NCBI GenBank assembly: GCA_024508935.1
Contig: JANINW010000011.1
Coordinates: 167,571 to 231,570 of the forward strand
Direction of reading: 5' to 3'
Source: Flavipsychrobacter sp.
GTDB taxonomy: Bacteria > Bacteroidota > Bacteroidia > Chitinophagales > Chitinophagaceae
Length of the DNA: 64,000 bases
A model generated the notes under the pieces. It saw only the letters and a program-made list of their open reading frames with translations. It was not told where the DNA came from and did no database searches. The translations under genes were made by a program, and so were the position numbers. This document shows, in pieces, positions 1 to 64,000 of this stretch; within the stretch, counting starts at the first letter, position 1; the number at the start of each line of letters is the position of its first letter.

Positions 1-327
1 GACGGTATCATCATCAGCGATGTATTGCATTACCTGCTGCCGGAGCAACAACAGACTTTATTAGAGCAATGCGTGAAAGTATTGAGCAGTAACGGTGCGC
101 TGATAATACGTGACGGGGTATCAGAATTGAAAGACCGTATAAAAGGGACGAAACTATCAGAACTGTTCTCTACCCGCATATTCAATTTCAATAAAACACA
201 GAATGACCTGCATTATATCAGCAGGGCGTTTATAGAAAATTTTGCTGCAAGCCATCACCTGGATGTAGAGGTGTTGGACAATACAAAGCTTACTGCTAAC
301 CTCGTATTTGTATTAAGAAAGAAGTAA
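1..327 (+). CDS. SAM-dependent methyltransferase-like protein, C-terminal part (5' end outside window)
   Basis: Frame 1 is open from base 1; DGIIISDVLHYLLPEQQQTLLEQC resembles the post-motif of class I methyltransferases. Confidence 0.6.
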   Translation, partial: DGIIISDVLHYLLPEQQQTLLEQCVKVLSSNGALIIRDGVSELKDRIKGTKLSELFSTRIFNFNKTQNDLHYISRAFIENFAASHHLDVEVLDNTKLTANLVFVLRKK

Positions 328-1623
328 TTATTGCCCTGAGCTATAGCGCCTGGCATTTTTATAAATGCTGATAAACCAAAGAACGGTACCGAAGCTTAGA
401 AGAATAATAATGTGCAGCCATATATCGTTAATGTCACCATTACGAAGTATAAGTGCATTAATGGCATCGATGCCCCAGCGCAATGGTGAAATGAATGATA
501 TTTTCTGCATCATGGGTGAAAGCACATCTGCCGGTACCCATATACCGCCAATTGCTGATAATATTACGGTGGATATAGCACCAAACGGCATAGCCTGGTT
601 AGCGGTCTTAAACATAGCGCCAACGAAATAACCATAGGCTGTCGCAGCATAAGCTATGCCAATGCCAACCAGCAGCACAGTAAAAGGATGAGCACCCAGG
701 TACAAAGCAGGTAACCCCACCAATGGAATGAACCACAAACCTATACAAAACATGAAAATGAATTGTAAAGTGCATACCAGGGTGAAAAAGATGATCTTAC
801 CCATTGCTACAAAGCGGTAAGCCTGTGGTATTAGTTCTATACGCATAGTACTACGTTCATCCCTTTCCCGGATCATGTGCCCCGCAATAGGAATTACTAT
901 AAAGAACATGCCGAATATAGCCCATGCGGGTACATTATGCTGTACTGAATTGATGAGTTTGGCTGAAGCAAAACGGTTACCTAATTGCTCCTCGTGTATG
1001 CCTATGCCCTGGAATATCTTTTTAAAGTCGGCAGTCTCACTGGTGTCTACATCCATTTTGCCCATTCTCGAAAGACGTTTCACCAATATATTGCTGCAGG
1101 AATAAGTAACATATTTATCCAGTGCAAAACTGATAGACATGCGAAAAGTAGGTTTCGAGACCGGGTCGAAGTACATACGCACATAAGATGTGTCGCGGAT
1201 GTCGCGAGTGGGGAAGGCAGCCATGCCCAGTTTGCCGGCTATGCTGTTAGCTATATGATTAGCGGCATTTACTACCTCGGCTGTAGCGCCTTTGGGTATA
1301 ACAATGCCAACCCTGTATTGGCCATCTGCCAGTAGTTCCTGCAGTTTTGCATCCGTCAGTGGTTTCCCATCCAGGCTGTCTATTACTTTAAAGTTCTTAC
1401 TCTGCTTCAATCCCGAAGTGATCTCTTCAGCAAGGCTGCCATGGTCATTGTCAGCAAGCAGCAATTCGAAACGCAGTTCCTGGTAATCCTTAAAAGGAGC
1501 ATCCTGTACCAGGGCCATCACAACGATAAGCAAAGCCGGCATAAGGAACAGCAGCATAAGACCGCCCACATCGCGGCGCATCAGTATCCATTCCTTTATT
1601 ATCGTTGCAAATATTTTTTTCAT
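328..1623 (-). CDS. ABC-2 type transporter permease
   Basis: 431 aa, N-terminal TM, large extracytoplasmic loop, C-terminal TM bundle; directly downstream of an ABC ATPase gene. Confidence 0.85.
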   Translation of the reverse strand: MKKIFATIIKEWILMRRDVGGLMLLFLMPALLIVVMALVQDAPFKDYQELRFELLLADNDHGSLAEEITSGLKQSKNFKVIDSLDGKPLTDAKLQELLADGQYRVGIVIPKGATAEVVNAANHIANSIAGKLGMAAFPTRDIRDTSYVRMYFDPVSKPTFRMSISFALDKYVTYSCSNILVKRLSRMGKMDVDTSETADFKKIFQGIGIHEEQLGNRFASAKLINSVQHNVPAWAIFGMFFIVIPIAGHMIRERDERSTMRIELIPQAYRFVAMGKIIFFTLVCTLQFIFMFCIGLWFIPLVGLPALYLGAHPFTVLLVGIGIAYAATAYGYFVGAMFKTANQAMPFGAISTVILSAIGGIWVPADVLSPMMQKISFISPLRWGIDAINALILRNGDINDIWLHIIILLSFGTVLWFISIYKNARRYSSGQ

Positions 1624-1630
1624 GTCTTCC

Positions 1631-2380
1631 CTAGTCTCTTAAAGAATGCCCGGTATAATGCAGGAATACATCTTCCAGCTTTTTACAGTCGACAGTATTT
1701 GCTACTAATTCTCTGGGGCTGCCACTTATCACAAATTTTCCTTCATCTACTATTACCACTTCATCGCATATCTGTTCAGCCTCTTCCATGTAATGCGATG
1801 TGTATAATATGGTATGGCCTTGTTGCTTATATTCTTTCAGAAAATCAAGTATCAATGTTCTTGATTGTACGTCAACACCTGCAGTTGGTTCATCCAAAAT
1901 GACCATCTCAGGCTCATGCAGTAGTGAAGCAATAATATTTGCACGGCGTTTCATACCCCCGCTATAACGGCCTACACGTTTATCAGCATGCTTGTCAAGT
2001 CCCAGCCGGTCTAACAAGTTCTGTGCTCTTTTATTAATGGTGTTTTCATCTAGTCCATATAAACGGCCTATATACCTGAAGTTTTCCCAGGCGGTAAGAT
2101 TGGAAAATAGCGCTATTTGTTGCGGTACTACGCCTATTTGGCTCCGTATATATATCTTATCTGTCGTGCAATCTCTGCCAAAAACTTTAGCTGTTCCCGA
2201 ATCAGGCGAAACCAGTCCGCACAGTATATTTATGCATGTAGATTTACCAGCACCATTTGGCCCCAGCAAGCCTACACTGGTGTTTTTTTGTATAGAAAGA
2301 GAAAGCCCATCCAGTGCAGGTGCCCATGCACCTTTATAGAACTTTTTCAGTTCCTTTATCTCGATGGCATATGACATCAT
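1631..2380 (-). CDS. ABC transporter ATP-binding protein
   Basis: Walker A GPNGAGKST, signature YSGGMKRR, Walker B MVILDEPT. Confidence 0.95.
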   Translation of the reverse strand: MMSYAIEIKELKKFYKGAWAPALDGLSLSIQKNTSVGLLGPNGAGKSTCINILCGLVSPDSGTAKVFGRDCTTDKIYIRSQIGVVPQQIALFSNLTAWENFRYIGRLYGLDENTINKRAQNLLDRLGLDKHADKRVGRYSGGMKRRANIIASLLHEPEMVILDEPTAGVDVQSRTLILDFLKEYKQQGHTILYTSHYMEEAEQICDEVVIVDEGKFVISGSPRELVANTVDCKKLEDVFLHYTGHSLRD

Positions 2381-2382
2381 CC

Positions 2383-3408
2383 TTAATTAAAAACCAGGTT
2401 GTTTATTAGTTTCTCCGGCAATGCAGGCAACATATGACGTGGTATAAGGAAAGATGTCAGTTCAGCCATCTCTTTAAATATATAATGAGAATCGGCTGCT
2501 CCTTTCAGGTATTCAGCTCCCGAACTGCCGCCGGTGCCTACACGTTTGCCGATAGTGCGCTGCACCATATGTATATGCCTGTGGCGCCACATAGATAAGA
2601 GCTCGTCTATTTCCAGCAGGCCACTCACCAGTTCGTAAGGAAGGTGCAGCAGGGGATAGTCGCGGTATAGCATGATAAACAAGGCGGCGCGATTGGCATC
2701 GGCACTGAATGCACGTCCTTCAGGATATTCAGCATCATTCATGAAAAGCTTGTCGAAAGTCTCCAGGTTCTTCATTTCTGATTCCTGTAGACTTTCAGCA
2801 TACGCTTCACGGTATTGTTTCCAGAAATTGTTATCGCCTTCACCCCAGTAAGGTGCTTTTGTGAAAGGCATGCGCGCCAGCCATTTATTAAGGAGTACCA
2901 GTAAAGATTCCTGGTTTTCAGCTTCTTTTACCCTGTCTATATCTTTTTGGTTTAGCTGAGACAAGTAGTAGTTTTGGCCATGACGCTGCGTATACGTAAG
3001 CCCCAATGTGGCTTCAACCATTTTAAATTGTATGCTTTGGAAGCCTGAAGCAGGTCGCAGCAGGTCGCGGAAATCAAGAAAGTCAAGTGGTGTCATTGTT
3101 TCCAGCACACCCATTTGCATTACAGCTACGTCCAGTATACGGCACACACGGTTCATGCGGTGTACGGCATTATATATATCGGGAGAGCTGTTTGGAATAT
3201 TCGTTTGCCGGAAAATATCGCGGATAAGGTTCAGTTCATGTAATATCTGCTTGAACCAAAGCTCGTAAGCCTGGTGGATAATAATGAATAGCATTTCGTC
3301 ATCAGCACGAATGCCCTCCTTTCCGCTTTCCGGTGTTTGGGCATTCAATATCTTATCTAACTGCAGGTATTCGCTGTAATAAACGGGAGGCCTTTCTTTC
3401 TTTTCCAT
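2383..3408 (-). CDS. Tryptophan 2,3-dioxygenase family protein
   Basis: Motifs YSEYLQLDKIL, DEMLFIIIHQAYELWFKQILHEL, GTGGSSGAEYLK. Confidence 0.85.
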   Translation of the reverse strand: MEKKERPPVYYSEYLQLDKILNAQTPESGKEGIRADDEMLFIIIHQAYELWFKQILHELNLIRDIFRQTNIPNSSPDIYNAVHRMNRVCRILDVAVMQMGVLETMTPLDFLDFRDLLRPASGFQSIQFKMVEATLGLTYTQRHGQNYYLSQLNQKDIDRVKEAENQESLLVLLNKWLARMPFTKAPYWGEGDNNFWKQYREAYAESLQESEMKNLETFDKLFMNDAEYPEGRAFSADANRAALFIMLYRDYPLLHLPYELVSGLLEIDELLSMWRHRHIHMVQRTIGKRVGTGGSSGAEYLKGAADSHYIFKEMAELTSFLIPRHMLPALPEKLINNLVFN

Positions 3409-3424
3409 GCCACGAAGATAGTAA

Positions 3425-4174
3425 CTACTTACTTATCTTACCAATGCGTATGAACAAAGGGAAAGTCACTGTTTTTTGAGTGCCGGTTTCCCAATATGCT
3501 TCCAGTTCTTTCTCTATAAGCAGCACGGGGTTGATACCGTTATGCGAAATATAATGCTGTACGCTCGACCAGGAACTAAGGTATCCCAGCAGCTGATCCA
3601 GCGTCCATTCCGCTTTTATTTCAAAACGAGGTGCTGCGATCTCGTCAAACGGGAAAAGGATGGTTTTGTATTCACTATCCACATATTTCCTTTCAGCATC
3701 CCAAAAAGACCCTACTTTATGATGGTAGAAATCTTTGATGATACTGTCGATCTGCGGATTGACCTTTACCAGGTTATACCCCCAGGCTGCTATTATGCCG
3801 CCATCTTTGGCCAGCCTTGTAGCTTCCTTATAAAATGGTATGGGATCAAACCAATGCAGGGCCTGTGCTGCAGTTATCAGGTCGAACGTGTTAGCAGAAA
3901 AGGAGGTGAGCTCCGCCCGTTCCGTTTTGTAAATTATATTATCTTTTTTAGGCGCGTGTTCCAATTGTTCGGCGCTTATATCGGTGCCGTATACTTTTTT
4001 GAACTTACGACTCAATACTTCAGCAACCTGGCCATTACCGGTACCGCAATCCCATGCCGTATCGAAATTGGTTACGTGGCTGAAAATAAAATCATACAAC
4101 GCTGCAGGATACGTAGGTCTGAAAACGGCATACGTATCCGCCTGGCTTGAAAAATTATCCCTTGGGGCCTTCAT
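3425..4174 (-). CDS. Class I SAM-dependent methyltransferase
   Basis: AWDCGTGNGQVAEVL motif I; AAQALHWFD as in methyltransferase-11-like proteins. Confidence 0.88.
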   Translation of the reverse strand: MKAPRDNFSSQADTYAVFRPTYPAALYDFIFSHVTNFDTAWDCGTGNGQVAEVLSRKFKKVYGTDISAEQLEHAPKKDNIIYKTERAELTSFSANTFDLITAAQALHWFDPIPFYKEATRLAKDGGIIAAWGYNLVKVNPQIDSIIKDFYHHKVGSFWDAERKYVDSEYKTILFPFDEIAAPRFEIKAEWTLDQLLGYLSSWSSVQHYISHNGINPVLLIEKELEAYWETGTQKTVTFPLFIRIGKISK

Positions 4175-4257
4175 TAGCTATGAAAGTTTAAATGATATGG
4201 CGAAAAAGTTATAGCCCCTCTATGTCTCTCTATATGAATAGATATATTAATGCAAAA

Positions 4258-4455
4258 CTAAGCATTTATACCAGTAGATTTCTTCTTTTTGGCTGAAGTA
4301 CGGAAAAATATGCAACACAATACCAGAAGGGGTAAAATAAAGCGATTGGCAGAAGAAACCTCTCCTGTGAAAGAATATACCTGAGACCATACATACATTG
4401 GAGAAACCAGCAGTGTGATAACAAGTAAGAGCATGTCGGTAGCGCGTGTTTTCAT
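4258..4455 (-). CDS. Small membrane protein: N-terminal signal-like helix, short ectodomain, C-terminal TM and KKKK tail
   Basis: 65 aa ORF; ATG at 4455; promoter-like CATCTTTG (4488-4495, minus sense) and phased GTTAA repeats upstream. Confidence 0.55.
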   Translation of the reverse strand: MKTRATDMLLLVITLLVSPMYVWSQVYSFTGEVSSANRFILPLLVLCCIFFRTSAKKKKSTGINA

Positions 4456-4487
4456 GTGTTTTGATTTTTTGTTTTCAAATGATAATG

Positions 4488-4581
4488 CAAAGATGAATTT
4501 GCAAAACAGCCTGGCAAAAAAAATAGTTAACGTTAACGCTGCGTTTTAAATTAGTTAACTACTGTTTTGAAAACGATTAAC
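4488..4581 (-). promoter_or_regulatory. Candidate promoter plus phased GTTAA operator array of the 65-aa gene
   Basis: Minus-sense TTTG-N19-CATCTTTG; GTTAA (plus TTAAC) at 4533, 4555 and 4577, i.e. 22 bp + 22 bp, with an extra copy at 4527. Confidence 0.6.
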
Positions 4582-4605
4582 CACCGCTTAAGAAATGCCA
4601 GCTGT

Positions 4606-5016
4606 TTAGATAAACAGGGGCTCTTTATCCTCTGTTTCTGTTACAGGGTTTGTTTTCGATAAGATGTACAGGATGCAATAGGGTAGCGGGCTTCCGGCGA
4701 AAAGGCGTATAGTGCTTATGTTGTCCAACACCACAGTCGGTAACGGTTGTACTATATTCAATAACCCTGTGGCCAATACGGCAGCTCCACAAACAGCGTA
4801 AATCATCAACCAGGTATTACGCATCCATGCAGGGCGCCTGTTTTTCCATCCCCAGTAGCCGGTAATAGCAATAATGGCTAAAATGGTTATATGCCCTGCC
4901 TGCCGTTCTATAGGTGCCAGTTCCTGTGCATAGCCTTCAGTGAAAAACTGGTAGTCCATACAGCATAACGCCGTAATGAACAGCAGCGGCAATAGTGCAG
5001 ATCTAGTTTTTTGCAT
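4606..5016 (-). CDS. Small integral membrane protein associated with exosortase
   Basis: Start MQKTRSALLPLLFITALCCMD at 5016 overlaps the exosortase stop (5003-5005) by 14 nt; about 4 TM segments. Confidence 0.7.
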   Translation of the reverse strand: MQKTRSALLPLLFITALCCMDYQFFTEGYAQELAPIERQAGHITILAIIAITGYWGWKNRRPAWMRNTWLMIYAVCGAAVLATGLLNIVQPLPTVVLDNISTIRLFAGSPLPYCILYILSKTNPVTETEDKEPLFI

Positions 5017-5548
5017 GGTGATTATTTTTTCGGGTATACAAGATCCATCCTCCGAAAACAAAACCGTACACAACCAGCTTGAAAGCATAATGATGCGCAA
5101 AGTCTGTCAGCGGATGGTTGTTATGATACATATAGGCCAGCAATGCGCAACGCAGCACATTCAGGAGATATATTATTACTGTTCCTGGTAAAGCATATGC
5201 AATCAGCTTACCAATTCTTGCAGGGAAACATAGCAGGAAGCCCAGGTACAAAACTATCAGCTCCAGCCCGTTACATTGCGGCGCAATATTGATGCTGCGG
5301 ATGCCATCTATATATATACCGTTGGTCTCGTAGCTAATTGTATTGCCAAGCTGGGCCAGCAAATAGCCCGTGCCGTGTTGTACAGCGTAGGTAAGTTGGG
5401 TGTCAGGTATTCCCAGTGGCTTTAAGATAAGCAGGTATAGCAGGTTCCAGCCCCCAACAAGCAGGATAGCGCGAAACAGGAATATGCGCGCTTTCGCGGG
5501 CATATTCCTTGTCAGTCGGCGAAATGATTTAGGTGTGGCTATGTGCAT
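5003..5548 (-). CDS. Exosortase/archaeosortase family transpeptidase (XrtX-like?)
   Basis: Multi-TM; Cys in NIAPQCNGLELIVLYLGFLLCFP, Arg in LLNVLRCALLAYMYHNN, His in DFAHHYAFKLVVYG, i.e. the C-R-H triad pattern. Confidence 0.85.
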   Translation of the reverse strand: MHIATPKSFRRLTRNMPAKARIFLFRAILLVGGWNLLYLLILKPLGIPDTQLTYAVQHGTGYLLAQLGNTISYETNGIYIDGIRSINIAPQCNGLELIVLYLGFLLCFPARIGKLIAYALPGTVIIYLLNVLRCALLAYMYHNNHPLTDFAHHYAFKLVVYGFVFGGWILYTRKNNHHAKN

Positions 5549-5558
5549 GGCTGAAGAT

Positions 5559-5855
5559 TTAAGCCTGTTTAGCAGTTTTTTTCCTCATCAGCCTTTTAGC
5601 TCCAATACCCGCGCCGGCAGCTATTAGCAAGCTTAAACCACCATCAAGGGGTACGTCACAGTCATGGTCATGGCTTCCCCAGCTGCTACCGAACTGGCTG
5701 CTGGTGCCACCGGTGCCCGAAGTGCCTGTGCCGGTACTACTGCTGCCGGTAATGCTGTACGGGGTATAACTGTAAGGTTGGGGTGTTTGCGCGTTAGCAA
5801 TAAATGAAAGACTGGTAAATGCTGCTAACATCAGCAAGTTGGCGTGTTTTTTCAT
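5559..5855 (-). CDS. Small secreted PID-CTERM-like sorting-signal protein (exosortase substrate)
   Basis: MKKHANLLMLAAFTSLSFIANAQ signal peptide, Ser/Thr/Gly-rich centre, C-terminal DVPLDGGLSLLIAAGAGIGAKRLMRKK tripartite sorting signal. Confidence 0.85.
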   Translation of the reverse strand: MKKHANLLMLAAFTSLSFIANAQTPQPYSYTPYSITGSSSTGTGTSGTGGTSSQFGSSWGSHDHDCDVPLDGGLSLLIAAGAGIGAKRLMRKKTAKQA

Positions 5856-5878
5856 GGTAGTTTTTTGTTTTTGAAGCA

Positions 5879-5951
5879 CAAATATGCACCACGCATTTCA
5901 ACTATGCCCAATTCCCCGCTTGGTTTAACGAAGCGTTTGTATGTGCTTAAC
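5879..5951 (-). promoter_or_regulatory. Candidate promoter plus 22-bp-phased direct repeat upstream of the PID-CTERM-like gene
   Basis: Minus sense GCTTGGTTAAGCACATACAAACGCTTCGTTAAACC: GCTT(G/C)GTTAA twice, period 22 bp; CATATTTG at 5879-5886. Confidence 0.6.
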
Positions 5952-5966
5952 CAAGCGATAAGAAAT

Positions 5967-5995
5967 AAAAAAAGCCGCAATTTATATGCGGCTTT
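5967..5995 (-). terminator. Rho-independent terminator of the cysteine desulfurase gene
   Basis: Minus sense AAAGCCGCATATAAATTGCGGCTTTTTTTATT. Confidence 0.75.
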
Positions 5996-6015
5996 AACAC
6001 TGTTTATTATCGTTT

Positions 6016-7149
6016 TTAGATCAGCTCTTTCAGTTTTTCTATTACAGTATCTACTTCTTCCCGCGTATTGTGGCGGCAGAAGGAGAAACGGATAGGTACG
6101 ATCTCTGTACTATGACCGTTATGTAATGCTTTGATTACATGGCTTATAGAGCTGGCGCCGCTGCTGCAGGCGCTGCCACCGCTTACACAAATACCGGCCA
6201 TGTCTAGGTTGAAAAGCAGCATATCTGATTTGTCTGTCTTCGGAAATGCCACGTTCAGTACAGTATATAAGCAGTCACCTTCACAATCTCCATTGAAAGA
6301 AACGCCTTCAAAGGTTTCGGCAAGGCGCGTATTCATATATTTTTTAAGGTCCCTGATATAGCTGCTATCCTGTTCAAAACGGGAAGTAGCCAGTTCCAGT
6401 GCTTTGGCAAAACCAACAATACCATACATGTTTTCAGTACCGGCGCGCATATTGCGTTCCTGGGCACCACCATTTATCATTGGGTTTATCTTTACGCTCT
6501 CATTGATATATAAAATACCCACGCCTTTAGGACCGTGGAATTTATGCCCAGCAGCGCTGGCAAAATGTACATTTAAATCTTTCAGGTTTATGGGGTAGTG
6601 ACCGATGGTCTGAACCATGTCACAATGGAAGATAGCATCATGTTTTTTGCACAGTTCCCCTACAGCTTTTACATCCAGCAGGTTGCCTATTTCGTTATTG
6701 GCATGCATAAGGGTTACCAGTGTTTTGCCCTTATTGGCCGCAAGTAATGCTTCAAGGTTAACAAGGTCTACATGCCCGTTGGGCAGCAGTTTTACAAAAT
6801 CAAGGGTAGCCTGGCCGTTTTTTGCCAGTTGTTCCACCGTATGCAGGGTAGCATGGTGTTCTATAGGGGATGTAATGATATGCTTACAGCCCAGGTCGCG
6901 TACTGCAGCGTTAATAGCTGTATTGCTGCTTTCTGTACCGCCGGAGGTGAAAAATATCTCTCCCGGTGCACAGTTAAGGATCTTTGCAACGGTTTTACGG
7001 GCGCTTTCTATACCCATCTTGGTCTCACGGCCATAAGAATATATGGATGAAGGATTACCAAACTTTTCAGTCAGGTATGGCATCATGGCATCCAGCACTT
7101 CCGGGTCCAGGGCAGTCGTAGCTGCATTGTCAAAATAGATACGGCGCAT
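6016..7149 (-). CDS. Cysteine desulfurase (NifS/IscS family)
   Basis: YFDNAATT, SGGTESSNTA, HCDMVQTIGH, SAAGHKFHGPKGVG, SGGSACSSG. Confidence 0.93.
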   Translation of the reverse strand: MRRIYFDNAATTALDPEVLDAMMPYLTEKFGNPSSIYSYGRETKMGIESARKTVAKILNCAPGEIFFTSGGTESSNTAINAAVRDLGCKHIITSPIEHHATLHTVEQLAKNGQATLDFVKLLPNGHVDLVNLEALLAANKGKTLVTLMHANNEIGNLLDVKAVGELCKKHDAIFHCDMVQTIGHYPINLKDLNVHFASAAGHKFHGPKGVGILYINESVKINPMINGGAQERNMRAGTENMYGIVGFAKALELATSRFEQDSSYIRDLKKYMNTRLAETFEGVSFNGDCEGDCLYTVLNVAFPKTDKSDMLLFNLDMAGICVSGGSACSSGASSISHVIKALHNGHSTEIVPIRFSFCRHNTREEVDTVIEKLKELI

Positions 7150-7264
7150 TCTTAAATATTTAAAGCGTTTGCAAAGTTACTTAAAATAGAAATTTCATAC
7201 AATTATATGCGTCAGCTGCGCAACATCATTTTGTGCGTATCTTTCGGGCTTATAGGTAGTGTAT

Positions 7265-7771
7265 ATGAGTAATTTTTTGCCTAAGATAAGTAAAGCAGTA
7301 CTGGAGGCCCAGACCGGCCCTGGGAAGGAAGATGCCTTGTATGACCTGCTGGCACAGCCATTGCACGAAGAATTGTACAAAAGGAAGGATTTTGATTTTC
7401 TCGATGACCTTTCCGAAGGGCAACAATTAATGCTTTCTTATGACTATGTAAGAATGCAGGTATTGCAGGGCGGGTTTATACAACTGATAGAAAACGGCTA
7501 CATAGGCCTGCTGCCGGATATGCCTGAATGGCTCAATAAGATAGGTGCTCCCGAAATGGCAAAGATAATAGACGATGTACTGAAGGTATATGTACTGAAT
7601 AAGGATATACTCGGCAAAACAAAAACCGTGGAAGATTTTGCCTTGCTGTATGAAGAGCTAAAGGAGTTTGAAGCCATTGACGAAAGTTTCCGCCAGCTGA
7701 ATGATGATACCAATCGTAAGATACTCGACTATGCTACCGCGCATATAGACGAGTTTGCAAAGCTGGTATAG
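7265..7771 (+). CDS. Conserved hypothetical protein
   Basis: About 168 aa acidic ORF, ATG at 7265, convergent with the 7773-9215 gene. Confidence 0.7.
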   Translation: MSNFLPKISKAVLEAQTGPGKEDALYDLLAQPLHEELYKRKDFDFLDDLSEGQQLMLSYDYVRMQVLQGGFIQLIENGYIGLLPDMPEWLNKIGAPEMAKIIDDVLKVYVLNKDILGKTKTVEDFALLYEELKEFEAIDESFRQLNDDTNRKILDYATAHIDEFAKLV

Positions 7772-7772
7772 C

Positions 7773-9215
7773 TTATTTGGTACCCTTCTTGAATTTATAC
7801 AGGCAGAACATTTCATATTCAAATATGGTTGGCTCCTGGGTATAGTAAATTAGATCAAGTTGTTGTGCAAGTTCCTGTTTTATAGGGCGGTTAAAGAGTA
7901 TAAGTACATTGTCCAGTTGGCCGCTGAATTTGTCGTGGATCGTTTTAATGTAATATTCGTCGGGTAAAGCCCAGGTCTTTTTCAGGTAAAAAGAATCATT
8001 GACATAGTGTGTGCGGAACTGTCCGAATTCGGGATAGAACATTTTTTTGTCTTTGTCCAGGTAAGGGAGGATGGTACAGGCATAAGCAGCAGGATAGCCT
8101 GTAAGTATATATCCCTGCATGTTGCGGCTCTTAATAAAGTCAGCTACATTTCTTGAATCTGAATAATCACGTTCCACATCCATCATATATTTGGTCCCGG
8201 TGTATTGCAGTTGCAGCACCACTATACCTGCCAGTATCCATATGCCATATTTTATAAGCTGGGGCCATTTTGTTTTTATATTCCAGGGGTCATCATTATA
8301 GAAACCCGCTAGGGCATAACCAACATATATTACGGTAAGTAATAGCCCGCAATGCCTTACGCCGCCAATAAATTTATATCCTAAGATATACAGGATACCG
8401 GCTAATCCCCCCAATACCATTAGCAAAGACTTGGTACGCGTTGCCAACGGTATTAAAAGTGCAATAAGGAGAATGGTGCCCAGGTCTGTATCCATATTCA
8501 GCAGCAGGCCAAAGCTTACCGTCAGGAACATTTCCTTGGAATGGTCTATCAGTTCGGCATCAAAAATATTGGCAGAGTCGCGCATCACGATGTATGGGAT
8601 GAGGTACAAGCCAAAGGCACACATGATGGTGAAAGCGGCTATCACCTTGCCCTGCAGTTTTTTATATTGTAAAGCATCGAGCAGGTAAATACCGGTAAGC
8701 GATGCCGCAAAGGCAAACATCAGCATATGAGTATTAAATAGCCCCGCTACACACAGTGCAAACAGTATAGGTTTATCAAAACGCTTTGGGTATAGCGCTA
8801 TTATGGCACTGGTCAAACAAACAATAGTGCAGTAGCTGCGTGCAAAAACCGAGTATTCATACAAAAAGAAATAGTTAAAAGGTATCAGCACTTTCAATAT
8901 CCAGGGCGCATTGCTGCGGAATAGCAATAAATACATACCTGCCATTACCAAAGCTGCTGATATCCAGTTTTGAATCATATAAGGCAGTCCCATTTTTACA
9001 AAAGGGAATATAGTGAGGTACCACAATGGGGGGTGACCTTCAGCCGGCAGGCCTTTGAACAATACTGCAAGACTATTGTCCCGTACCATTAGGTAAGACT
9101 GGGCTTCATCTCTCCAGGGCTCGTGAACCGTAACGCCGTACGCTACTAAAATGGCATATAGCCCGAACACAACCCATAACGTTTTTTCCTGCCAGGTGAG
9201 TTTGCTGAAGTTCAT
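7773..9215 (-). CDS. GT-C-like multi-TM glycosyltransferase-type protein (tandem paralog 3)
   Basis: HEPWRDEAQSYLMVRDNS and LPAEGHPPLWYLTIFPF motifs; about 10 TM; paralogous to the next two genes. Confidence 0.75.
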   Translation of the reverse strand: MNFSKLTWQEKTLWVVFGLYAILVAYGVTVHEPWRDEAQSYLMVRDNSLAVLFKGLPAEGHPPLWYLTIFPFVKMGLPYMIQNWISAALVMAGMYLLLFRSNAPWILKVLIPFNYFFLYEYSVFARSYCTIVCLTSAIIALYPKRFDKPILFALCVAGLFNTHMLMFAFAASLTGIYLLDALQYKKLQGKVIAAFTIMCAFGLYLIPYIVMRDSANIFDAELIDHSKEMFLTVSFGLLLNMDTDLGTILLIALLIPLATRTKSLLMVLGGLAGILYILGYKFIGGVRHCGLLLTVIYVGYALAGFYNDDPWNIKTKWPQLIKYGIWILAGIVVLQLQYTGTKYMMDVERDYSDSRNVADFIKSRNMQGYILTGYPAAYACTILPYLDKDKKMFYPEFGQFRTHYVNDSFYLKKTWALPDEYYIKTIHDKFSGQLDNVLILFNRPIKQELAQQLDLIYYTQEPTIFEYEMFCLYKFKKGTK

Positions 9216-9231
9216 AAGGTAAATGAATGGA

Positions 9232-10674
9232 TTATTTTACGTTCGGTTTATATTTGTAAATATAAAAAGCCTCTTCCCAGTGCAGTACAGGTTCTTCTGT
9301 TTTATAAATAAGGTCCAGGTATTTTTCTGATTGAGGCTGTACCGGATAGTTGAGTAACAATACAACTTTGCTCAAGTCCTTAAAATTATCGTGCGATACT
9401 TTTACCGCATAATCTACCGGGTAGGCCCATATTTCCTTCATAAAGCAGGAGTCATAAACATAGAAGCTCCCGTAACGCTGACATTCAGCGTAGTAGAATT
9501 TACTGCCTTTGGGCATGTAAGGCAGAACTGACAATACGCTGGTGGCTTCGTAGCCTACAATAGTCTCCTGTTTATCTTTTCGGTTCATCAGGAATTCGGC
9601 AGCGTCCTTAGCGTCACTGTTCAGCGTGGTGATGTCGTCGCTGTATTTCTTCAGGGTAGCGGGAAGTTGTACAACCACTGCTGCGCACAGTCCCCATATT
9701 CCAAACTTTGCAAGGTCTTGCTGTATGCTCTTTAAGCCATTCAGCGCATCATCTTTATAATAGATTGCAATGCCATAGGCACCGAAAAAAATAATAAATA
9801 GCACTCCGTGATGGCGTATTGTAGTCGCGTATCTGAACGAGATAATATAGAGTGCGCCGGCAAGCCCCATGACCAGGAGCATAAGCGGTTTGGTTCTTTG
9901 AGCCAATAATATGATCAGCGCTATGAACAATAAAAGAAACACAGGATTGCCCGTAAGACTGATCCCATTTGTAATTGCTGTTTTAGCCAGGCCGGCATGG
10001 TCTGTTATTTTGGTTTGGTAAAAACGTACCATGCTGCTCATAAACAGGTAGGGAATAAGGTAAAGTCCGCCTATACACATAAGAACGAAACTGCCCAGCA
10101 CGCTACTATTAAGCTTTTTTTGCTGCATGCCATCCCATAAAAACAGCATCATAATGCCGAATGCAAATGTGAATACGAGTACATGCGAATTGTATAAACC
10201 GACTACACATAGCGCAAATAACCAGGGCTTTTCAAAACGCTTTTCGTAGAGTGCTATTATTGCAGTGATAAAGAATACGTAGAAGCAATAGTTACGGCCC
10301 ACAATAGCATATTCATAGAAGAAGAAATAGCTGAATGGCAGTGCCAGTTTCAGTAAAGGGTTCACCTTTGTTTTGAAAAGCAGCAGGTATACAGCAGCTA
10401 TCATTACGCTGCCTGATATAAAATCAAGTATGTGGTGTGGAGCACCTGCCTGGGCAAAAGGATAGAGTATGAGATACCATAGCGGCGGGTGCCCTTCAGC
10501 GGGCAGTGTTTTGAATATACCGGCAATAGTGTTGTCGCGGGCTATAAGCCATGCCTGCGCCTCATCTCCCCATGGCTCATGGTTAATGACGCCAAACAGT
10601 ACCGCAAGATTATAGAGCGCAAAAACGATCCAATAAACATTCCTGTTTTTTTCTTCGTTCAGGATGGCAGTCAT
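9232..10674 (-). CDS. GT-C-like multi-TM glycosyltransferase-type protein (tandem paralog 2)
   Basis: HEPWGDEAQAWLIARDNT, LPAEGHPPLWYLILYPF. Confidence 0.75.
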   Translation of the reverse strand: MTAILNEEKNRNVYWIVFALYNLAVLFGVINHEPWGDEAQAWLIARDNTIAGIFKTLPAEGHPPLWYLILYPFAQAGAPHHILDFISGSVMIAAVYLLLFKTKVNPLLKLALPFSYFFFYEYAIVGRNYCFYVFFITAIIALYEKRFEKPWLFALCVVGLYNSHVLVFTFAFGIMMLFLWDGMQQKKLNSSVLGSFVLMCIGGLYLIPYLFMSSMVRFYQTKITDHAGLAKTAITNGISLTGNPVFLLLFIALIILLAQRTKPLMLLVMGLAGALYIISFRYATTIRHHGVLFIIFFGAYGIAIYYKDDALNGLKSIQQDLAKFGIWGLCAAVVVQLPATLKKYSDDITTLNSDAKDAAEFLMNRKDKQETIVGYEATSVLSVLPYMPKGSKFYYAECQRYGSFYVYDSCFMKEIWAYPVDYAVKVSHDNFKDLSKVVLLLNYPVQPQSEKYLDLIYKTEEPVLHWEEAFYIYKYKPNVK

Positions 10675-10679
10675 AGTAT

Positions 10680-12200
10680 TTAATGTGAAGGATTTTTGAA
10701 TGTATAGATAAAATAGATCTCGTCCTGCTTAATAGGCTGTTCCTGTGTACTATAAAGCAGGTCCATACGGTTTGCCCACACAGGCGATAATGGACTATTG
10801 AAAACGAATAATAACTTATCGGTTTTGCTTTTAAAGTTATTATAGGCAATATCCACATAGCTGTCGGCCGTATTACCCCAGTTGCCTTTGGTAAAACAGG
10901 TATCGAAAACGTAGTAGGACCCGAAACGCTGGCATTCTACATAGTAGAGCTCTTTATGGTCTTGCAGGTAGGGGAGTAAAGCACTGGTAGCCCATGCTGA
11001 TTGCCCGACTATAATATTATTTTCAAGATGGTGTTCTTTAATATAAGATGCCGCGTTTTGTGAGTCTGAATAGATTTGTTCATTATCCAGCAGGTAATTT
11101 TCGATGGCCGGCTTTATCTGTAATACAGCCATCAGGGCAAAAAGCAGGTAACTATATTTTGCTATAATGAATTTCCCGGCAGGTATTATGTTCCAGCTAT
11201 CCTCTTGGTAGAAATCGTAAAGCCCATAAACACCTGCGATGATGATGAACGCTACACCGCCATGTCTTATATCGCCAGGGAAGATATACCCTATAATATA
11301 TACTACGGCTGCAAGTCCACCTGTCAAAAGGAGGAAGGGCTTTGTACGGGTTGCTAAAGTGATACACATCAGCCCAAGCAGTATTATGGCCAGGTCTCCA
11401 TTATTGCCCGCCAGCAAACCCAGCGCCAGCGTGCGTTTGATAATGCCGAAATGGTCTTGCAGGTAAGGGTGGAATGCGCCTGTTACTTTACTGGAACCCA
11501 TATAAGGTATCAGGTATAGTCCCCCAATTACCATAAATGCGAATGCCGCTATTATGGATGTATTTATCTTCTTCTGCTGCACGGCATCCAACAGGTATAT
11601 ACAGGCCAGCGTAAAGCAAAAGGAAAAAATGAGCATATGCGTATTGAACATAGCGACAACACAAAGTGCAAATAGCCAGGGCTTTTCAAAGCGCTGCGGG
11701 TAAAGCGTTAAAATGGCACTCATCAAAAATACCAGTACACAGTAGCTACGGCCCACTAACGCATATTCAAAAAGGAATAGATAGGTGAAAGGCAGTATTA
11801 GTTTTAGGAGTATCGGCAGCTTCGAGCGAAAGAGCAGCAGGTAAATGCCCGCTATCATAAAGGCAGCCGATAAGATATTTTGTATCACATAGGGTGCACC
11901 GAGCTTGGCAAAAGGAAACAGTATAAGGTACCAGGTGGGCGGGTGCCCTTCTGAAGGTAGTTTTTTGAACAACCCTGCCAGATCCAGGTTCTTAACCACC
12001 AGCCATGATTGAGCCTCGTCGCGCCATGGCTCGTGGTTGGTCATGCCATAAATAACCAGTAAGGCATAGAGAATAAATACCGGCCACAAAAGTTTTGGCA
12101 GCCAGTTGCCAATAGGGGGCTTTGTGGTTGCCGGAGGCGTAGCAGGAGAAGGTTTTGGTTTTAGCGGTTGAGGATTTTGCCTGGGGTGTTTTTTTGCCAT
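10680..12200 (-). CDS. GT-C-like multi-TM glycosyltransferase-type protein (tandem paralog 1)
   Basis: HEPWRDEAQSWLVVKNLD, LPSEGHPPTWYLILFPF; Pro/Lys-rich cytoplasmic N-terminus. Confidence 0.75.
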   Translation of the reverse strand: MAKKHPRQNPQPLKPKPSPATPPATTKPPIGNWLPKLLWPVFILYALLVIYGMTNHEPWRDEAQSWLVVKNLDLAGLFKKLPSEGHPPTWYLILFPFAKLGAPYVIQNILSAAFMIAGIYLLLFRSKLPILLKLILPFTYLFLFEYALVGRSYCVLVFLMSAILTLYPQRFEKPWLFALCVVAMFNTHMLIFSFCFTLACIYLLDAVQQKKINTSIIAAFAFMVIGGLYLIPYMGSSKVTGAFHPYLQDHFGIIKRTLALGLLAGNNGDLAIILLGLMCITLATRTKPFLLLTGGLAAVVYIIGYIFPGDIRHGGVAFIIIAGVYGLYDFYQEDSWNIIPAGKFIIAKYSYLLFALMAVLQIKPAIENYLLDNEQIYSDSQNAASYIKEHHLENNIIVGQSAWATSALLPYLQDHKELYYVECQRFGSYYVFDTCFTKGNWGNTADSYVDIAYNNFKSKTDKLLFVFNSPLSPVWANRMDLLYSTQEQPIKQDEIYFIYTFKNPSH

Positions 12201-12397
12201 TCCTGTGGTGAATAAGAAAGGTAAATATGCCTAAAAAAGGCGGATTTTCACAGGTCTTGTTAAAGCCTTCTCAAAATACAAAGTAAGTATTGCAATCATC
12301 TTCATAAAAACCCTTATTTCTTCGTACCTTTGCACCCTCAAAAAACCGGTATTCGCGGTTTTATTATATCCCGAATTTTAACTTTTTAAATATATCA

Positions 12398-14026
12398 ATG
12401 CTTTCAGTTTCTAATTTATCGCTTCGCTACGGCAAGCGCGTGTTGTTTGAAGATGTAAATATCCGTTTTACCGAAGGTAACTGCTATGGTATCATAGGTG
12501 CTAATGGTGCGGGTAAATCTACTTTCCTGAAGATACTTTCGGGCGAGATAGACCCTACCACGGGTAAAGTGGAAATAGGTAAAGATCAGCGTATGAGCGT
12601 GTTAAAACAGAACCACTATGCTTACGATGAATTTACTGTATTGGAAACAGTTATCATGGGTAATGATAAGTTGTATGATGTAATGAAGCAAAAAGATGCC
12701 ATTTATGCCAAGGAAGATTTTTCGGAAGAAGATGGCTTAAAAGCCGGCGAACTGGAAGGCCTTTTTGCAGAAATGGATGGCTGGAATGCGGAAAGTGATG
12801 CAGCTACTTTATTGAGCAACCTGGGTATAAAAGAAGAATTTCATGGCCGCCTCGTAAAAGAGCTGGATGGTAACCAGAAAGTACGCGTGCTCCTGGCACA
12901 GGCTATTTTTGGTAACCCGGATATCCTGCTGCTCGATGAGCCTACCAATGATCTTGACCTCGAAACTATAGCATGGTTGGAAAATTTCCTGGCGGACTAT
13001 GATAAGATCGTATTGGTAGTATCGCACGATCGTCACTTCTTAGATGCTGTGTGTACACACGTTGCTGACATAGATTTTGGTAAGATCACCATATTTACCG
13101 GTAACTATACATTCTGGTACGAATCAAGCCAGCTTTTGCTGAAACAAAGGACGGATGCTAATAAGAAAGCGGAAGATAAGATTGCTGAATTAAAAGAGTT
13201 CATCGCGCGCTTCTCTGCCAACGCTTCTAAGTCCAAGCAGGCTACCAGCCGTAAAAAAGCTTTGGATAAGATAAAGCTGGAAGATATGACCGCTTCTACC
13301 CGTAAATACCCAGCTATCCTCTTTAATGTGCAGGTGCGTGATGCAGGAGACCAGATACTTGAAGTAAAGGGCCTTAGCAAAACACTGAATGGCGAAGTGA
13401 TGTTCAAAGACATTAGCTTCGACCTGAAACGCGGGCAGAAAATAGCTGTAGTTTCGGAAAATGGCCTGGCCACAACCGCCTTCTACAAAATACTGGCCGG
13501 CGAGGATACCGATTTCCAGGGAAGCTTTAAATGGGGTATTACAGTTACCACCACTTACCTGCCAAATGACAATACCCAGTATTTCGAGAAAAAAGATCTG
13601 AACCTGATAGACTGGCTGCGCCAGTTCTCTGAAGAAAAAGACGAAACTTTCATCCGCGGTTTCCTTGGCCGTATGCTGTTCAGCGGTGAAGAAACGCTGA
13701 AACAGTGCTCGGTATTGAGCGGTGGTGAGAAAATGCGCTGTATGATTAGCCGCATGATGATGCTGAAAGGTAACGTGCTGATGCTGGACGAACCTACCAA
13801 CCACCTTGACCTGGAAAGTATTACTGCACTGAACAATGGTATGAAGGATTTTAAAGGTACCATCCTGTTCACTACCCGGGATCATGAACTGGCACAGACA
13901 GTAGCAGACCGTATACTGGAAATAACGCCAGGCGGACTGATAGACCGCGAAATGAGCTTTGATGAATACCGTAAAGATGAGCGCGTAAAGAACCTGCGTG
14001 CTGAGATGTATGGTGTGCCTGCATAA
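12398..14026 (+). CDS. ABC-F family ATPase (YbiT-like)
   Basis: Two ABC domains (GANGAGKST; SGGEKMR; LDEPTNDLDLETI and LDEPTNHLDLESI), no TM; TACCTTTGC promoter-like element upstream. Confidence 0.92.
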   Translation: MLSVSNLSLRYGKRVLFEDVNIRFTEGNCYGIIGANGAGKSTFLKILSGEIDPTTGKVEIGKDQRMSVLKQNHYAYDEFTVLETVIMGNDKLYDVMKQKDAIYAKEDFSEEDGLKAGELEGLFAEMDGWNAESDAATLLSNLGIKEEFHGRLVKELDGNQKVRVLLAQAIFGNPDILLLDEPTNDLDLETIAWLENFLADYDKIVLVVSHDRHFLDAVCTHVADIDFGKITIFTGNYTFWYESSQLLLKQRTDANKKAEDKIAELKEFIARFSANASKSKQATSRKKALDKIKLEDMTASTRKYPAILFNVQVRDAGDQILEVKGLSKTLNGEVMFKDISFDLKRGQKIAVVSENGLATTAFYKILAGEDTDFQGSFKWGITVTTTYLPNDNTQYFEKKDLNLIDWLRQFSEEKDETFIRGFLGRMLFSGEETLKQCSVLSGGEKMRCMISRMMMLKGNVLMLDEPTNHLDLESITALNNGMKDFKGTILFTTRDHELAQTVADRILEITPGGLIDREMSFDEYRKDERVKNLRAEMYGVPA

Positions 14027-14040
14027 AATACTGATGATAA

Positions 14041-14069
14041 AAGCCCCTGGTAACAGGGGCTTTCTTTTT
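14041..14069 (+). terminator. Rho-independent terminator
   Basis: AAGCCCCTGGTAACAGGGGCTTTCTTTTT. Confidence 0.85.
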
Positions 14070-14176
14070 GGCTTAACTGTTTTAGGATTATAGCTTTAAC
14101 TGATATACCCTTTTTAGTATTTAGCCATTAAAAATTACCTTTGCATCCTCAATAGAACGTCCAGAAAATAATATAT

Positions 14177-15811
14177 ATGCATAACGCTTATTTCAATTTC
14201 GATCTTCCTAAGAATGAACCGGTATTGAGTTATGGTCCCGGTACCAACGAACGCAAAGCACTGAAGCAGGCGATAGCCGACCTGAAAAGCCAAACGCGCG
14301 ACATTCCGATGTATATCAACGGGAGAGAAGTGCGTAGCGGCGATAAAAAAGAAATACGTCCGCCACACGAAACCGCCCATTTATTGGGACATTTTCATGC
14401 AGGTACCGGCGAACATGTAAAGCAAGCTATTGATGCGGCTATGGCTGCCCGTAAAAACTGGGCTGCTATGACATGGGAGCACCGTGCTGCTATATTTATG
14501 AAAGCGGCGGAATTGCTGGCTACCAAATATCGTTTTAAAATGAACGCGGCTACTATGCTGGGTCAAAGCAAGAATGCTTTCCAGGCAGAAATAGACAGCG
14601 CTTGCGAACTGATAGATTTCCTTCGTTTCAATGTACACTTCCTGACTGATATATACAGGCAACAACCTGTTTCACCACAAGGTATTCACAACCGTATGGA
14701 ATACCGTCCGCTGGAAGGTTTTATCCTGGCGGTTACCCCATTCAACTTTAGTGCTATTGGTGGTAACCTGCCAACTGCCCCGGCTATGTGTGGTAATGTG
14801 GTAGTTTGGAAGCCTGCTAATACACAGATATACAGCGCCAGTGTATTTATGGAAATATTGATGGAGGCCGGGTTACCTGCAGGTGTTATCAACCTGGTTT
14901 ACCCTCCGGGCCCTGTAGTGGGTGATATATGCTATGAGCACCCCGATTTTGCAGGTGTACACTTTACCGGCTCTACAGGCGTGTTCCAAAGTATGTGGAA
15001 GAGCATAGGCAATAATATTGCTAAATACAAAGCTTATCCGCGTATAGTAGGGGAGACAGGCGGTAAGGATTATGTTATGGTGCACCCTAGTGCAGATGTA
15101 GATGCAGTAGTGGCAGGCCTTGCCCGCGGTGCATTCGAATACCAGGGACAAAAATGTTCTGCTGCCAGCCGTGCTTATCTGCCAAGCAATCTTGCAGAAG
15201 AAATAAAGACCAAATTGGTTGCTGAACTAAAGACCATGAAAATGGGACCGGTAGATGATTTTACGAATTTCATCAATGCCGTGATAGACGAAAAATCTTT
15301 CGACAACCTGGCAAAATATATAGATGGCGTAAAGAATAGCAATGGCAAAGCATCTATCCTCACCGGCGGTAATTACGATAAGTCAAAAGGATGGTTCATT
15401 GAGCCTACAGTGATAGAAGCTAATACACCTGATTATGTAACGATGTGTGAAGAGTTGTTCGGCCCGGTGCTGACTATCTATACTTACGAAGCTGACCAAT
15501 GGGAAAGCATACTGGAAACAGTAGACAAGACCAGTGGTTATGCATTGACGGGCGCTATATTTGCGCAAGACCGTTATGCCATAGAAACAATGACCGCTAA
15601 ACTGGTAGACAGCGCGGGTAACTTCTACATTAATGATAAGCCAACTGGTGCTGTAGTTGGTCAGCAACCATTTGGTGGTGCACGTGCATCCGGTACTAAC
15701 GATAAGGCGGGTTCTCAGCTGAACCTCTATCGCTGGTTAAGTGCCAGGACGATCAAAGAAACACAGGTATTGGTAACCGATTACAGGTACCCATTCCACC
15801 AGGCAGATTAA
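14177..15811 (+). CDS. pruA: L-glutamate gamma-semialdehyde (1-pyrroline-5-carboxylate) dehydrogenase
   Basis: 544 aa ALDH: VTPFNFSAIGGNLP, GETGGKDYVMVHPSADVDAVV, EYQGQKCSAASRAY, KPTGAVVGQQPFGGARASGTNDKAG. Confidence 0.93.
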   Translation: MHNAYFNFDLPKNEPVLSYGPGTNERKALKQAIADLKSQTRDIPMYINGREVRSGDKKEIRPPHETAHLLGHFHAGTGEHVKQAIDAAMAARKNWAAMTWEHRAAIFMKAAELLATKYRFKMNAATMLGQSKNAFQAEIDSACELIDFLRFNVHFLTDIYRQQPVSPQGIHNRMEYRPLEGFILAVTPFNFSAIGGNLPTAPAMCGNVVVWKPANTQIYSASVFMEILMEAGLPAGVINLVYPPGPVVGDICYEHPDFAGVHFTGSTGVFQSMWKSIGNNIAKYKAYPRIVGETGGKDYVMVHPSADVDAVVAGLARGAFEYQGQKCSAASRAYLPSNLAEEIKTKLVAELKTMKMGPVDDFTNFINAVIDEKSFDNLAKYIDGVKNSNGKASILTGGNYDKSKGWFIEPTVIEANTPDYVTMCEELFGPVLTIYTYEADQWESILETVDKTSGYALTGAIFAQDRYAIETMTAKLVDSAGNFYINDKPTGAVVGQQPFGGARASGTNDKAGSQLNLYRWLSARTIKETQVLVTDYRYPFHQAD

Positions 15812-15830
15812 TTCAGAAGCCAAAGTCAAT

Positions 15831-15862
15831 AAAAAAGCCCTTAGTATTTACTAAGGGCTTTT
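15831..15862. terminator. Bidirectional terminator between convergent genes
   Basis: AAAAAAGCCCTTAGTATTTACTAAGGGCTTTTT. Confidence 0.85.
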
Positions 15863-15865
15863 TAT

Positions 15866-16408
15866 TTAAGCGTTTTGCGACGCGATATAATTAACTTTTG
15901 CCTGTTTGTAAAGCAGGTTCCATGATTTACTGCATTGCGGTTTTACCCAGTCATAACCAATAGCCTCCCATTCTTTTTCAAAATCATGTAAGCCCAATAC
16001 TTTAATAAGTTCGTGGCCAGCTACAAAATAATCCTGCCGGTATTGCAGCAGGTAGCCACCTTCAATTATATGATGGGCTTTTGCCTGGTTGTAATTAGTG
16101 AACCAGGTATTTATAAATCCGGCGCAGCCTTTAGTGTACAGGCAATCTTCCTGTATCACTTGCTCGCGTAGTGCATTCCAGTTATCATGGCCATTTTCTA
16201 AGGCTAGCACCGCATAGGCATGTTTCAACCTGAAGAAGTCCCTATCGTTCAGTATTCTTTCTGCAGTACTGTATTGCAGAAACGGTAATTTTAAAAAACG
16301 TTCTGCAGCTTTATGGTGCGTACCGGGGTCTTCGGCATTGAAATCTTTGAGCAGAAGCGCAGCTCTTATTTTATGCTCACGCAGCCGGTTGGTTTGTATT
16401 ATGTTCAT
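15866..16408 (-). CDS. Conserved hypothetical protein
   Basis: 180 aa ORF, no clear family recognised. Confidence 0.65.
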   Translation of the reverse strand: MNIIQTNRLREHKIRAALLLKDFNAEDPGTHHKAAERFLKLPFLQYSTAERILNDRDFFRLKHAYAVLALENGHDNWNALREQVIQEDCLYTKGCAGFINTWFTNYNQAKAHHIIEGGYLLQYRQDYFVAGHELIKVLGLHDFEKEWEAIGYDWVKPQCSKSWNLLYKQAKVNYIASQNA

Positions 16409-16575
16409 TATAACTTCTTTTATCGCCGGCTCCCACTGTGCGGCAGAAATTAAAATAAACCTTACCTAAAATAGATAACGAAACAGGTGAATTCATCTTT
16501 TGTGGGAGGGCGGCCTGTAACAACCCTTTGTAAAATTATCAATTAGTAACTGCTATAACAAAACAGCAGTAATTT

Positions 16576-17988
16576 TTATACCTGTACGGTCTTCCATTTG
16601 CCCTGCCTGAATATCAATATAGCTACAATAGCTATAGCGCTTTCGGCAACAGGTATGGCTATAAATACGCCTGAAGGGCCCATGTTGACAACCTTGGCCA
16701 ACACATAAGCCAGCGGTATCTGGAAGGCCCAGAAACCGAACAGGTTGATAATAGTTGGTGTCCTGGTATCGCCGGCACCGTTAAAGGATTGAGAAATGAC
16801 CATCCCGTAACCATAGAAAGCATAGCCAACACTTATAAAACGAAGGCATTGCACGCCATAGTTTATCACTTGTACATCTTGCGTAAATAAGCGCATGATA
16901 GCTTCTGCCCCCGCAAAAAATATTATTGCAACAGAAAGCAGGAATACCATATTATAAAACGCTGTTTTCCATACAGAGCGTTCTGCACGTTCCGGTTGTT
17001 TTGCACCAAGGTTTTGGCCTACCAATGTTGCAGCCGCATTGGCCATACCCCATGCGGGCATTATGGCGAAAATGATAACTCTGATCCCTATGGTATATCC
17101 TGCAAGCGCATCGCTGCCAAAGCCGGAGAGGATCCTTACAAGGAATATCCAGCTGGCTGAAGCTATTAGAAACTGGGCTGTACCGCCCGATGCTATTTTC
17201 AGCAATCCGCCCATTACAGGCAAGTCAATACCCATATGTTTGCGCAGTATGCGTATAATGCCTTTGCCATTGAACAAATGATACAACTGGTAGCATACAC
17301 CGATACCACGACCTATAGTAGTAGCCATAGCAGCACCCTTTAGACCGAAAGCCGGTATAGGTCCTAAACCATTAATGAGGGTAGGGCATAAGATGATGTT
17401 CAGTATATTGGCTATCCATAGCGAACGCATAGCAATCGTAGCATCGCCCGCACCCCTGAATACCCCGTTGATAAGAAAGAGCATCATGATGACTATGTTG
17501 CCACCCATCAATATCTGCGTATAATGGTAATTATTATTTACCAGTGCATCGCTGCCGCCCATAGCATGCAGCAGATCTTTTGCAAAGAAGATACCGATGG
17601 CACTTATCACTATACTGAAAAACAGGCCGGCGTATAAAGCCTGCATGCCCGCATGCGCAGCCCCATCTATATTCTTTTCACCAACACGGCGTGCTACCAT
17701 GGCAGTTGCACCCATGCCCAGGCCCATTGCTATAGAATAGATGAGTGTAAGCATTGATTCTGTTAACCCTACGGTAGCCACGGCGTCTACACCCAGTTTG
17801 CTAACAAAGAAAACGTCTACTACTGCAAAAACAGATTCCATGACCATTTCCAGGATCATGGGTACAGATAGCATAAATATGGCGCGGTTAATGCTGCCGC
17901 TGGTATACTCTTGTTCGCTGCCCGAAAGCGCTTCACGAAACAGCTTGAAAATATTTATGGCACGCGACGAATGTTCACGTTGAGACAT
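16576..17988 (-). CDS. MATE family efflux transporter
   Basis: 12 TM; SVPMILEMVMESVFAVVDVFFVSKLG, GVFRGAGDATIAM, QSFNGAGDTRTPT. Confidence 0.93.
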   Translation of the reverse strand: MSQREHSSRAINIFKLFREALSGSEQEYTSGSINRAIFMLSVPMILEMVMESVFAVVDVFFVSKLGVDAVATVGLTESMLTLIYSIAMGLGMGATAMVARRVGEKNIDGAAHAGMQALYAGLFFSIVISAIGIFFAKDLLHAMGGSDALVNNNYHYTQILMGGNIVIMMLFLINGVFRGAGDATIAMRSLWIANILNIILCPTLINGLGPIPAFGLKGAAMATTIGRGIGVCYQLYHLFNGKGIIRILRKHMGIDLPVMGGLLKIASGGTAQFLIASASWIFLVRILSGFGSDALAGYTIGIRVIIFAIMPAWGMANAAATLVGQNLGAKQPERAERSVWKTAFYNMVFLLSVAIIFFAGAEAIMRLFTQDVQVINYGVQCLRFISVGYAFYGYGMVISQSFNGAGDTRTPTIINLFGFWAFQIPLAYVLAKVVNMGPSGVFIAIPVAESAIAIVAILIFRQGKWKTVQV

Positions 17989-18036
17989 GTAAAAAGTGAT
18001 TGTGGTGGTTAATAAAATATATAAACAGGTAGATGC

Positions 18037-18053
18037 ACGCGTGTATCACGCGT
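18037..18053. promoter_or_regulatory. Perfect dyad upstream of the MATE gene (candidate operator)
   Basis: ACGCGTG-TAT-CACGCGT, 49 bp from the MATE start codon. Confidence 0.45.
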
Positions 18054-18251
18054 TAGCAGATCTTTGTGTAGAACGTCCGGTGCATGTAGCCCGGACTAAC
18101 TTAAATTACCATGGGCTGTAGATATTAGAAGCCAGCAAAAATAGGATTAATTTGTATTCGATTATTTTTTACTGAAATATTTTTTATTACTTAAGCGTCC
18201 GGAGACGTTTGTTATCCGGCTTAATATTGCCGTAACATTGCCGCAGTAGCT

Positions 18252-18611
18252 TTGCTGGGAACGAAAAAAATATTAGCGTTAGCATGTATTCTTTTTATTA
18301 CTTTCTGCCGGCATAAGCCATTTGATGTATCGCCTGTTTTTGTTGAACAGAATGATTGTAATGGTATTGCCCCTTCTTTTAAAAACGATATTCAACCCAT
18401 CCTAAAGACACACTGTGCAAAATCCGGTTGCCATGACGGTAATAGCATGCCGCATGATTTTTCAATTTATTCGGAGTTGAAACCTGAATTGGATGATAGT
18501 GCGGTATATTATTATGTGGTAAAAGATAAACAGCCCCAGGATACCCCCTTGAGCTATGAGGTGTACCATCAGCTTAAATGTTGGATCATAAATAATTACC
18601 CTGATAATTAG
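18252..18611 (+). CDS. Putative cytochrome-c-like lipoprotein with CX4CH motif
   Basis: Signal with lipobox-like LFITFC; HCAKSGCHDG; only a TTG start is available in frame near the N-terminus. Confidence 0.55.
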   Translation: MLGTKKILALACILFITFCRHKPFDVSPVFVEQNDCNGIAPSFKNDIQPILKTHCAKSGCHDGNSMPHDFSIYSELKPELDDSAVYYYVVKDKQPQDTPLSYEVYHQLKCWIINNYPDN

Positions 18612-18726
18612 GGGTATTCACCGCTTTTTCAGGGTGTTTCACCGATTTGATCAATTAGAATACCGATTCTTTTTCGGTTGTGTTTAATAGCAGGTTTACC
18701 TTTGCACCTGTTAACACTACGTATAT

Positions 18727-20547
18727 ATGGCCAGACCAAATGCTAACAGCAACGGGAATATTGAAACAGAGATACCAAAAGTGAAGATCAGCAAGCAAAG
18801 CATTAAAGAAGGCCTGCTGATATTTAAATATGTAAAGCCATACATGGGCAAGTTTATAGGAGGGCTGATATTTATTGCTTTATCCAGCGCTACAACTATG
18901 GCTTTCCCTTACCTGCTAAAAAAGCTGATAGACAGTGCCCACGGCGTAAACCTGGGCGCTTTAAAGGCCGGACCGGGTACTATAGCATTAGTGATGATGG
19001 GCTTGCTGACCTTGCAAATGGTCATCTCTTTTATGCGGGTTTACCTGTTCACATCGGTGGGCGAACATGCACTTGCCGATATGCGCAAGGAAATATACAG
19101 GCGCATGATCATGATGCCGATGGACTTCTTTGCACAGAGAAGAGTGGGTGAGTTGTCCAGCCGTATCAGTTCTGATGTATCGCAAATACAGGATGCTGTA
19201 ACCACAGTACTGGCAGAATTATTGCGAGGCTTTTTAACACTGCTCATAGGTATGGGCCTGATATTTTATATATCACCGCGCCTCACCCTGCTCATGCTGT
19301 CTGTGATACCGGTCATTGTTATTATAGCTGTCATATTCAGCAAACGTATAAGGAAGGTATCGCGTAATGCACAGGATAAACTGGCAGACTCCGGTACCAT
19401 TGTCCAGGAAACATTGCAGGGTATCAGCAATGTAAAGGCGTTCAGCAATGAATGGTATGAAATAAACCGTTACACTAAAAGCATAAATGATGTGGTGAAA
19501 ATGGCGGTTAAGAATGGCCAGTTCAGGGGCTTTTTCGTGTCTTTTCTTTTATTCAGTGTGTTTGGTGCTATTGTATTGGTAGTATGGTATGGTGCAGGCA
19601 TGATGCAGCAAGGATTGTTGTCATTTGGTGATCTTACAGCATTCGTTGTATATACAGCATTTGTTGGTGGTACTATGGCGGGCTTTGCCGACCTGTATAG
19701 CCAGCTGCAAAAAACACTAGGTGCCACCCAGCGGGTACGCGAACTATTGAAAGAGGAAACGGAGAATGTAGCAGTTGCAGAAGTAGAGTTGGATGAAAAA
19801 TTTCGCCTGCATGGGGCAGTAAATATGGAGCATATTGCGTTCAGTTACCCAAGTAGAAGAGAGATAAGCGTACTGAAGGATGTAAGCATACAGGCCCGCC
19901 CTGGTGAGCAGATAGCCATTGTAGGGCCAAGCGGGGCGGGTAAGAGTACGCTCGTCTCTATACTGTTGCGGTTTTACGAACCGTTGAACGGTAAATTGCT
20001 ATTTGATGGGAAAGATGCTGCTGATATTCCATTGAGCCATTTGCGTAAGCAAATGGCACTGGTACCGCAGGACGTGTTATTGTTTGGCGGCAGCATCAAA
20101 GAAAATATAGCCTATGGCAGGCCGCATGCCACACAGGAAGAAATTGAAGCGGCTGCAAAAAAAGCTAATGCACACGATTTTATCAAAAGCTTCCCCGAAG
20201 GTTATGAAACAGTAGTAGGCGAGCGTGGCATTAAACTTTCAGGGGGGCAGCGTCAGCGTATAGCTATAGCCAGGGCTATCCTCAAAGACCCTGTTATTCT
20301 TATACTGGACGAAGCCACCAGTTCATTAGATTCTGAATCTGAATCTTTAGTGCAGGATGCACTGAATAATCTTATGAAAAATCGTACTTCTTTTGTTATT
20401 GCACACAGGCTGTCAACTATTCGCAATGCGGATAAAATAGTGGTGCTGGAGCATGGTGTTGTACGGGAAAGCGGTACCCATAAAGAGCTCATGGCTGTAG
20501 ATGGCCTTTATAAAAGCCTTAATGCACTACAGTTTGAAGGCGTATAA
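18727..20547 (+). CDS. ABC transporter, fused permease/ATPase (MsbA-like)
   Basis: Six-TM domain then GPSGAGKST, LSGGQRQRIAIARA, LILDEATSSLD; TACCTTTGC promoter-like element upstream. Confidence 0.93.
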   Translation: MARPNANSNGNIETEIPKVKISKQSIKEGLLIFKYVKPYMGKFIGGLIFIALSSATTMAFPYLLKKLIDSAHGVNLGALKAGPGTIALVMMGLLTLQMVISFMRVYLFTSVGEHALADMRKEIYRRMIMMPMDFFAQRRVGELSSRISSDVSQIQDAVTTVLAELLRGFLTLLIGMGLIFYISPRLTLLMLSVIPVIVIIAVIFSKRIRKVSRNAQDKLADSGTIVQETLQGISNVKAFSNEWYEINRYTKSINDVVKMAVKNGQFRGFFVSFLLFSVFGAIVLVVWYGAGMMQQGLLSFGDLTAFVVYTAFVGGTMAGFADLYSQLQKTLGATQRVRELLKEETENVAVAEVELDEKFRLHGAVNMEHIAFSYPSRREISVLKDVSIQARPGEQIAIVGPSGAGKSTLVSILLRFYEPLNGKLLFDGKDAADIPLSHLRKQMALVPQDVLLFGGSIKENIAYGRPHATQEEIEAAAKKANAHDFIKSFPEGYETVVGERGIKLSGGQRQRIAIARAILKDPVILILDEATSSLDSESESLVQDALNNLMKNRTSFVIAHRLSTIRNADKIVVLEHGVVRESGTHKELMAVDGLYKSLNALQFEGV

Positions 20548-20574
20548 AAGCTAGGAAATGACCTCAGGTGTGGG

Positions 20575-21783
20575 CTAATTATTAAAACTATCGCTGGGGG
20601 TAAGTATACCCGATGATGAGACCGTTGTGGCCGATGTTTGACTGGTTTTTGTCGTACTAGCCTTTTTAGTTTTCTGTGTTGTAGCGGGTGTTATAAACGG
20701 GAGCTTATTGTTTTCAATACGGTTTTTACGCATAAAGTATAAAATAGCGAAAAGGCCGAACGATAACAGCAATATGCTCAATATGCCGATATTCGGATTG
20801 AAGTCCTGTGTAAGTAATGAAAGGGTGATGATAAGTATGTTGGCAGTAAGCAATATGGTGACGGTGCGTGTATGCGTAAACCCAAGATCAAGTAAATAGT
20901 GATGCAGGTGGGTACGGTCTGCTTTAAACGGAGAGCCGCCTTTTATAGTACGTGTAGCAAACACGCGGAATGAATCGAACACCGGAACAAAAAGAATAGA
21001 CAGGCATACAACTAATGCACTGGCAGGGCTGTGCACTATTTCTGCTATAGGTGCCGCTTCGTTGAATGAACGCACAAAAAGGATGCAGAGGCATGAAATA
21101 GTAAAACCGATAAGTAATGAACCAGTATCGCCCATGAATATTTTTGCCGGGGAAATATTATAGCGCAGGAAGCCGAGGATAGCTCCCATAAGGCTAAACG
21201 CAAGGCAGGCGCCACCTGCATTGCCTGAAGCCCCAAGACAAACACCCAACGAAAAAGTACATAATAATGCAATAGAACTGGCCAACCCATCTATGCCGTC
21301 AATAAGATTGAAAGCATTGGTAATGAATATAGTGCCGATAATACTGAATGCAATACTATAGGTTTTGGTAAGATCATATACCCCCAGTATACCATGCAGT
21401 GATGTAATGCGTATATCAGCAACAGCGGTAAGTATGGTGGCGGCCATAAATTGTGCCAGGAATTTTTTAGAAGGGCTAAGGCTTACCAGGTCATCCATAA
21501 TGCCGGTAAGGAACAGTAGTAAAGATGCAGCGGTAATATAGTTCCATTGAGCGAACGTTACCGGCTGTATGAATAGGGCAGTAGTAGTAATGTAAGCAAA
21601 GAATATACCAATGCCACCCAGGTTAGGGACTATCCGTTGGTGCAGTTTGCGTTCATTATCCGGTAAGTCGAAAAGTTTTTTCTTGGCAGATATTTCTATG
21701 ATTTGGGGTATAGATACCAGGCTGATTATAAGCGAACTTATAAAAGTAAGCAGATATAACAGATGTGGAGGTAAAGGTATCAT
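20575..21783 (-). CDS. Undecaprenyl-phosphate GlcNAc-1-phosphate transferase-like (WecA/TagO/MraY family)
   Basis: GIMDDL, NAFNLIDGIDGLA, FMGDTGSLLIGF, DRTHLHHYLLDLG. Confidence 0.92.
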   Translation of the reverse strand: MIPLPPHLLYLLTFISSLIISLVSIPQIIEISAKKKLFDLPDNERKLHQRIVPNLGGIGIFFAYITTTALFIQPVTFAQWNYITAASLLLFLTGIMDDLVSLSPSKKFLAQFMAATILTAVADIRITSLHGILGVYDLTKTYSIAFSIIGTIFITNAFNLIDGIDGLASSIALLCTFSLGVCLGASGNAGGACLAFSLMGAILGFLRYNISPAKIFMGDTGSLLIGFTISCLCILFVRSFNEAAPIAEIVHSPASALVVCLSILFVPVFDSFRVFATRTIKGGSPFKADRTHLHHYLLDLGFTHTRTVTILLTANILIITLSLLTQDFNPNIGILSILLLSFGLFAILYFMRKNRIENNKLPFITPATTQKTKKASTTKTSQTSATTVSSSGILTPSDSFNN

Positions 21784-21897
21784 ATCATGGTAGGTGTGAA
21801 CCCAAAGGTAAAGTTAAATCATATATTTAGCTTTTTGTACTTTATATGATTATTTCTTTTATGTTTTCTGTCAATACAGCAAAATAGCAGGGAAAGT

Positions 21898-22974
21898 TTA
21901 GGTTAAGTTTTTAAGCAACGATACTACCCTTGCGGCACTCTTACGGTCCCACATATAAGGTAGGTTTCCCCTTTTCCATTTGCCATCCTGTATTTTTCTT
22001 AGAGCGGTACTGATATTATCCCAATTCCAGCCAGTAAGTTCATTGGTACCGTTGACGGTTGTTTCGGGTTTATAAGTATTATTTAGCAGGGTAATGCAGG
22101 GTATGCGCATAAAAGTGGTTTCATCCTGCCAATGGCTATTATCTGTTATTGCGCCCATTGCATATTGCAATAAGTAATTGCTTTCATTGAAGGGTAGGTG
22201 CGGGCATAGAAATAGATGGCGCGCCTTAACACCGGTCAGCTCAATAGTTTTTAGTACTTGTGCAGTAGCCAGTATTACAATAGGTAGTTTTGCAATAGAT
22301 GACAATAGGCATAGCAGTAATTCTTTCATTTGAGCAGTGGTAGTCTCTTCTGATATAGAAGCGACAAAATATTTCTGGGGTTGCAGCCTGTACCTGTTCC
22401 ATATGGCCGGCTGCCGAAAGGCCGGCATTTGTTTATGAAATGTATCGATGAAGGTATTGCCCGCCAGGAATATTTTATTTTCAGCGATATGCTGCATCCG
22501 CAGATGCTCATTAGCATAATGAGATGTGGTAAAAAGGTAATCGGCAATAGAATCGATAAGCCTGTAGTTGATAGTGGCCGGTTCCTGGATGTTCAGTGGC
22601 GCTCCCGCTTCCAGGTGAGCTGTTTTTATATTGTGTTTAGCAGCAGTTATACAGCAGGCTAATGCTGCGGTGCTACCACCGGATACCAGTACCAGGTCAG
22701 GATTATGTACACCTAATATTTTTTCATAGCGCACCATAGTAGCCGCCATTACTGCCGATTCCGTATCCGGTTCTACCTCAAGTGTTATATCGGGTATGGG
22801 AATATTCAATTGTTTGAACAGCTCAACAAGATTGTATTGATGTTGTAGTTTACCGGTGTAAATAAGCCTGTAATCAAGTATTCCCTCGGTATCTTGCTTG
22901 CTGTCAATAATATTTATTACCGAAGCTATCTTTAGTACGTCTCTTTCAGATGCAACAATAATATCAATTAACAT
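21898..22974 (-). CDS. Divergent UDP-GlcNAc 2-epimerase (WecB)-like protein
   Basis: GT-B-like order: NPDLVLVSGGSTAALA, KTAHLEAGAP, LFTTS, LPFNESNYLLQYAMGAITDNS; key WecB motifs altered. Confidence 0.7.
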   Translation of the reverse strand: MLIDIIVASERDVLKIASVINIIDSKQDTEGILDYRLIYTGKLQHQYNLVELFKQLNIPIPDITLEVEPDTESAVMAATMVRYEKILGVHNPDLVLVSGGSTAALACCITAAKHNIKTAHLEAGAPLNIQEPATINYRLIDSIADYLFTTSHYANEHLRMQHIAENKIFLAGNTFIDTFHKQMPAFRQPAIWNRYRLQPQKYFVASISEETTTAQMKELLLCLLSSIAKLPIVILATAQVLKTIELTGVKARHLFLCPHLPFNESNYLLQYAMGAITDNSHWQDETTFMRIPCITLLNNTYKPETTVNGTNELTGWNWDNISTALRKIQDGKWKRGNLPYMWDRKSAARVVSLLKNLT

Positions 22975-22985
22975 AAATAGCGTTA

Positions 22986-23906
22986 TCAGGTGTTTGACTC
23001 AAATGCACGGGTAAATGCATATAGGTTAAATGCAGGCTGCTGCAATGCGTTAGCCAAAGCTTCAGACAATTTCCGCCGGTCAATATCTTTCATTCGCTTA
23101 GCCTGTATGATCTGCCAGCTCTTTTCTGTAAGCAGGTGCACGCGTTTGGCAGGCAGTTCATTATGTTCATGCAAATAGGTTTCAATAGCATCAGCAAGTT
23201 CTGTTATTCCTTGTTGTACGGTAGCTACCGTTTTTACAACGGGTATTTCTTTACCATCTGCTGCTTTTTCATGCGCCATGATGCGCAGGTTGCGGTACAA
23301 TGTTTCCGCAGATTCACGGTCGGCTTTATTTACCACAAAGATGTTGGCTATTTCCATAATGCCGGCTTTTAAGGTCTGTACCTCATCTCCGGCTTCGGGT
23401 ACTAAGGCTACAATAGTACAATCGGCAAGACCAGCAATTTCTACCTCACTTTGACCTACACCGACTGTTTCAACTATTACCAGGTCATAAGGTGCGTTTT
23501 TTACAAGGTCTGTTATCTCTATTATTTTAGGGTTTAGGCCACCAAGGGCACCGCGGGTAGCTAAAGAGCGTATATATACATTAGGGTTGGTATAAAAATC
23601 GCTCATACGTATGCGATCGCCCAATATAGCTCCGTAATTAAAAGGAGAAGAAGGGTCAACAGCGATTACCGCTATCTTTTTACCTGCATCTACCCAATGG
23701 TGCAGCAATGCATTGGTCAGGGTACTTTTACCTGCTCCCGGGGGGCCGGTTATACCTATAACACGCGCGGCCTGGGTATGACTGAGCTGCAGCAGCAGGT
23801 CTTCATAACCGGGCAGTTCGTTCTCCAGCAAAGTAATACCTCTTGCCAAAGCTTTTACATCACCGGTTTGTATCTCTGCCAGAAGTTGTTTTATATTGCC
23901 TTGCAC
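22986..23906 (-). CDS. meaB: Methylmalonyl-CoA mutase-associated GTPase MeaB
   Basis: GITGPPGAGKSTLTNAL, AVDPSSPFNYGAILGDRIRM, IVETVGVGQSEVEIAGLADCTIV. Confidence 0.93.
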   Translation of the reverse strand: MQGNIKQLLAEIQTGDVKALARGITLLENELPGYEDLLLQLSHTQAARVIGITGPPGAGKSTLTNALLHHWVDAGKKIAVIAVDPSSPFNYGAILGDRIRMSDFYTNPNVYIRSLATRGALGGLNPKIIEITDLVKNAPYDLVIVETVGVGQSEVEIAGLADCTIVALVPEAGDEVQTLKAGIMEIANIFVVNKADRESAETLYRNLRIMAHEKAADGKEIPVVKTVATVQQGITELADAIETYLHEHNELPAKRVHLLTEKSWQIIQAKRMKDIDRRKLSEALANALQQPAFNLYAFTRAFESNT

Positions 23907-23950
23907 TAAAAACTGGTTGTGTACGTTTTAAAGTTCAATAATAAGCCTTA

Positions 23951-25204
23951 GTGAGCAAAACTACTTCTGTAAATAATAACGTGTTGTTGAAAACTAATGT
24001 GGCGTTGTTTTCTGCAATAGGCATGCTGGTAGGATTATTGATATCCCGCAGCCTTTTGTCCTTTTTTATGATGGTGTTTGGGGTAATAGCTCTTTACGAT
24101 ATACATCCCCGGCGCTGGCTTAAGCATAAATTCTGGCTGTTGGGGCTTTGCTGGGTGGGCATATATATTATTTCATGGTTTTGGAGTGATGATACTGCTG
24201 CCTGGTACGAGCGGTGTACCGTAAAGCTGCCGGTACTGCTATTCCCGCTGGCATTTCATTTTTTACCTGCATTTACGGCCCGGCAACTGAAAATATTTAC
24301 GGTTGCTGTAGGCATAATACTCCTGTATTGCGCGGGGTATAGCGTCTCATTTTTTATTAAAGACCCGGCATATTACCTGGAACAGTACCGTATATCGCAG
24401 GTGTTGCCCACACCTGCAGGTGGAGATTATGTGCGTTTCAGTCTTACTGTCGCCTTGTTTTTTGTATGGTGTGCTTATGTATGGCCTGTTTTACACGCAA
24501 AAACACTTAAATGGTTTACAGGCTTTGTTATGGTGGTGATAGCCCTGTACCTGCATGTGCTTGCGGTGCGTACCGGCCTTATTGCTTTGTATATGTTTGT
24601 CGCAGGGTGGGGCATCTTCCTCGGGCTTAAAAAAAGCAAATGGCTTGGTGTGGGTATCATTATTTTTTTGATGGGTGCGGCCTATTTAGGTGTCAACTAT
24701 GTCCCTACGCTAAGAACCAGGTTTGGTTACCTTTCCTACACCTACATGATGTATATGCAGGGAGAGCGTACGGGGAACTATAGCGACATGGGCAGGCTTA
24801 TATCCTATAGCATAGCCGGCAAGATCATTAAGCAACATCCCATTACCGGTGTAGGGGCAGGTGATATGCTCCCCGCTATGCAGCAGGGATATAAGCAGTG
24901 GTACCCCGATGTAGTACCTGAAAAGCAATTGCTGCCGCATAACCAGTTTATGGTAGTGTGGCTGGGGTGCGGCATAATAGCTTTTTTAATATTTGTGTTT
25001 TGGTGTTTTTATCCGTTAAAAGTCATGAACAAAGGCAGGGAAGGTTTTTATCTGCTGATAGTATGGGCCATATTATTAGTGCCGCTTTTAGTAGAGCCTA
25101 TGCTTGAGGTGCAATTTGGTGTATTCGTATATTTGTTCTTCCTGTTGTGGCAAAAGCACGCTATGGTGCATAAGGCTGCTTCAGCGAATATGTCTATTAA
25201 TTGA
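23951..25204 (+). CDS. O-antigen ligase family protein (Wzy/WaaL-like)
   Basis: GTG start; about 10 TM; HPITGVGAGDMLPAMQQGYKQ and LPHNQFMVVWLGCG periplasmic-loop motif. Confidence 0.85.
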   Translation: MSKTTSVNNNVLLKTNVALFSAIGMLVGLLISRSLLSFFMMVFGVIALYDIHPRRWLKHKFWLLGLCWVGIYIISWFWSDDTAAWYERCTVKLPVLLFPLAFHFLPAFTARQLKIFTVAVGIILLYCAGYSVSFFIKDPAYYLEQYRISQVLPTPAGGDYVRFSLTVALFFVWCAYVWPVLHAKTLKWFTGFVMVVIALYLHVLAVRTGLIALYMFVAGWGIFLGLKKSKWLGVGIIIFLMGAAYLGVNYVPTLRTRFGYLSYTYMMYMQGERTGNYSDMGRLISYSIAGKIIKQHPITGVGAGDMLPAMQQGYKQWYPDVVPEKQLLPHNQFMVVWLGCGIIAFLIFVFWCFYPLKVMNKGREGFYLLIVWAILLVPLLVEPMLEVQFGVFVYLFFLLWQKHAMVHKAASANMSIN

Positions 25205-25209
25205 ACAGC

Positions 25210-25854
25210 ATGACTAATTTCATACCCATATTCCCCCTTGATATAGTAGTATACCCCGGCGAGAAACTGAACCTGCATATTTTTGAACCAAGGTATAAGC
25301 AACTAATAGAAGAATGTATCGCCGATAAAAAGACTTTTGGCATACCATCCGTACAAGATAAACGTATAGCAGAGTACGGCACACTAATGGAAGTAACAGA
25401 ATTAGTACAGCGCCATGAAAATGGGGAAATGGATATCCGCACCCGTGGTGTAAGTATTTTTCGTGTATTGGAAGTAGTAAAAGAGATACCCGACAAACTT
25501 TACAGCGGTGCAATAGTGAACTATCCTGAAAATGTGGTGGACAAGGGGGATACCAAAATATCTAACCTGATAGTAAGTGAAGTACAGCGTTTATACGCCT
25601 TGTTGAATGTGCAGGACAAGTCCCCGGTAAAAGATAGTACCGTAAATTCTTATGAAATAGCGCATTTCGTAGGCTTGTCAAAGGAACAAGAGTATGAATT
25701 GCTGGGTATTTTTAATGAACTGCAGCGATTGGAGTACCTGCGCCGTCATCTAAATACGATTATCCCGGTAGTAAAAGAACTGGAAGAAGTAAAAGCCCGG
25801 ATACAGCGAAACGGGCATTTCAGAGACTTATCATTAAATGACCTTGATTTTTAG
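25210..25854 (+). CDS. LON peptidase substrate-binding domain-containing protein
   Basis: IFPLDIVVYPGEKLNLHIFEPRYKQLIEEC; no AAA or protease domain. Confidence 0.9.
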   Translation: MTNFIPIFPLDIVVYPGEKLNLHIFEPRYKQLIEECIADKKTFGIPSVQDKRIAEYGTLMEVTELVQRHENGEMDIRTRGVSIFRVLEVVKEIPDKLYSGAIVNYPENVVDKGDTKISNLIVSEVQRLYALLNVQDKSPVKDSTVNSYEIAHFVGLSKEQEYELLGIFNELQRLEYLRRHLNTIIPVVKELEEVKARIQRNGHFRDLSLNDLDF

Positions 25855-25952
25855 GTAATTCTAAATTTTTTCGAGATATATCGCATTTTGTTTAAGCAGA
25901 ATGCCGTTTTTTCTTATTTTGTACATCCGTTGTACCTACAAAAAAACTACTT

Positions 25953-26699
25953 ATGACTGTAAATCTATGCATTGATTGGGGTAATACCCTTGTAAAAGCT
26001 GCAATGTTTGATAGCAGCGGTGGACTAATAGAAACCCAGACTTTTAATGAAACAGAAGCTATTTCACGGATAAACACTTTAATAGCAACTCATAAACCTG
26101 CAAAGGGTATCCTCTGCTCTGTGGTGAATCATCCGGCAGAGGTAGAGCAAATATTAAAAAGTGAACTGAAAGCATTTTTAAAATTGGATAGCAATACAAG
26201 GTTGCCTATTATGAATGCCTATAGCTCTCCGGGTACACTTGGCGCCGACAGGCTGGCACTGGCTGTGGGTGCTTACAATGCATATCCCGACAAAAATAGC
26301 CTGGTAATAAGCATAGGAACTACAATTACTTACAATTTTGTACAGAAGAATAAAACTTTCCGCGGGGGTGCTATATCGCCTGGTATGGAAATGCGGTTTA
26401 AAGCACTGAATCATTATACCGACAAATTGCCGGAAGTGGAAGCAGATGGCGAATTGCTGATGCTGGGTTATGATACAGAGACCTGTATCCGCAGCGGTGT
26501 GGTATTTGGTATGGTGGCCGAAATAGACGGCATGATAGCTGATTTTGCAGGTCAATACCCTGATTTTAACGCGGTATTAACGGGGGGTGGACAAGCCTTT
26601 TTTGCAAGCAAGTTGAAAAATAAGATATTTGCAGACCCTGATTTGCTGCTAAAAGGGCTAAACCTAATTTTAAACTATAATGTGCCATTCACGCGCTAA
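25953..26699 (+). CDS. coaX: Type III pantothenate kinase
   Basis: CIDWGNTLVKAAMFD, LGADRLALAVGAYN, GGAISPGMEMRFKAL. Confidence 0.92.
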   Translation: MTVNLCIDWGNTLVKAAMFDSSGGLIETQTFNETEAISRINTLIATHKPAKGILCSVVNHPAEVEQILKSELKAFLKLDSNTRLPIMNAYSSPGTLGADRLALAVGAYNAYPDKNSLVISIGTTITYNFVQKNKTFRGGAISPGMEMRFKALNHYTDKLPEVEADGELLMLGYDTETCIRSGVVFGMVAEIDGMIADFAGQYPDFNAVLTGGGQAFFASKLKNKIFADPDLLLKGLNLILNYNVPFTR

Positions 26700-27981
26700 A
26701 CGTCTTTTTACTCCTGCTATATTATTATTGACTGCGTTTTCGGCGGTTGCACAAAAATCAAATAACGAAAATTCTCCCTATTCAAGGGTGGGTATTGGTG
26801 AAAAGAGAAATGGTGTAAATACTATACTGAAAGGTATGGGCAGCATTTCATCTGCTTATACCAACCCGTTCTCTGTAAATACAGATAACCCTGCTTCTTA
26901 TGCCTCGTTAAAATTGACCACTTACGAAGCTGGTGGTGAAGCAAGCACCAAAACGATTACGGGTTATGGCGAAAAATATAAGACAGGTATGGCTACCTTG
27001 TCTTATATGAATATCGGTATTCCTATCGGGAAGTATGCAGGTATTTGTATAGGGTTGCGCCCCGAAAACAGGGTATATTACCGTTTTGATGACACGGGTG
27101 CTATCTCCGGGTTTGGTAATGCTATAGCCAGCTACCAGGGTAAAGGTTCCCTTAACTACGGTTTCATTGGTGCTGCAGGTACTTTTAAAGGTTTCAGTAT
27201 AGGTGCAAACTTTGGTTATTTGTTTGGCACTATTGTCAATTCCGATTATATCATTAGTACCGATCCTTTGAGTACTTCCAAGGTGAGTAATTCTGATTTT
27301 TCCCGTCATACACAAATAGGTGGTATTTACTGGAAAGGCGGCGTAATGTATGCACATGATCTTACCGAGGAATTGGCGATAAGGGTAGGAGGTACTGTGA
27401 CACTAAGCCAGGATCTGAATGCAAGCCGCGACGAATATTGGATCACCACCTCACAATCTATAGTTTCAAACTCTTCTACAGGCGAATTTTTAAAAGATAC
27501 AGCTAAAACAATCAACCTGAAAAGCACTATTACATTACCGATGACTTATAGTGCCGGTGTACAGTTGGTAGGAACAGACCAGTGGATGGCAGGTGTTGAT
27601 TTTACTTCGGCCAACTGGAGCCAGTTCAGGAATTTCGGTGCAGTAGACTCTTTAGCTACTTCTACTTACAAAATAAGTGTAGGTGGCCAGATAACACCCA
27701 ATGCATCTTCCATGCATAAATACCTTCAGCGAGTTACTTATCGTTTAGGTTTTTATTATGGTACGGATTATGTAAGGCTACATAATACAGATATGAATTA
27801 TTATGCAGTAACTGCGGGCTTAAGCCTGCCGTTCAAGCGTAGTACAGATCGCATCCATGCTTCGTTTGAAGTTGGACAACGCGGTACAGAAGCAAATGGT
27901 ATGCTTAAAGAAACATTTGTACGCTTTGGTTTAGGCTTATCATTGAATGATAAGTGGTTCATTAAACGCAAATATGATTAA
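26680..27981 (+). CDS. Outer membrane protein (beta-barrel)
   Basis: Signal peptide, NSPYSRVGIGEKRNG, aromatic-rich beta pattern; overlaps coaX by 20 nt. Confidence 0.8.
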   Translation: MCHSRAKRLFTPAILLLTAFSAVAQKSNNENSPYSRVGIGEKRNGVNTILKGMGSISSAYTNPFSVNTDNPASYASLKLTTYEAGGEASTKTITGYGEKYKTGMATLSYMNIGIPIGKYAGICIGLRPENRVYYRFDDTGAISGFGNAIASYQGKGSLNYGFIGAAGTFKGFSIGANFGYLFGTIVNSDYIISTDPLSTSKVSNSDFSRHTQIGGIYWKGGVMYAHDLTEELAIRVGGTVTLSQDLNASRDEYWITTSQSIVSNSSTGEFLKDTAKTINLKSTITLPMTYSAGVQLVGTDQWMAGVDFTSANWSQFRNFGAVDSLATSTYKISVGGQITPNASSMHKYLQRVTYRLGFYYGTDYVRLHNTDMNYYAVTAGLSLPFKRSTDRIHASFEVGQRGTEANGMLKETFVRFGLGLSLNDKWFIKRKYD

Positions 27982-28564
27982 TAAGGTTTTTACTAAAATA
28001 TTGCATTATACCCGGAGCTATTTTCCGGGTGTTTTGTTTTTACTCTTATTAATAGGTTCTTGCCGTAATGATCCGAAAGAGATCAAGGCTTTGGTAAGTA
28101 AAAGCGCCCTGCAGGAAGACAAAGCTTATGACGTGACTTTTATTATCAGTGAGCATGGTGTGGCCAAGGTGCGTATTTATGCCAAAGAATTCATCCGGAA
28201 CGATGTGGCTAAGCCACCGTTCACCGATATGAAAAAATCTATCAAGGTTGAGTTTTTTGACGATAGCCTGCATGTCACCAATACACTTACCGCACACTAT
28301 GCCAGGTACTATGAAAAGCAAGGAAATGTATTGCTCCGCGACAGCATCGTAGTAAAAAACATAAAAGGGGAGACCCTTAAAACACAGGAATTGGTGTGGA
28401 ACCAAAACATAAAAAAATATTTTACCGAGAAACCGGTAAGTATACAAACCCCCACCCAGATATTGTATGGCGATGGCCTGGAAGCAAATGAAGACTTTAG
28501 CTGGTACGAAATAAAACACCCAACAGGGGTAGTACAGGTAAATAAAAGCGAATTGCCCCAGTAA
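27974..28564 (+). CDS. lptC: LPS export ABC transporter periplasmic protein LptC
   Basis: Lipoprotein signal LLLLIGSC; VEFFDDSLHVTNTLTAHYARYYEKQGNVLLRDSIVVKN; start overlaps upstream stop (ATGATTAA). Confidence 0.85.
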   Translation: MINKVFTKILHYTRSYFPGVLFLLLLIGSCRNDPKEIKALVSKSALQEDKAYDVTFIISEHGVAKVRIYAKEFIRNDVAKPPFTDMKKSIKVEFFDDSLHVTNTLTAHYARYYEKQGNVLLRDSIVVKNIKGETLKTQELVWNQNIKKYFTEKPVSIQTPTQILYGDGLEANEDFSWYEIKHPTGVVQVNKSELPQ

Positions 28565-28659
28565 TATTCACCCCTTATTCCCCTATAAGACTTAGCTTCT
28601 ATTTGCTATTTTTGCGGCTCTGATATTGTATTCTTTTTAAATATTGTAATTAGTAACAA

Positions 28660-30813
28660 ATGAAGAAATTATTATTGTCGCTGCTGGCGGTTGCTTACCT
28701 GTTTTCCGCGCGTGCAGACGAAGGCATGTGGATTCCCATGCTCATCGGTAAGAATTATGATGAGATGGTACGTATGGGCCTGAAACTATCTAAAGAAGAC
28801 CTGTACAGCATCAACCACAGCAGCCTTAAAGACGCAGTAGTGCAATTCAACGGCGGTTGTACCGGGGAGATCATTTCCGGTAACGGTCTGCTGATAACCA
28901 ATCACCACTGCGGTTATGGCGCCATTACAGCTTTAAGCACGGTAGAAAAGAACTACCTTGACAATGGCTTTTGGGCCTATAGTTACGACCAGGAACTGCC
29001 TGCAAAAGATGTTAGCGTACTCTTCCTCGACCATATTGAAGATGTGACTGCTCAAATAAATAAGGCTACCGGCAAGTTGAAAGGAGACAAATGGAATAAA
29101 AAATATGAAGAGGTAAGGAAGAAGATAGAAGAAAAAGCCGCACAGGATAAAAAATATGTAGCTAACGTAAAGGATTTCTTCAACGGCAATCAGTATCTGC
29201 TGCTGGTTTACAAAAAGTATACAGATATACGCCTGGTAGGTACACCTCCAAAATCTATGGGTAAGTTTGGCGGCGATACCGACAACTGGATGTGGCCAAG
29301 GCATACAGTTGACTTCTCTATGTTCCGTGTATACGCAGGCAAAGACAATCAGCCTGCAGAGTATGCAAAAGACAACCAGCCTTATAAAGCAGCCAAATCT
29401 CTGCCTGTTTCAATTGCAGGTGTTAAGGAGAACGATTACACAATGATATTTGGTTACCCTGGCCGTACCAACCGCTACGAGATATCTGCCGGGGTTGATA
29501 TGGCGCTTACAGAAGTAAATCCTTCTATCGTTAATATCCGTACCAAACGCCTGGAAATCATGCACAGGCATATGCAGCAGGATAAAGCTGTGTACCTGAA
29601 GCTAACCGCTTTGTACCAAAACATCTCTAACTACTGGAAGTATTTTATAGGCCAGACAGAACAATTGAAACGCCTGCATGTAGTTGAAGAGAAGGCTGCC
29701 AATGAAAAGGCGTTCACTAAATGGGCTGTAAAAAATGCTCCTGAATACAAAAGCGTAGTAGCCCAGTACAGCAATGTCTACAGTGCTTACAAGCCATACG
29801 CCAAGCATATCACTTATTATTCCGAATGCTTCAAAGCCCCGAATATTACTAAAATAGCATCTGCGCTTGAGCCTTTATATAAAGAATTGGCTAAGAAAAA
29901 TCCGAATGAGGATACGATCAAAAAACATGTCGATGCGCTGAAATCTGCACGTAAAGCCAATATCAAATCTTTTGATAAGGCCACAGATAAAGAGCTGTTT
30001 GCCGAGATGACTAAAATGTTCTACAATGATATCCCTAAAGGGCAGCACCCGGATATTTACCAGCGTATTATCTTCAAAAAATTTGGCGCTACTAGCCAGG
30101 ATAAGACTTTTAATGATTATGCCGATTATGTATTCAACAATACCTTCCTGCTGGATAGTAACCAGTTCAATGCGTTTGTAAAAAACCCAACTATAGAGCA
30201 AATAGAAAAGGACGCAGCTGCAGACTATGCAATGAGTTTTATCCGCAATTACAAGGATAATTATGAGCCTAAGTATGATGCTTATGTGGCTGGTAAAAAA
30301 GACCTGAGCAAAAAATATGTAAAGGGCTTGATGGATATGAACAGGAACAAACTGTTCTACCCGGATGCTAACTCTACTATGCGTATCACTTACGGTAAAG
30401 TTTCAGGATATACACCGCAGGATGCCGTGCACTATGATTATTTCACTACGCTGGATGGTTATATTGCCAAATACAAACCTAATGATGAAGAATTTGATGC
30501 GCCAAAAGAGCTGCTGGACTTGTATGCTAAAAAGGATTATGGCCGCTATGCAGATGCGGATGGCTCTTTACATACCTGTTTCATAACTACCAATGATATT
30601 ACCGGTGGCAATTCAGGCAGTCCGATCATTAACGGCAATGGGGAGTGGGTAGGTATTGCTTTTGATGGTAACTGGGAAGCTATGAGCGGCGATATAGCTT
30701 TTGATAAAAACTATAAACGTACTATTTGCACAGATGCCCGCTTTATCTTGTTTGTTATCGAGAAAATGGGTAAGGCGCACAATCTTATAGAAGAAATGGA
30801 CATCAGGAAATAA
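28660..30813 (+). CDS. S46 family dipeptidyl-peptidase
   Basis: 717 aa; TNHHCGYGAI, GNSGSPIINGNGEWVGIAFDGNWEAMSGDI. Confidence 0.95.
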   Translation: MKKLLLSLLAVAYLFSARADEGMWIPMLIGKNYDEMVRMGLKLSKEDLYSINHSSLKDAVVQFNGGCTGEIISGNGLLITNHHCGYGAITALSTVEKNYLDNGFWAYSYDQELPAKDVSVLFLDHIEDVTAQINKATGKLKGDKWNKKYEEVRKKIEEKAAQDKKYVANVKDFFNGNQYLLLVYKKYTDIRLVGTPPKSMGKFGGDTDNWMWPRHTVDFSMFRVYAGKDNQPAEYAKDNQPYKAAKSLPVSIAGVKENDYTMIFGYPGRTNRYEISAGVDMALTEVNPSIVNIRTKRLEIMHRHMQQDKAVYLKLTALYQNISNYWKYFIGQTEQLKRLHVVEEKAANEKAFTKWAVKNAPEYKSVVAQYSNVYSAYKPYAKHITYYSECFKAPNITKIASALEPLYKELAKKNPNEDTIKKHVDALKSARKANIKSFDKATDKELFAEMTKMFYNDIPKGQHPDIYQRIIFKKFGATSQDKTFNDYADYVFNNTFLLDSNQFNAFVKNPTIEQIEKDAAADYAMSFIRNYKDNYEPKYDAYVAGKKDLSKKYVKGLMDMNRNKLFYPDANSTMRITYGKVSGYTPQDAVHYDYFTTLDGYIAKYKPNDEEFDAPKELLDLYAKKDYGRYADADGSLHTCFITTNDITGGNSGSPIINGNGEWVGIAFDGNWEAMSGDIAFDKNYKRTICTDARFILFVIEKMGKAHNLIEEMDIRK

Positions 30814-30829
30814 CTGCATGTATATAAGT

Positions 30830-30858
30830 AAAAAGCCCTGCAATTGCAGGGCTTTTTA
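30830..30858. terminator. Bidirectional terminator
   Basis: AAAAAGCCCTGCAATTGCAGGGCTTTTTAT. Confidence 0.85.
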
Positions 30859-30875
30859 TATTCTTAGATTTTTTA

Positions 30876-32024
30876 TCAGGCTACCGTTTCTTCGTACACC
30901 TTCAGTTCGTTATACAATGTATCACGCTCCACCGGTATCTTTCCTACAGTGGTTATCAGGTCGCAAAGATCCTCTGTGCTCATGGCAGGGGTCTGTTCTT
31001 CTGATCCGGCCATAGAGTATATTTTGGTTGTATCGTCTATTGTGCCATCCAGGTCATTCACACCAAAAGATAATGTAAGCTGGGCGGTTTGCCTTCCCAG
31101 CATAGGCCAGTAAGCTTTAAGGTTACGGAAATTATCCATAAATACCCTGGCAATAGCATACATCCGTAAGTCTTCGATTATAGAAACCTCGCTGATATGC
31201 GACATATCATTATCCTTGTTGCGGAATTTCAGCGGGATAAAACAGTTGAAGCCATGGGTTTTATCCTGCAAAGCACGCAGCCGGCTCATATGGTCTACAC
31301 GGTGCTCATATTTTTCAATATGACCGTACAACATAGTAGCATTGGTATGCATGCCCAGTTTATGAGCCGTCTCATGTATGTACAGCCAGCCGTCTCCGTC
31401 TACTTTATCCGCACAGATAATATTGCGAACATCAGGGTGGAATATCTCGGCTCCGCCACCCGGTAAAGATTGCAAGCCGGCATCTTTAAGCTTTTGCATG
31501 CCTTCTTCGGTGGTGAGTTTGGCTTTGCGGAACATATAATCCAATTCTACAGCTGTGAAACCTTTTATATGCAGGCCAGGCCTGTGCTCCCTGATTTTGC
31601 TTACCAGCTCACAGAAAAACTCCAGGTTCATTTTAGGATGAACGCCGCCAACGATATGCACTTCCGTTACCGGCTGGCCATCGTACTTGCGTACTATGTC
31701 CAGCATCTGTTCCATGCTCATTTCCCAGCCGTCATCGCGATGCTTGTACTGGCGCGAATAAGAGCAGAAATTGCAGGTGAACACGCAAACATTTGTGGGT
31801 TCAATATGAAAATTACGGTTGAAATAAACTTTATTCCGGTGCAGATCTTGCGCTATATGGTTAGCCAATGCACCCACAAAACCCAGTTCTCCTTTTTCAA
31901 AAAGCAAAACGCCTTCCTCTTCGGTAAGGCGTTGTTTGCTATATACTTTCTCTGCTATTGCAAGCAGGCTTTTGTCTAAACTGGTATCTTTTAAAACTGT
32001 TTCTATACTACTAGCAGGAATCAT
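30876..32024 (-). CDS. mqnE: Aminofutalosine synthase MqnE (radical SAM)
   Basis: CVFTCNFCSY (CX3CX2C), GGVHPKMNLEFFCELV, PGGGAEIFHPDVR, NLKAYWPMLGRQTAQLTLSFGVNDLDGT. Confidence 0.88.
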   Translation of the reverse strand: MIPASSIETVLKDTSLDKSLLAIAEKVYSKQRLTEEEGVLLFEKGELGFVGALANHIAQDLHRNKVYFNRNFHIEPTNVCVFTCNFCSYSRQYKHRDDGWEMSMEQMLDIVRKYDGQPVTEVHIVGGVHPKMNLEFFCELVSKIREHRPGLHIKGFTAVELDYMFRKAKLTTEEGMQKLKDAGLQSLPGGGAEIFHPDVRNIICADKVDGDGWLYIHETAHKLGMHTNATMLYGHIEKYEHRVDHMSRLRALQDKTHGFNCFIPLKFRNKDNDMSHISEVSIIEDLRMYAIARVFMDNFRNLKAYWPMLGRQTAQLTLSFGVNDLDGTIDDTTKIYSMAGSEEQTPAMSTEDLCDLITTVGKIPVERDTLYNELKVYEETVA

Positions 32025-32027
32025 CTT

Positions 32028-33398
32028 TTATTGCAGTGTTATTTTTCTTACTACTGTACCTTCTTCAAACTGGCATTGTACTATATAGATGCCTTTTGCA
32101 TTATTGTTCAAGTCTATTCTGACGGTATTTCCATTAGCCTGTGCACCGTTTACCTTGCTTACCATCTGGCCTGTCATATTCAGCACACGTACTTCTTTTA
32201 AAGACCGGGCATTGCCGAAACTAATATCAAACACGCCTGTAGTAGGGTTAGGGAAGATGTTCAGGTTTGCCTTTTCTTCTATGCTGCTTACAGCAGTGGG
32301 GTACATGGTTAATTCAGGGTGTTGTGTTAGCCCGTACGCCGTACCGCCATTGGAAATAGTAGAAGCCATTCTTGTTACCTGCCCTTTGGTAAACAGCCTG
32401 TAACAGGCATCGCCTACATAATCCATATAGTTCATGAACATGATACCATTACCCGCAGTACATGCATCTGTATAAGGGAAAGTTTGACAAGATGTAGTTG
32501 CGTCCTTTTGCTTGGGTGTATCGCCTATATCATCATCGTCTGTGCAATTACCGCTACCTACAGCTGTATTGCCCCATATATGCCACAGCGTAAAGAAGTG
32601 TCCTAATTCGTGGGTGAGTGTACGGCCTTTGTCGGCACCGCTTTCATAAAATTCAGAGAAACCCGGTACGCCTGGCGTACGTTTGCCAAATGCTGAGAAA
32701 TCTAATAACACACCGGCATTGTCGGGAGCGCCTAATGCAGCAGCAAAATCAGGGCTATAGCCTATACCCAATACATTGCCATTATCGCTATTGATATTTA
32801 CAACCCATATATTGAGGTATTTGGTATTGTCATAAGGGTCAAGTCCTCCTTTGCTGGTCTTCTTAGCACTATCGCTGCCGCTGGGGTAGCTTGAATAGCC
32901 GCTAAACAATAAAGGGGCTACTCTTACCTCTACACCACTTGTAACAGTACCATCCGGTTTGCGGTGCGCCAACTGAAAATTCACATTCATATTACCCAAC
33001 AAGGGCTTGAATGGAGTAGGTATGGTAGCTGTATCTGCATTACGGGCATTATAATCCGTATTGATGACGTCAAGCTGGCTAATGACACGTTTATTGATAC
33101 CGGCAATACCGCCGATTTTGTCTATTTCTTCCTGGGTAAGTATTACATGGAACATTACCGGGATTATAACAGTGCCGGTAGCTTTCTGGGCGCTGTTACT
33201 CATTTCCCGTTCAAAGGCATCTGCTTTGGCTTTGGAATCAACCAGGTATTGTTTATATGCTACTTCTAAAGAAGGATTTGATGATAGGGCAGCTTTAAGG
33301 AATATATCATTACCACAACGTTCTGTGTGCTGGGCGAAGGCTGTATTCCCACCCATCACCATACCACTTAAAGCTAAAGCCAGCGAAAATTTTCTCAT
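32028..33398 (-). CDS. M43-like zinc metalloprotease with T9SS type A sorting domain
   Basis: LTHELGHFFTLWHIWG (HEXXH); C-terminal NIFPNPTTGVFDISF...GIYIVQCQFEEGTVVRKITLQ. Confidence 0.9.
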   Translation of the reverse strand: MRKFSLALALSGMVMGGNTAFAQHTERCGNDIFLKAALSSNPSLEVAYKQYLVDSKAKADAFEREMSNSAQKATGTVIIPVMFHVILTQEEIDKIGGIAGINKRVISQLDVINTDYNARNADTATIPTPFKPLLGNMNVNFQLAHRKPDGTVTSGVEVRVAPLLFSGYSSYPSGSDSAKKTSKGGLDPYDNTKYLNIWVVNINSDNGNVLGIGYSPDFAAALGAPDNAGVLLDFSAFGKRTPGVPGFSEFYESGADKGRTLTHELGHFFTLWHIWGNTAVGSGNCTDDDDIGDTPKQKDATTSCQTFPYTDACTAGNGIMFMNYMDYVGDACYRLFTKGQVTRMASTISNGGTAYGLTQHPELTMYPTAVSSIEEKANLNIFPNPTTGVFDISFGNARSLKEVRVLNMTGQMVSKVNGAQANGNTVRIDLNNNAKGIYIVQCQFEEGTVVRKITLQ

Positions 33399-33428
33399 CA
33401 GAAATATATGATTTGTTTTTAATGTAAT

Positions 33429-34052
33429 TTATTTACTTTTTTTCCTGTTATTTATTTCATCCCTGATGGCTATAGCTTGTACATAATCCTCTTGCTCCAG
33501 TATTTGTTGCAGCAGTTTATGAAGTTCATCGAGGCTCATTCCTTTCAGGTCCTTGTCAGAAGATATCTTATTGCTGGGAACAGCCGCCTGTGGTGTTTTA
33601 CTTTCGCCGGCAGCAGCGGGTGTGCCCGGTGTTTCGGTATTTTCCAGGTACAGTCCGGCAGCCTCAAGAATGTTTTCGTAGGTATATATCTGGCAACTGG
33701 TACGTACTGCCATAGCCAGCGCATCAGATGTACGGGAGTCTATTTCAACAGTACCGTGATCGTTGCGGCAAATAAGTTTTGCAAAAAATATACCTTCTTC
33801 CAATTTGTATATTATAACCTCCTCAAGTTCTATTCCAAAGGTGGTCATGAAATTGTAAAATAAGTCGTGGGTCAGCGGACGGCTGGGTTGCATGTGTTCC
33901 AAAGCCACGGCAATAGCCTGGGCTTCAAAGCCACCAATTACTATTGGCAGGCGGCGCAGGCCGTTAACCTCGCCAAGTACTACTGCGTATGAGTGCGTCT
34001 GTGTTATGCTGTGAGAAAGGGCTACAATTTCCAGTTCTATTTTTTTCATCAC
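33429..34052 (-). CDS. Bifunctional nuclease family (DUF151) protein with C-terminal UVR-like motif
   Basis: LPIVIGGFEAQAIAVALE, DSRTSDALAMAVRT; C-term LLQQILEQEDYVQAIAIRDEINNRK. Confidence 0.88.
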   Translation of the reverse strand: MMKKIELEIVALSHSITQTHSYAVVLGEVNGLRRLPIVIGGFEAQAIAVALEHMQPSRPLTHDLFYNFMTTFGIELEEVIIYKLEEGIFFAKLICRNDHGTVEIDSRTSDALAMAVRTSCQIYTYENILEAAGLYLENTETPGTPAAAGESKTPQAAVPSNKISSDKDLKGMSLDELHKLLQQILEQEDYVQAIAIRDEINNRKKSK

Positions 34053-34112
34053 TTACAAGAGCCCTCATCGGGCAAGATTTGTGAAGGTAATTATTTTTAA
34101 GCAAAATTATGG

Positions 34113-36641
34113 TTAAAACAGGGTAGGGGCATCGCTTCCATGCTCATTACCATCCTGCTCTTCTTCCAGCGATATCTCCCTGATATCGGCCATATTCAGT
34201 TTGGTGCCGATGGTCTTCCAGCCTGTAATTTCTAACATATCATGCAGGGCAATTGTTTCCTCGGTAAGCTCCGTTTTTTTCTTGCCGCTTTTGATAGTTA
34301 TAACCGGTTCGGGGCGGGTAGTTACCAGTTCCAGGTAATTGCCTTCACCTTCCTTGATGAACTGGTATTTATTTTTCAGGGTCTGCGATTCTATTTTAAA
34401 CCTTTTGGCGTAAAAATTGCCCGATTTGGCATCGAAGTAAACAGCACTGACTATTTTGTCCGGGTTGAATTTTTCAATCCGTACCAGGTTGTCAGGCTCA
34501 TACCTGTTCGTCAGTTCAAAGTCAGTTAATTCATAACTGCCATCTTTATAAAAGGCTATGATACGGTCCGATTCCTCAAAGCTTCCCAGCAAAGTACCAT
34601 TACCGTCTTTATTGAGCCTGCCTACTGCATCATCGAACCATATTTTTTGTCCAGAAAGAGTAGAACGCCCTTTTTCTTTGAACTTGATGCTTTTTACAGG
34701 ATACTTGGTCACCTGGTTTCCCTGGGCACTGCGGTTCTTTATCTCCAGTTCTTCAAAGTAAAAGTCCAGCACCTTGATGCGGGCTTTACTACCAGGAGAT
34801 AGCGTTATTGTAATCACTTCGGCTTCTCCATTGGCATTGGCTGTGAAATACAGGCATTTGCTACCCGGGTTTCCTTTGGTAAGATCATATTCCTTATCGC
34901 GGGTAATACCAGTTACATTGAACCTTTTTCCATAGGTAATGCCTGTTTTACCATCTACATATATCATATTGTAGGTGGTACGCTCATCATTTTTTACAAA
35001 TACTGCCAGGTAAATAATGTCCTTACCCACAAAAGCTTTGTCTGCTACTTTGGTCACAACCATTTTACCATCTTTCCTGAAGACGATAATGTTATCCAGG
35101 TCAGAGCATTCGAATGCTAATTCATCCTTTTTAAGGCCGGTGCCAATGAACCCTTCTTTATAGTTCACATATAGCTTTGTATTGGCTATGGCTATATGTT
35201 GTGCCTGGATGGTTTCAAATGGGCGTATCTCTGTTTTTCGTTCGCGTCCTTTACCATATTTTTTCAGGAGGCCTTCAAAATATCTTATTGCGTAATCGTT
35301 AAGGTGGATAATATTATTCTTTACTTCTTCTATCTCTGATTCTACACCTTTTATATGTTCGTCTGCTTTAAAGGTGTCATATTTCGAAATACGTTTGATG
35401 CGTATTTCTGTAAGCCTTACAATATCATCTTGTGTTATTTCCCGGCGAAATTTCTTTTTATAAGGTTTCAGGCCTTTGTCAATTGCGTCGAGTACCCCTT
35501 CCCATGTGGTTTGCTCTTCTATATCGCGGTAAATACGCTTCTCAATAAATATTTTTTCCAGCGATGAATAATGCCAGTCTTCTTCCAGTTCTCCCAGCTT
35601 TATTTCCAGCTCCTTCAGCAGCAGTTGCTTGGTGTGGGCTGCCGAAAGGCGTAAAAGGTCACTGACACCTATAAAATGCGGCTTATCGTTGATAATAACA
35701 CAAGCATTTGGAGAGATAGAAACTTCACAATCGGTAAACGCGTACAATGCATCGATGGTCTGATCGGTTGTAACACCCGGAGCCAGTTGTACCAGCAGTT
35801 CTACATCCTTGGCTGTATTATCTGTAACACTTTTAATTTTGATCTTGCCATTGTCGTTAGCCTTTAAAATACTATCTACCAATTGTGTGGTAGTAGTGCC
35901 ATACGGTACATCCTTTATGGCCAGGGTTTTCTTGTCCACTTCCTCAATATGAACACGTACTCTTACCTTCCCGCCACGGGCACCATCGTTGTATCCGCTG
36001 ACATCTATCATAGCACCGGTGAGGAAATCGGGGTATAATTCAAATTTTTTCCCCTTCAGGTGTTTTATGGAAGCCTCCAGCAGTTCACAGAAATTATGGG
36101 GCAATATCTTTGTAGAAAGCCCTACCGCAATACCATCTGCGCCCTGTGCCAGCAGTAAGGGGAATTTCATGGGTAGTGCCACGGGTTCATTTTTCCGCCC
36201 ATCATAGCTCAGCTGCCATTCTGTGGTTTTACCATTAAAAGCTACTTCAAGGGCAAATTTTGATAAGCGGCCTTCAATATAACGGGCGGCAGCTGCACTG
36301 TCACCGGTTCGTACATCACCCCAGTTTCCCTGGGTGTCTATCAGCAGGTCTTTCTGCCCGAGGTTTGTTATGGCATCGCCAATAGATGCGTCACCATGCG
36401 GGTGGTATTGCATGGTTTGCCCAATTACATTGGCTATTTTGTTATAGCGCCCGTCATCCATTTCTTTCATGGCATGAAGGATACGCCTTTGCACCGGTTT
36501 CAGGCCGTCGTCTATAGCCGGTACCGCACGTTCCAATATTACATAACTGGCATAATCTAAAAACCAGTTCTCATACATCTGGTTGATCAATACTGATTGC
36601 TGCTCAGAATGATTTTCCTGTTCTGTCATTACTTCGTCCAT
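34113..36641 (-). CDS. parC: Topoisomerase IV/gyrase subunit A
   Basis: DYASYVILERAVPAIDDGLKPVQRRILHAM, YHPHGDASIGDAI, AAAARYIEGRLS. Confidence 0.88.
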   Translation of the reverse strand: MDEVMTEQENHSEQQSVLINQMYENWFLDYASYVILERAVPAIDDGLKPVQRRILHAMKEMDDGRYNKIANVIGQTMQYHPHGDASIGDAITNLGQKDLLIDTQGNWGDVRTGDSAAAARYIEGRLSKFALEVAFNGKTTEWQLSYDGRKNEPVALPMKFPLLLAQGADGIAVGLSTKILPHNFCELLEASIKHLKGKKFELYPDFLTGAMIDVSGYNDGARGGKVRVRVHIEEVDKKTLAIKDVPYGTTTTQLVDSILKANDNGKIKIKSVTDNTAKDVELLVQLAPGVTTDQTIDALYAFTDCEVSISPNACVIINDKPHFIGVSDLLRLSAAHTKQLLLKELEIKLGELEEDWHYSSLEKIFIEKRIYRDIEEQTTWEGVLDAIDKGLKPYKKKFRREITQDDIVRLTEIRIKRISKYDTFKADEHIKGVESEIEEVKNNIIHLNDYAIRYFEGLLKKYGKGRERKTEIRPFETIQAQHIAIANTKLYVNYKEGFIGTGLKKDELAFECSDLDNIIVFRKDGKMVVTKVADKAFVGKDIIYLAVFVKNDERTTYNMIYVDGKTGITYGKRFNVTGITRDKEYDLTKGNPGSKCLYFTANANGEAEVITITLSPGSKARIKVLDFYFEELEIKNRSAQGNQVTKYPVKSIKFKEKGRSTLSGQKIWFDDAVGRLNKDGNGTLLGSFEESDRIIAFYKDGSYELTDFELTNRYEPDNLVRIEKFNPDKIVSAVYFDAKSGNFYAKRFKIESQTLKNKYQFIKEGEGNYLELVTTRPEPVITIKSGKKKTELTEETIALHDMLEITGWKTIGTKLNMADIREISLEEEQDGNEHGSDAPTLF

Positions 36642-36771
36642 TACCTTGCAAAAATATCTTTTAGTAAACAAATGCACATATAGGTTTTATACTTATAATG
36701 TGTATATGTTTGTGAACATAGTTTTGAGTATATCAAAATTGCTATTTTAGCATCCATAAATTATTAATCAT

Positions 36772-37380
36772 ATGAAAGCGAAAAGACTATTAACAGGTAT
36801 GGCCATAACCTTAGCGATACTGAACGCAGGTTCTGTGCTAGCCCAAAAAGTAAGACTGCTTGACGGCAGTATTGACCAGCTAAAAGGCGTTTCTAAACTG
36901 AATATCCAGTTTGACTACAGTAAAATGGGTGTTGGAAAGTTTGAAACGGAAGAGGAGTATATCGCAAAAAAGAAAGAAGATTATAATAAGAAAGAAGCAG
37001 GCAAAGGAAATGATTGGGCCAAAGCATGGAAAGCTGACAGGAAGAACCGTTTTGAACCGCAGTTCAAGGAGTTGTTTGCTAAATATTCTGATATAAACAT
37101 TGGCGATCATCCAGATGAGAAGTATACGCTGATCTTTAAAACCACTTATACCGAACCAGGCTATAACGTGTATGTAAGCCGGAAAAATGCTGAAATAGAT
37201 GGCGAGGCGTGGGTAGTGGAAACGGCTCACCCGGAGCATGTCATAGCTAAAATATCTGTACAAAACTGTCCCGGTCGTACGTTTGGCGGAAATGATTATG
37301 ATACAGGAGAAAGGCTGGAGGAATCATATGCCGTAGCCGGTAAGGGGCTGGGCAAATTCCTGGACAAAGAACTTAAATAA
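36772..37380 (+). CDS. Secreted hypothetical protein
   Basis: Signal peptide; 202 aa; no family recognised. Confidence 0.7.
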   Translation: MKAKRLLTGMAITLAILNAGSVLAQKVRLLDGSIDQLKGVSKLNIQFDYSKMGVGKFETEEEYIAKKKEDYNKKEAGKGNDWAKAWKADRKNRFEPQFKELFAKYSDINIGDHPDEKYTLIFKTTYTEPGYNVYVSRKNAEIDGEAWVVETAHPEHVIAKISVQNCPGRTFGGNDYDTGERLEESYAVAGKGLGKFLDKELK

Positions 37381-37408
37381 AAAAACCTGCGAGAGCAGGT
37401 TTTTTTAT
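37381..37408. terminator. Terminator between convergent genes
   Basis: AAAAACCTGCGAGAGCAGGTTTTTTT. Confidence 0.8.
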
Positions 37409-37442
37409 TGGTGGGGTAAGTAGCTGTCTAAAGTGGTAGTTA

Positions 37443-39272
37443 TTATTCTGTTTTTGTAAGCTTTTCTATTTTTAGAATGCTGCCTTCTTTGTTCGAGGCC
37501 TTAAGTGTATAAATACCTGTAGGCAACTTGCTCATATCCACGTCTTTTGCATTCATTTGTTTCAGAACCTCGCTGCCGGTTGCATTTACAATAGAAACAT
37601 TTACTTCTGCCGGCGATGTGATATGCAGTATGTTCTTTACCGGGTTGGGATAGATGCTAATGTTTGCAGGGTTATTCAAACTCATCACACTGAGCATTTC
37701 AGGCGTAACGGTATATTGCGGTGACATTGCAGAGCAACCACCGTTCGATACCATCACGCTATAATCTCCTGCCTGTTTAGGGATAAGGAAATAATCAGTT
37801 TCGCCGGTAATAGGATTAGTGGCATTTATATACCACTGGTAAGAAACGTAATTAGCGGCTGTAGAAAGGATATTGTTGTTGACTGTGATAGTGGGTGTAG
37901 GGGCTGATACCTGGTTTACGTTTAATCCCGGAGATGTAGAATAGCAACTGAATTTATTGGTAACTACCACATAGTTACCTGGTATTTTGGCAGAATAAGA
38001 TGCGTTAGTAGCACCGGGTATATCTGCATTATTGAATTTCCATTGGTAGGTGGCCCCGGCAATGTTTGCATTTGCGTTCAACGTTATGCTGTCGTTATCG
38101 CAAAATGCAACATATCCTGTAGGGGTAACGGTAGGCTGGGGCATGGCCAGGTTATCTACGCGGGTTATGGCAGATGTATTGGTGCATGCACCACTATCTA
38201 CCTGCAGGGTATAATCACCAGCTACGGTTGCTGTATAAGACGGGCCGGTTGCAGCAGGTGTTATATAGTTGCCGTTCAGTTTCCATTTGTAGGTATAGTT
38301 GGTACCTGTAGTAGCATTAAGCGTTACGTTTACCACACCACCTGTGCAGAAAACAGTTGGTCCTGCAGCAGTAATTTCAGCTTTGGGCGATGACCGGAGT
38401 GTAAATACAAGTGTATCGTCTGTATTTACGGTATCGGTAAGATTATTAGGGAGTGTTGTATAAACTTTTATGGTTCTTGGGGTATTGGCAAATGCTACCT
38501 GCCCCAAAGATACCGTGGCCATATTGCCGGCCACACTGCCCGATGTATCGATAGGCGTGGTATAGCTTACCTGGGGTTGCGGCACGCCATCTACCAGCCA
38601 GCTTATTTTTACAGAGTTAATAATGTTTTTACCAGAGTTTTTTATTCTTACAGACACCGTTTGGTTGCCGGAACAAAAAGGAGTGGTGGGGCCAGTTACA
38701 TTATTTACACCGGCATTGTTATATCCGCGTGTTACGGTATAATACATTTCTACCCGGCTGATAGAACTCGAATTTTCTGTAGAGTAGTTAGGTGCAGGTC
38801 CGCTGGTAATAGCACCCTGGTACAACAGGCGCCTTAAGGTAACAGTGTTGCCGTTAATATTTGAAGTGTATGGGCTGCTGCCTGCGCTATAAGAATTGCT
38901 GGTGGTAGTACCTACTGCGCCCAGGATACCGATAATATCGCCCGGATTTACCTGGATATTGACCGTTTGTATCACATTGCTTGGTGCACCTTGTATATAT
39001 GCAAGTGTTGTAAAGTTTGATGATGTTGTGGAATAGACCACCGGCACCGCATCGTTTATCTTGAAAACATGTATATACTGTGCTGTAGAACCGGCATCTG
39101 TAGGTATGCGCAACCCTGTGATGGTGAAGGCAATAGGAGCTGTAAACCAATAACCCCGAACCATGCCAGAGTACACACTGCCGTGTGCAGGAAGGGGCAT
39201 TAATGTCTGCGCCTGCAGGCTGATGCTACTATTGAATAATAGCACCAAAAACAAGAGTTTGAGTGATTTCAT
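37443..39272 (-). CDS. T9SS-secreted Ig-like repeat protein, tandem paralog 1
   Basis: Signal peptide; Ig/PKD-like modules with FCSGNQTVSVRIKNSGKN; C-terminal SIYPNPVKNILHI...GIYTLKASNKEGSILKIEKL. Confidence 0.88.
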   Translation of the reverse strand: MKSLKLLFLVLLFNSSISLQAQTLMPLPAHGSVYSGMVRGYWFTAPIAFTITGLRIPTDAGSTAQYIHVFKINDAVPVVYSTTSSNFTTLAYIQGAPSNVIQTVNIQVNPGDIIGILGAVGTTTSNSYSAGSSPYTSNINGNTVTLRRLLYQGAITSGPAPNYSTENSSSISRVEMYYTVTRGYNNAGVNNVTGPTTPFCSGNQTVSVRIKNSGKNIINSVKISWLVDGVPQPQVSYTTPIDTSGSVAGNMATVSLGQVAFANTPRTIKVYTTLPNNLTDTVNTDDTLVFTLRSSPKAEITAAGPTVFCTGGVVNVTLNATTGTNYTYKWKLNGNYITPAATGPSYTATVAGDYTLQVDSGACTNTSAITRVDNLAMPQPTVTPTGYVAFCDNDSITLNANANIAGATYQWKFNNADIPGATNASYSAKIPGNYVVVTNKFSCYSTSPGLNVNQVSAPTPTITVNNNILSTAANYVSYQWYINATNPITGETDYFLIPKQAGDYSVMVSNGGCSAMSPQYTVTPEMLSVMSLNNPANISIYPNPVKNILHITSPAEVNVSIVNATGSEVLKQMNAKDVDMSKLPTGIYTLKASNKEGSILKIEKLTKTE

Positions 39273-39427
39273 ACAATGTGTTTTAGTACATGATTATTTA
39301 TAGTAAACAAAGGCGGCTAACGGATAGACATAATATTAACCAAAATAGTAAGTGTTTTGGATGTCAATTTTACAATTTTAATTATATCTTAATTTTTATT
39401 GATCGTTTAATTTTATTTTAATCTAAA

Positions 39428-39461
39428 ACAAAAGCCCTCATGGAATTCCATGAGGGCTTTT
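39428..39461 (-). terminator. Terminator of paralog 2
   Basis: AAAAGCCCTCATGGAATTCCATGAGGGCTTTTG. Confidence 0.8.
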
Positions 39462-39480
39462 GAATATGAGGAATTCTTAT

Positions 39481-41340
39481 CTATTCGCTCTTTGTAAAAC
39501 GTTGCATTTTGTTTATAACCCCGGTTTCATCTGTCAACCTGATGATGTAAACGCCAGCGGGCAATTTGCTGACATCTATATCTTTAGCATTTTTGTGATC
39601 TGAAATAACGCTGCCGGATATGCTGCATATTTGTGCATGTACATTTACCGGTGCACTTATATGCAATATGTCAGTCACCGGGTTGGGGTACACATTTATA
39701 GTTGCAGGATTGTTTTGAGCGATTACGCTAAGCATATCGGGCGTAACTGTGAAGCGTGGCGACATAGCAGAGCAACCACCGTTTGATACCATGACGCTAT
39801 AGTCGCCTGCCTGCTTAGGTATAATGAAGAAATCTGTTTCTCCCGATATAGGTGTAGTGTTATTGATGTACCATTGATAAGAAACGAAACTGGCATTGGT
39901 CGCCAGCATGTTACCGTTTGCATAAATAGTAGGTGAAGGTGGTGATACTTGGTTTACGTTCAAACCTGGGGATGCTGCAGTACAGCTGAATTTATTGGTG
40001 AGTACAAGATAATTGCCGGGTATTTTAGCGGCAATCGAAGCGTTGGTAGCACCCGGTATATTTGAACCGTTGAACTGCCATTGATAAGTAGCCCCGGCAA
40101 TATTTGCGTTGGCATTTAAAACTACACTGTCATTATCGCAAAACGCGACATAGCCGGTAGGTGTAACAGTTGGCTGAGGCATGGCCAGGTTATCAACCCT
40201 TACTATAGCAGAGGTATTAGAGCATGCCCCGCTGTCTACCTGCAGTGTATAATCGCCTGCTGTAGTTGCCGTGTAGGATGAGCCTGTAGCAGCCGGAGTA
40301 ATGTAGTTGCCGTTTAGTTTCCATTTGTATGTATAGTTAGTGCCCAGCACAGCATTAAGTGTAACATTTACCACGCCGCCGGTACAGAATACGGTAGGGC
40401 CTGCTGCTGTAATACTAGCAAGCGGAGAAGACCTTTTAGTGAATACTAATGTATCATCATTATTTACGGTGTCTGCTATACCATTTGGAATAGAGGTGTA
40501 AGCTTTTATAGTGCGGGGAATGTTAGAATAAGTTACATTGCCCAACGTAGCCGTTACCGCGTTGCCGGCTACACTGCCTATGGTATCTATTAATCCTGTA
40601 TAAGTAATATAAGGTTGTGGCACTCCGTCCAGTTCCCAGTAAACCCGAACATTATTGATGCGGTTAAAGCCTTTGTTTTTTAATACTACCTGCACACTTT
40701 GGTTGCCAGAGCAAAATGGTCCGTTGGGAGATGCTGCGGCGTCAACACTTGCATTATTCATACCTTTTTTAGGCAGCAGATCAAAGCCAAAATCATATAA
40801 GGAGGCATCTGCCCCGCCACTGCTGGTGCTGGTATAGGCACCATACATCCTGGTATTGCCGCTGGAAGATGTTCCATAATATAAGGTCATTCCAGATGCG
40901 GTGGATGCATGATTTACATCTACTATCATGTTCCTGGTATTATCGTATTGGAATGGCGTGGTTAAAGTGATCTTAACCCAGTTACCTCCAACAGATGTAA
41001 TGGTAGGTGAGCCCGTATATACCGTAGTTAGCCCTGTATTCCATGTGCCGCTTGTGAGCCCGGTCAGTGTGGTATAACCAATTTGTATCACCAGGCTGGT
41101 ATACGTATTCGTTACACTGTTAGAAGGTCTGAAATAAATATCTGTGATTAAACCGGAGGGGGCTGTTGGAAAATTAGTTGGTTTATACAAAAGCTGTACA
41201 TGGCTGCTACCGCCTGTCCCCGGGTTAAAAGGCCAGCTGTTTGGTCCGCCGGTGGCTGGCCCTACGTAGTAGGTGGGCGTTTGCGCAAGGGCAAGTAAAG
41301 AACTAAAGCACGTTAAGCAAAATAGTAGTACTTTTTTCAT
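39481..41340 (-). CDS. T9SS-secreted Ig-like repeat protein, tandem paralog 2
   Basis: Same body as 37443-39272 with a different N-terminal head; C-terminal NVYPNPVTDILHI domain. Confidence 0.88.
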   Translation of the reverse strand: MKKVLLFCLTCFSSLLALAQTPTYYVGPATGGPNSWPFNPGTGGSSHVQLLYKPTNFPTAPSGLITDIYFRPSNSVTNTYTSLVIQIGYTTLTGLTSGTWNTGLTTVYTGSPTITSVGGNWVKITLTTPFQYDNTRNMIVDVNHASTASGMTLYYGTSSSGNTRMYGAYTSTSSGGADASLYDFGFDLLPKKGMNNASVDAAASPNGPFCSGNQSVQVVLKNKGFNRINNVRVYWELDGVPQPYITYTGLIDTIGSVAGNAVTATLGNVTYSNIPRTIKAYTSIPNGIADTVNNDDTLVFTKRSSPLASITAAGPTVFCTGGVVNVTLNAVLGTNYTYKWKLNGNYITPAATGSSYTATTAGDYTLQVDSGACSNTSAIVRVDNLAMPQPTVTPTGYVAFCDNDSVVLNANANIAGATYQWQFNGSNIPGATNASIAAKIPGNYLVLTNKFSCTAASPGLNVNQVSPPSPTIYANGNMLATNASFVSYQWYINNTTPISGETDFFIIPKQAGDYSVMVSNGGCSAMSPRFTVTPDMLSVIAQNNPATINVYPNPVTDILHISAPVNVHAQICSISGSVISDHKNAKDIDVSKLPAGVYIIRLTDETGVINKMQRFTKSE

Positions 41341-41453
41341 TGTTTAAAAATTAGTTGTTAAATATTTAGTTCCTTTTCATCGTAGCAGGGTTAATGCAGT
41401 TTTAATATTATTGTAAAAATTAATTATTTTTTAATTAAAATAAAAATTTTATA

Positions 41454-41491
41454 TAAAAAAAGAGGCACTGCATTTGCAGCGCCTCTTTTTT
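41454..41491 (-). terminator. Terminator of paralog 3
   Basis: Minus sense AGAGGCGCTGCAAATGCAGTGCCTCTTTTTTT. Confidence 0.8.
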
Positions 41492-41504
41492 ACCCTGGAG
41501 GGGT

Positions 41505-43532
41505 TTAATTGGATACCTTTCGGATCTTATCAATTTTAATCATGTAGTTGTCGTCGGTTGTCAGTTTAATGATATAAACCCCACCCGGCAGGCTGCTAAT
41601 GTCTATATCCTCCGCATGCGGCACAGTCATTAATTGTTTACCGTCTACACTGTTCACCGTAGCGTTTACAGGCACCGGGGCTTGAATGTGTAGTACATCA
41701 GTCACAGGATTAGGATATAAGCTAATTGCTGCTGCACCTGTTGTATTGTTTACACCGGTATTGTCAAATTCAAAATGCACCAGGGGTGACATGGCAGAAC
41801 ATCCGCCATTTGAAACCAGCACACTGTAATCACCTGTTTGCTGCGGAGAGAAATAGAAATTTGTCTCTCCTGCAATTGGTGTTGTAGCATTGTTGTACCA
41901 TTGATAGCTCACATAATTGGCTGCCGTAGTAAGTGTGTTTCCATTTTTATTTACTAATGGGGTAGGCGGGGCAACCTGCTGCACATTAACCCCGGGAGAA
42001 GTTGCTTTACAACTGAATTTTGTAGTGATAACATTATAGTTTCCGGGTATTTTAGCAAAAATAGAAGCATTGGTTTCGCCCGGTATGTCTGTACCATTGA
42101 ACCTCCATTGGTATGTAGCACCCGCAATGTTGGCATTGGCACTTATCTGTACACTATCGTTATCACAGAAATTGGCACTGGTAGCAGGTGTAACGGTTGG
42201 CTGCGGCATGGCCAGGTTATCTATACGCAGTATTGGAGAAGTATTAGAGCACGCACCACTATCTACCTGCACGGTATAATCACCCGCAGCAGTTGCTGTA
42301 TAGGAAGCTCCTGTGGCAGCCGGTACTATATTATTACCGTTTAGTTTCCATCTATAAGTATAACCGGTGCCCGTTGAGGCATTGAGCAGGGTGTTAATTA
42401 CACCGCCGCCACAATATACTGTAGGTCCGGCAGCTGTAATATTGGCCAGCGGTGAAGATCGCATGGTTATTACTGTGGTATCATCTGTATTAACCGTATC
42501 AGCCTGGCCGTTAGGATCAGATGTGTAAATTTTGATGGTACGTGGTGCATTGCCAAAACTAACAGTGCCTAATGTAACTGTAGCAAAGTTACCGCCTGCG
42601 CCACCTAATGTATCTATTGTGGTTGAATAGGTTACCGGTGTTTGAGGTACGCCATCTACTATCCAGTTAACGGTCACATTATTTATCTGGTTCTTACCGG
42701 CATTTTTTACACGTACTTGCACTGTCTGGTTACCAGAGCAGAAAGGTGCCACAGGGGCTGTTACTGCATTTGCAGATGCATTGTTGAACCCTTTTTTCTG
42801 TATGCCCCAGTAATAGCTTTGTCCATTAGCCGGTGCTGCTGTAATACTGCTGGTAAAAGTAGAAGTAGAAGGAGTTGGCGATGTGCCGGATGTAGGTAGT
42901 GTTTGCCAGTCGCTGGTAGATTTTGCGATGCCAATGGTAGCACTCGAAAATGTTCCGCCAGACGAATTCTCGTGTTTGTAAATACATTCAATGCCGCCGT
43001 CTTCATATAGCTTTATCTGGAAACTAAGGGAGAAGATATAGGCATATCGCGGATCTACAGCATACCACTGGGCAGTGAAAACGCGGTTGCCTGCTGCGCC
43101 TGTGGTGGTATAAGACATATTGCCCGAATAGGAAGAGTTGGATGAACTGGTATAAGAATAGTGATCATCCCACAAAGCCCAAACGCAAGGCACTACGTTT
43201 GCTGCGTTGCTCAGGTCATTGGTCCACGGGGCCGTTGATATATTTCCGAATGTAAGCAGTCCATTTGTGCTCATGGTAACAGTAGTATATGTTGTACCTG
43301 CAAAAACAAATGGAAAGCCGATAGGAATGTTGTTGATATACCCGTCATCTGCACCACCTCCTGATAATGACGGGGCTGTACCGGTTATAGGTGTGTATAC
43401 TTTGTTAGATGCAACAAACGGATAGGCAGCTGCAGTAGATGGTTGCTGAGCATACAAGCTCTTGGCCGCCAGAAATACCAGCATCATGCTTAATGCAATA
43501 TTTCGTCTTAAGTGTAAAGTTATCGTGTTCAT
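41505..43532 (-). CDS. T9SS-secreted Ig-like repeat protein, tandem paralog 3
   Basis: Head AAAYPFVASNKVYTPI..GGADDGYINNIPIGFPFVFAGTTYTTVTMSTNGLLTFGN; C-terminal SLYPNPVTDVLHI. Confidence 0.88.
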   Translation of the reverse strand: MNTITLHLRRNIALSMMLVFLAAKSLYAQQPSTAAAYPFVASNKVYTPITGTAPSLSGGGADDGYINNIPIGFPFVFAGTTYTTVTMSTNGLLTFGNISTAPWTNDLSNAANVVPCVWALWDDHYSYTSSSNSSYSGNMSYTTTGAAGNRVFTAQWYAVDPRYAYIFSLSFQIKLYEDGGIECIYKHENSSGGTFSSATIGIAKSTSDWQTLPTSGTSPTPSTSTFTSSITAAPANGQSYYWGIQKKGFNNASANAVTAPVAPFCSGNQTVQVRVKNAGKNQINNVTVNWIVDGVPQTPVTYSTTIDTLGGAGGNFATVTLGTVSFGNAPRTIKIYTSDPNGQADTVNTDDTTVITMRSSPLANITAAGPTVYCGGGVINTLLNASTGTGYTYRWKLNGNNIVPAATGASYTATAAGDYTVQVDSGACSNTSPILRIDNLAMPQPTVTPATSANFCDNDSVQISANANIAGATYQWRFNGTDIPGETNASIFAKIPGNYNVITTKFSCKATSPGVNVQQVAPPTPLVNKNGNTLTTAANYVSYQWYNNATTPIAGETNFYFSPQQTGDYSVLVSNGGCSAMSPLVHFEFDNTGVNNTTGAAAISLYPNPVTDVLHIQAPVPVNATVNSVDGKQLMTVPHAEDIDISSLPGGVYIIKLTTDDNYMIKIDKIRKVSN

Positions 43533-43732
43533 ATAGGTCGGTATTAATGCAATGGAAATGTAGACCGTTTTGATAAACTGATAAAATAAAAACCGATGAA
43601 ACCTGACTATTTTAAGATGTATTTAATTCTGTCTTTTTATTGTTGAGAATCATTAACTGAACGTTAAAAACTATGCCTCTAATTGTTAAGTATAGCTTAT
43701 AAACAGGTAGTTAATATTTTACATGCAGCATA

Positions 43733-43764
43733 AAAAAAACGCCGCATTACGCGGCGTTCTTTTT
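43733..43764 (-). terminator. Terminator of paralog 4
   Basis: AACGCCGCATTACGCGGCGTT flanked by A- and T-rich runs. Confidence 0.8.
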
Positions 43765-43782
43765 ATGAAAATTTTGATACTG

Positions 43783-45807
43783 TTAGTTAGACACTTTACG
43801 GATCTTATCCAGTTTTATCAGGTAATTATCATCAGTAGTCAATTTGATAATATATACACCGTTTGGAAGATTGCCTATATTGATATCTTTTGCATGCTGT
43901 ACATTCATCAGTTGTTTTCCGTCCACACTGCTGATAGATGCATTTACATTCATAGGAGCATTGATATGAATTACATCAGTAGCAGGGTTAGGGAAGATAT
44001 TGATCTCTTTAGCACTATTGGTATTGTTGATACCTGTGTTGTCAATTTCAACCCTAACTATCGGAGACATGCGTTTACATCCGCCATTAGAAACTTCTAC
44101 GCTGTAGTCACCGCTTTGCTGCGGGATGAAGTAGAAATTCGTTTCACCTGTAATTGGAGTAGTTGAATTGATATACCATTGATAACTTACATAGTTTGCA
44201 GCTGTCATCAGTGTATTACCGTTTTTATTTACTAAAGGTGATGGAGGAGCAACCTGTTGTATGTTAACACCCGGAGATGTTGCTTTACAACTGAACTTAG
44301 TAGTGATAACATTGTAGTTACCGGCTATTTTAGCATAGATAGAAGCATTGGTTTCGCCAGGTATATCAGCACCATTGAACCTCCATTGGTAGGTAGCACC
44401 CGATATGTTAGCGTTAGCGCTTATCTGCACACTGTCGTTATCGCAGAAGTTGGCACTGGTAGCAGGCGTAACTGTTGGCTGTGGCATAGCCAGGTTATCT
44501 ATACGTAAGATAGGAGATGTATTGCTGCATGCGCCGCTATCTACCTGTACTGTGTAGTCGCCTGCTGCAGTTGCTGTATATGATGCGCCTGTTGCTGCCG
44601 GTACTATATTAGCAGTATTCAATTTCCATCTATAGGTATAACCTGTACCCGTCGTTGCATTCAGCAAGGTATTGATAACGCCACCACCGCAATACACGGT
44701 AGGTCCCGCTGCAGTAATGTTAGCCAGTGGTGAAGACCGCATGGTTATTACCATTGTATCATCGCCATTAACCGTATCTGCCAATCCATTGGGGTTTGAA
44801 GTATATATTTTAATAGTACGAGGAATGTTTGCAAAGTTTACATTGCCCAATGTAACAGTAGCGAAATTACCGGCCACACTACCCATGGTATCTATCATGG
44901 TAGTATAATTCACCGGTGTTTGCACCACGCCATCTACTATCCAGTTAACTGTTACGTTGTTTATCTGGTTTTTACCAGCATTCTTAAGGCGTACCTGGAA
45001 GTTTTGGTTACCACTACAGAAAGGGGCTACAGGAGACACAAGGCCGTTTACAGCAGCGTTGTTAAATCCTTTTTTCTGTATTCCCCAGTAGTAGCTTTGG
45101 CCTGTAGCTGGGCGTGTACCCTGGATAGTAGTATTATTAAACACAGTGCTTGATGATGTAGGAGCAGTACCTGTGCTGCTTAATGTTTGCCAGTCAGAAG
45201 TAGATTTAGCAATACCTATTGCAGCACTTGATGCAAAACCAACAGCAGAGCCGCTTTCCTGTTTGTATAATAGTTCTACACCACCATCTTCATACAGCCT
45301 GTATTGGTAAGATATATACGTGCCTGGGGAACCAGACCAATTGGTCCAGTTTTTAAATTCTAATGTAAACAGCCTGTTAGGTGCAGAACCGGTTGTGAGG
45401 TATGATACCTGCCATCCCGAACCACCCATCGCATCACACCATCCTGCCATAACGCAAGGGGCAGTATAGGTAAAATAGCTTTGACTTGCTGGATAATAAT
45501 AGTAACTGCTGCTTGTGTTACCAAATTGCATCCAGCCATTGGTGATAGCAGTTACCGTAGTATATGTACTACCGCAAAATGTAAAAGGAAATCCTATAGG
45601 AATATTATCCCTGTAATCATCGTCATACCCCCCGTAATAGAAGGTAATGCTGGTGCCACCTGACAAATAGTTGTAAGTTTTTGACGATGCCGCAAAAGGA
45701 TAAGCTGCGGCTGTGGTTGGTTGCTGGGCTTTAGCAGCAAAGAACGAAAAGAACGTTGCTATACCAAGTAAAGCTTGTTTTGGTTTAAGTAAATGTTTAA
45801 AATTCAT
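43783..45807 (-). CDS. T9SS-secreted Ig-like repeat protein, tandem paralog 4
   Basis: Head homologous to paralog 3; C-terminal NIFPNPATDVIHI...NGVYIIKLTTDDNYLIKLDKIRKVSN. Confidence 0.88.
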   Translation of the reverse strand: MNFKHLLKPKQALLGIATFFSFFAAKAQQPTTAAAYPFAASSKTYNYLSGGTSITFYYGGYDDDYRDNIPIGFPFTFCGSTYTTVTAITNGWMQFGNTSSSYYYYPASQSYFTYTAPCVMAGWCDAMGGSGWQVSYLTTGSAPNRLFTLEFKNWTNWSGSPGTYISYQYRLYEDGGVELLYKQESGSAVGFASSAAIGIAKSTSDWQTLSSTGTAPTSSSTVFNNTTIQGTRPATGQSYYWGIQKKGFNNAAVNGLVSPVAPFCSGNQNFQVRLKNAGKNQINNVTVNWIVDGVVQTPVNYTTMIDTMGSVAGNFATVTLGNVNFANIPRTIKIYTSNPNGLADTVNGDDTMVITMRSSPLANITAAGPTVYCGGGVINTLLNATTGTGYTYRWKLNTANIVPAATGASYTATAAGDYTVQVDSGACSNTSPILRIDNLAMPQPTVTPATSANFCDNDSVQISANANISGATYQWRFNGADIPGETNASIYAKIAGNYNVITTKFSCKATSPGVNIQQVAPPSPLVNKNGNTLMTAANYVSYQWYINSTTPITGETNFYFIPQQSGDYSVEVSNGGCKRMSPIVRVEIDNTGINNTNSAKEINIFPNPATDVIHINAPMNVNASISSVDGKQLMNVQHAKDINIGNLPNGVYIIKLTTDDNYLIKLDKIRKVSN

Positions 45808-46062
45808 ATAGGATAGTTTGCATTAACTAATTATTGTAGTGTATTACCAGTCGTAAATTAAGTTTTTTTTATGATTTTAAGAAAATCTTAATCAATAAAA
45901 CACATTTTATTTAAACTTAAATCCCGCACTTTAATATGCATTATGCACTTTACTTCACGACGGTTATATGCTATGAATAGCAACATACGTAAGATGCATC
46001 ATATTGCTGCTCTTATTAAATAAACAAATAACAGCCAGTTAAGCATCAAATATAATAGACTG

Positions 46063-46500
46063 TTAATAATTTAATATATAAAAATTGTCTATACCTTCAG
46101 GTCGACCTAAACTAACCTTTCGTGTTATACAGTAGCCGATTGCCCTTTTTAGTTTTAAAAAGGTATCAGGTTTGCATATATATAAGTTCGCCCCGTTTTT
46201 ATAGGCAGATGTGATATGTTGCTGATCTGACGAGGTCGAGAATATAACAATGGGTACAGCATTCAACTCCTGCCTAGTCCTGATCTCTTTCAGTGCAGTC
46301 ATACCATCTTTTTTAGGCATATTCAGATCCAGGAATATTATATCCGGCAAAGGCATACTAGAGAGCTTTGAAAACAATACTTCTCCGTTCCCCGCAACCT
46401 CCACTTTATGGGTAGCGTCTATCTCATGCAAAGCCTCTTTAAATAAGAAACTATCATCATCATCGTCTTCGGCCAGCAATATGGTGTAGGTGGTACTCAT
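46063..46500 (-). CDS. Stand-alone response regulator receiver protein
   Basis: ILLAEDDDDDSFLFKEAL, DIIFLDLNMPKKDGM, VIFSTSSDQQHI; no output domain. Confidence 0.9.
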   Translation of the reverse strand: MSTTYTILLAEDDDDDSFLFKEALHEIDATHKVEVAGNGEVLFSKLSSMPLPDIIFLDLNMPKKDGMTALKEIRTRQELNAVPIVIFSTSSDQQHITSAYKNGANLYICKPDTFLKLKRAIGYCITRKVSLGRPEGIDNFYILNY

Positions 46501-46573
46501 CTTATCATACATGAAAAATGAAAAAGAGGATTATAGGTGATGCCAAAATTAGCAGTTCAAACCCGCGTAGCTT

Positions 46574-46591
46574 ATCAGGGATTTCCCTGAT
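46574..46591. promoter_or_regulatory. Perfect 18-bp dyad in divergent response-regulator intergenic region
   Basis: ATCAGGGATTTCCCTGAT, arms ATCAGGG/CCCTGAT. Confidence 0.4.
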
Positions 46592-46657
46592 TTTTGCCCG
46601 TGAATATTGATAGTAACTGCACCGGTACTATTTTTAAGGGCGAAAACAAAACAAAGA

Positions 46658-47332
46658 ATGCCCGAAAAAATTAAGGTCTATCATCTTGAGGATTATAAAA
46701 TTATGCGCGAAGGCGTAAAGTTTTTGTTGTCGAAAGATGACGAAATAGAAATGGTAGGTGGCTCTAAGACTGCAGATGAAGTATATAGTTACCTCGATAA
46801 AAATAAAGTAGATGTACTGATACTGGACATATACCTCGATGGCCTGGATGTAAAGACAGTAGATGGTTTTGAGGTTTGCTCTACCGTGCATAAAAAATAC
46901 CCCGATGTAAAAGTAATAGCCCACTCAGTATACGATGATGCCGACCGTGTAGCAAGAATCATGAATGCAGGTGCGGTGGGGTTTGTGTCAAAAAAATCAG
47001 GGTATGAAGAACTTGTACATGCGATAAAAGTTGCATATACCGGAAAGAAGTATATTTGTATCGAGACCTCTAAAAAACTTAAAAACCTGAATGAGTTCCT
47101 GGAGGGAATGGTGGATACACTCCGTTCTGAAAATGAGTTTTTCTCTAACCGGGAAAAGGAAGTTTTGGAGCTGCTGGCTAAAGGTTATTCATCAAAAGAT
47201 ATAGCTAAAGAGTTGTTTATAACAGAACGCACCGTAGAAACGCACCGTAAGAATATGGTTGAGAAAGCAAAAGTGAAGAACACGGTTGAATTAGTAGCTT
47301 ATGCTTCCTCCCGGGGCTTTATAAAGTCTTAA
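46658..47332 (+). CDS. NarL/LuxR-family response regulator
   Basis: KVYHLEDYKIMREGVKFLL, VLILDIYLDG, HTH NREKEVLELLAKGYSSKDIAKELFITERTVETHRKNM. Confidence 0.92.
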   Translation: MPEKIKVYHLEDYKIMREGVKFLLSKDDEIEMVGGSKTADEVYSYLDKNKVDVLILDIYLDGLDVKTVDGFEVCSTVHKKYPDVKVIAHSVYDDADRVARIMNAGAVGFVSKKSGYEELVHAIKVAYTGKKYICIETSKKLKNLNEFLEGMVDTLRSENEFFSNREKEVLELLAKGYSSKDIAKELFITERTVETHRKNMVEKAKVKNTVELVAYASSRGFIKS

Positions 47333-48412
47333 ATGAAAAATTTACCAGATTATTTTAAGGGCATTTTGAAAATAGGCCAGCTGTCTACCGATGGCGTGTT
47401 CGTTTATGATCTTGCCGATAAACGGTTTACATACCTGAACGAGGCATTTTCAGAAATATTCGAGGCTACAAATGAAACATTTAAAGCACAGGCCTCTATT
47501 GTATTGCAGTACATTCTGTCAGAAGATACTTTCTACCTCAATTCAAGATATGAAGACTTGCTGACAACGGGTTGCATCAGCAATACAGAATTCAGGATGC
47601 AACTGCCTGGTGGTTTGCATAAACATGTCTCCTGCGATGCTTACCTGATGGATGATCACCAAACCATAATAGGCTTTGTAAAAGATGTAACAAATGCTAA
47701 AAAGCATGAAGACTATATCATCGATTACGGTGCCAGGAAAGACACCTTGTTGGATATGGTGACGCACAATCTTATGGGTCCGCTCAATCTTTCCAAGAAT
47801 GTTTTGGGATGGATACAAAAGAGCATTACCAATGATTCTGATACCCAATTGCTCAGTGAACAGCTGCACCTGATGCAGGAATCAACTCAGCAATGTATTG
47901 ATATTGTTACCGATTTCCTGAAGGAAGAGCATCTTGAATCGGAAAGTATTTACGTACGCAAAACGCGGTTTGATGTGATTGACCGTATCAATGCGATATT
48001 GGAAAAATTGAAGCAAACTAATAAGGATAAAGTATTCAGGCTGGTAACGCATCTGCAAAACCTGAACATCAGCAGCGATGCTGTGAAGTTCTTCCAGATC
48101 ATACATAACATAGTTTCCAATGCCATTAAGTTTACCCCTGAAGATGGTGAGATAGAAATTGTGCTGAATGAAGCAGAAGATCATTATATCATAAGCATTT
48201 CAGATAACGGCATTGGTATACCAGATCATTTAAAACCTTTCATTTTCGACCGGCGTACCAGTGCGGGCAGGGCAGGGCTCAGGGGCGATAAATCGAATGG
48301 TGTCGGCCTGTCTATCATTAAGCGGTTGGTAGAAATAATGGAAGGGCAAATATGGTTTGAAAGCACTGAGAATGTAGGTACTACCTTCTATGTAAAGCTG
48401 CCTAAAGAGTAG
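47333..48412 (+). CDS. PAS-domain sensor histidine kinase (no TM)
   Basis: PAS-like N-terminus; H-box LLDMVTHNLMGPLNLSKN; HNIVSNAIKFTPEDG; SDNGIGIPDH; NGVGLSIIKRLVEIMEGQIW. Confidence 0.92.
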   Translation: MKNLPDYFKGILKIGQLSTDGVFVYDLADKRFTYLNEAFSEIFEATNETFKAQASIVLQYILSEDTFYLNSRYEDLLTTGCISNTEFRMQLPGGLHKHVSCDAYLMDDHQTIIGFVKDVTNAKKHEDYIIDYGARKDTLLDMVTHNLMGPLNLSKNVLGWIQKSITNDSDTQLLSEQLHLMQESTQQCIDIVTDFLKEEHLESESIYVRKTRFDVIDRINAILEKLKQTNKDKVFRLVTHLQNLNISSDAVKFFQIIHNIVSNAIKFTPEDGEIEIVLNEAEDHYIISISDNGIGIPDHLKPFIFDRRTSAGRAGLRGDKSNGVGLSIIKRLVEIMEGQIWFESTENVGTTFYVKLPKE

Positions 48413-48422
48413 ATTCTCTGCC

Positions 48423-48785
48423 CTATTTGGCGTTTTTCTTTTTATAGGTAAGGAATATCATTATTTCGCCCAATTCTTCAGCTGTTACTTTAGTATCCGG
48501 CATATCGGCTTCGTGCTGTGCATTAGAAACACGCAGTTCATAACCTTTTAACTGGTCGGGCGAAAAGTCGGGAATGATCTCTTTCTTTCTTACAAAACTA
48601 CTGTGGCATTTTGCACAGTTCATATCATACAATATTCGTCCTTTGTCACACTGTTTTATAAATTCCTGTTTTACTTCCGGCAGCATCTCTTTCGGAAATT
48701 CGTAGGCTATCTTCTTTTGTGCTGTGCAGGGAAATTTGGTAAATACTATTGCTGTAATCAGCAATGCCTGTTTTAATAATTTCAT
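48423..48785 (-). CDS. Small c-type cytochrome
   Basis: Signal peptide; RILYDMNCAKCHSSFV (CXXCH). Confidence 0.85.
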   Translation of the reverse strand: MKLLKQALLITAIVFTKFPCTAQKKIAYEFPKEMLPEVKQEFIKQCDKGRILYDMNCAKCHSSFVRKKEIIPDFSPDQLKGYELRVSNAQHEADMPDTKVTAEELGEIMIFLTYKKKNAK

Positions 48786-48792
48786 CTTGTGT

Positions 48793-50718
48793 TTAATATG
48801 CTCCGCCAACTTTCCTGTTATTCAGAGCCTTAATAGTGGATGCAGGAAGTTTGTCCGGTGCTTTTTCAAAATTTATTTTTTCATTCAGGCTGCCTATAAA
48901 AGCAATTAGCTTACTTTTCTCCGGTTGGGTAAGATGGAGTGAATCTGACGATAAAGTTTGGTTAGGAACCTGCAAACCCTTACCTGCTCCTCCGCCTGTG
49001 TTATAAAACTCTATTACCTGCTCCATAGTTTTAAATACACCGTTATGCATGTATGGCTTGGTGTACATGCTATTTCTTACCGTGCCGGTACGAAAGGCAT
49101 TTAAGGTTTCAGTTGCAGGATTCACATTATATCGTCCCTGGTCGGGGCTTAGGTGTTTATAAGCAGTGTCTTGCGGTACACCCAATACTTCAAATTCCGA
49201 TCCTATATATGGCGGCTTTACTCCATTAAACTGAGGTACAAAATGACAAGTAGCACATTGCGCTTTGCTCATAAAAATATTGAAGCCCTCTTTCGCTTCT
49301 GTACTTAGTGCCGCATGGTTATTCATTGCCTCATCAAAAGGCGAACTACCATTACTGAATTTGCAATAATAGTAAGTGATGGCTGCAGAAATATGTTCGA
49401 AGCACACTTCTTTTTCCTGTGGGGTATATTTAAGCAGGCGGGTGAACCCTTCTCTATATTCTTTGCAGCTCATTATCTTTTCAAGTATTTCTTTTTCCTC
49501 ACCGCCCATTTCAGCATTACTGGTAATAACCCCTTTGGTTTGGTTTTGAAGACTTATATGTTTTCCATCCAGCATTACCAGGTGGTTATATTCAGCATTT
49601 AAAAGTGTTGGCGTATTTCTTGCCAAATGATTATTATGATCGTAATGCAGTGCCGTAGCTGTATTGGTATCTGTAAAATACTCCGCAGGTTTGTGGCAGG
49701 AAGCGCAACTGCGCAGGTTGTTGCCTGATAATATAGGGTCGTAGAAAAGTAATTTGCCCAACCTGTCTATTTCCGCCAGTGCCGCTGTATCTGTTACACG
49801 TAGGAAAATGCCTTTTGCATTCTGACCGTTATAGACATCTTTGCTGAAAATGGAATTAGCTTTTTTATTTAATGAATAATCTATCATGTTGTGAGATACT
49901 ACATGATATTGGTTGATCATTTGCTGGTTAATTGCATAAAGCGGATTGATATAGTCTTTTATAAAGCTATAGTGGTCGAATTTTGATAGGTCAGTAGGTT
50001 GTGTAAATGTATACTTTACAGCTGCGGCATATAAGTCTAAATACGGTTTGGTGAGCGGAGTAGTTGTATAGTCTTCATTGAAAGCTCTATAGATATTATT
50101 AACTGATGCCATCATGTCTCTCAGCTCAGGTATTACCTGGTTTGCATCGGGGGATTCAAACCCGGTGGTGTATATAGCCGCCAGGTTTAGCAGGTATAGC
50201 CTGTTGCATAGAAAGAAGTGATGGAATGTATTTAGTTCCTGTGTTATTGAATCGGCACTATAAGCTGCTGTTGCAGATAGCGCAGCATTTATAAGAGCCT
50301 TAAGCGAGTCTTTAGATGGATGTTCTTCATCCAGGTATAAAAAAGCAAGTGTCAGACCTGCACCTTCACGTTTATATGGCTTTTCAAATTTTTCAAACAC
50401 TTCTGTTTCCCATTCTACAGGAAGGGGGCCATTCAGCCGTTTGTAAACAGTAGGTTCCAGGTAACGCAGCCAGAAATCGGCACGTTTCAAAACTATTCGA
50501 GCTTGGTTGATATGTTGTTTTATCCTGGCGATAGCTGTCGTATCTTCAAGATTGCTTTCGCTTATTATATCCAGCAATATGCGTTGTTCTGTTTCATAAT
50601 TATTAAGGCCGGTAGCGTATACCGACCTATAGGTTTCAGCGTTATCACTATTCTTGAATGAAATAGTCAGTATGGCAATGGCCAGTATTAGAAACAGTGG
50701 TGTAAATGTTTTATTCAT
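48793..50718 (-). CDS. Di-heme cytochrome c peroxidase (MauG/CcpA-like) with long N-terminal extension
   Basis: Two heme motifs CASCH and CATCH; RNTPTLLNAEYNHLVMLDGK; MHNGVFKTMEQVIEFYNTGG. Confidence 0.92.
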   Translation of the reverse strand: MNKTFTPLFLILAIAILTISFKNSDNAETYRSVYATGLNNYETEQRILLDIISESNLEDTTAIARIKQHINQARIVLKRADFWLRYLEPTVYKRLNGPLPVEWETEVFEKFEKPYKREGAGLTLAFLYLDEEHPSKDSLKALINAALSATAAYSADSITQELNTFHHFFLCNRLYLLNLAAIYTTGFESPDANQVIPELRDMMASVNNIYRAFNEDYTTTPLTKPYLDLYAAAVKYTFTQPTDLSKFDHYSFIKDYINPLYAINQQMINQYHVVSHNMIDYSLNKKANSIFSKDVYNGQNAKGIFLRVTDTAALAEIDRLGKLLFYDPILSGNNLRSCASCHKPAEYFTDTNTATALHYDHNNHLARNTPTLLNAEYNHLVMLDGKHISLQNQTKGVITSNAEMGGEEKEILEKIMSCKEYREGFTRLLKYTPQEKEVCFEHISAAITYYYCKFSNGSSPFDEAMNNHAALSTEAKEGFNIFMSKAQCATCHFVPQFNGVKPPYIGSEFEVLGVPQDTAYKHLSPDQGRYNVNPATETLNAFRTGTVRNSMYTKPYMHNGVFKTMEQVIEFYNTGGGAGKGLQVPNQTLSSDSLHLTQPEKSKLIAFIGSLNEKINFEKAPDKLPASTIKALNNRKVGGAY

Positions 50719-50751
50719 ATCGCGTCGCTCTATCCTTTATTGCTTTTAAAA

Positions 50752-50790
50752 ATTCAACAAGGGTGCGTCCGGAAACGCACCCTGTTGAAT
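50752..50790 (-). terminator. Terminator of the 50811-54560 gene
   Basis: ATTCAACAAGGGTGCG-TCCGGAAA-CGCACCCTGTTGAAT inverted repeat, then T-run on the minus strand. Confidence 0.75.
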
Positions 50791-50810
50791 TCTAATTACC
50801 AGTTGAATGC

Positions 50811-53800
50811 TTAGTGCATCACAACCATTTTTATTTTACTTACATCATTACCGCAAACAACCTGTACGAAATAGATACCATTTTGAAGGGTAGAAGTATT
50901 CAGGTTTATTTGTTGTTCACCGCTGGTAAGGTTCTTTTCGATACCGGAAAGCACCATTTTGCCTTGAACATCATATACCGTAACCACTACATGCTCATCC
51001 TTTTTCAGGTTAACTGCTACGGTAGCAGCATTGCCGGTAGGGTTAGGGTACAGTTTTACAGACGTATATGAACCATTTGTTTTAGAAACATTGGTTGGGT
51101 CTGTACCTAAACCTTGTATAGCAAAATTGTATGCAGACTCATCCTTGTCGTCATTAGCAATGTTTATAGTAGCTGTACGCATACCTATAGCAGTAGGGGC
51201 AAATTGCACCGTAATGCTTTGTGAAGCTGCGGCTGCTATACTTAATGGGAATGTTGGTGCACTAACCAATGTGAATTCGGCTGCATTATTTCCTGAGAAA
51301 GTAATACCTGTTACTTTCAGCGAACCGGCACCCGTATTTTGTATAACGAATGTTTTTGTCTGGTTGTTGCCGGTATTTACATTGCCGAAATCTGTATTGT
51401 TGGCTGCACCAGGCGTAACGTCGTTATTCGCAATATTGATGCTGTTGCCTTGTACATTGATTTCCGGCGATACACCTAAACCTTGCAGTACAAAATCATA
51501 AGGCCTTTCATTAAAGTCATTATTGGCAATTACCATTGTTGCAGTGCGTGCGCCGTCAATAGCCGGGGCAAACTGAACTGTAATGGTTTGTGTGCCATTC
51601 GCACTTATTGTCAGCGGGAAGGTTGGCGGTGTTACCAGGCTGAATTCGCTTGCATTCACACCTGTGAAGCTGATACCTGATACGGTAAGAGCGCCCGGGC
51701 CACCATTTTGAATAACAAATGTTTTGGTTGTACTGCTGCCTGAGTTCACAGAACCGAAATCGGTATTGTCGGTAGTGCTTGGTGTAGCATCACCATCAAC
51801 AATTGTTACGCTATTGCCCTGTACATTGATTTCAGGATTAGCATTATAAGTATCAGGGTTGTACATAGCCAGCAATTGCCCGCCTTCTACTACTTCGCCT
51901 GAGATACCATAGTGTGCCTGGTCGTTAATAAGGAACATGCCAGGGCCTAAGATACCTTGTACGTCTATCTGGCCGGTGGCTTCTTCATCTTGTGTAAGGA
52001 AGTTTGCAGAACCATTCAGGAAACGGGTGGTGTCGTGGCGGCCTACTTGTACCAAAGCATCTGTAGCTATTGTGTACTGCCATGTTTTACCAATGTGTGC
52101 ATTACCACCTACGTCTTCAACCAATATGATATGGCCATAATTATCTATTGCCATATTATCCAGCATTTGCTGTCCTTCCGAACCATCTAATACCGCTGTG
52201 ATAGTACCACCTGCACTAGGGTTGGTAATGTTGTTGAAGCGTACTCTCCACAAACGACTGTTGCTGCCGAATGCATTGGTAGTGTTAAAGTACAGGTCGT
52301 TAGGATTAGAAGGGTCCCATGCTGCATCTTCAGGGCGCAGGAACTGGGTAACACCTATATTGTTACTGTTTGTATTGAGCGTAGTACCGGTCATATTGGT
52401 AACATTACCCAAATCTGCCAGTGTGAATGTGGTATTGGCAGCAGGTACGCTGGCATTTGTTTCTGTCAGTAAACCGGAAACTTTTATACCAAATAATTTA
52501 CCGTTGGTGAGGCCTGCTTTTTCAATTTCAGTACCCGATGTAGTTTTAGCACCTACGTATACATATACCTGGCCTGGTGTTGCATCATCTGTGCCCACAA
52601 CTATGGTAGAGTCACCTGAAGCTGGATTAGCTACCGCATTTTCCCAGGAGAATTTGCCTAAAGCAGGTAATTCATAGCTGGTGCCGGCATTAGGACCTGT
52701 TACTATGTGGGCAAATCCACGGCCTTCATTGCCATTTTCTTCACCGTTCATAAATATACGCTCCTGTGTACCTTTACCCGTAACGCTGTTATAATAAGCA
52801 GACACTTCAGGCATATCTGCAGAGCAGAAACGTGATAGCGCAGCAGATGCAGAAGGGAATGCACTGTTATAAGTAGTATAGCTGTTAGTAACGGGGCTCC
52901 AAAGGTTGATCCTTTGTATCAGGTCCTGGCCGCTTAAAACCGTTAAGTCTGATTTATTGATCACCCATTTTGAAACAAAAGCACCTGTTGAACCGTGTGC
53001 ACGTGCCACACCGGCTGTACCACCAAATTCGTGGTTCATTACAACTGTAAAAGTTCCATTACCATTATCAAATGCGCCCATACCATCCGGTGTACCGCAC
53101 ATTTTATATCCATTTACCACATCACCTGCAGTAATGATAGATGTGAAAGCTACGCCGGCTTTGAATGGTGTAAGATAGGGTGCCTGAGAACTGCTTTGAC
53201 CACTGGTACCCAGCGATAGAGTAGTGCCTATAAAATTGAAATTCTGTAGTTTGTTAGCGCCTTTAAGATTGTATTTAATTACATGGCTCAGGTTGGAAGT
53301 TGCAGTAGCCACACCATTTTCTGATGGTGAAGACTGGCCATAGTCATTATCATTACAAATAACAATTGTACTGTCGTTGATAATAGCAACGCCTTCTGCT
53401 TTGTCCAGCGCTGAAGGCCAGCTGTTAGCAAGCAGGTCCATGAAAAGCGTTTTCTTAACGGGTTTGATATTATTGTTAGCAAGGCCGGTAGAGTCAGTAA
53501 GTGCTTCCAGTGTAACACCGCTGTAAAGACCTGAAGTAACAGCTGTAGCCTGGTTGATATTGATCAGGTACATGCGTTTAATATCTGTTGTGCCGCGTGC
53601 AGCTGCTTCAAGTACCAGGAAGGTGCTGTCGTTAATAGCCGTCAGGTCGCCCAGTTTCCAGTCTTTTAAACGGATCTGGTTCGAACCGGTTCCGATAACA
53701 CCATCATTCAGGTAGGCAAACATGCGCATAGTGTTTGTTACAGGATCTATTTCCAGCAGCCTGTGTACCCTGGTTGCTTCACCAACTGAAGCGGTTGGGT

Positions 53801-54560
53801 ATAACAGCGGGCTTTGTATCATAGCATATATTTTGCCGTTAGGCGCTATGGCAATGCCTTCAAAACCACGGTTGTTCTTACGGTATTTGAACACCGTATC
53901 TATAGCTGCATCAACAGACTGTGCACCCGGTAAATTTGCATAAGGTGTATATCGTTTAATAAGACGCCCGTTTTGGTCCAGTTTCCAGATACTTGGGCCA
54001 CCTTCTTCACACAGCCAGAAGTTGCCATCTTTATCAGCCACTATACCTTCGCAGTCTATACCAAATGTGTCTTTTGCAACAGTCTTCGTGTTGAAATTGG
54101 CACAATCCATTACTGTATCGGTAGACGGTACTTCTGTAGCCGTGCTGCCAAGGCCTGTAGGGTTGATAATACCGGTAGCTCCGGTGCCATTAGGACGTTT
54201 AACTGAAATGGTGCGGAGTATTTGCACAGAATCACCATTCAGGCGTATACGGTGTATTTTCGGGGCATAAGAAGGGAATGCATAGATCTTGTCGTAAGTA
54301 GGGCGGCAACCAGATAAGTTAGCGCTGGCAGCATCAATGTTCACGCCCCTGTCTGAGCATACCCAGAATTCTTTTCCGTTGGTGTTGGGGATAGGGTAGA
54401 TACCGGAAAAACCTGCTTCCCGGAAGTTGATACCCTGGAAGGTGCCGATAGACGGGGATACATAGTTCTTGTAGTCCTGCGCCTGCGTAATCTGAGCATA
54501 GCTCCTGGTACATGACATACCTGCCACAATACCAATACTGGCTAATAAAAATTTTTTCAT
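50811..54560 (-). CDS. Esterase-like phytase/PhoX-like fusion with two choice-of-anchor-D repeats and T9SS type A domain
   Basis: FSGIYPIPNTNGKEFWVCSDRGVN; GTPDGMGAFDNGNGTFTVVMNHEFGG; tandem PEINVQGNS...DFG; C-terminal KLYPNPTGNAATV. Confidence 0.8.
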   Translation of the reverse strand: MKKFLLASIGIVAGMSCTRSYAQITQAQDYKNYVSPSIGTFQGINFREAGFSGIYPIPNTNGKEFWVCSDRGVNIDAASANLSGCRPTYDKIYAFPSYAPKIHRIRLNGDSVQILRTISVKRPNGTGATGIINPTGLGSTATEVPSTDTVMDCANFNTKTVAKDTFGIDCEGIVADKDGNFWLCEEGGPSIWKLDQNGRLIKRYTPYANLPGAQSVDAAIDTVFKYRKNNRGFEGIAIAPNGKIYAMIQSPLLYPTASVGEATRVHRLLEIDPVTNTMRMFAYLNDGVIGTGSNQIRLKDWKLGDLTAINDSTFLVLEAAARGTTDIKRMYLININQATAVTSGLYSGVTLEALTDSTGLANNNIKPVKKTLFMDLLANSWPSALDKAEGVAIINDSTIVICNDNDYGQSSPSENGVATATSNLSHVIKYNLKGANKLQNFNFIGTTLSLGTSGQSSSQAPYLTPFKAGVAFTSIITAGDVVNGYKMCGTPDGMGAFDNGNGTFTVVMNHEFGGTAGVARAHGSTGAFVSKWVINKSDLTVLSGQDLIQRINLWSPVTNSYTTYNSAFPSASAALSRFCSADMPEVSAYYNSVTGKGTQERIFMNGEENGNEGRGFAHIVTGPNAGTSYELPALGKFSWENAVANPASGDSTIVVGTDDATPGQVYVYVGAKTTSGTEIEKAGLTNGKLFGIKVSGLLTETNASVPAANTTFTLADLGNVTNMTGTTLNTNSNNIGVTQFLRPEDAAWDPSNPNDLYFNTTNAFGSNSRLWRVRFNNITNPSAGGTITAVLDGSEGQQMLDNMAIDNYGHIILVEDVGGNAHIGKTWQYTIATDALVQVGRHDTTRFLNGSANFLTQDEEATGQIDVQGILGPGMFLINDQAHYGISGEVVEGGQLLAMYNPDTYNANPEINVQGNSVTIVDGDATPSTTDNTDFGSVNSGSSTTKTFVIQNGGPGALTVSGISFTGVNASEFSLVTPPTFPLTISANGTQTITVQFAPAIDGARTATMVIANNDFNERPYDFVLQGLGVSPEINVQGNSINIANNDVTPGAANNTDFGNVNTGNNQTKTFVIQNTGAGSLKVTGITFSGNNAAEFTLVSAPTFPLSIAAAASQSITVQFAPTAIGMRTATINIANDDKDESAYNFAIQGLGTDPTNVSKTNGSYTSVKLYPNPTGNAATVAVNLKKDEHVVVTVYDVQGKMVLSGIEKNLTSGEQQINLNTSTLQNGIYFVQVVCGNDVSKIKMVVMH
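51108..51837 (-). repeat. Two tandem choice-of-anchor-D-type repeats within the CDS
   Basis: EINVQGNSVTIVDGDATPSTTDNTDFGSVNSG... and EINVQGNSINIANNDVTPGAANNTDFGNVNTG..., about 120 aa each. Confidence 0.85.
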
Positions 54561-54660
54561 AACAATACGTTCCAATGTTTGCTGCGAAAGTAGAAGCAGC
54601 ATGTTTCCATATTGTTAATGAATGATGACTGAATAGTAAACTTTAGGTTAAGACATAAAT

Positions 54661-54690
54661 AAAAAAGCTCCCGAACGGGAGCTTTTTTAT
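54661..54690 (-). terminator. Terminator of the 54709-57129 gene
   Basis: AAAAAAGCTCCCGAACGGGAGCTTTTTT. Confidence 0.85.
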
Positions 54691-54708
54691 TTATGTAGAA
54701 TGTATTAT

Positions 54709-57129
54709 TTATCGTACCAGTACTACTTCACCTTTTTGTTCTATGTCTTTATCTCCACATTTGAAAATGATAGAGTAGAAGTAAACACCCAGGTCCTGAG
54801 GTTTGCCATTGAAGGTACCATCCCAACCGCGACGCTCGTCTGCAGTTTCATATATAGTTTCACCCCAACGGTTCAGTATCCTGAAGCTTTTTACATTATG
54901 CCAGCCTTGTGTAATAGGACGGAATACATCGTTCCTGCTATCATTATTAGGCGTGAAGGCACTTGGGAAGGTAAGTTCGCAACATGGTTTGGTATTGATA
55001 AGGATACTATCTGTGTTCACGCAACCATAATCACCGGTCACTTTCAGTTTTACATAACCGGTAAAGTCTACACGTGCATAAGATACCGGTATATCGCTAT
55101 AGGTATCAAAGAAGCGGGTAGGGCTCCATTCATATTTAGCGCCAGGTATTATTGTGTTAGCTGTCATACGAATGCTGTCGCCGGCACAGTAAACAGATGT
55201 ATTGCTGTAGCCATCTACATGTATTTTAGCATCCGGCAGTGCGTGTACATTCAGGGTATCGTATACTGTATGAGGGCAGCCTGCATCTACTACTGTCAGT
55301 TTTATCACATGTTGTCCGTCTGTAGGCCAGATAACACCGTAAGGACCCTGGTCGGTAGCATAGTGTGTAGTATAGCCACCATCAAAATCCCAATGGAATG
55401 TATCAATAGTCGGCGTAAAATATTGCAGTGAGATGAGTTCTGTACGGCCTATACACATATCTTCTTTTGCAGAGATAATAGCTTCAGGTGTTGGGTTAAC
55501 CTGGATAGGCTGGTAGAATACATCACTCTTACATCCTTTATTAGCTACTGTCAGGTCTATTGTTTGTTTACCCGCGCTATCGAACCGGATAACGATCGGT
55601 GTTTCACCTATATTACTTAATACAGTGGTTCCGCCGTTAGTTGGTACACCCCATTCGAAACCGGCAGCTGAATCTGCACTTCCATAATAGCTGAAATGTA
55701 CAGTATCGCCCTGGCATATTTCGGTTCTGCCCGGTACTATTACACCATTTGGTTTGAACAGCGTTACTACGTCTATTTGAGAACGAGGGCCTTCACAACC
55801 GTCTATTTCCTGTGATACATAATAATCTTCCGTTCCGTGTACGCCGGTTGCAGGTATAGGAGGTACGGTTGATGGATAACCACCGGTCGGATCATAATAC
55901 CAACGCATGTTTTGTCCTATTGCAGTAAGCGGTAAAGCCGCTGCATTCTCACAATAGAAAATAGGTGTGGTTACTTTAGGTGCTGCAGGTTTAGGAGCTG
56001 CAGTAAATACAACTTTTGTTCTCGGGCTCGGACAACCATCTACTACCTGTTGTACATAGTATTCTGCTGAATTAGACGTTGAGGTATTGAAAGTAGGTGT
56101 AATAGGTATTGGAGAACCACCGGTTGGTGTATAGAACCATTGTAAATTCTGTCCTAATACATTCAAGGCTACAAACGGATCATTGATACAATAAGCTGTT
56201 CTGCCGGTAACTACAGGCGGCTTAGGATCGCTCACACCAACTATTACTGTTGTAGGACTAGAAGAATCAGTCATAGGTGTGGTGTACCTGCAAGTGAAGG
56301 CGGTAGGCGTAACGATGTTTTTTACGGTAATACAAACACCAGTATCTATAAAACCACTAGGTCCCCACCAATAATAGGTAGCCTTACCAAAACAAGGATT
56401 AGCGCCTGATGCACATAAAGTTACAGAATCTCCCTTGCAAACAGGGTTAGGAGTAGCACTAACAGCAGGTGCTTCCGGCTTAACTACTTTACCTGTATCA
56501 AATGAGATGTATCCATTAAAGCCGGTCTTGTTACCGTCAACTGATTGTGCTTGGTTCGGGAACACGCCCCAGAAATTAGAAACACCTGCAGAAGTTAATA
56601 TAACTTGGCCTGATGTGTTTGAAAAAGATGTCGGAGTTAACGGAGCGGCTGCACTGTAGCCTCCCGCAATTGAATCTGTCAGCAGAGCAAATCTAAAAGT
56701 ATTGCTTCCACATACAGATGGTGGTATAATGATCTTCAAACCAGAAATGACTGGCGTGATACCGTTTGTAGCGGTTGTGATCGGAAGCCCCGAACCAGCT
56801 AGTGTCCAGTTCGGCGACGAGATAGGAACAGGAGAGCCCGATAAACTGCTGTTAGAATAATATAACGAGTAGGTTTGGCCGTTTTGACTAAAGTCGCCAT
56901 AGTTAGGAATAGTAAGGAACGAATAGTGATAAGACCCCACTTCTGTAAGCATAATAGGAAACGGATAGTTATTGGTCACGCTAAACGTAATGTATGTTGG
57001 TGTGGCCAACAGTACATTGATCCCGGTATATGTTGTTGAAACTGTTTGCGGTACAGCTTGCGCCGAAGCAAAACCTAAAACAGCACATGCGCCCAACAGT
57101 AAATGCTTGATAGATAGCCTTTTTATCAT
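54709..57129 (-). CDS. Large secreted protein with gliding motility-associated C-terminal (T9SS type B) domain
   Basis: CCELTFPSAFTPNNDSRNDVFRPITQGWHNVKSFRILNRWGETIYET...GVYFYSIIFKCGDKDIEQKGEVVLVR; PKD modules. Confidence 0.9.
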   Translation of the reverse strand: MIKRLSIKHLLLGACAVLGFASAQAVPQTVSTTYTGINVLLATPTYITFSVTNNYPFPIMLTEVGSYHYSFLTIPNYGDFSQNGQTYSLYYSNSSLSGSPVPISSPNWTLAGSGLPITTATNGITPVISGLKIIIPPSVCGSNTFRFALLTDSIAGGYSAAAPLTPTSFSNTSGQVILTSAGVSNFWGVFPNQAQSVDGNKTGFNGYISFDTGKVVKPEAPAVSATPNPVCKGDSVTLCASGANPCFGKATYYWWGPSGFIDTGVCITVKNIVTPTAFTCRYTTPMTDSSSPTTVIVGVSDPKPPVVTGRTAYCINDPFVALNVLGQNLQWFYTPTGGSPIPITPTFNTSTSNSAEYYVQQVVDGCPSPRTKVVFTAAPKPAAPKVTTPIFYCENAAALPLTAIGQNMRWYYDPTGGYPSTVPPIPATGVHGTEDYYVSQEIDGCEGPRSQIDVVTLFKPNGVIVPGRTEICQGDTVHFSYYGSADSAAGFEWGVPTNGGTTVLSNIGETPIVIRFDSAGKQTIDLTVANKGCKSDVFYQPIQVNPTPEAIISAKEDMCIGRTELISLQYFTPTIDTFHWDFDGGYTTHYATDQGPYGVIWPTDGQHVIKLTVVDAGCPHTVYDTLNVHALPDAKIHVDGYSNTSVYCAGDSIRMTANTIIPGAKYEWSPTRFFDTYSDIPVSYARVDFTGYVKLKVTGDYGCVNTDSILINTKPCCELTFPSAFTPNNDSRNDVFRPITQGWHNVKSFRILNRWGETIYETADERRGWDGTFNGKPQDLGVYFYSIIFKCGDKDIEQKGEVVLVR

Positions 57130-57355
57130 GGATAAAATGTTTCTAATTAAATAAAATATAGCCTGAGTTAGTAATTCTTTTCAACAATATATAAAACGGC
57201 CTATATAATATAGACAGTCCATTTTTTTTAATAGTTGGGGCAAAACAGAAATTGTTAAAATTCAGTTTTTCCCCAATATTGGTGTTAAAATACGAATAAT
57301 CCTGGTTTGTGCAAACCAAAAGTTAAAAAATCAGCAGATATTTATTGTATGTAAA

Positions 57356-58351
57356 TCATTGTAATGCAACCAGCCATGCCATTGTATCTACGCCATCTGC
57401 AAAATCGTTCAACGACGGTTTTTGGGCTGCCCCGAAGGGTGTCTGCTCTTTAGATACAACACATTGTATATCTGTGCTTTGCAACAGTTCAGCCGTTTTT
57501 GCCTGTTTATCGTCGTAATAGCTGTAATGCAAAACGCTGACAGCCGAGAAGGGCTGTTCATTCTCTACCATCAGCAGGCTGCCATTTGTAAGATAGGGTA
57601 CTTTATTCAGCAGGTAGATGGCCAGGTAATAGTCATAATTATGCTTGTATTTATGGTGCACCATTATATCGTCATAGCGCGAGAATACCTTTAACAGGTG
57701 ATTTATATCATAGCCTTTAGGCAACCATACCTGGGTAACATTCCTGCAGCCAAGCCCAAAATAGGTGAATACATCATCGCTCAGCAGGTTGAGCTGTTCT
57801 TCAGTTTCCGTACCGTCTAATATGGCTACCGAGGTCCTGTTTTTGCGTATGATATGCGGGTATTTACCAAAATATTGTTCAAAATACCTGGCCGTATTAT
57901 TGCTGCCGGTGGCTATATAAGCATCGCAGCCTTTCAGCAGGTCTGCAATTTTTACCTGTTCAGCAACGGTGGGTTCCCATTCTATAAGTTTATTCAATAA
58001 ATGCCTTAGCAAGGCTTCATCTTTAGAAGACAGTTTTAAAACAAGTTTATGGCCGGCTACAAACCCGCACAAAAAATCATGAAAGCCTACCAGGGGAATA
58101 TTTCCTGCCATCACTATACCCACTGTTTTAGCAGCAACGGGCATCTTATACTGGCCGGCCCATTGTTCCAGTTTTTCTTTTTGCAAAAACCCGGTTACAA
58201 TATTACCGGTGGCCATTTCTATATGTTCCGGCGTGAACCATGCATTCAGGCGATTGGCAATATCTTTAGCCTCCTGCCAGCTTTCGTCATTGGCTGCTAT
58301 ATAATTGCCCAGCGCCACCAGTAGTTCTATTCTTCTTTCTAAACTTAGCAT
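57356..58351 (-). CDS. Acyl-CoA reductase (LuxC-like)
   Basis: GIVMAGNIPLVGFHDFLCGFVAGHKLVLKLSSKDE; FGLGCRNVTQVWLPKG. Confidence 0.85.
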   Translation of the reverse strand: MLSLERRIELLVALGNYIAANDESWQEAKDIANRLNAWFTPEHIEMATGNIVTGFLQKEKLEQWAGQYKMPVAAKTVGIVMAGNIPLVGFHDFLCGFVAGHKLVLKLSSKDEALLRHLLNKLIEWEPTVAEQVKIADLLKGCDAYIATGSNNTARYFEQYFGKYPHIIRKNRTSVAILDGTETEEQLNLLSDDVFTYFGLGCRNVTQVWLPKGYDINHLLKVFSRYDDIMVHHKYKHNYDYYLAIYLLNKVPYLTNGSLLMVENEQPFSAVSVLHYSYYDDKQAKTAELLQSTDIQCVVSKEQTPFGAAQKPSLNDFADGVDTMAWLVALQ

Positions 58352-58420
58352 GTATGCCTCTTAGGAATTTTTGTGCGAAATTGTAACTTTGTGCGCACAT
58401 AAACTAAAAAAGACGAGCTC

Positions 58421-58768
58421 ATGGCTATTAAGATAACTGACGAATGTATAAACTGCGGTGCCTGCGAACCCGAATGCCCCAATAATGCCATATATGAAGG
58501 CGGGGTAGAATGGGCTGTTGCAGATGGTACGGCAGTAAAAGGACAATTTGTTTTGATGGATGGCAGCGTTACCGATGCAAATGAACGCCATGCCCCGGTT
58601 GCTGTAGATACATATTATATTACGCCTAATAAGTGTACAGAGTGCCAGGGTTTTCATGAAGAACCACAATGTGCTGCGGTATGCCCGGTAGATTGCTGTG
58701 TGCCTGACGAAATGTACCAGGAAACTGTAGACGAACTGCTTGCTAAAAAAGAAAAACTACACATGTAA
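58421..58768 (+). CDS. 2[4Fe-4S] ferredoxin (Alvin-type spacing)
   Basis: [12 protein letters not shown] and [30 protein letters not shown] promoter-like element upstream. Confidence 0.93.
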
Positions 58769-58783
58769 TTTTAACTATAAAAT

Positions 58784-58815
58784 ATAAGGCCCGTTACATT
58801 GTAACGGGCCTTATT
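58784..58815. terminator. Bidirectional terminator
   Basis: ATAAGGCCCGTTACATTGTAACGGGCCTTAT. Confidence 0.8.
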
Positions 58816-58828
58816 ATTTTATACTTGC

Positions 58829-59314
58829 TTATTCAGGCTTTTTATAAGAAGCCGTTTTTTTCCAGCCGGTATCAGTAGGTTTTCCTATCGCGTCCATTTT
58901 TCGCGCAAGCTCTTTCAAAAAGTCAGGGCCGAAGTTGGCATTACCTATGTGTTTTTCTTTACTGCCCATTTTCAGGTCGTACACAATAGCCGGTACATCT
59001 GTTATAATAGCTTCGTATAGCTCTTTACAAGTATCCATACGGTACGAGGTCGCTTCTTTTAAGATCTTATCTGTTTTAGCAGTACCTATATTCTTTTCAT
59101 AAGTACCATCGGGCTGTGCATACAGGCGGCCGGTATACCTTACCAATCCACTCTTATATATTTCTATTACGTAGTTGGGGCAGGTACCAAAGCAATTGGT
59201 ACGTTCCATTTTTATATAACTAACGTCTTTAGACGAACCTGCTTTTTTAGCCGTTGCACATGAACCAAACGCAATTGCCAGTAAAACCGTAATACCCAAA
59301 AGTTTTTTCTTCAT
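58829..59314 (-). CDS. Putative lipoprotein (DUF6438-like)
   Basis: LLAIAFGSC lipobox; ISY-type pattern YIKMERTNCFGTCPNYVIEIYKSGLVRYTG. Confidence 0.75.
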   Translation of the reverse strand: MKKKLLGITVLLAIAFGSCATAKKAGSSKDVSYIKMERTNCFGTCPNYVIEIYKSGLVRYTGRLYAQPDGTYEKNIGTAKTDKILKEATSYRMDTCKELYEAIITDVPAIVYDLKMGSKEKHIGNANFGPDFLKELARKMDAIGKPTDTGWKKTASYKKPE

Positions 59315-59380
59315 TTTTTATATTTTTCGCAGTTCAAAGATAATCTTTCGCTTAGAGCCCTTTAAATTTTTATTGCAAAT

Positions 59381-60496
59381 ATGTTGCCAAACCCAGACAC
59401 TAATGAACTGCTGCACCGCATAGCTTTAACATTTGTAAAAGAAACCGGCCCCAAGCGTGCCCGTGTGCTATTGCAGCATTACCCGACAGCCACCGATATT
59501 TTTAAAGCGCCGCTAAAAGAACTGAAGCAGATAGACGGGATGGGCGAGCTACGTGCACGTGCTTTCAAAGACCCCAAAGTAATGGAGCAGGCTGAAGAGC
59601 AGCTAAAATTTGTGCTAAAACACGGTGTACATCCTTTATGGCTGAACGATGATAATTATCCTTCCCGCCTGAAGCAATGTGCTGATGCACCCATATTACT
59701 TTATTACAGGGGCAGCACAGCACTTGAAATGCAAAAGCATGTAGCTATAGTAGGTACGCGTAAGTATACCGATTATGGCCAAAAACTTTGTGAAGACCTG
59801 GTAGAAGGCCTGGCGAATGAAGAAAATATACTGATAGTAAGCGGGCTGGCCCACGGTATAGACACTATTGCGCATAAAGCTGCTGTAGAGAGAGGTTTGC
59901 CAACCGTAGGCGTGCTGGGGCATGGCCTGGATATGATCTATCCGTCTACCAACCGTACACTGGCTAAGCAAATGCTGGAGCATGGAGGTTTACTGTCAGA
60001 ATTTCCATCCGGCACCAAACCCGACCGGGGCAATTTTCCTATGCGCAACAGGGTAGTGGCCGGCCTGTGTGATGTGACTATTGTAGTAGAAAGCGATATA
60101 AAAGGCGGCTCTCTTATCACAGCGCGCATTGCAGATAGTTATAACCGCGATGTAGCGACATTCCCGGGCCGTGTGAAGGACACTAAATCATCCGGCTGCA
60201 ACGAGCTGATACGTACCAACATTGCCAATATGATAACCTGTGCCGATGACCTGATGGAACTGATGAACTGGAACAAATCGAAAAAGAAGAAACCGGTACA
60301 GAGACAACTATTCATACAGCTATCGCCGGAAGAGCAGGTGGTAATTGATATACTGCAAACAAAGGATAGCGTACATGCCGATGAACTATTGCACCAATCG
60401 AACCTTGGCAGTTCTATATTAGCTGCTACTCTTTTGCAACTGGAAATGCAGGGACTTGTAAAAGCATTACCCGGTAAAATGTACAGAACGAATTAA
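59381..60496 (+). CDS. dprA: DNA-processing protein DprA
   Basis: VAIVGTRKYTDYG, VSGLAHGIDTIAHKAA, GNFPMRNRVVAGLCDVTIVVES, C-terminal winged helix. Confidence 0.93.
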   Translation: MLPNPDTNELLHRIALTFVKETGPKRARVLLQHYPTATDIFKAPLKELKQIDGMGELRARAFKDPKVMEQAEEQLKFVLKHGVHPLWLNDDNYPSRLKQCADAPILLYYRGSTALEMQKHVAIVGTRKYTDYGQKLCEDLVEGLANEENILIVSGLAHGIDTIAHKAAVERGLPTVGVLGHGLDMIYPSTNRTLAKQMLEHGGLLSEFPSGTKPDRGNFPMRNRVVAGLCDVTIVVESDIKGGSLITARIADSYNRDVATFPGRVKDTKSSGCNELIRTNIANMITCADDLMELMNWNKSKKKKPVQRQLFIQLSPEEQVVIDILQTKDSVHADELLHQSNLGSSILAATLLQLEMQGLVKALPGKMYRTN

Positions 60497-60530
60497 TAAT
60501 AAAGCCCGGCTAAGACCGGGCTTTATTAAT
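60497..60530. terminator. Bidirectional terminator
   Basis: AATAAAGCCCGGCTAAGACCGGGCTTTATT. Confidence 0.8.
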
Positions 60531-60546
60531 TTTCAAAGTTTTCTTG

Positions 60547-61850
60547 TTATACTATCTCACCTTCCAGGTCGTAATCGTAAGCTTTGGTTATTTTTACATT
60601 TACGAAATCACCTATCGGTAGTTCATCGTCTGTATTAATGATCACCTCGTTGTCCACTTCCACACTATCAAATTCAGTACGGCCCAGGTAGCGGCCGGCT
60701 TCAATTTTATCTACCAGTACTTTATATGTATTACCTATTTTTTCCTGGTTCTTTTCAAAAGATATTTCCTGCTGTACTTCCATTATTTCCTGGGCGCGGG
60801 CTTCTTTTTCTTCTGCAGGAATGTTATCAACAAGGCCGTAAGCAGAAGTATTTTCTTCGTGAGAATAAGTGAAAATACCTACGCGGTCGAGGCGTACTTT
60901 TTCGAGGAATGTTTTCAGTTGTTCTACATCATCTCTCGTCTCCCCAGGGAAACCAGCTATCAATGTACTGCGCAGGCAAATGCCGGGTACCTTATCGCGT
61001 ATGGCATCTACCAGGTCATATATTTCCTGTGTTTCCATCTGGCGCTTCATAGCTTTCAGCATATTGTCGGATATATGCTGTAGTGGCATATCCAGGTAAT
61101 TGCAGATATTCTCGCGTTCACGCATCACATCCAGTATATCCAGCGGGAACTTTGACGGGTAGGCGTAGTGCAAACGGATCCAGTGCAAGCCCGGTACATC
61201 AGAAAGATGTTTCAGCAGCTCGCTTAGTGCACGTTTTTTATAAATATCCAGGCCGTAGTAAGTTCCTGTGCTATCAGCATGATTTCCTTTACACCCATAG
61301 ACACCAGCTTCTTTGCTTCTGCTACGATTTCTTCTATAGTTTTGGAAACATGCCCGCCACGCATTAGTGGTATAGCGCAGAAAGAGCAGGTACGGTTGCA
61401 GCCTTCTGATATTTTCAGGTAGGCATAATGTTTAGGCGTAGCCAGCAGGCGTTCACCTACCAGCTCCTGCTTATAGTCTGCATTGAATTGTTTCAGTATC
61501 AAAGGTAGTTCCATCGTACCGAACCAGGCATCTACCTCGGGTATCTCGTTTTTCAGGTCGTTGCGGTAGCGTTCGCTCAGGCAGCCGGTCACATATACTT
61601 TGTCCAGTTTGCCATCGCGTTTTAGTTCTACTTGCTCCAGTATGGTATTTACACTTTCTTCTTTGGCCTTATCTATAAAGCCGCAAGTGTTTACCACTAC
61701 TATATTATGGTCAAGCTTTGCATTTTCATGCATCACTTTAATGCCGTTGGCATTTAATTGCCCGCTCAATACTTCACTGTCCACCATATTCTTGGAGCAC
61801 CCAAGTGTTATGATGTTTACCTTGTCACGTTTTATTGATTTCGTTTTCAC
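60547..61850 (-). pseudogene. rimO: Ribosomal protein S12 methylthiotransferase RimO, split by a frameshift into 61224-61850 (N-term) and 60547-about 61266 (C-term)
   Basis: N-part IITLGCSKNMVDSE, NTCGFIDKAKEES, ISEGCNRTCSFCAIPLMRG; C-part in another frame YYGLDIYKKRALSELLKHLSDVPGLHWIRLHYAYPSKFP plus TRAM domain. Confidence 0.87.
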
Positions 61851-61877
61851 TATATCCTTTATTGAGTATGATGAAGC

Positions 61878-63296
61878 TTATTTTTTACGCATGAACAGGC
61901 GTATAGGCACACCGGTAAAATTGAAATGTGTACGTATCTTATTCTCCAGGAAGTTTTTATACGATTCCTTGATAGCATCCGGGTAGTTTGCAAAGAATGC
62001 AAAAGATGGCACCGCCGTAGGCACCTGCGATATAAATTTTATCTTCACAGAATTACCACGTGTCATTGGCGGCGGGAAACGTTCTATTTCCTTTAGCATT
62101 ATTTCGTTGAGCTGAGAAGTAGCTATGCGGCGGTTACGGTTTTTAAACACCTCGATAGCCTTTTCCATAGCCTGGAATATGCGCTGCTTTTCTGTTGCCG
62201 ATATAAATATTACCGGTACGTCTGTAAATGGTGCAATTCTTTGCTTTACTATTTTTTCGTAGTCGCGTGCAGTATTGGTTTCTTTTTCTACCAGGTCCCA
62301 TTTGTTTACCAGTATCACTATGCCTTTGCCCTTGCGGGTTGCCAGGCTGAAGATGCTAACGTCCTGTGCGGTAACACCGTTTACTGCGTCTATCACCAGC
62401 AGGCATACATCAGCTTCATCCATAGCACGTATGGCACGTATCACCGAATAGAATTCCAGATCTTCATGCACATTCTTTTTCTTGCGCAGGCCTGCTGTGT
62501 CTATCAATGTAAATTCCTTGCCGAATAAATTGTAGTTGGTATGTATGGTATCGCGCGTAGTGCCGGGTATGTTTGAAACGATCGTACGTTCTGATCCTAT
62601 CAGCGCATTCAGCAGGGTAGACTTACCTGCATTGGGCTGGCCTATGATGGCAAACTTTGGTACTTCCGGTTCTTTGTATTCCGTTTCGTCTTCTTCGTTC
62701 TCTTCTACATTATCCAGGTCATAGTCAACAAATTCTTCTTCTTCACCATCACCCAGTTCCAGCTTGGCCAGTACTTTATCTCTTTTAATTTCTTTTTCGG
62801 GGGTAATATGTTCTGTCACTTCATCCAGCAACTCACCGGTACCGCTACCGCTAATAGACGAGATAAAGAATATTTTATCGAAACCGAGGGAGTAAAATTC
62901 TGTAGCTTCCAGGGCACGGGCAGGATTATCTACTTTGTTTACCACCAGCAATACAGGCTTGGTAGTACGGCGCAGCAGGTCGGCCATTTCTTCATCCTGG
63001 TCGGTAATGCCGGTAGCCGTATCGCAAACGAACATAAGCAGGTCAGCTTCATCCAGTGCTATCTGTACCTGTTTGCGTATCTCTTTTTCAAAAACATCTT
63101 CAGACCTGGCCACAAATCCACCTGTATCTATTACGTTAAATGCCTTCCCGTTCCAGTCGGCCACACCGTACTGGCGGTCGCGTGTAACGCCGCTTACGTC
63201 ATCCACAATAGCCTTGCGTTGCTCCAGTAGCCGGTTGAATAAAGTAGACTTCCCTACATTGGGCCTTCCCACTATTGCAACAGTAAATCCTGCCAT
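61878..63296 (-). CDS. der: Ribosome biogenesis GTPase Der (EngA)
   Basis: Two G domains (GRPNVGKSTLFNRL, GQPNAGKSTLLNAL), NKVD, NKWD, KH-like C-terminus. Confidence 0.95.
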   Translation of the reverse strand: MAGFTVAIVGRPNVGKSTLFNRLLEQRKAIVDDVSGVTRDRQYGVADWNGKAFNVIDTGGFVARSEDVFEKEIRKQVQIALDEADLLMFVCDTATGITDQDEEMADLLRRTTKPVLLVVNKVDNPARALEATEFYSLGFDKIFFISSISGSGTGELLDEVTEHITPEKEIKRDKVLAKLELGDGEEEEFVDYDLDNVEENEEDETEYKEPEVPKFAIIGQPNAGKSTLLNALIGSERTIVSNIPGTTRDTIHTNYNLFGKEFTLIDTAGLRKKKNVHEDLEFYSVIRAIRAMDEADVCLLVIDAVNGVTAQDVSIFSLATRKGKGIVILVNKWDLVEKETNTARDYEKIVKQRIAPFTDVPVIFISATEKQRIFQAMEKAIEVFKNRNRRIATSQLNEIMLKEIERFPPPMTRGNSVKIKFISQVPTAVPSFAFFANYPDAIKESYKNFLENKIRTHFNFTGVPIRLFMRKK

Positions 63297-63381
63297 ATTT
63301 TTAAATTAGTGCGCAAAGGTACTACTAATATGTGCAGCTTCCTTATATAATGCCTATTTTTACTGCCTTATTTAGCGAAAA

Positions 63382-63696
63382 TTGACTGACAGAATAGAGA
63401 AATTAAAGGCATTTTTAGCACAATCGCCCGACGATTGTTTCCTGAACCATGCCCTGGCCCTGGAATATGTTAAAACAGGCGATGAGCACCATGCCCGGAC
63501 CAGCTTTGAAAAGAATCTCGCGTACGACCCCTCTTATGTAGCCACATATTACCATTTAGGCAAGCTGCTGGAACGTACAGGGCACGAAGCTGAAGCTGTG
63601 GCTACCTATGAAAAAGGTATGCAGGTGGCTAAAGCGGCCGGCGATAATCATAGCTATAACGAATTGCAAAGCGCTTACGAAGACCTGGTTTATTAA
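63382..63696 (+). CDS. Small tetratricopeptide repeat protein
   Basis: NHALALEYVKTGDEHHARTSFEKNLAYDPSYVATYYHLGKLLERTGHEAEAVATYEKGM. Confidence 0.85.
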   Translation: MTDRIEKLKAFLAQSPDDCFLNHALALEYVKTGDEHHARTSFEKNLAYDPSYVATYYHLGKLLERTGHEAEAVATYEKGMQVAKAAGDNHSYNELQSAYEDLVY

Positions 63697-63698
63697 GT

Positions 63699-64000
63699 AT
63701 GGATCTGTTAAAATCATTTCAGCAACATTGGGCCAGGCTGGGCTATGGCAGCAACGGCCGGCAGATATTATTGGCAGTAAGCGGCGGGGTAGACTCTATG
63801 GTGATGGCAGACCTGTTCCTGCAGAGCGGTATTGATTTCGGTCTGGCACATTGTAATTTCCAGTTGCGGGGCGAAGAAGCCGATAAAGATGAAGCCCTGG
63901 TGCAGCAATGGGCCGATGACCATAAAGTAGTTTTCTACAATACCCGTTTCAATACCAAAGAAAAAACGGAAGAATGGAAAAAGGGTGTGCAGGAAACAGC
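63699..64000 (+). CDS. tilS: tRNA(Ile)-lysidine synthase, 5' part (runs off window; absent from ORF track)
   Basis: ATG at 63699: MDLLKSFQQHWARLGYGSNGRQILLAVSGGVDSMVMADLF...AHCNFQLRGEEADKDE; PP-loop SGGVDS. Confidence 0.88.
   Translation, partial: MDLLKSFQQHWARLGYGSNGRQILLAVSGGVDSMVMADLFLQSGIDFGLAHCNFQLRGEEADKDEALVQQWADDHKVVFYNTRFNTKEKTEEWKKGVQET

Follow-up and report, generated by a model that had tools for sequence, protein, structure and literature searches.

What controls an exosortase cassette in a member of the Bacteroidota? The stretch of DNA analysed here (64,000 nt of the Flavipsychrobacter sp. genome; hereafter, the window) carries a gene for an XrtX-family exosortase adjoining a gene for a PID-CTERM protein, which has a signal peptide and a C-terminal sorting signal (Table 1). 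The latter passes the cut-off of NF046080; for the exosortase X-like protease, NF046081 is the best model, with a score of 125.8 bits that lies under its cut-off of 170, and TIGR04178 is over its own cut-off of 23. The exosortase gene and the gene for a 136-aa membrane protein sit between the PID-CTERM gene and a gene coding for a 65-aa small membrane protein; in relatives, a protein of like size occupies the place of the 136-aa protein, after XrtX, and a search for family matches to the 65-aa protein returned none. A terminator-like hairpin would isolate the PID promoter from the upstream cysteine desulfurase gene, and Rfam gave no family at gathering score, its single weak match (RF01859) overlapping this hairpin. 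Gene content and family searches bear out the view, put forward in a preliminary description of the locus, that the cassette is without a regulator gene. Elsewhere in the window, three tandem paralogous membrane proteins of 480-506 aa (7773-12200, minus strand) look glycosyltransferase-like by eye, and a LuxR/GerE-type DNA-binding domain (about 47141-47305, plus strand) is the genome's best GerE match.

Table 1. Features of the exosortase cassette and of its two promoters (window coordinates).
Feature	Position	Strand	Remarks
65-aa small membrane protein	4258..4455	-	signal-peptide-like N-terminus, KKKK tail
CATCTTTG, -7-like box of 65-aa gene	4488..4495	-	+64 of array
TTTG, -33 element of 65-aa gene	4515..4518	-	19-nt spacer to -7 box
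Extra GTTAAC copy	4526..4531	-	6 bp from last unit of 65-aa-gene array
65-aa-gene array, about six 11-bp units	4533..4594	-	GTTAA at 4581, 4559, 4537
136-aa membrane protein	4606..5016	-	
Exosortase X-like protease, 181 aa	5003..5548	-	NF046081 125.8 bits (under cut-off), TIGR04178 50.7 bits, PF09721
PID-CTERM protein, 98 aa	5559..5855	-	NF046080 37.8 bits, cut-off 26
CATATTTG, -7-like box of PID-CTERM promoter	5879..5886	-	+65 of array
TTGG, weak -33-like element	5908..5911	-	21 nt upstream of PID-CTERM -7 box
PID-CTERM array, four 11-bp units	5925..5964	-	CTTATCGCTTG / GTTAAGCACAT / ACAAACGCTTC / GTTAA
Intrinsic-terminator-like hairpin	5971..5995	-	between upstream cysteine desulfurase gene and PID promoter

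The preliminary description had drawn attention to short direct repeats upstream of the two outer genes. The positions it gave for plus-strand TTAAC (4527, 4533, 4555 and 4577; 5925 and 5947) are all correct, recomputation returned the same 27/43 identity between segments 4554-4596 and 5924-5966, and the nearest repeat does lie 37 or 38 nt from the -7-like boxes; counted from the pair's first GTTAA, these boxes stand at +64 and +65. Upstream of the PID-CTERM gene, GTTAA is read on the minus strand at 5951 and 5929. The 22-bp spacing is also right, but that 22 bp represents two 11-bp units had been missed, and with it the array of about six such units preceding the 65-aa gene.

The doubt that the phased repeats might occur at background frequency is answered by the genome as a whole, where the pattern is far above chance: GTTAA-N17-GTTAA is found 46 times in 3.76 Mb versus 18 times for the reversed pattern, and AnnTTTG lies exactly at +64/+65 in 19 of the 46 matches, with 0.13 expected. 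The 46 were picked without regard to the promoter box; they are not fully independent, some lying before paralogous genes, and a formal P value overstates their independence. Their alignment revealed a longer common element, from which profiles could be built. The three best matches in the 64 kb of the window to a sequence-only profile made from 19 sites of the same genome, all outside the window, are at 4553-4593, 5878-5955 and 4488-4550. A second profile, from 50 sites of the genus and its relatives with the window left out, recovered the same places (5878-5955, E 8.6e-9; 4553-4593, E 6.4e-7; 4488-4550, E 4.6e-5), the next match in the 64 kb having an E value of 0.33. Likewise, with a matrix made without the window, the window sites score 25.3, 23.8 and 20.1, against 4.3 for the runner-up within the 64 kb, the top score in 4 Mb of simulated sequence being 14.7. 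The source genome as a whole holds 43 matches at E<=1, 30 of them at E<0.004.

The per-position profile resolves the element into four tandem 11-bp units, TTGTTAA-N4-TTGTTAA-N4-TTG(C/T)AAA-N4-nnGTTAA, a layout of 7-bp motifs and 4-bp spacers with all units on the same strand. Among 98 non-redundant promoters (<70% identity), GTTAA-like units occur at -11 (67), 0 (88), +11 (67) and +22 (96), the +11 unit usually being GCAAA or GTAAA, and the -7 box is at +64 in 39 and at +65 in 38 (AnnTTTG at either position in 77/98). The -7 box of Bacteroidota sigma-A promoters is TAnnTTTG (PMC9723704); here, the base preceding AnnTTTG is often C instead of T, both window boxes included. The canonical array ends 37 or 38 bp before the sigma-A -7 box, thus covering about -88 to -49 with a poor -33 element downstream of it, and the 37 and 38 nt of the window promoters are exactly the two modes across the genus. 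Longer arrays are present at some loci (L097, L144 and L145), some with 6-8 units; over all promoters, the 11-bp period past four units reaches no more than a marginal P of 0.046. We also rejected a palindrome, GTTAACC...GGTTAAC, since the bases preceding the second GTTAA are not conserved.

Conservation across loci, another point on which the preliminary description could have failed, speaks for the element: the array is kept upstream of the PID-CTERM genes of relatives, and genome-wide. Genomes of the same genus mostly have 20-29 sites, the low counts being 7 in G001 (84% complete), 1 in G003 and 9-10 in G013, and the other 26 sampled genera yielded none except for a single weak match in G024. 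In a scan of the family (299 genomes, 104 genera) with stricter filters and no more than 14 candidates scored in each genome, so that its counts are lower bounds, six of the 104 genera (g1, g38, g51, g60, g67 and g97) have at least 12-14 matches in nearly every genome; g80, a weak carrier, has two per genome, g43 and g44 one each, and about 95 of the 104 genera have no match. UBA7674, which appears to be another genus, has the array before a PID-CTERM gene, and an XrtX that is 50% identical. The regulon thus delineated by sequence would be common to several related genera.

Within this larger regulon, the cassette accounts for a minority of the targets, and the idea of a regulator dedicated to it is not supported. 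The array precedes the PID-CTERM gene in 12/17 exosortase loci searched, and at least one locus (L131) has more than one PID-CTERM gene with a preceding array; of the 132 unique sites, however, 57 lie before genes for a family of proteins of about 180 aa and 10 before PID-CTERM genes, a share inflated by the deliberate fetching of exosortase loci. The remaining sites lie before other genes (33), are without an ORF of at least 45 aa within 330 nt (22), or are cut off (10). Two XrtX genes in G003 are both without arrays, which we read as a natural loss. G013 combines strong sites with the lack of a close XrtX, so the exosortase is not the core of the regulon. Further targets are usher-like outer-membrane proteins of 917-924 aa, T9SS-tailed and signal-peptide proteins, a SIR2-like protein kept in two species, and membrane proteins of 51-65 aa.

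The secreted family of about 180 aa has no clear match in Pfam, NCBIfam or PDB. Its members share the motif QTVNLxLSNAIELTFTGSGTATG...GxYTVDVVYTATQ and there are many paralogs per genome (for example, L012:1207-1752, L018:3145-3684, L020:3641-4189 and L026:2051-2605, and 19 in L369-L388); the strand pattern at the C-terminus recalls that of pilin-like proteins. Near the 180-aa genes are usher-like outer-membrane proteins of 913-920 aa (L011:5195-7957, L032:5568-8309 and L378:1440-4193), for which no clear family or PDB match was found, and a chaperone-like protein (L032:1034-1840), a neighbourhood that suggests an undescribed fibre-assembly system. Small membrane proteins of 51-65 aa with basic tails are encoded directly 3' of arrays (L012:278 region, L111, L376, L388 and window 4258-4455), and the pairing recurs in several genera. 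Arrays without a clear downstream ORF (L023, L043, L377:8983, L382:11277 and L388:4345), some of them syntenic between species, possibly mark unannotated small genes or RNAs. In addition, contigs C3, C6, C13, C23 and C95 of the source genome (loci L010, L012, L019, L026 and L033) end within near-identical promoters of the array class; the array repeats probably break the assembly, so that copy number is underestimated.

Common architecture, fixed register and conservation together give good sequence support to the earlier proposal that one regulator would co-control both window genes, though its scope had been underestimated. We regard it as very likely that the arrays are bound by a transcription activator that controls a surface and secreted-protein regulon. 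By analogy, and tentatively, a tandem binder of the OmpR/PhoB type is the most likely occupant. The units at -11, 0, +11 and +22 have the tandem layout of OmpR/PhoB-type sites, and the 7+4-bp head-to-tail direct repeats resemble those of Mycobacterium tuberculosis PhoP, which has 7-bp motifs with a 4-bp spacer, extends to tetramers and binds three or four repeats cooperatively, although the unit sequence differs here (PMC4832192). Trans_reg_C matches number 6-8 per genome in five members of the genus, and four OmpR-type orthogroups are common to all five and present outside the clade too. The single clade-restricted OmpR-type orthogroup among those examined (L233), confined to the genus and absent from two motif-poor genomes, was discarded as a candidate, being also missing in the motif-rich G002, G008-G011 and G014. 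The array was sought at 36 OmpR-type and 44 LytTR loci of five genomes and found at none, so that there is no clue from autoregulation.

Another head-to-tail binder, either NarL-type dimers in 22-bp tandem or a BldC-like protein of the MerR type, is a possible but less probable occupant. NarL-type regulators are encoded in all five genomes, but their sites are typically inverted repeats. BldC occupies direct repeats head to tail and in variable number, as the putative regulator would, which would suit the arrays with 6-8 units; its units, however, are of 9 bp with an AT-rich consensus, versus 11 bp here (PMC5859096).

The preliminary description favoured an AgrA-like LytTR activator bound to two repeats spaced by 22 bp, which we consider unlikely, slightly more so than the preceding alternative. 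The pair itself and its AgrA-like position stand: the spacing of about 21-22 bp between direct repeats in AgrA-like sites is present here, with a GTTAA core at 0 and +22, two turns apart and upstream of the promoter, and the centre of the pair is near -62 as compared with about -60 reported for AgrA (PMC4227749). Moreover, LytTR repeats are usually separated by 11-13 bp, known sites can diverge from the consensus (PMC6193735), and each of the five genus members examined has 6-14 LytTR genes. Against the assignment, which is unsupported as to identity, a two-repeat model does not account for the conserved units that recur every 11 bp, both between the pair and before it, and three genera that lack the regulon have more LytTR genes (21-29); nor is the array present at any of the LytTR loci mentioned above. 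The LytTR repeat consensus is [TA][AC][CA]GTTN[AG][TG]; it fits 0/101 sites at unit 0 and 1/92 at unit +22, the flanking bases contradicting it in all but one of the 193 GTT-bearing units at these positions.

Activation does not follow from position by itself; the array could instead be the operator of a repressor. This seems rather improbable, as the array is wholly upstream of the core promoter, in fixed helical register, and adjoins weak -33 elements, an arrangement that we would expect of activators. Finally, it is hardly credible that the motif has no regulatory role and arose as 180-aa genes were recently duplicated along with their promoters: many sites do lie before near-identical paralogs, and some contigs of the source genome end within near-identical copies, but the units and the box register are kept in the 98 promoters of <70% identity, unrelated genes (PID-CTERM/XrtX, usher-like, SIR2-like and small membrane proteins) carry the array, and it is conserved across genera.

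Returning to an activator that binds in tandem, the four 11-bp units would lie head to tail on one face of the helix, the subunits of the regulator would bind them cooperatively in the same orientation, and the bound protein would bring RNA polymerase to a weak sigma-A promoter. Many genes for the secreted proteins of about 180 aa would then be switched on jointly with the 65-aa gene and the PID-CTERM/exosortase X operon. What the sequences show directly is the array and the fixed register it keeps to the -7 box, how far it is conserved and which genes it precedes; we infer activation over repression, the tandem binder and the existence of an inducing signal. The element would be a promoter switch common to roughly 25-40 promoters in the source bacterium, and its regulator probably switches on the cassette and, with it, a poorly known secreted-protein family.

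The nearest precedent is found in another phylum. In Proteobacteria, PEP-CTERM genes have a common upstream DNA motif associated with PrsK/PrsR, and the same paper states that more DNA motifs are still to be found (Haft 2006, PMC1569441). As in the PEP-CTERM/PrsR case, a common upstream motif ties exosortase-system genes to one, here putative, regulator. The promoter logic is different, however: the PEP-CTERM promoters have sigma-54 -24/-12 elements and an NtrC-type regulator, whereas in these Bacteroidota the promoters show no -24(GG)/-12(GC) element but an AnnTTTG sigma-A -7 box at fixed spacing from tandem 11-bp repeats. The targets are also broader, most of them not being PID-CTERM genes. 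A search of the open-access literature found nothing relevant on the regulation of PID-CTERM genes or on an 11-bp repeat system in Bacteroidetes, and exosortase-system regulation beyond Proteobacteria appears almost unexplored.

A wider reading, possible although we advance it as speculation, is that of a clade-specific surface-remodelling regulon in a Chitinophagaceae-like group, in which one regulator binding head-to-tail arrays controls exosortase X/PID-CTERM, the proteins of about 180 aa (possibly fibre-forming) with their usher-like partners, and tiny membrane proteins, the number of units (4 to 8) tuning promoter strength. In any event, a conserved cis-element defined by sequence allows about 25-40 co-regulated promoters to be predicted in each genome and links an exosortase cassette to an uncharacterised family of secreted proteins. 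DNA pull-down should lead directly to the regulator, and co-expression makes it possible to test what the PID-CTERM system does.
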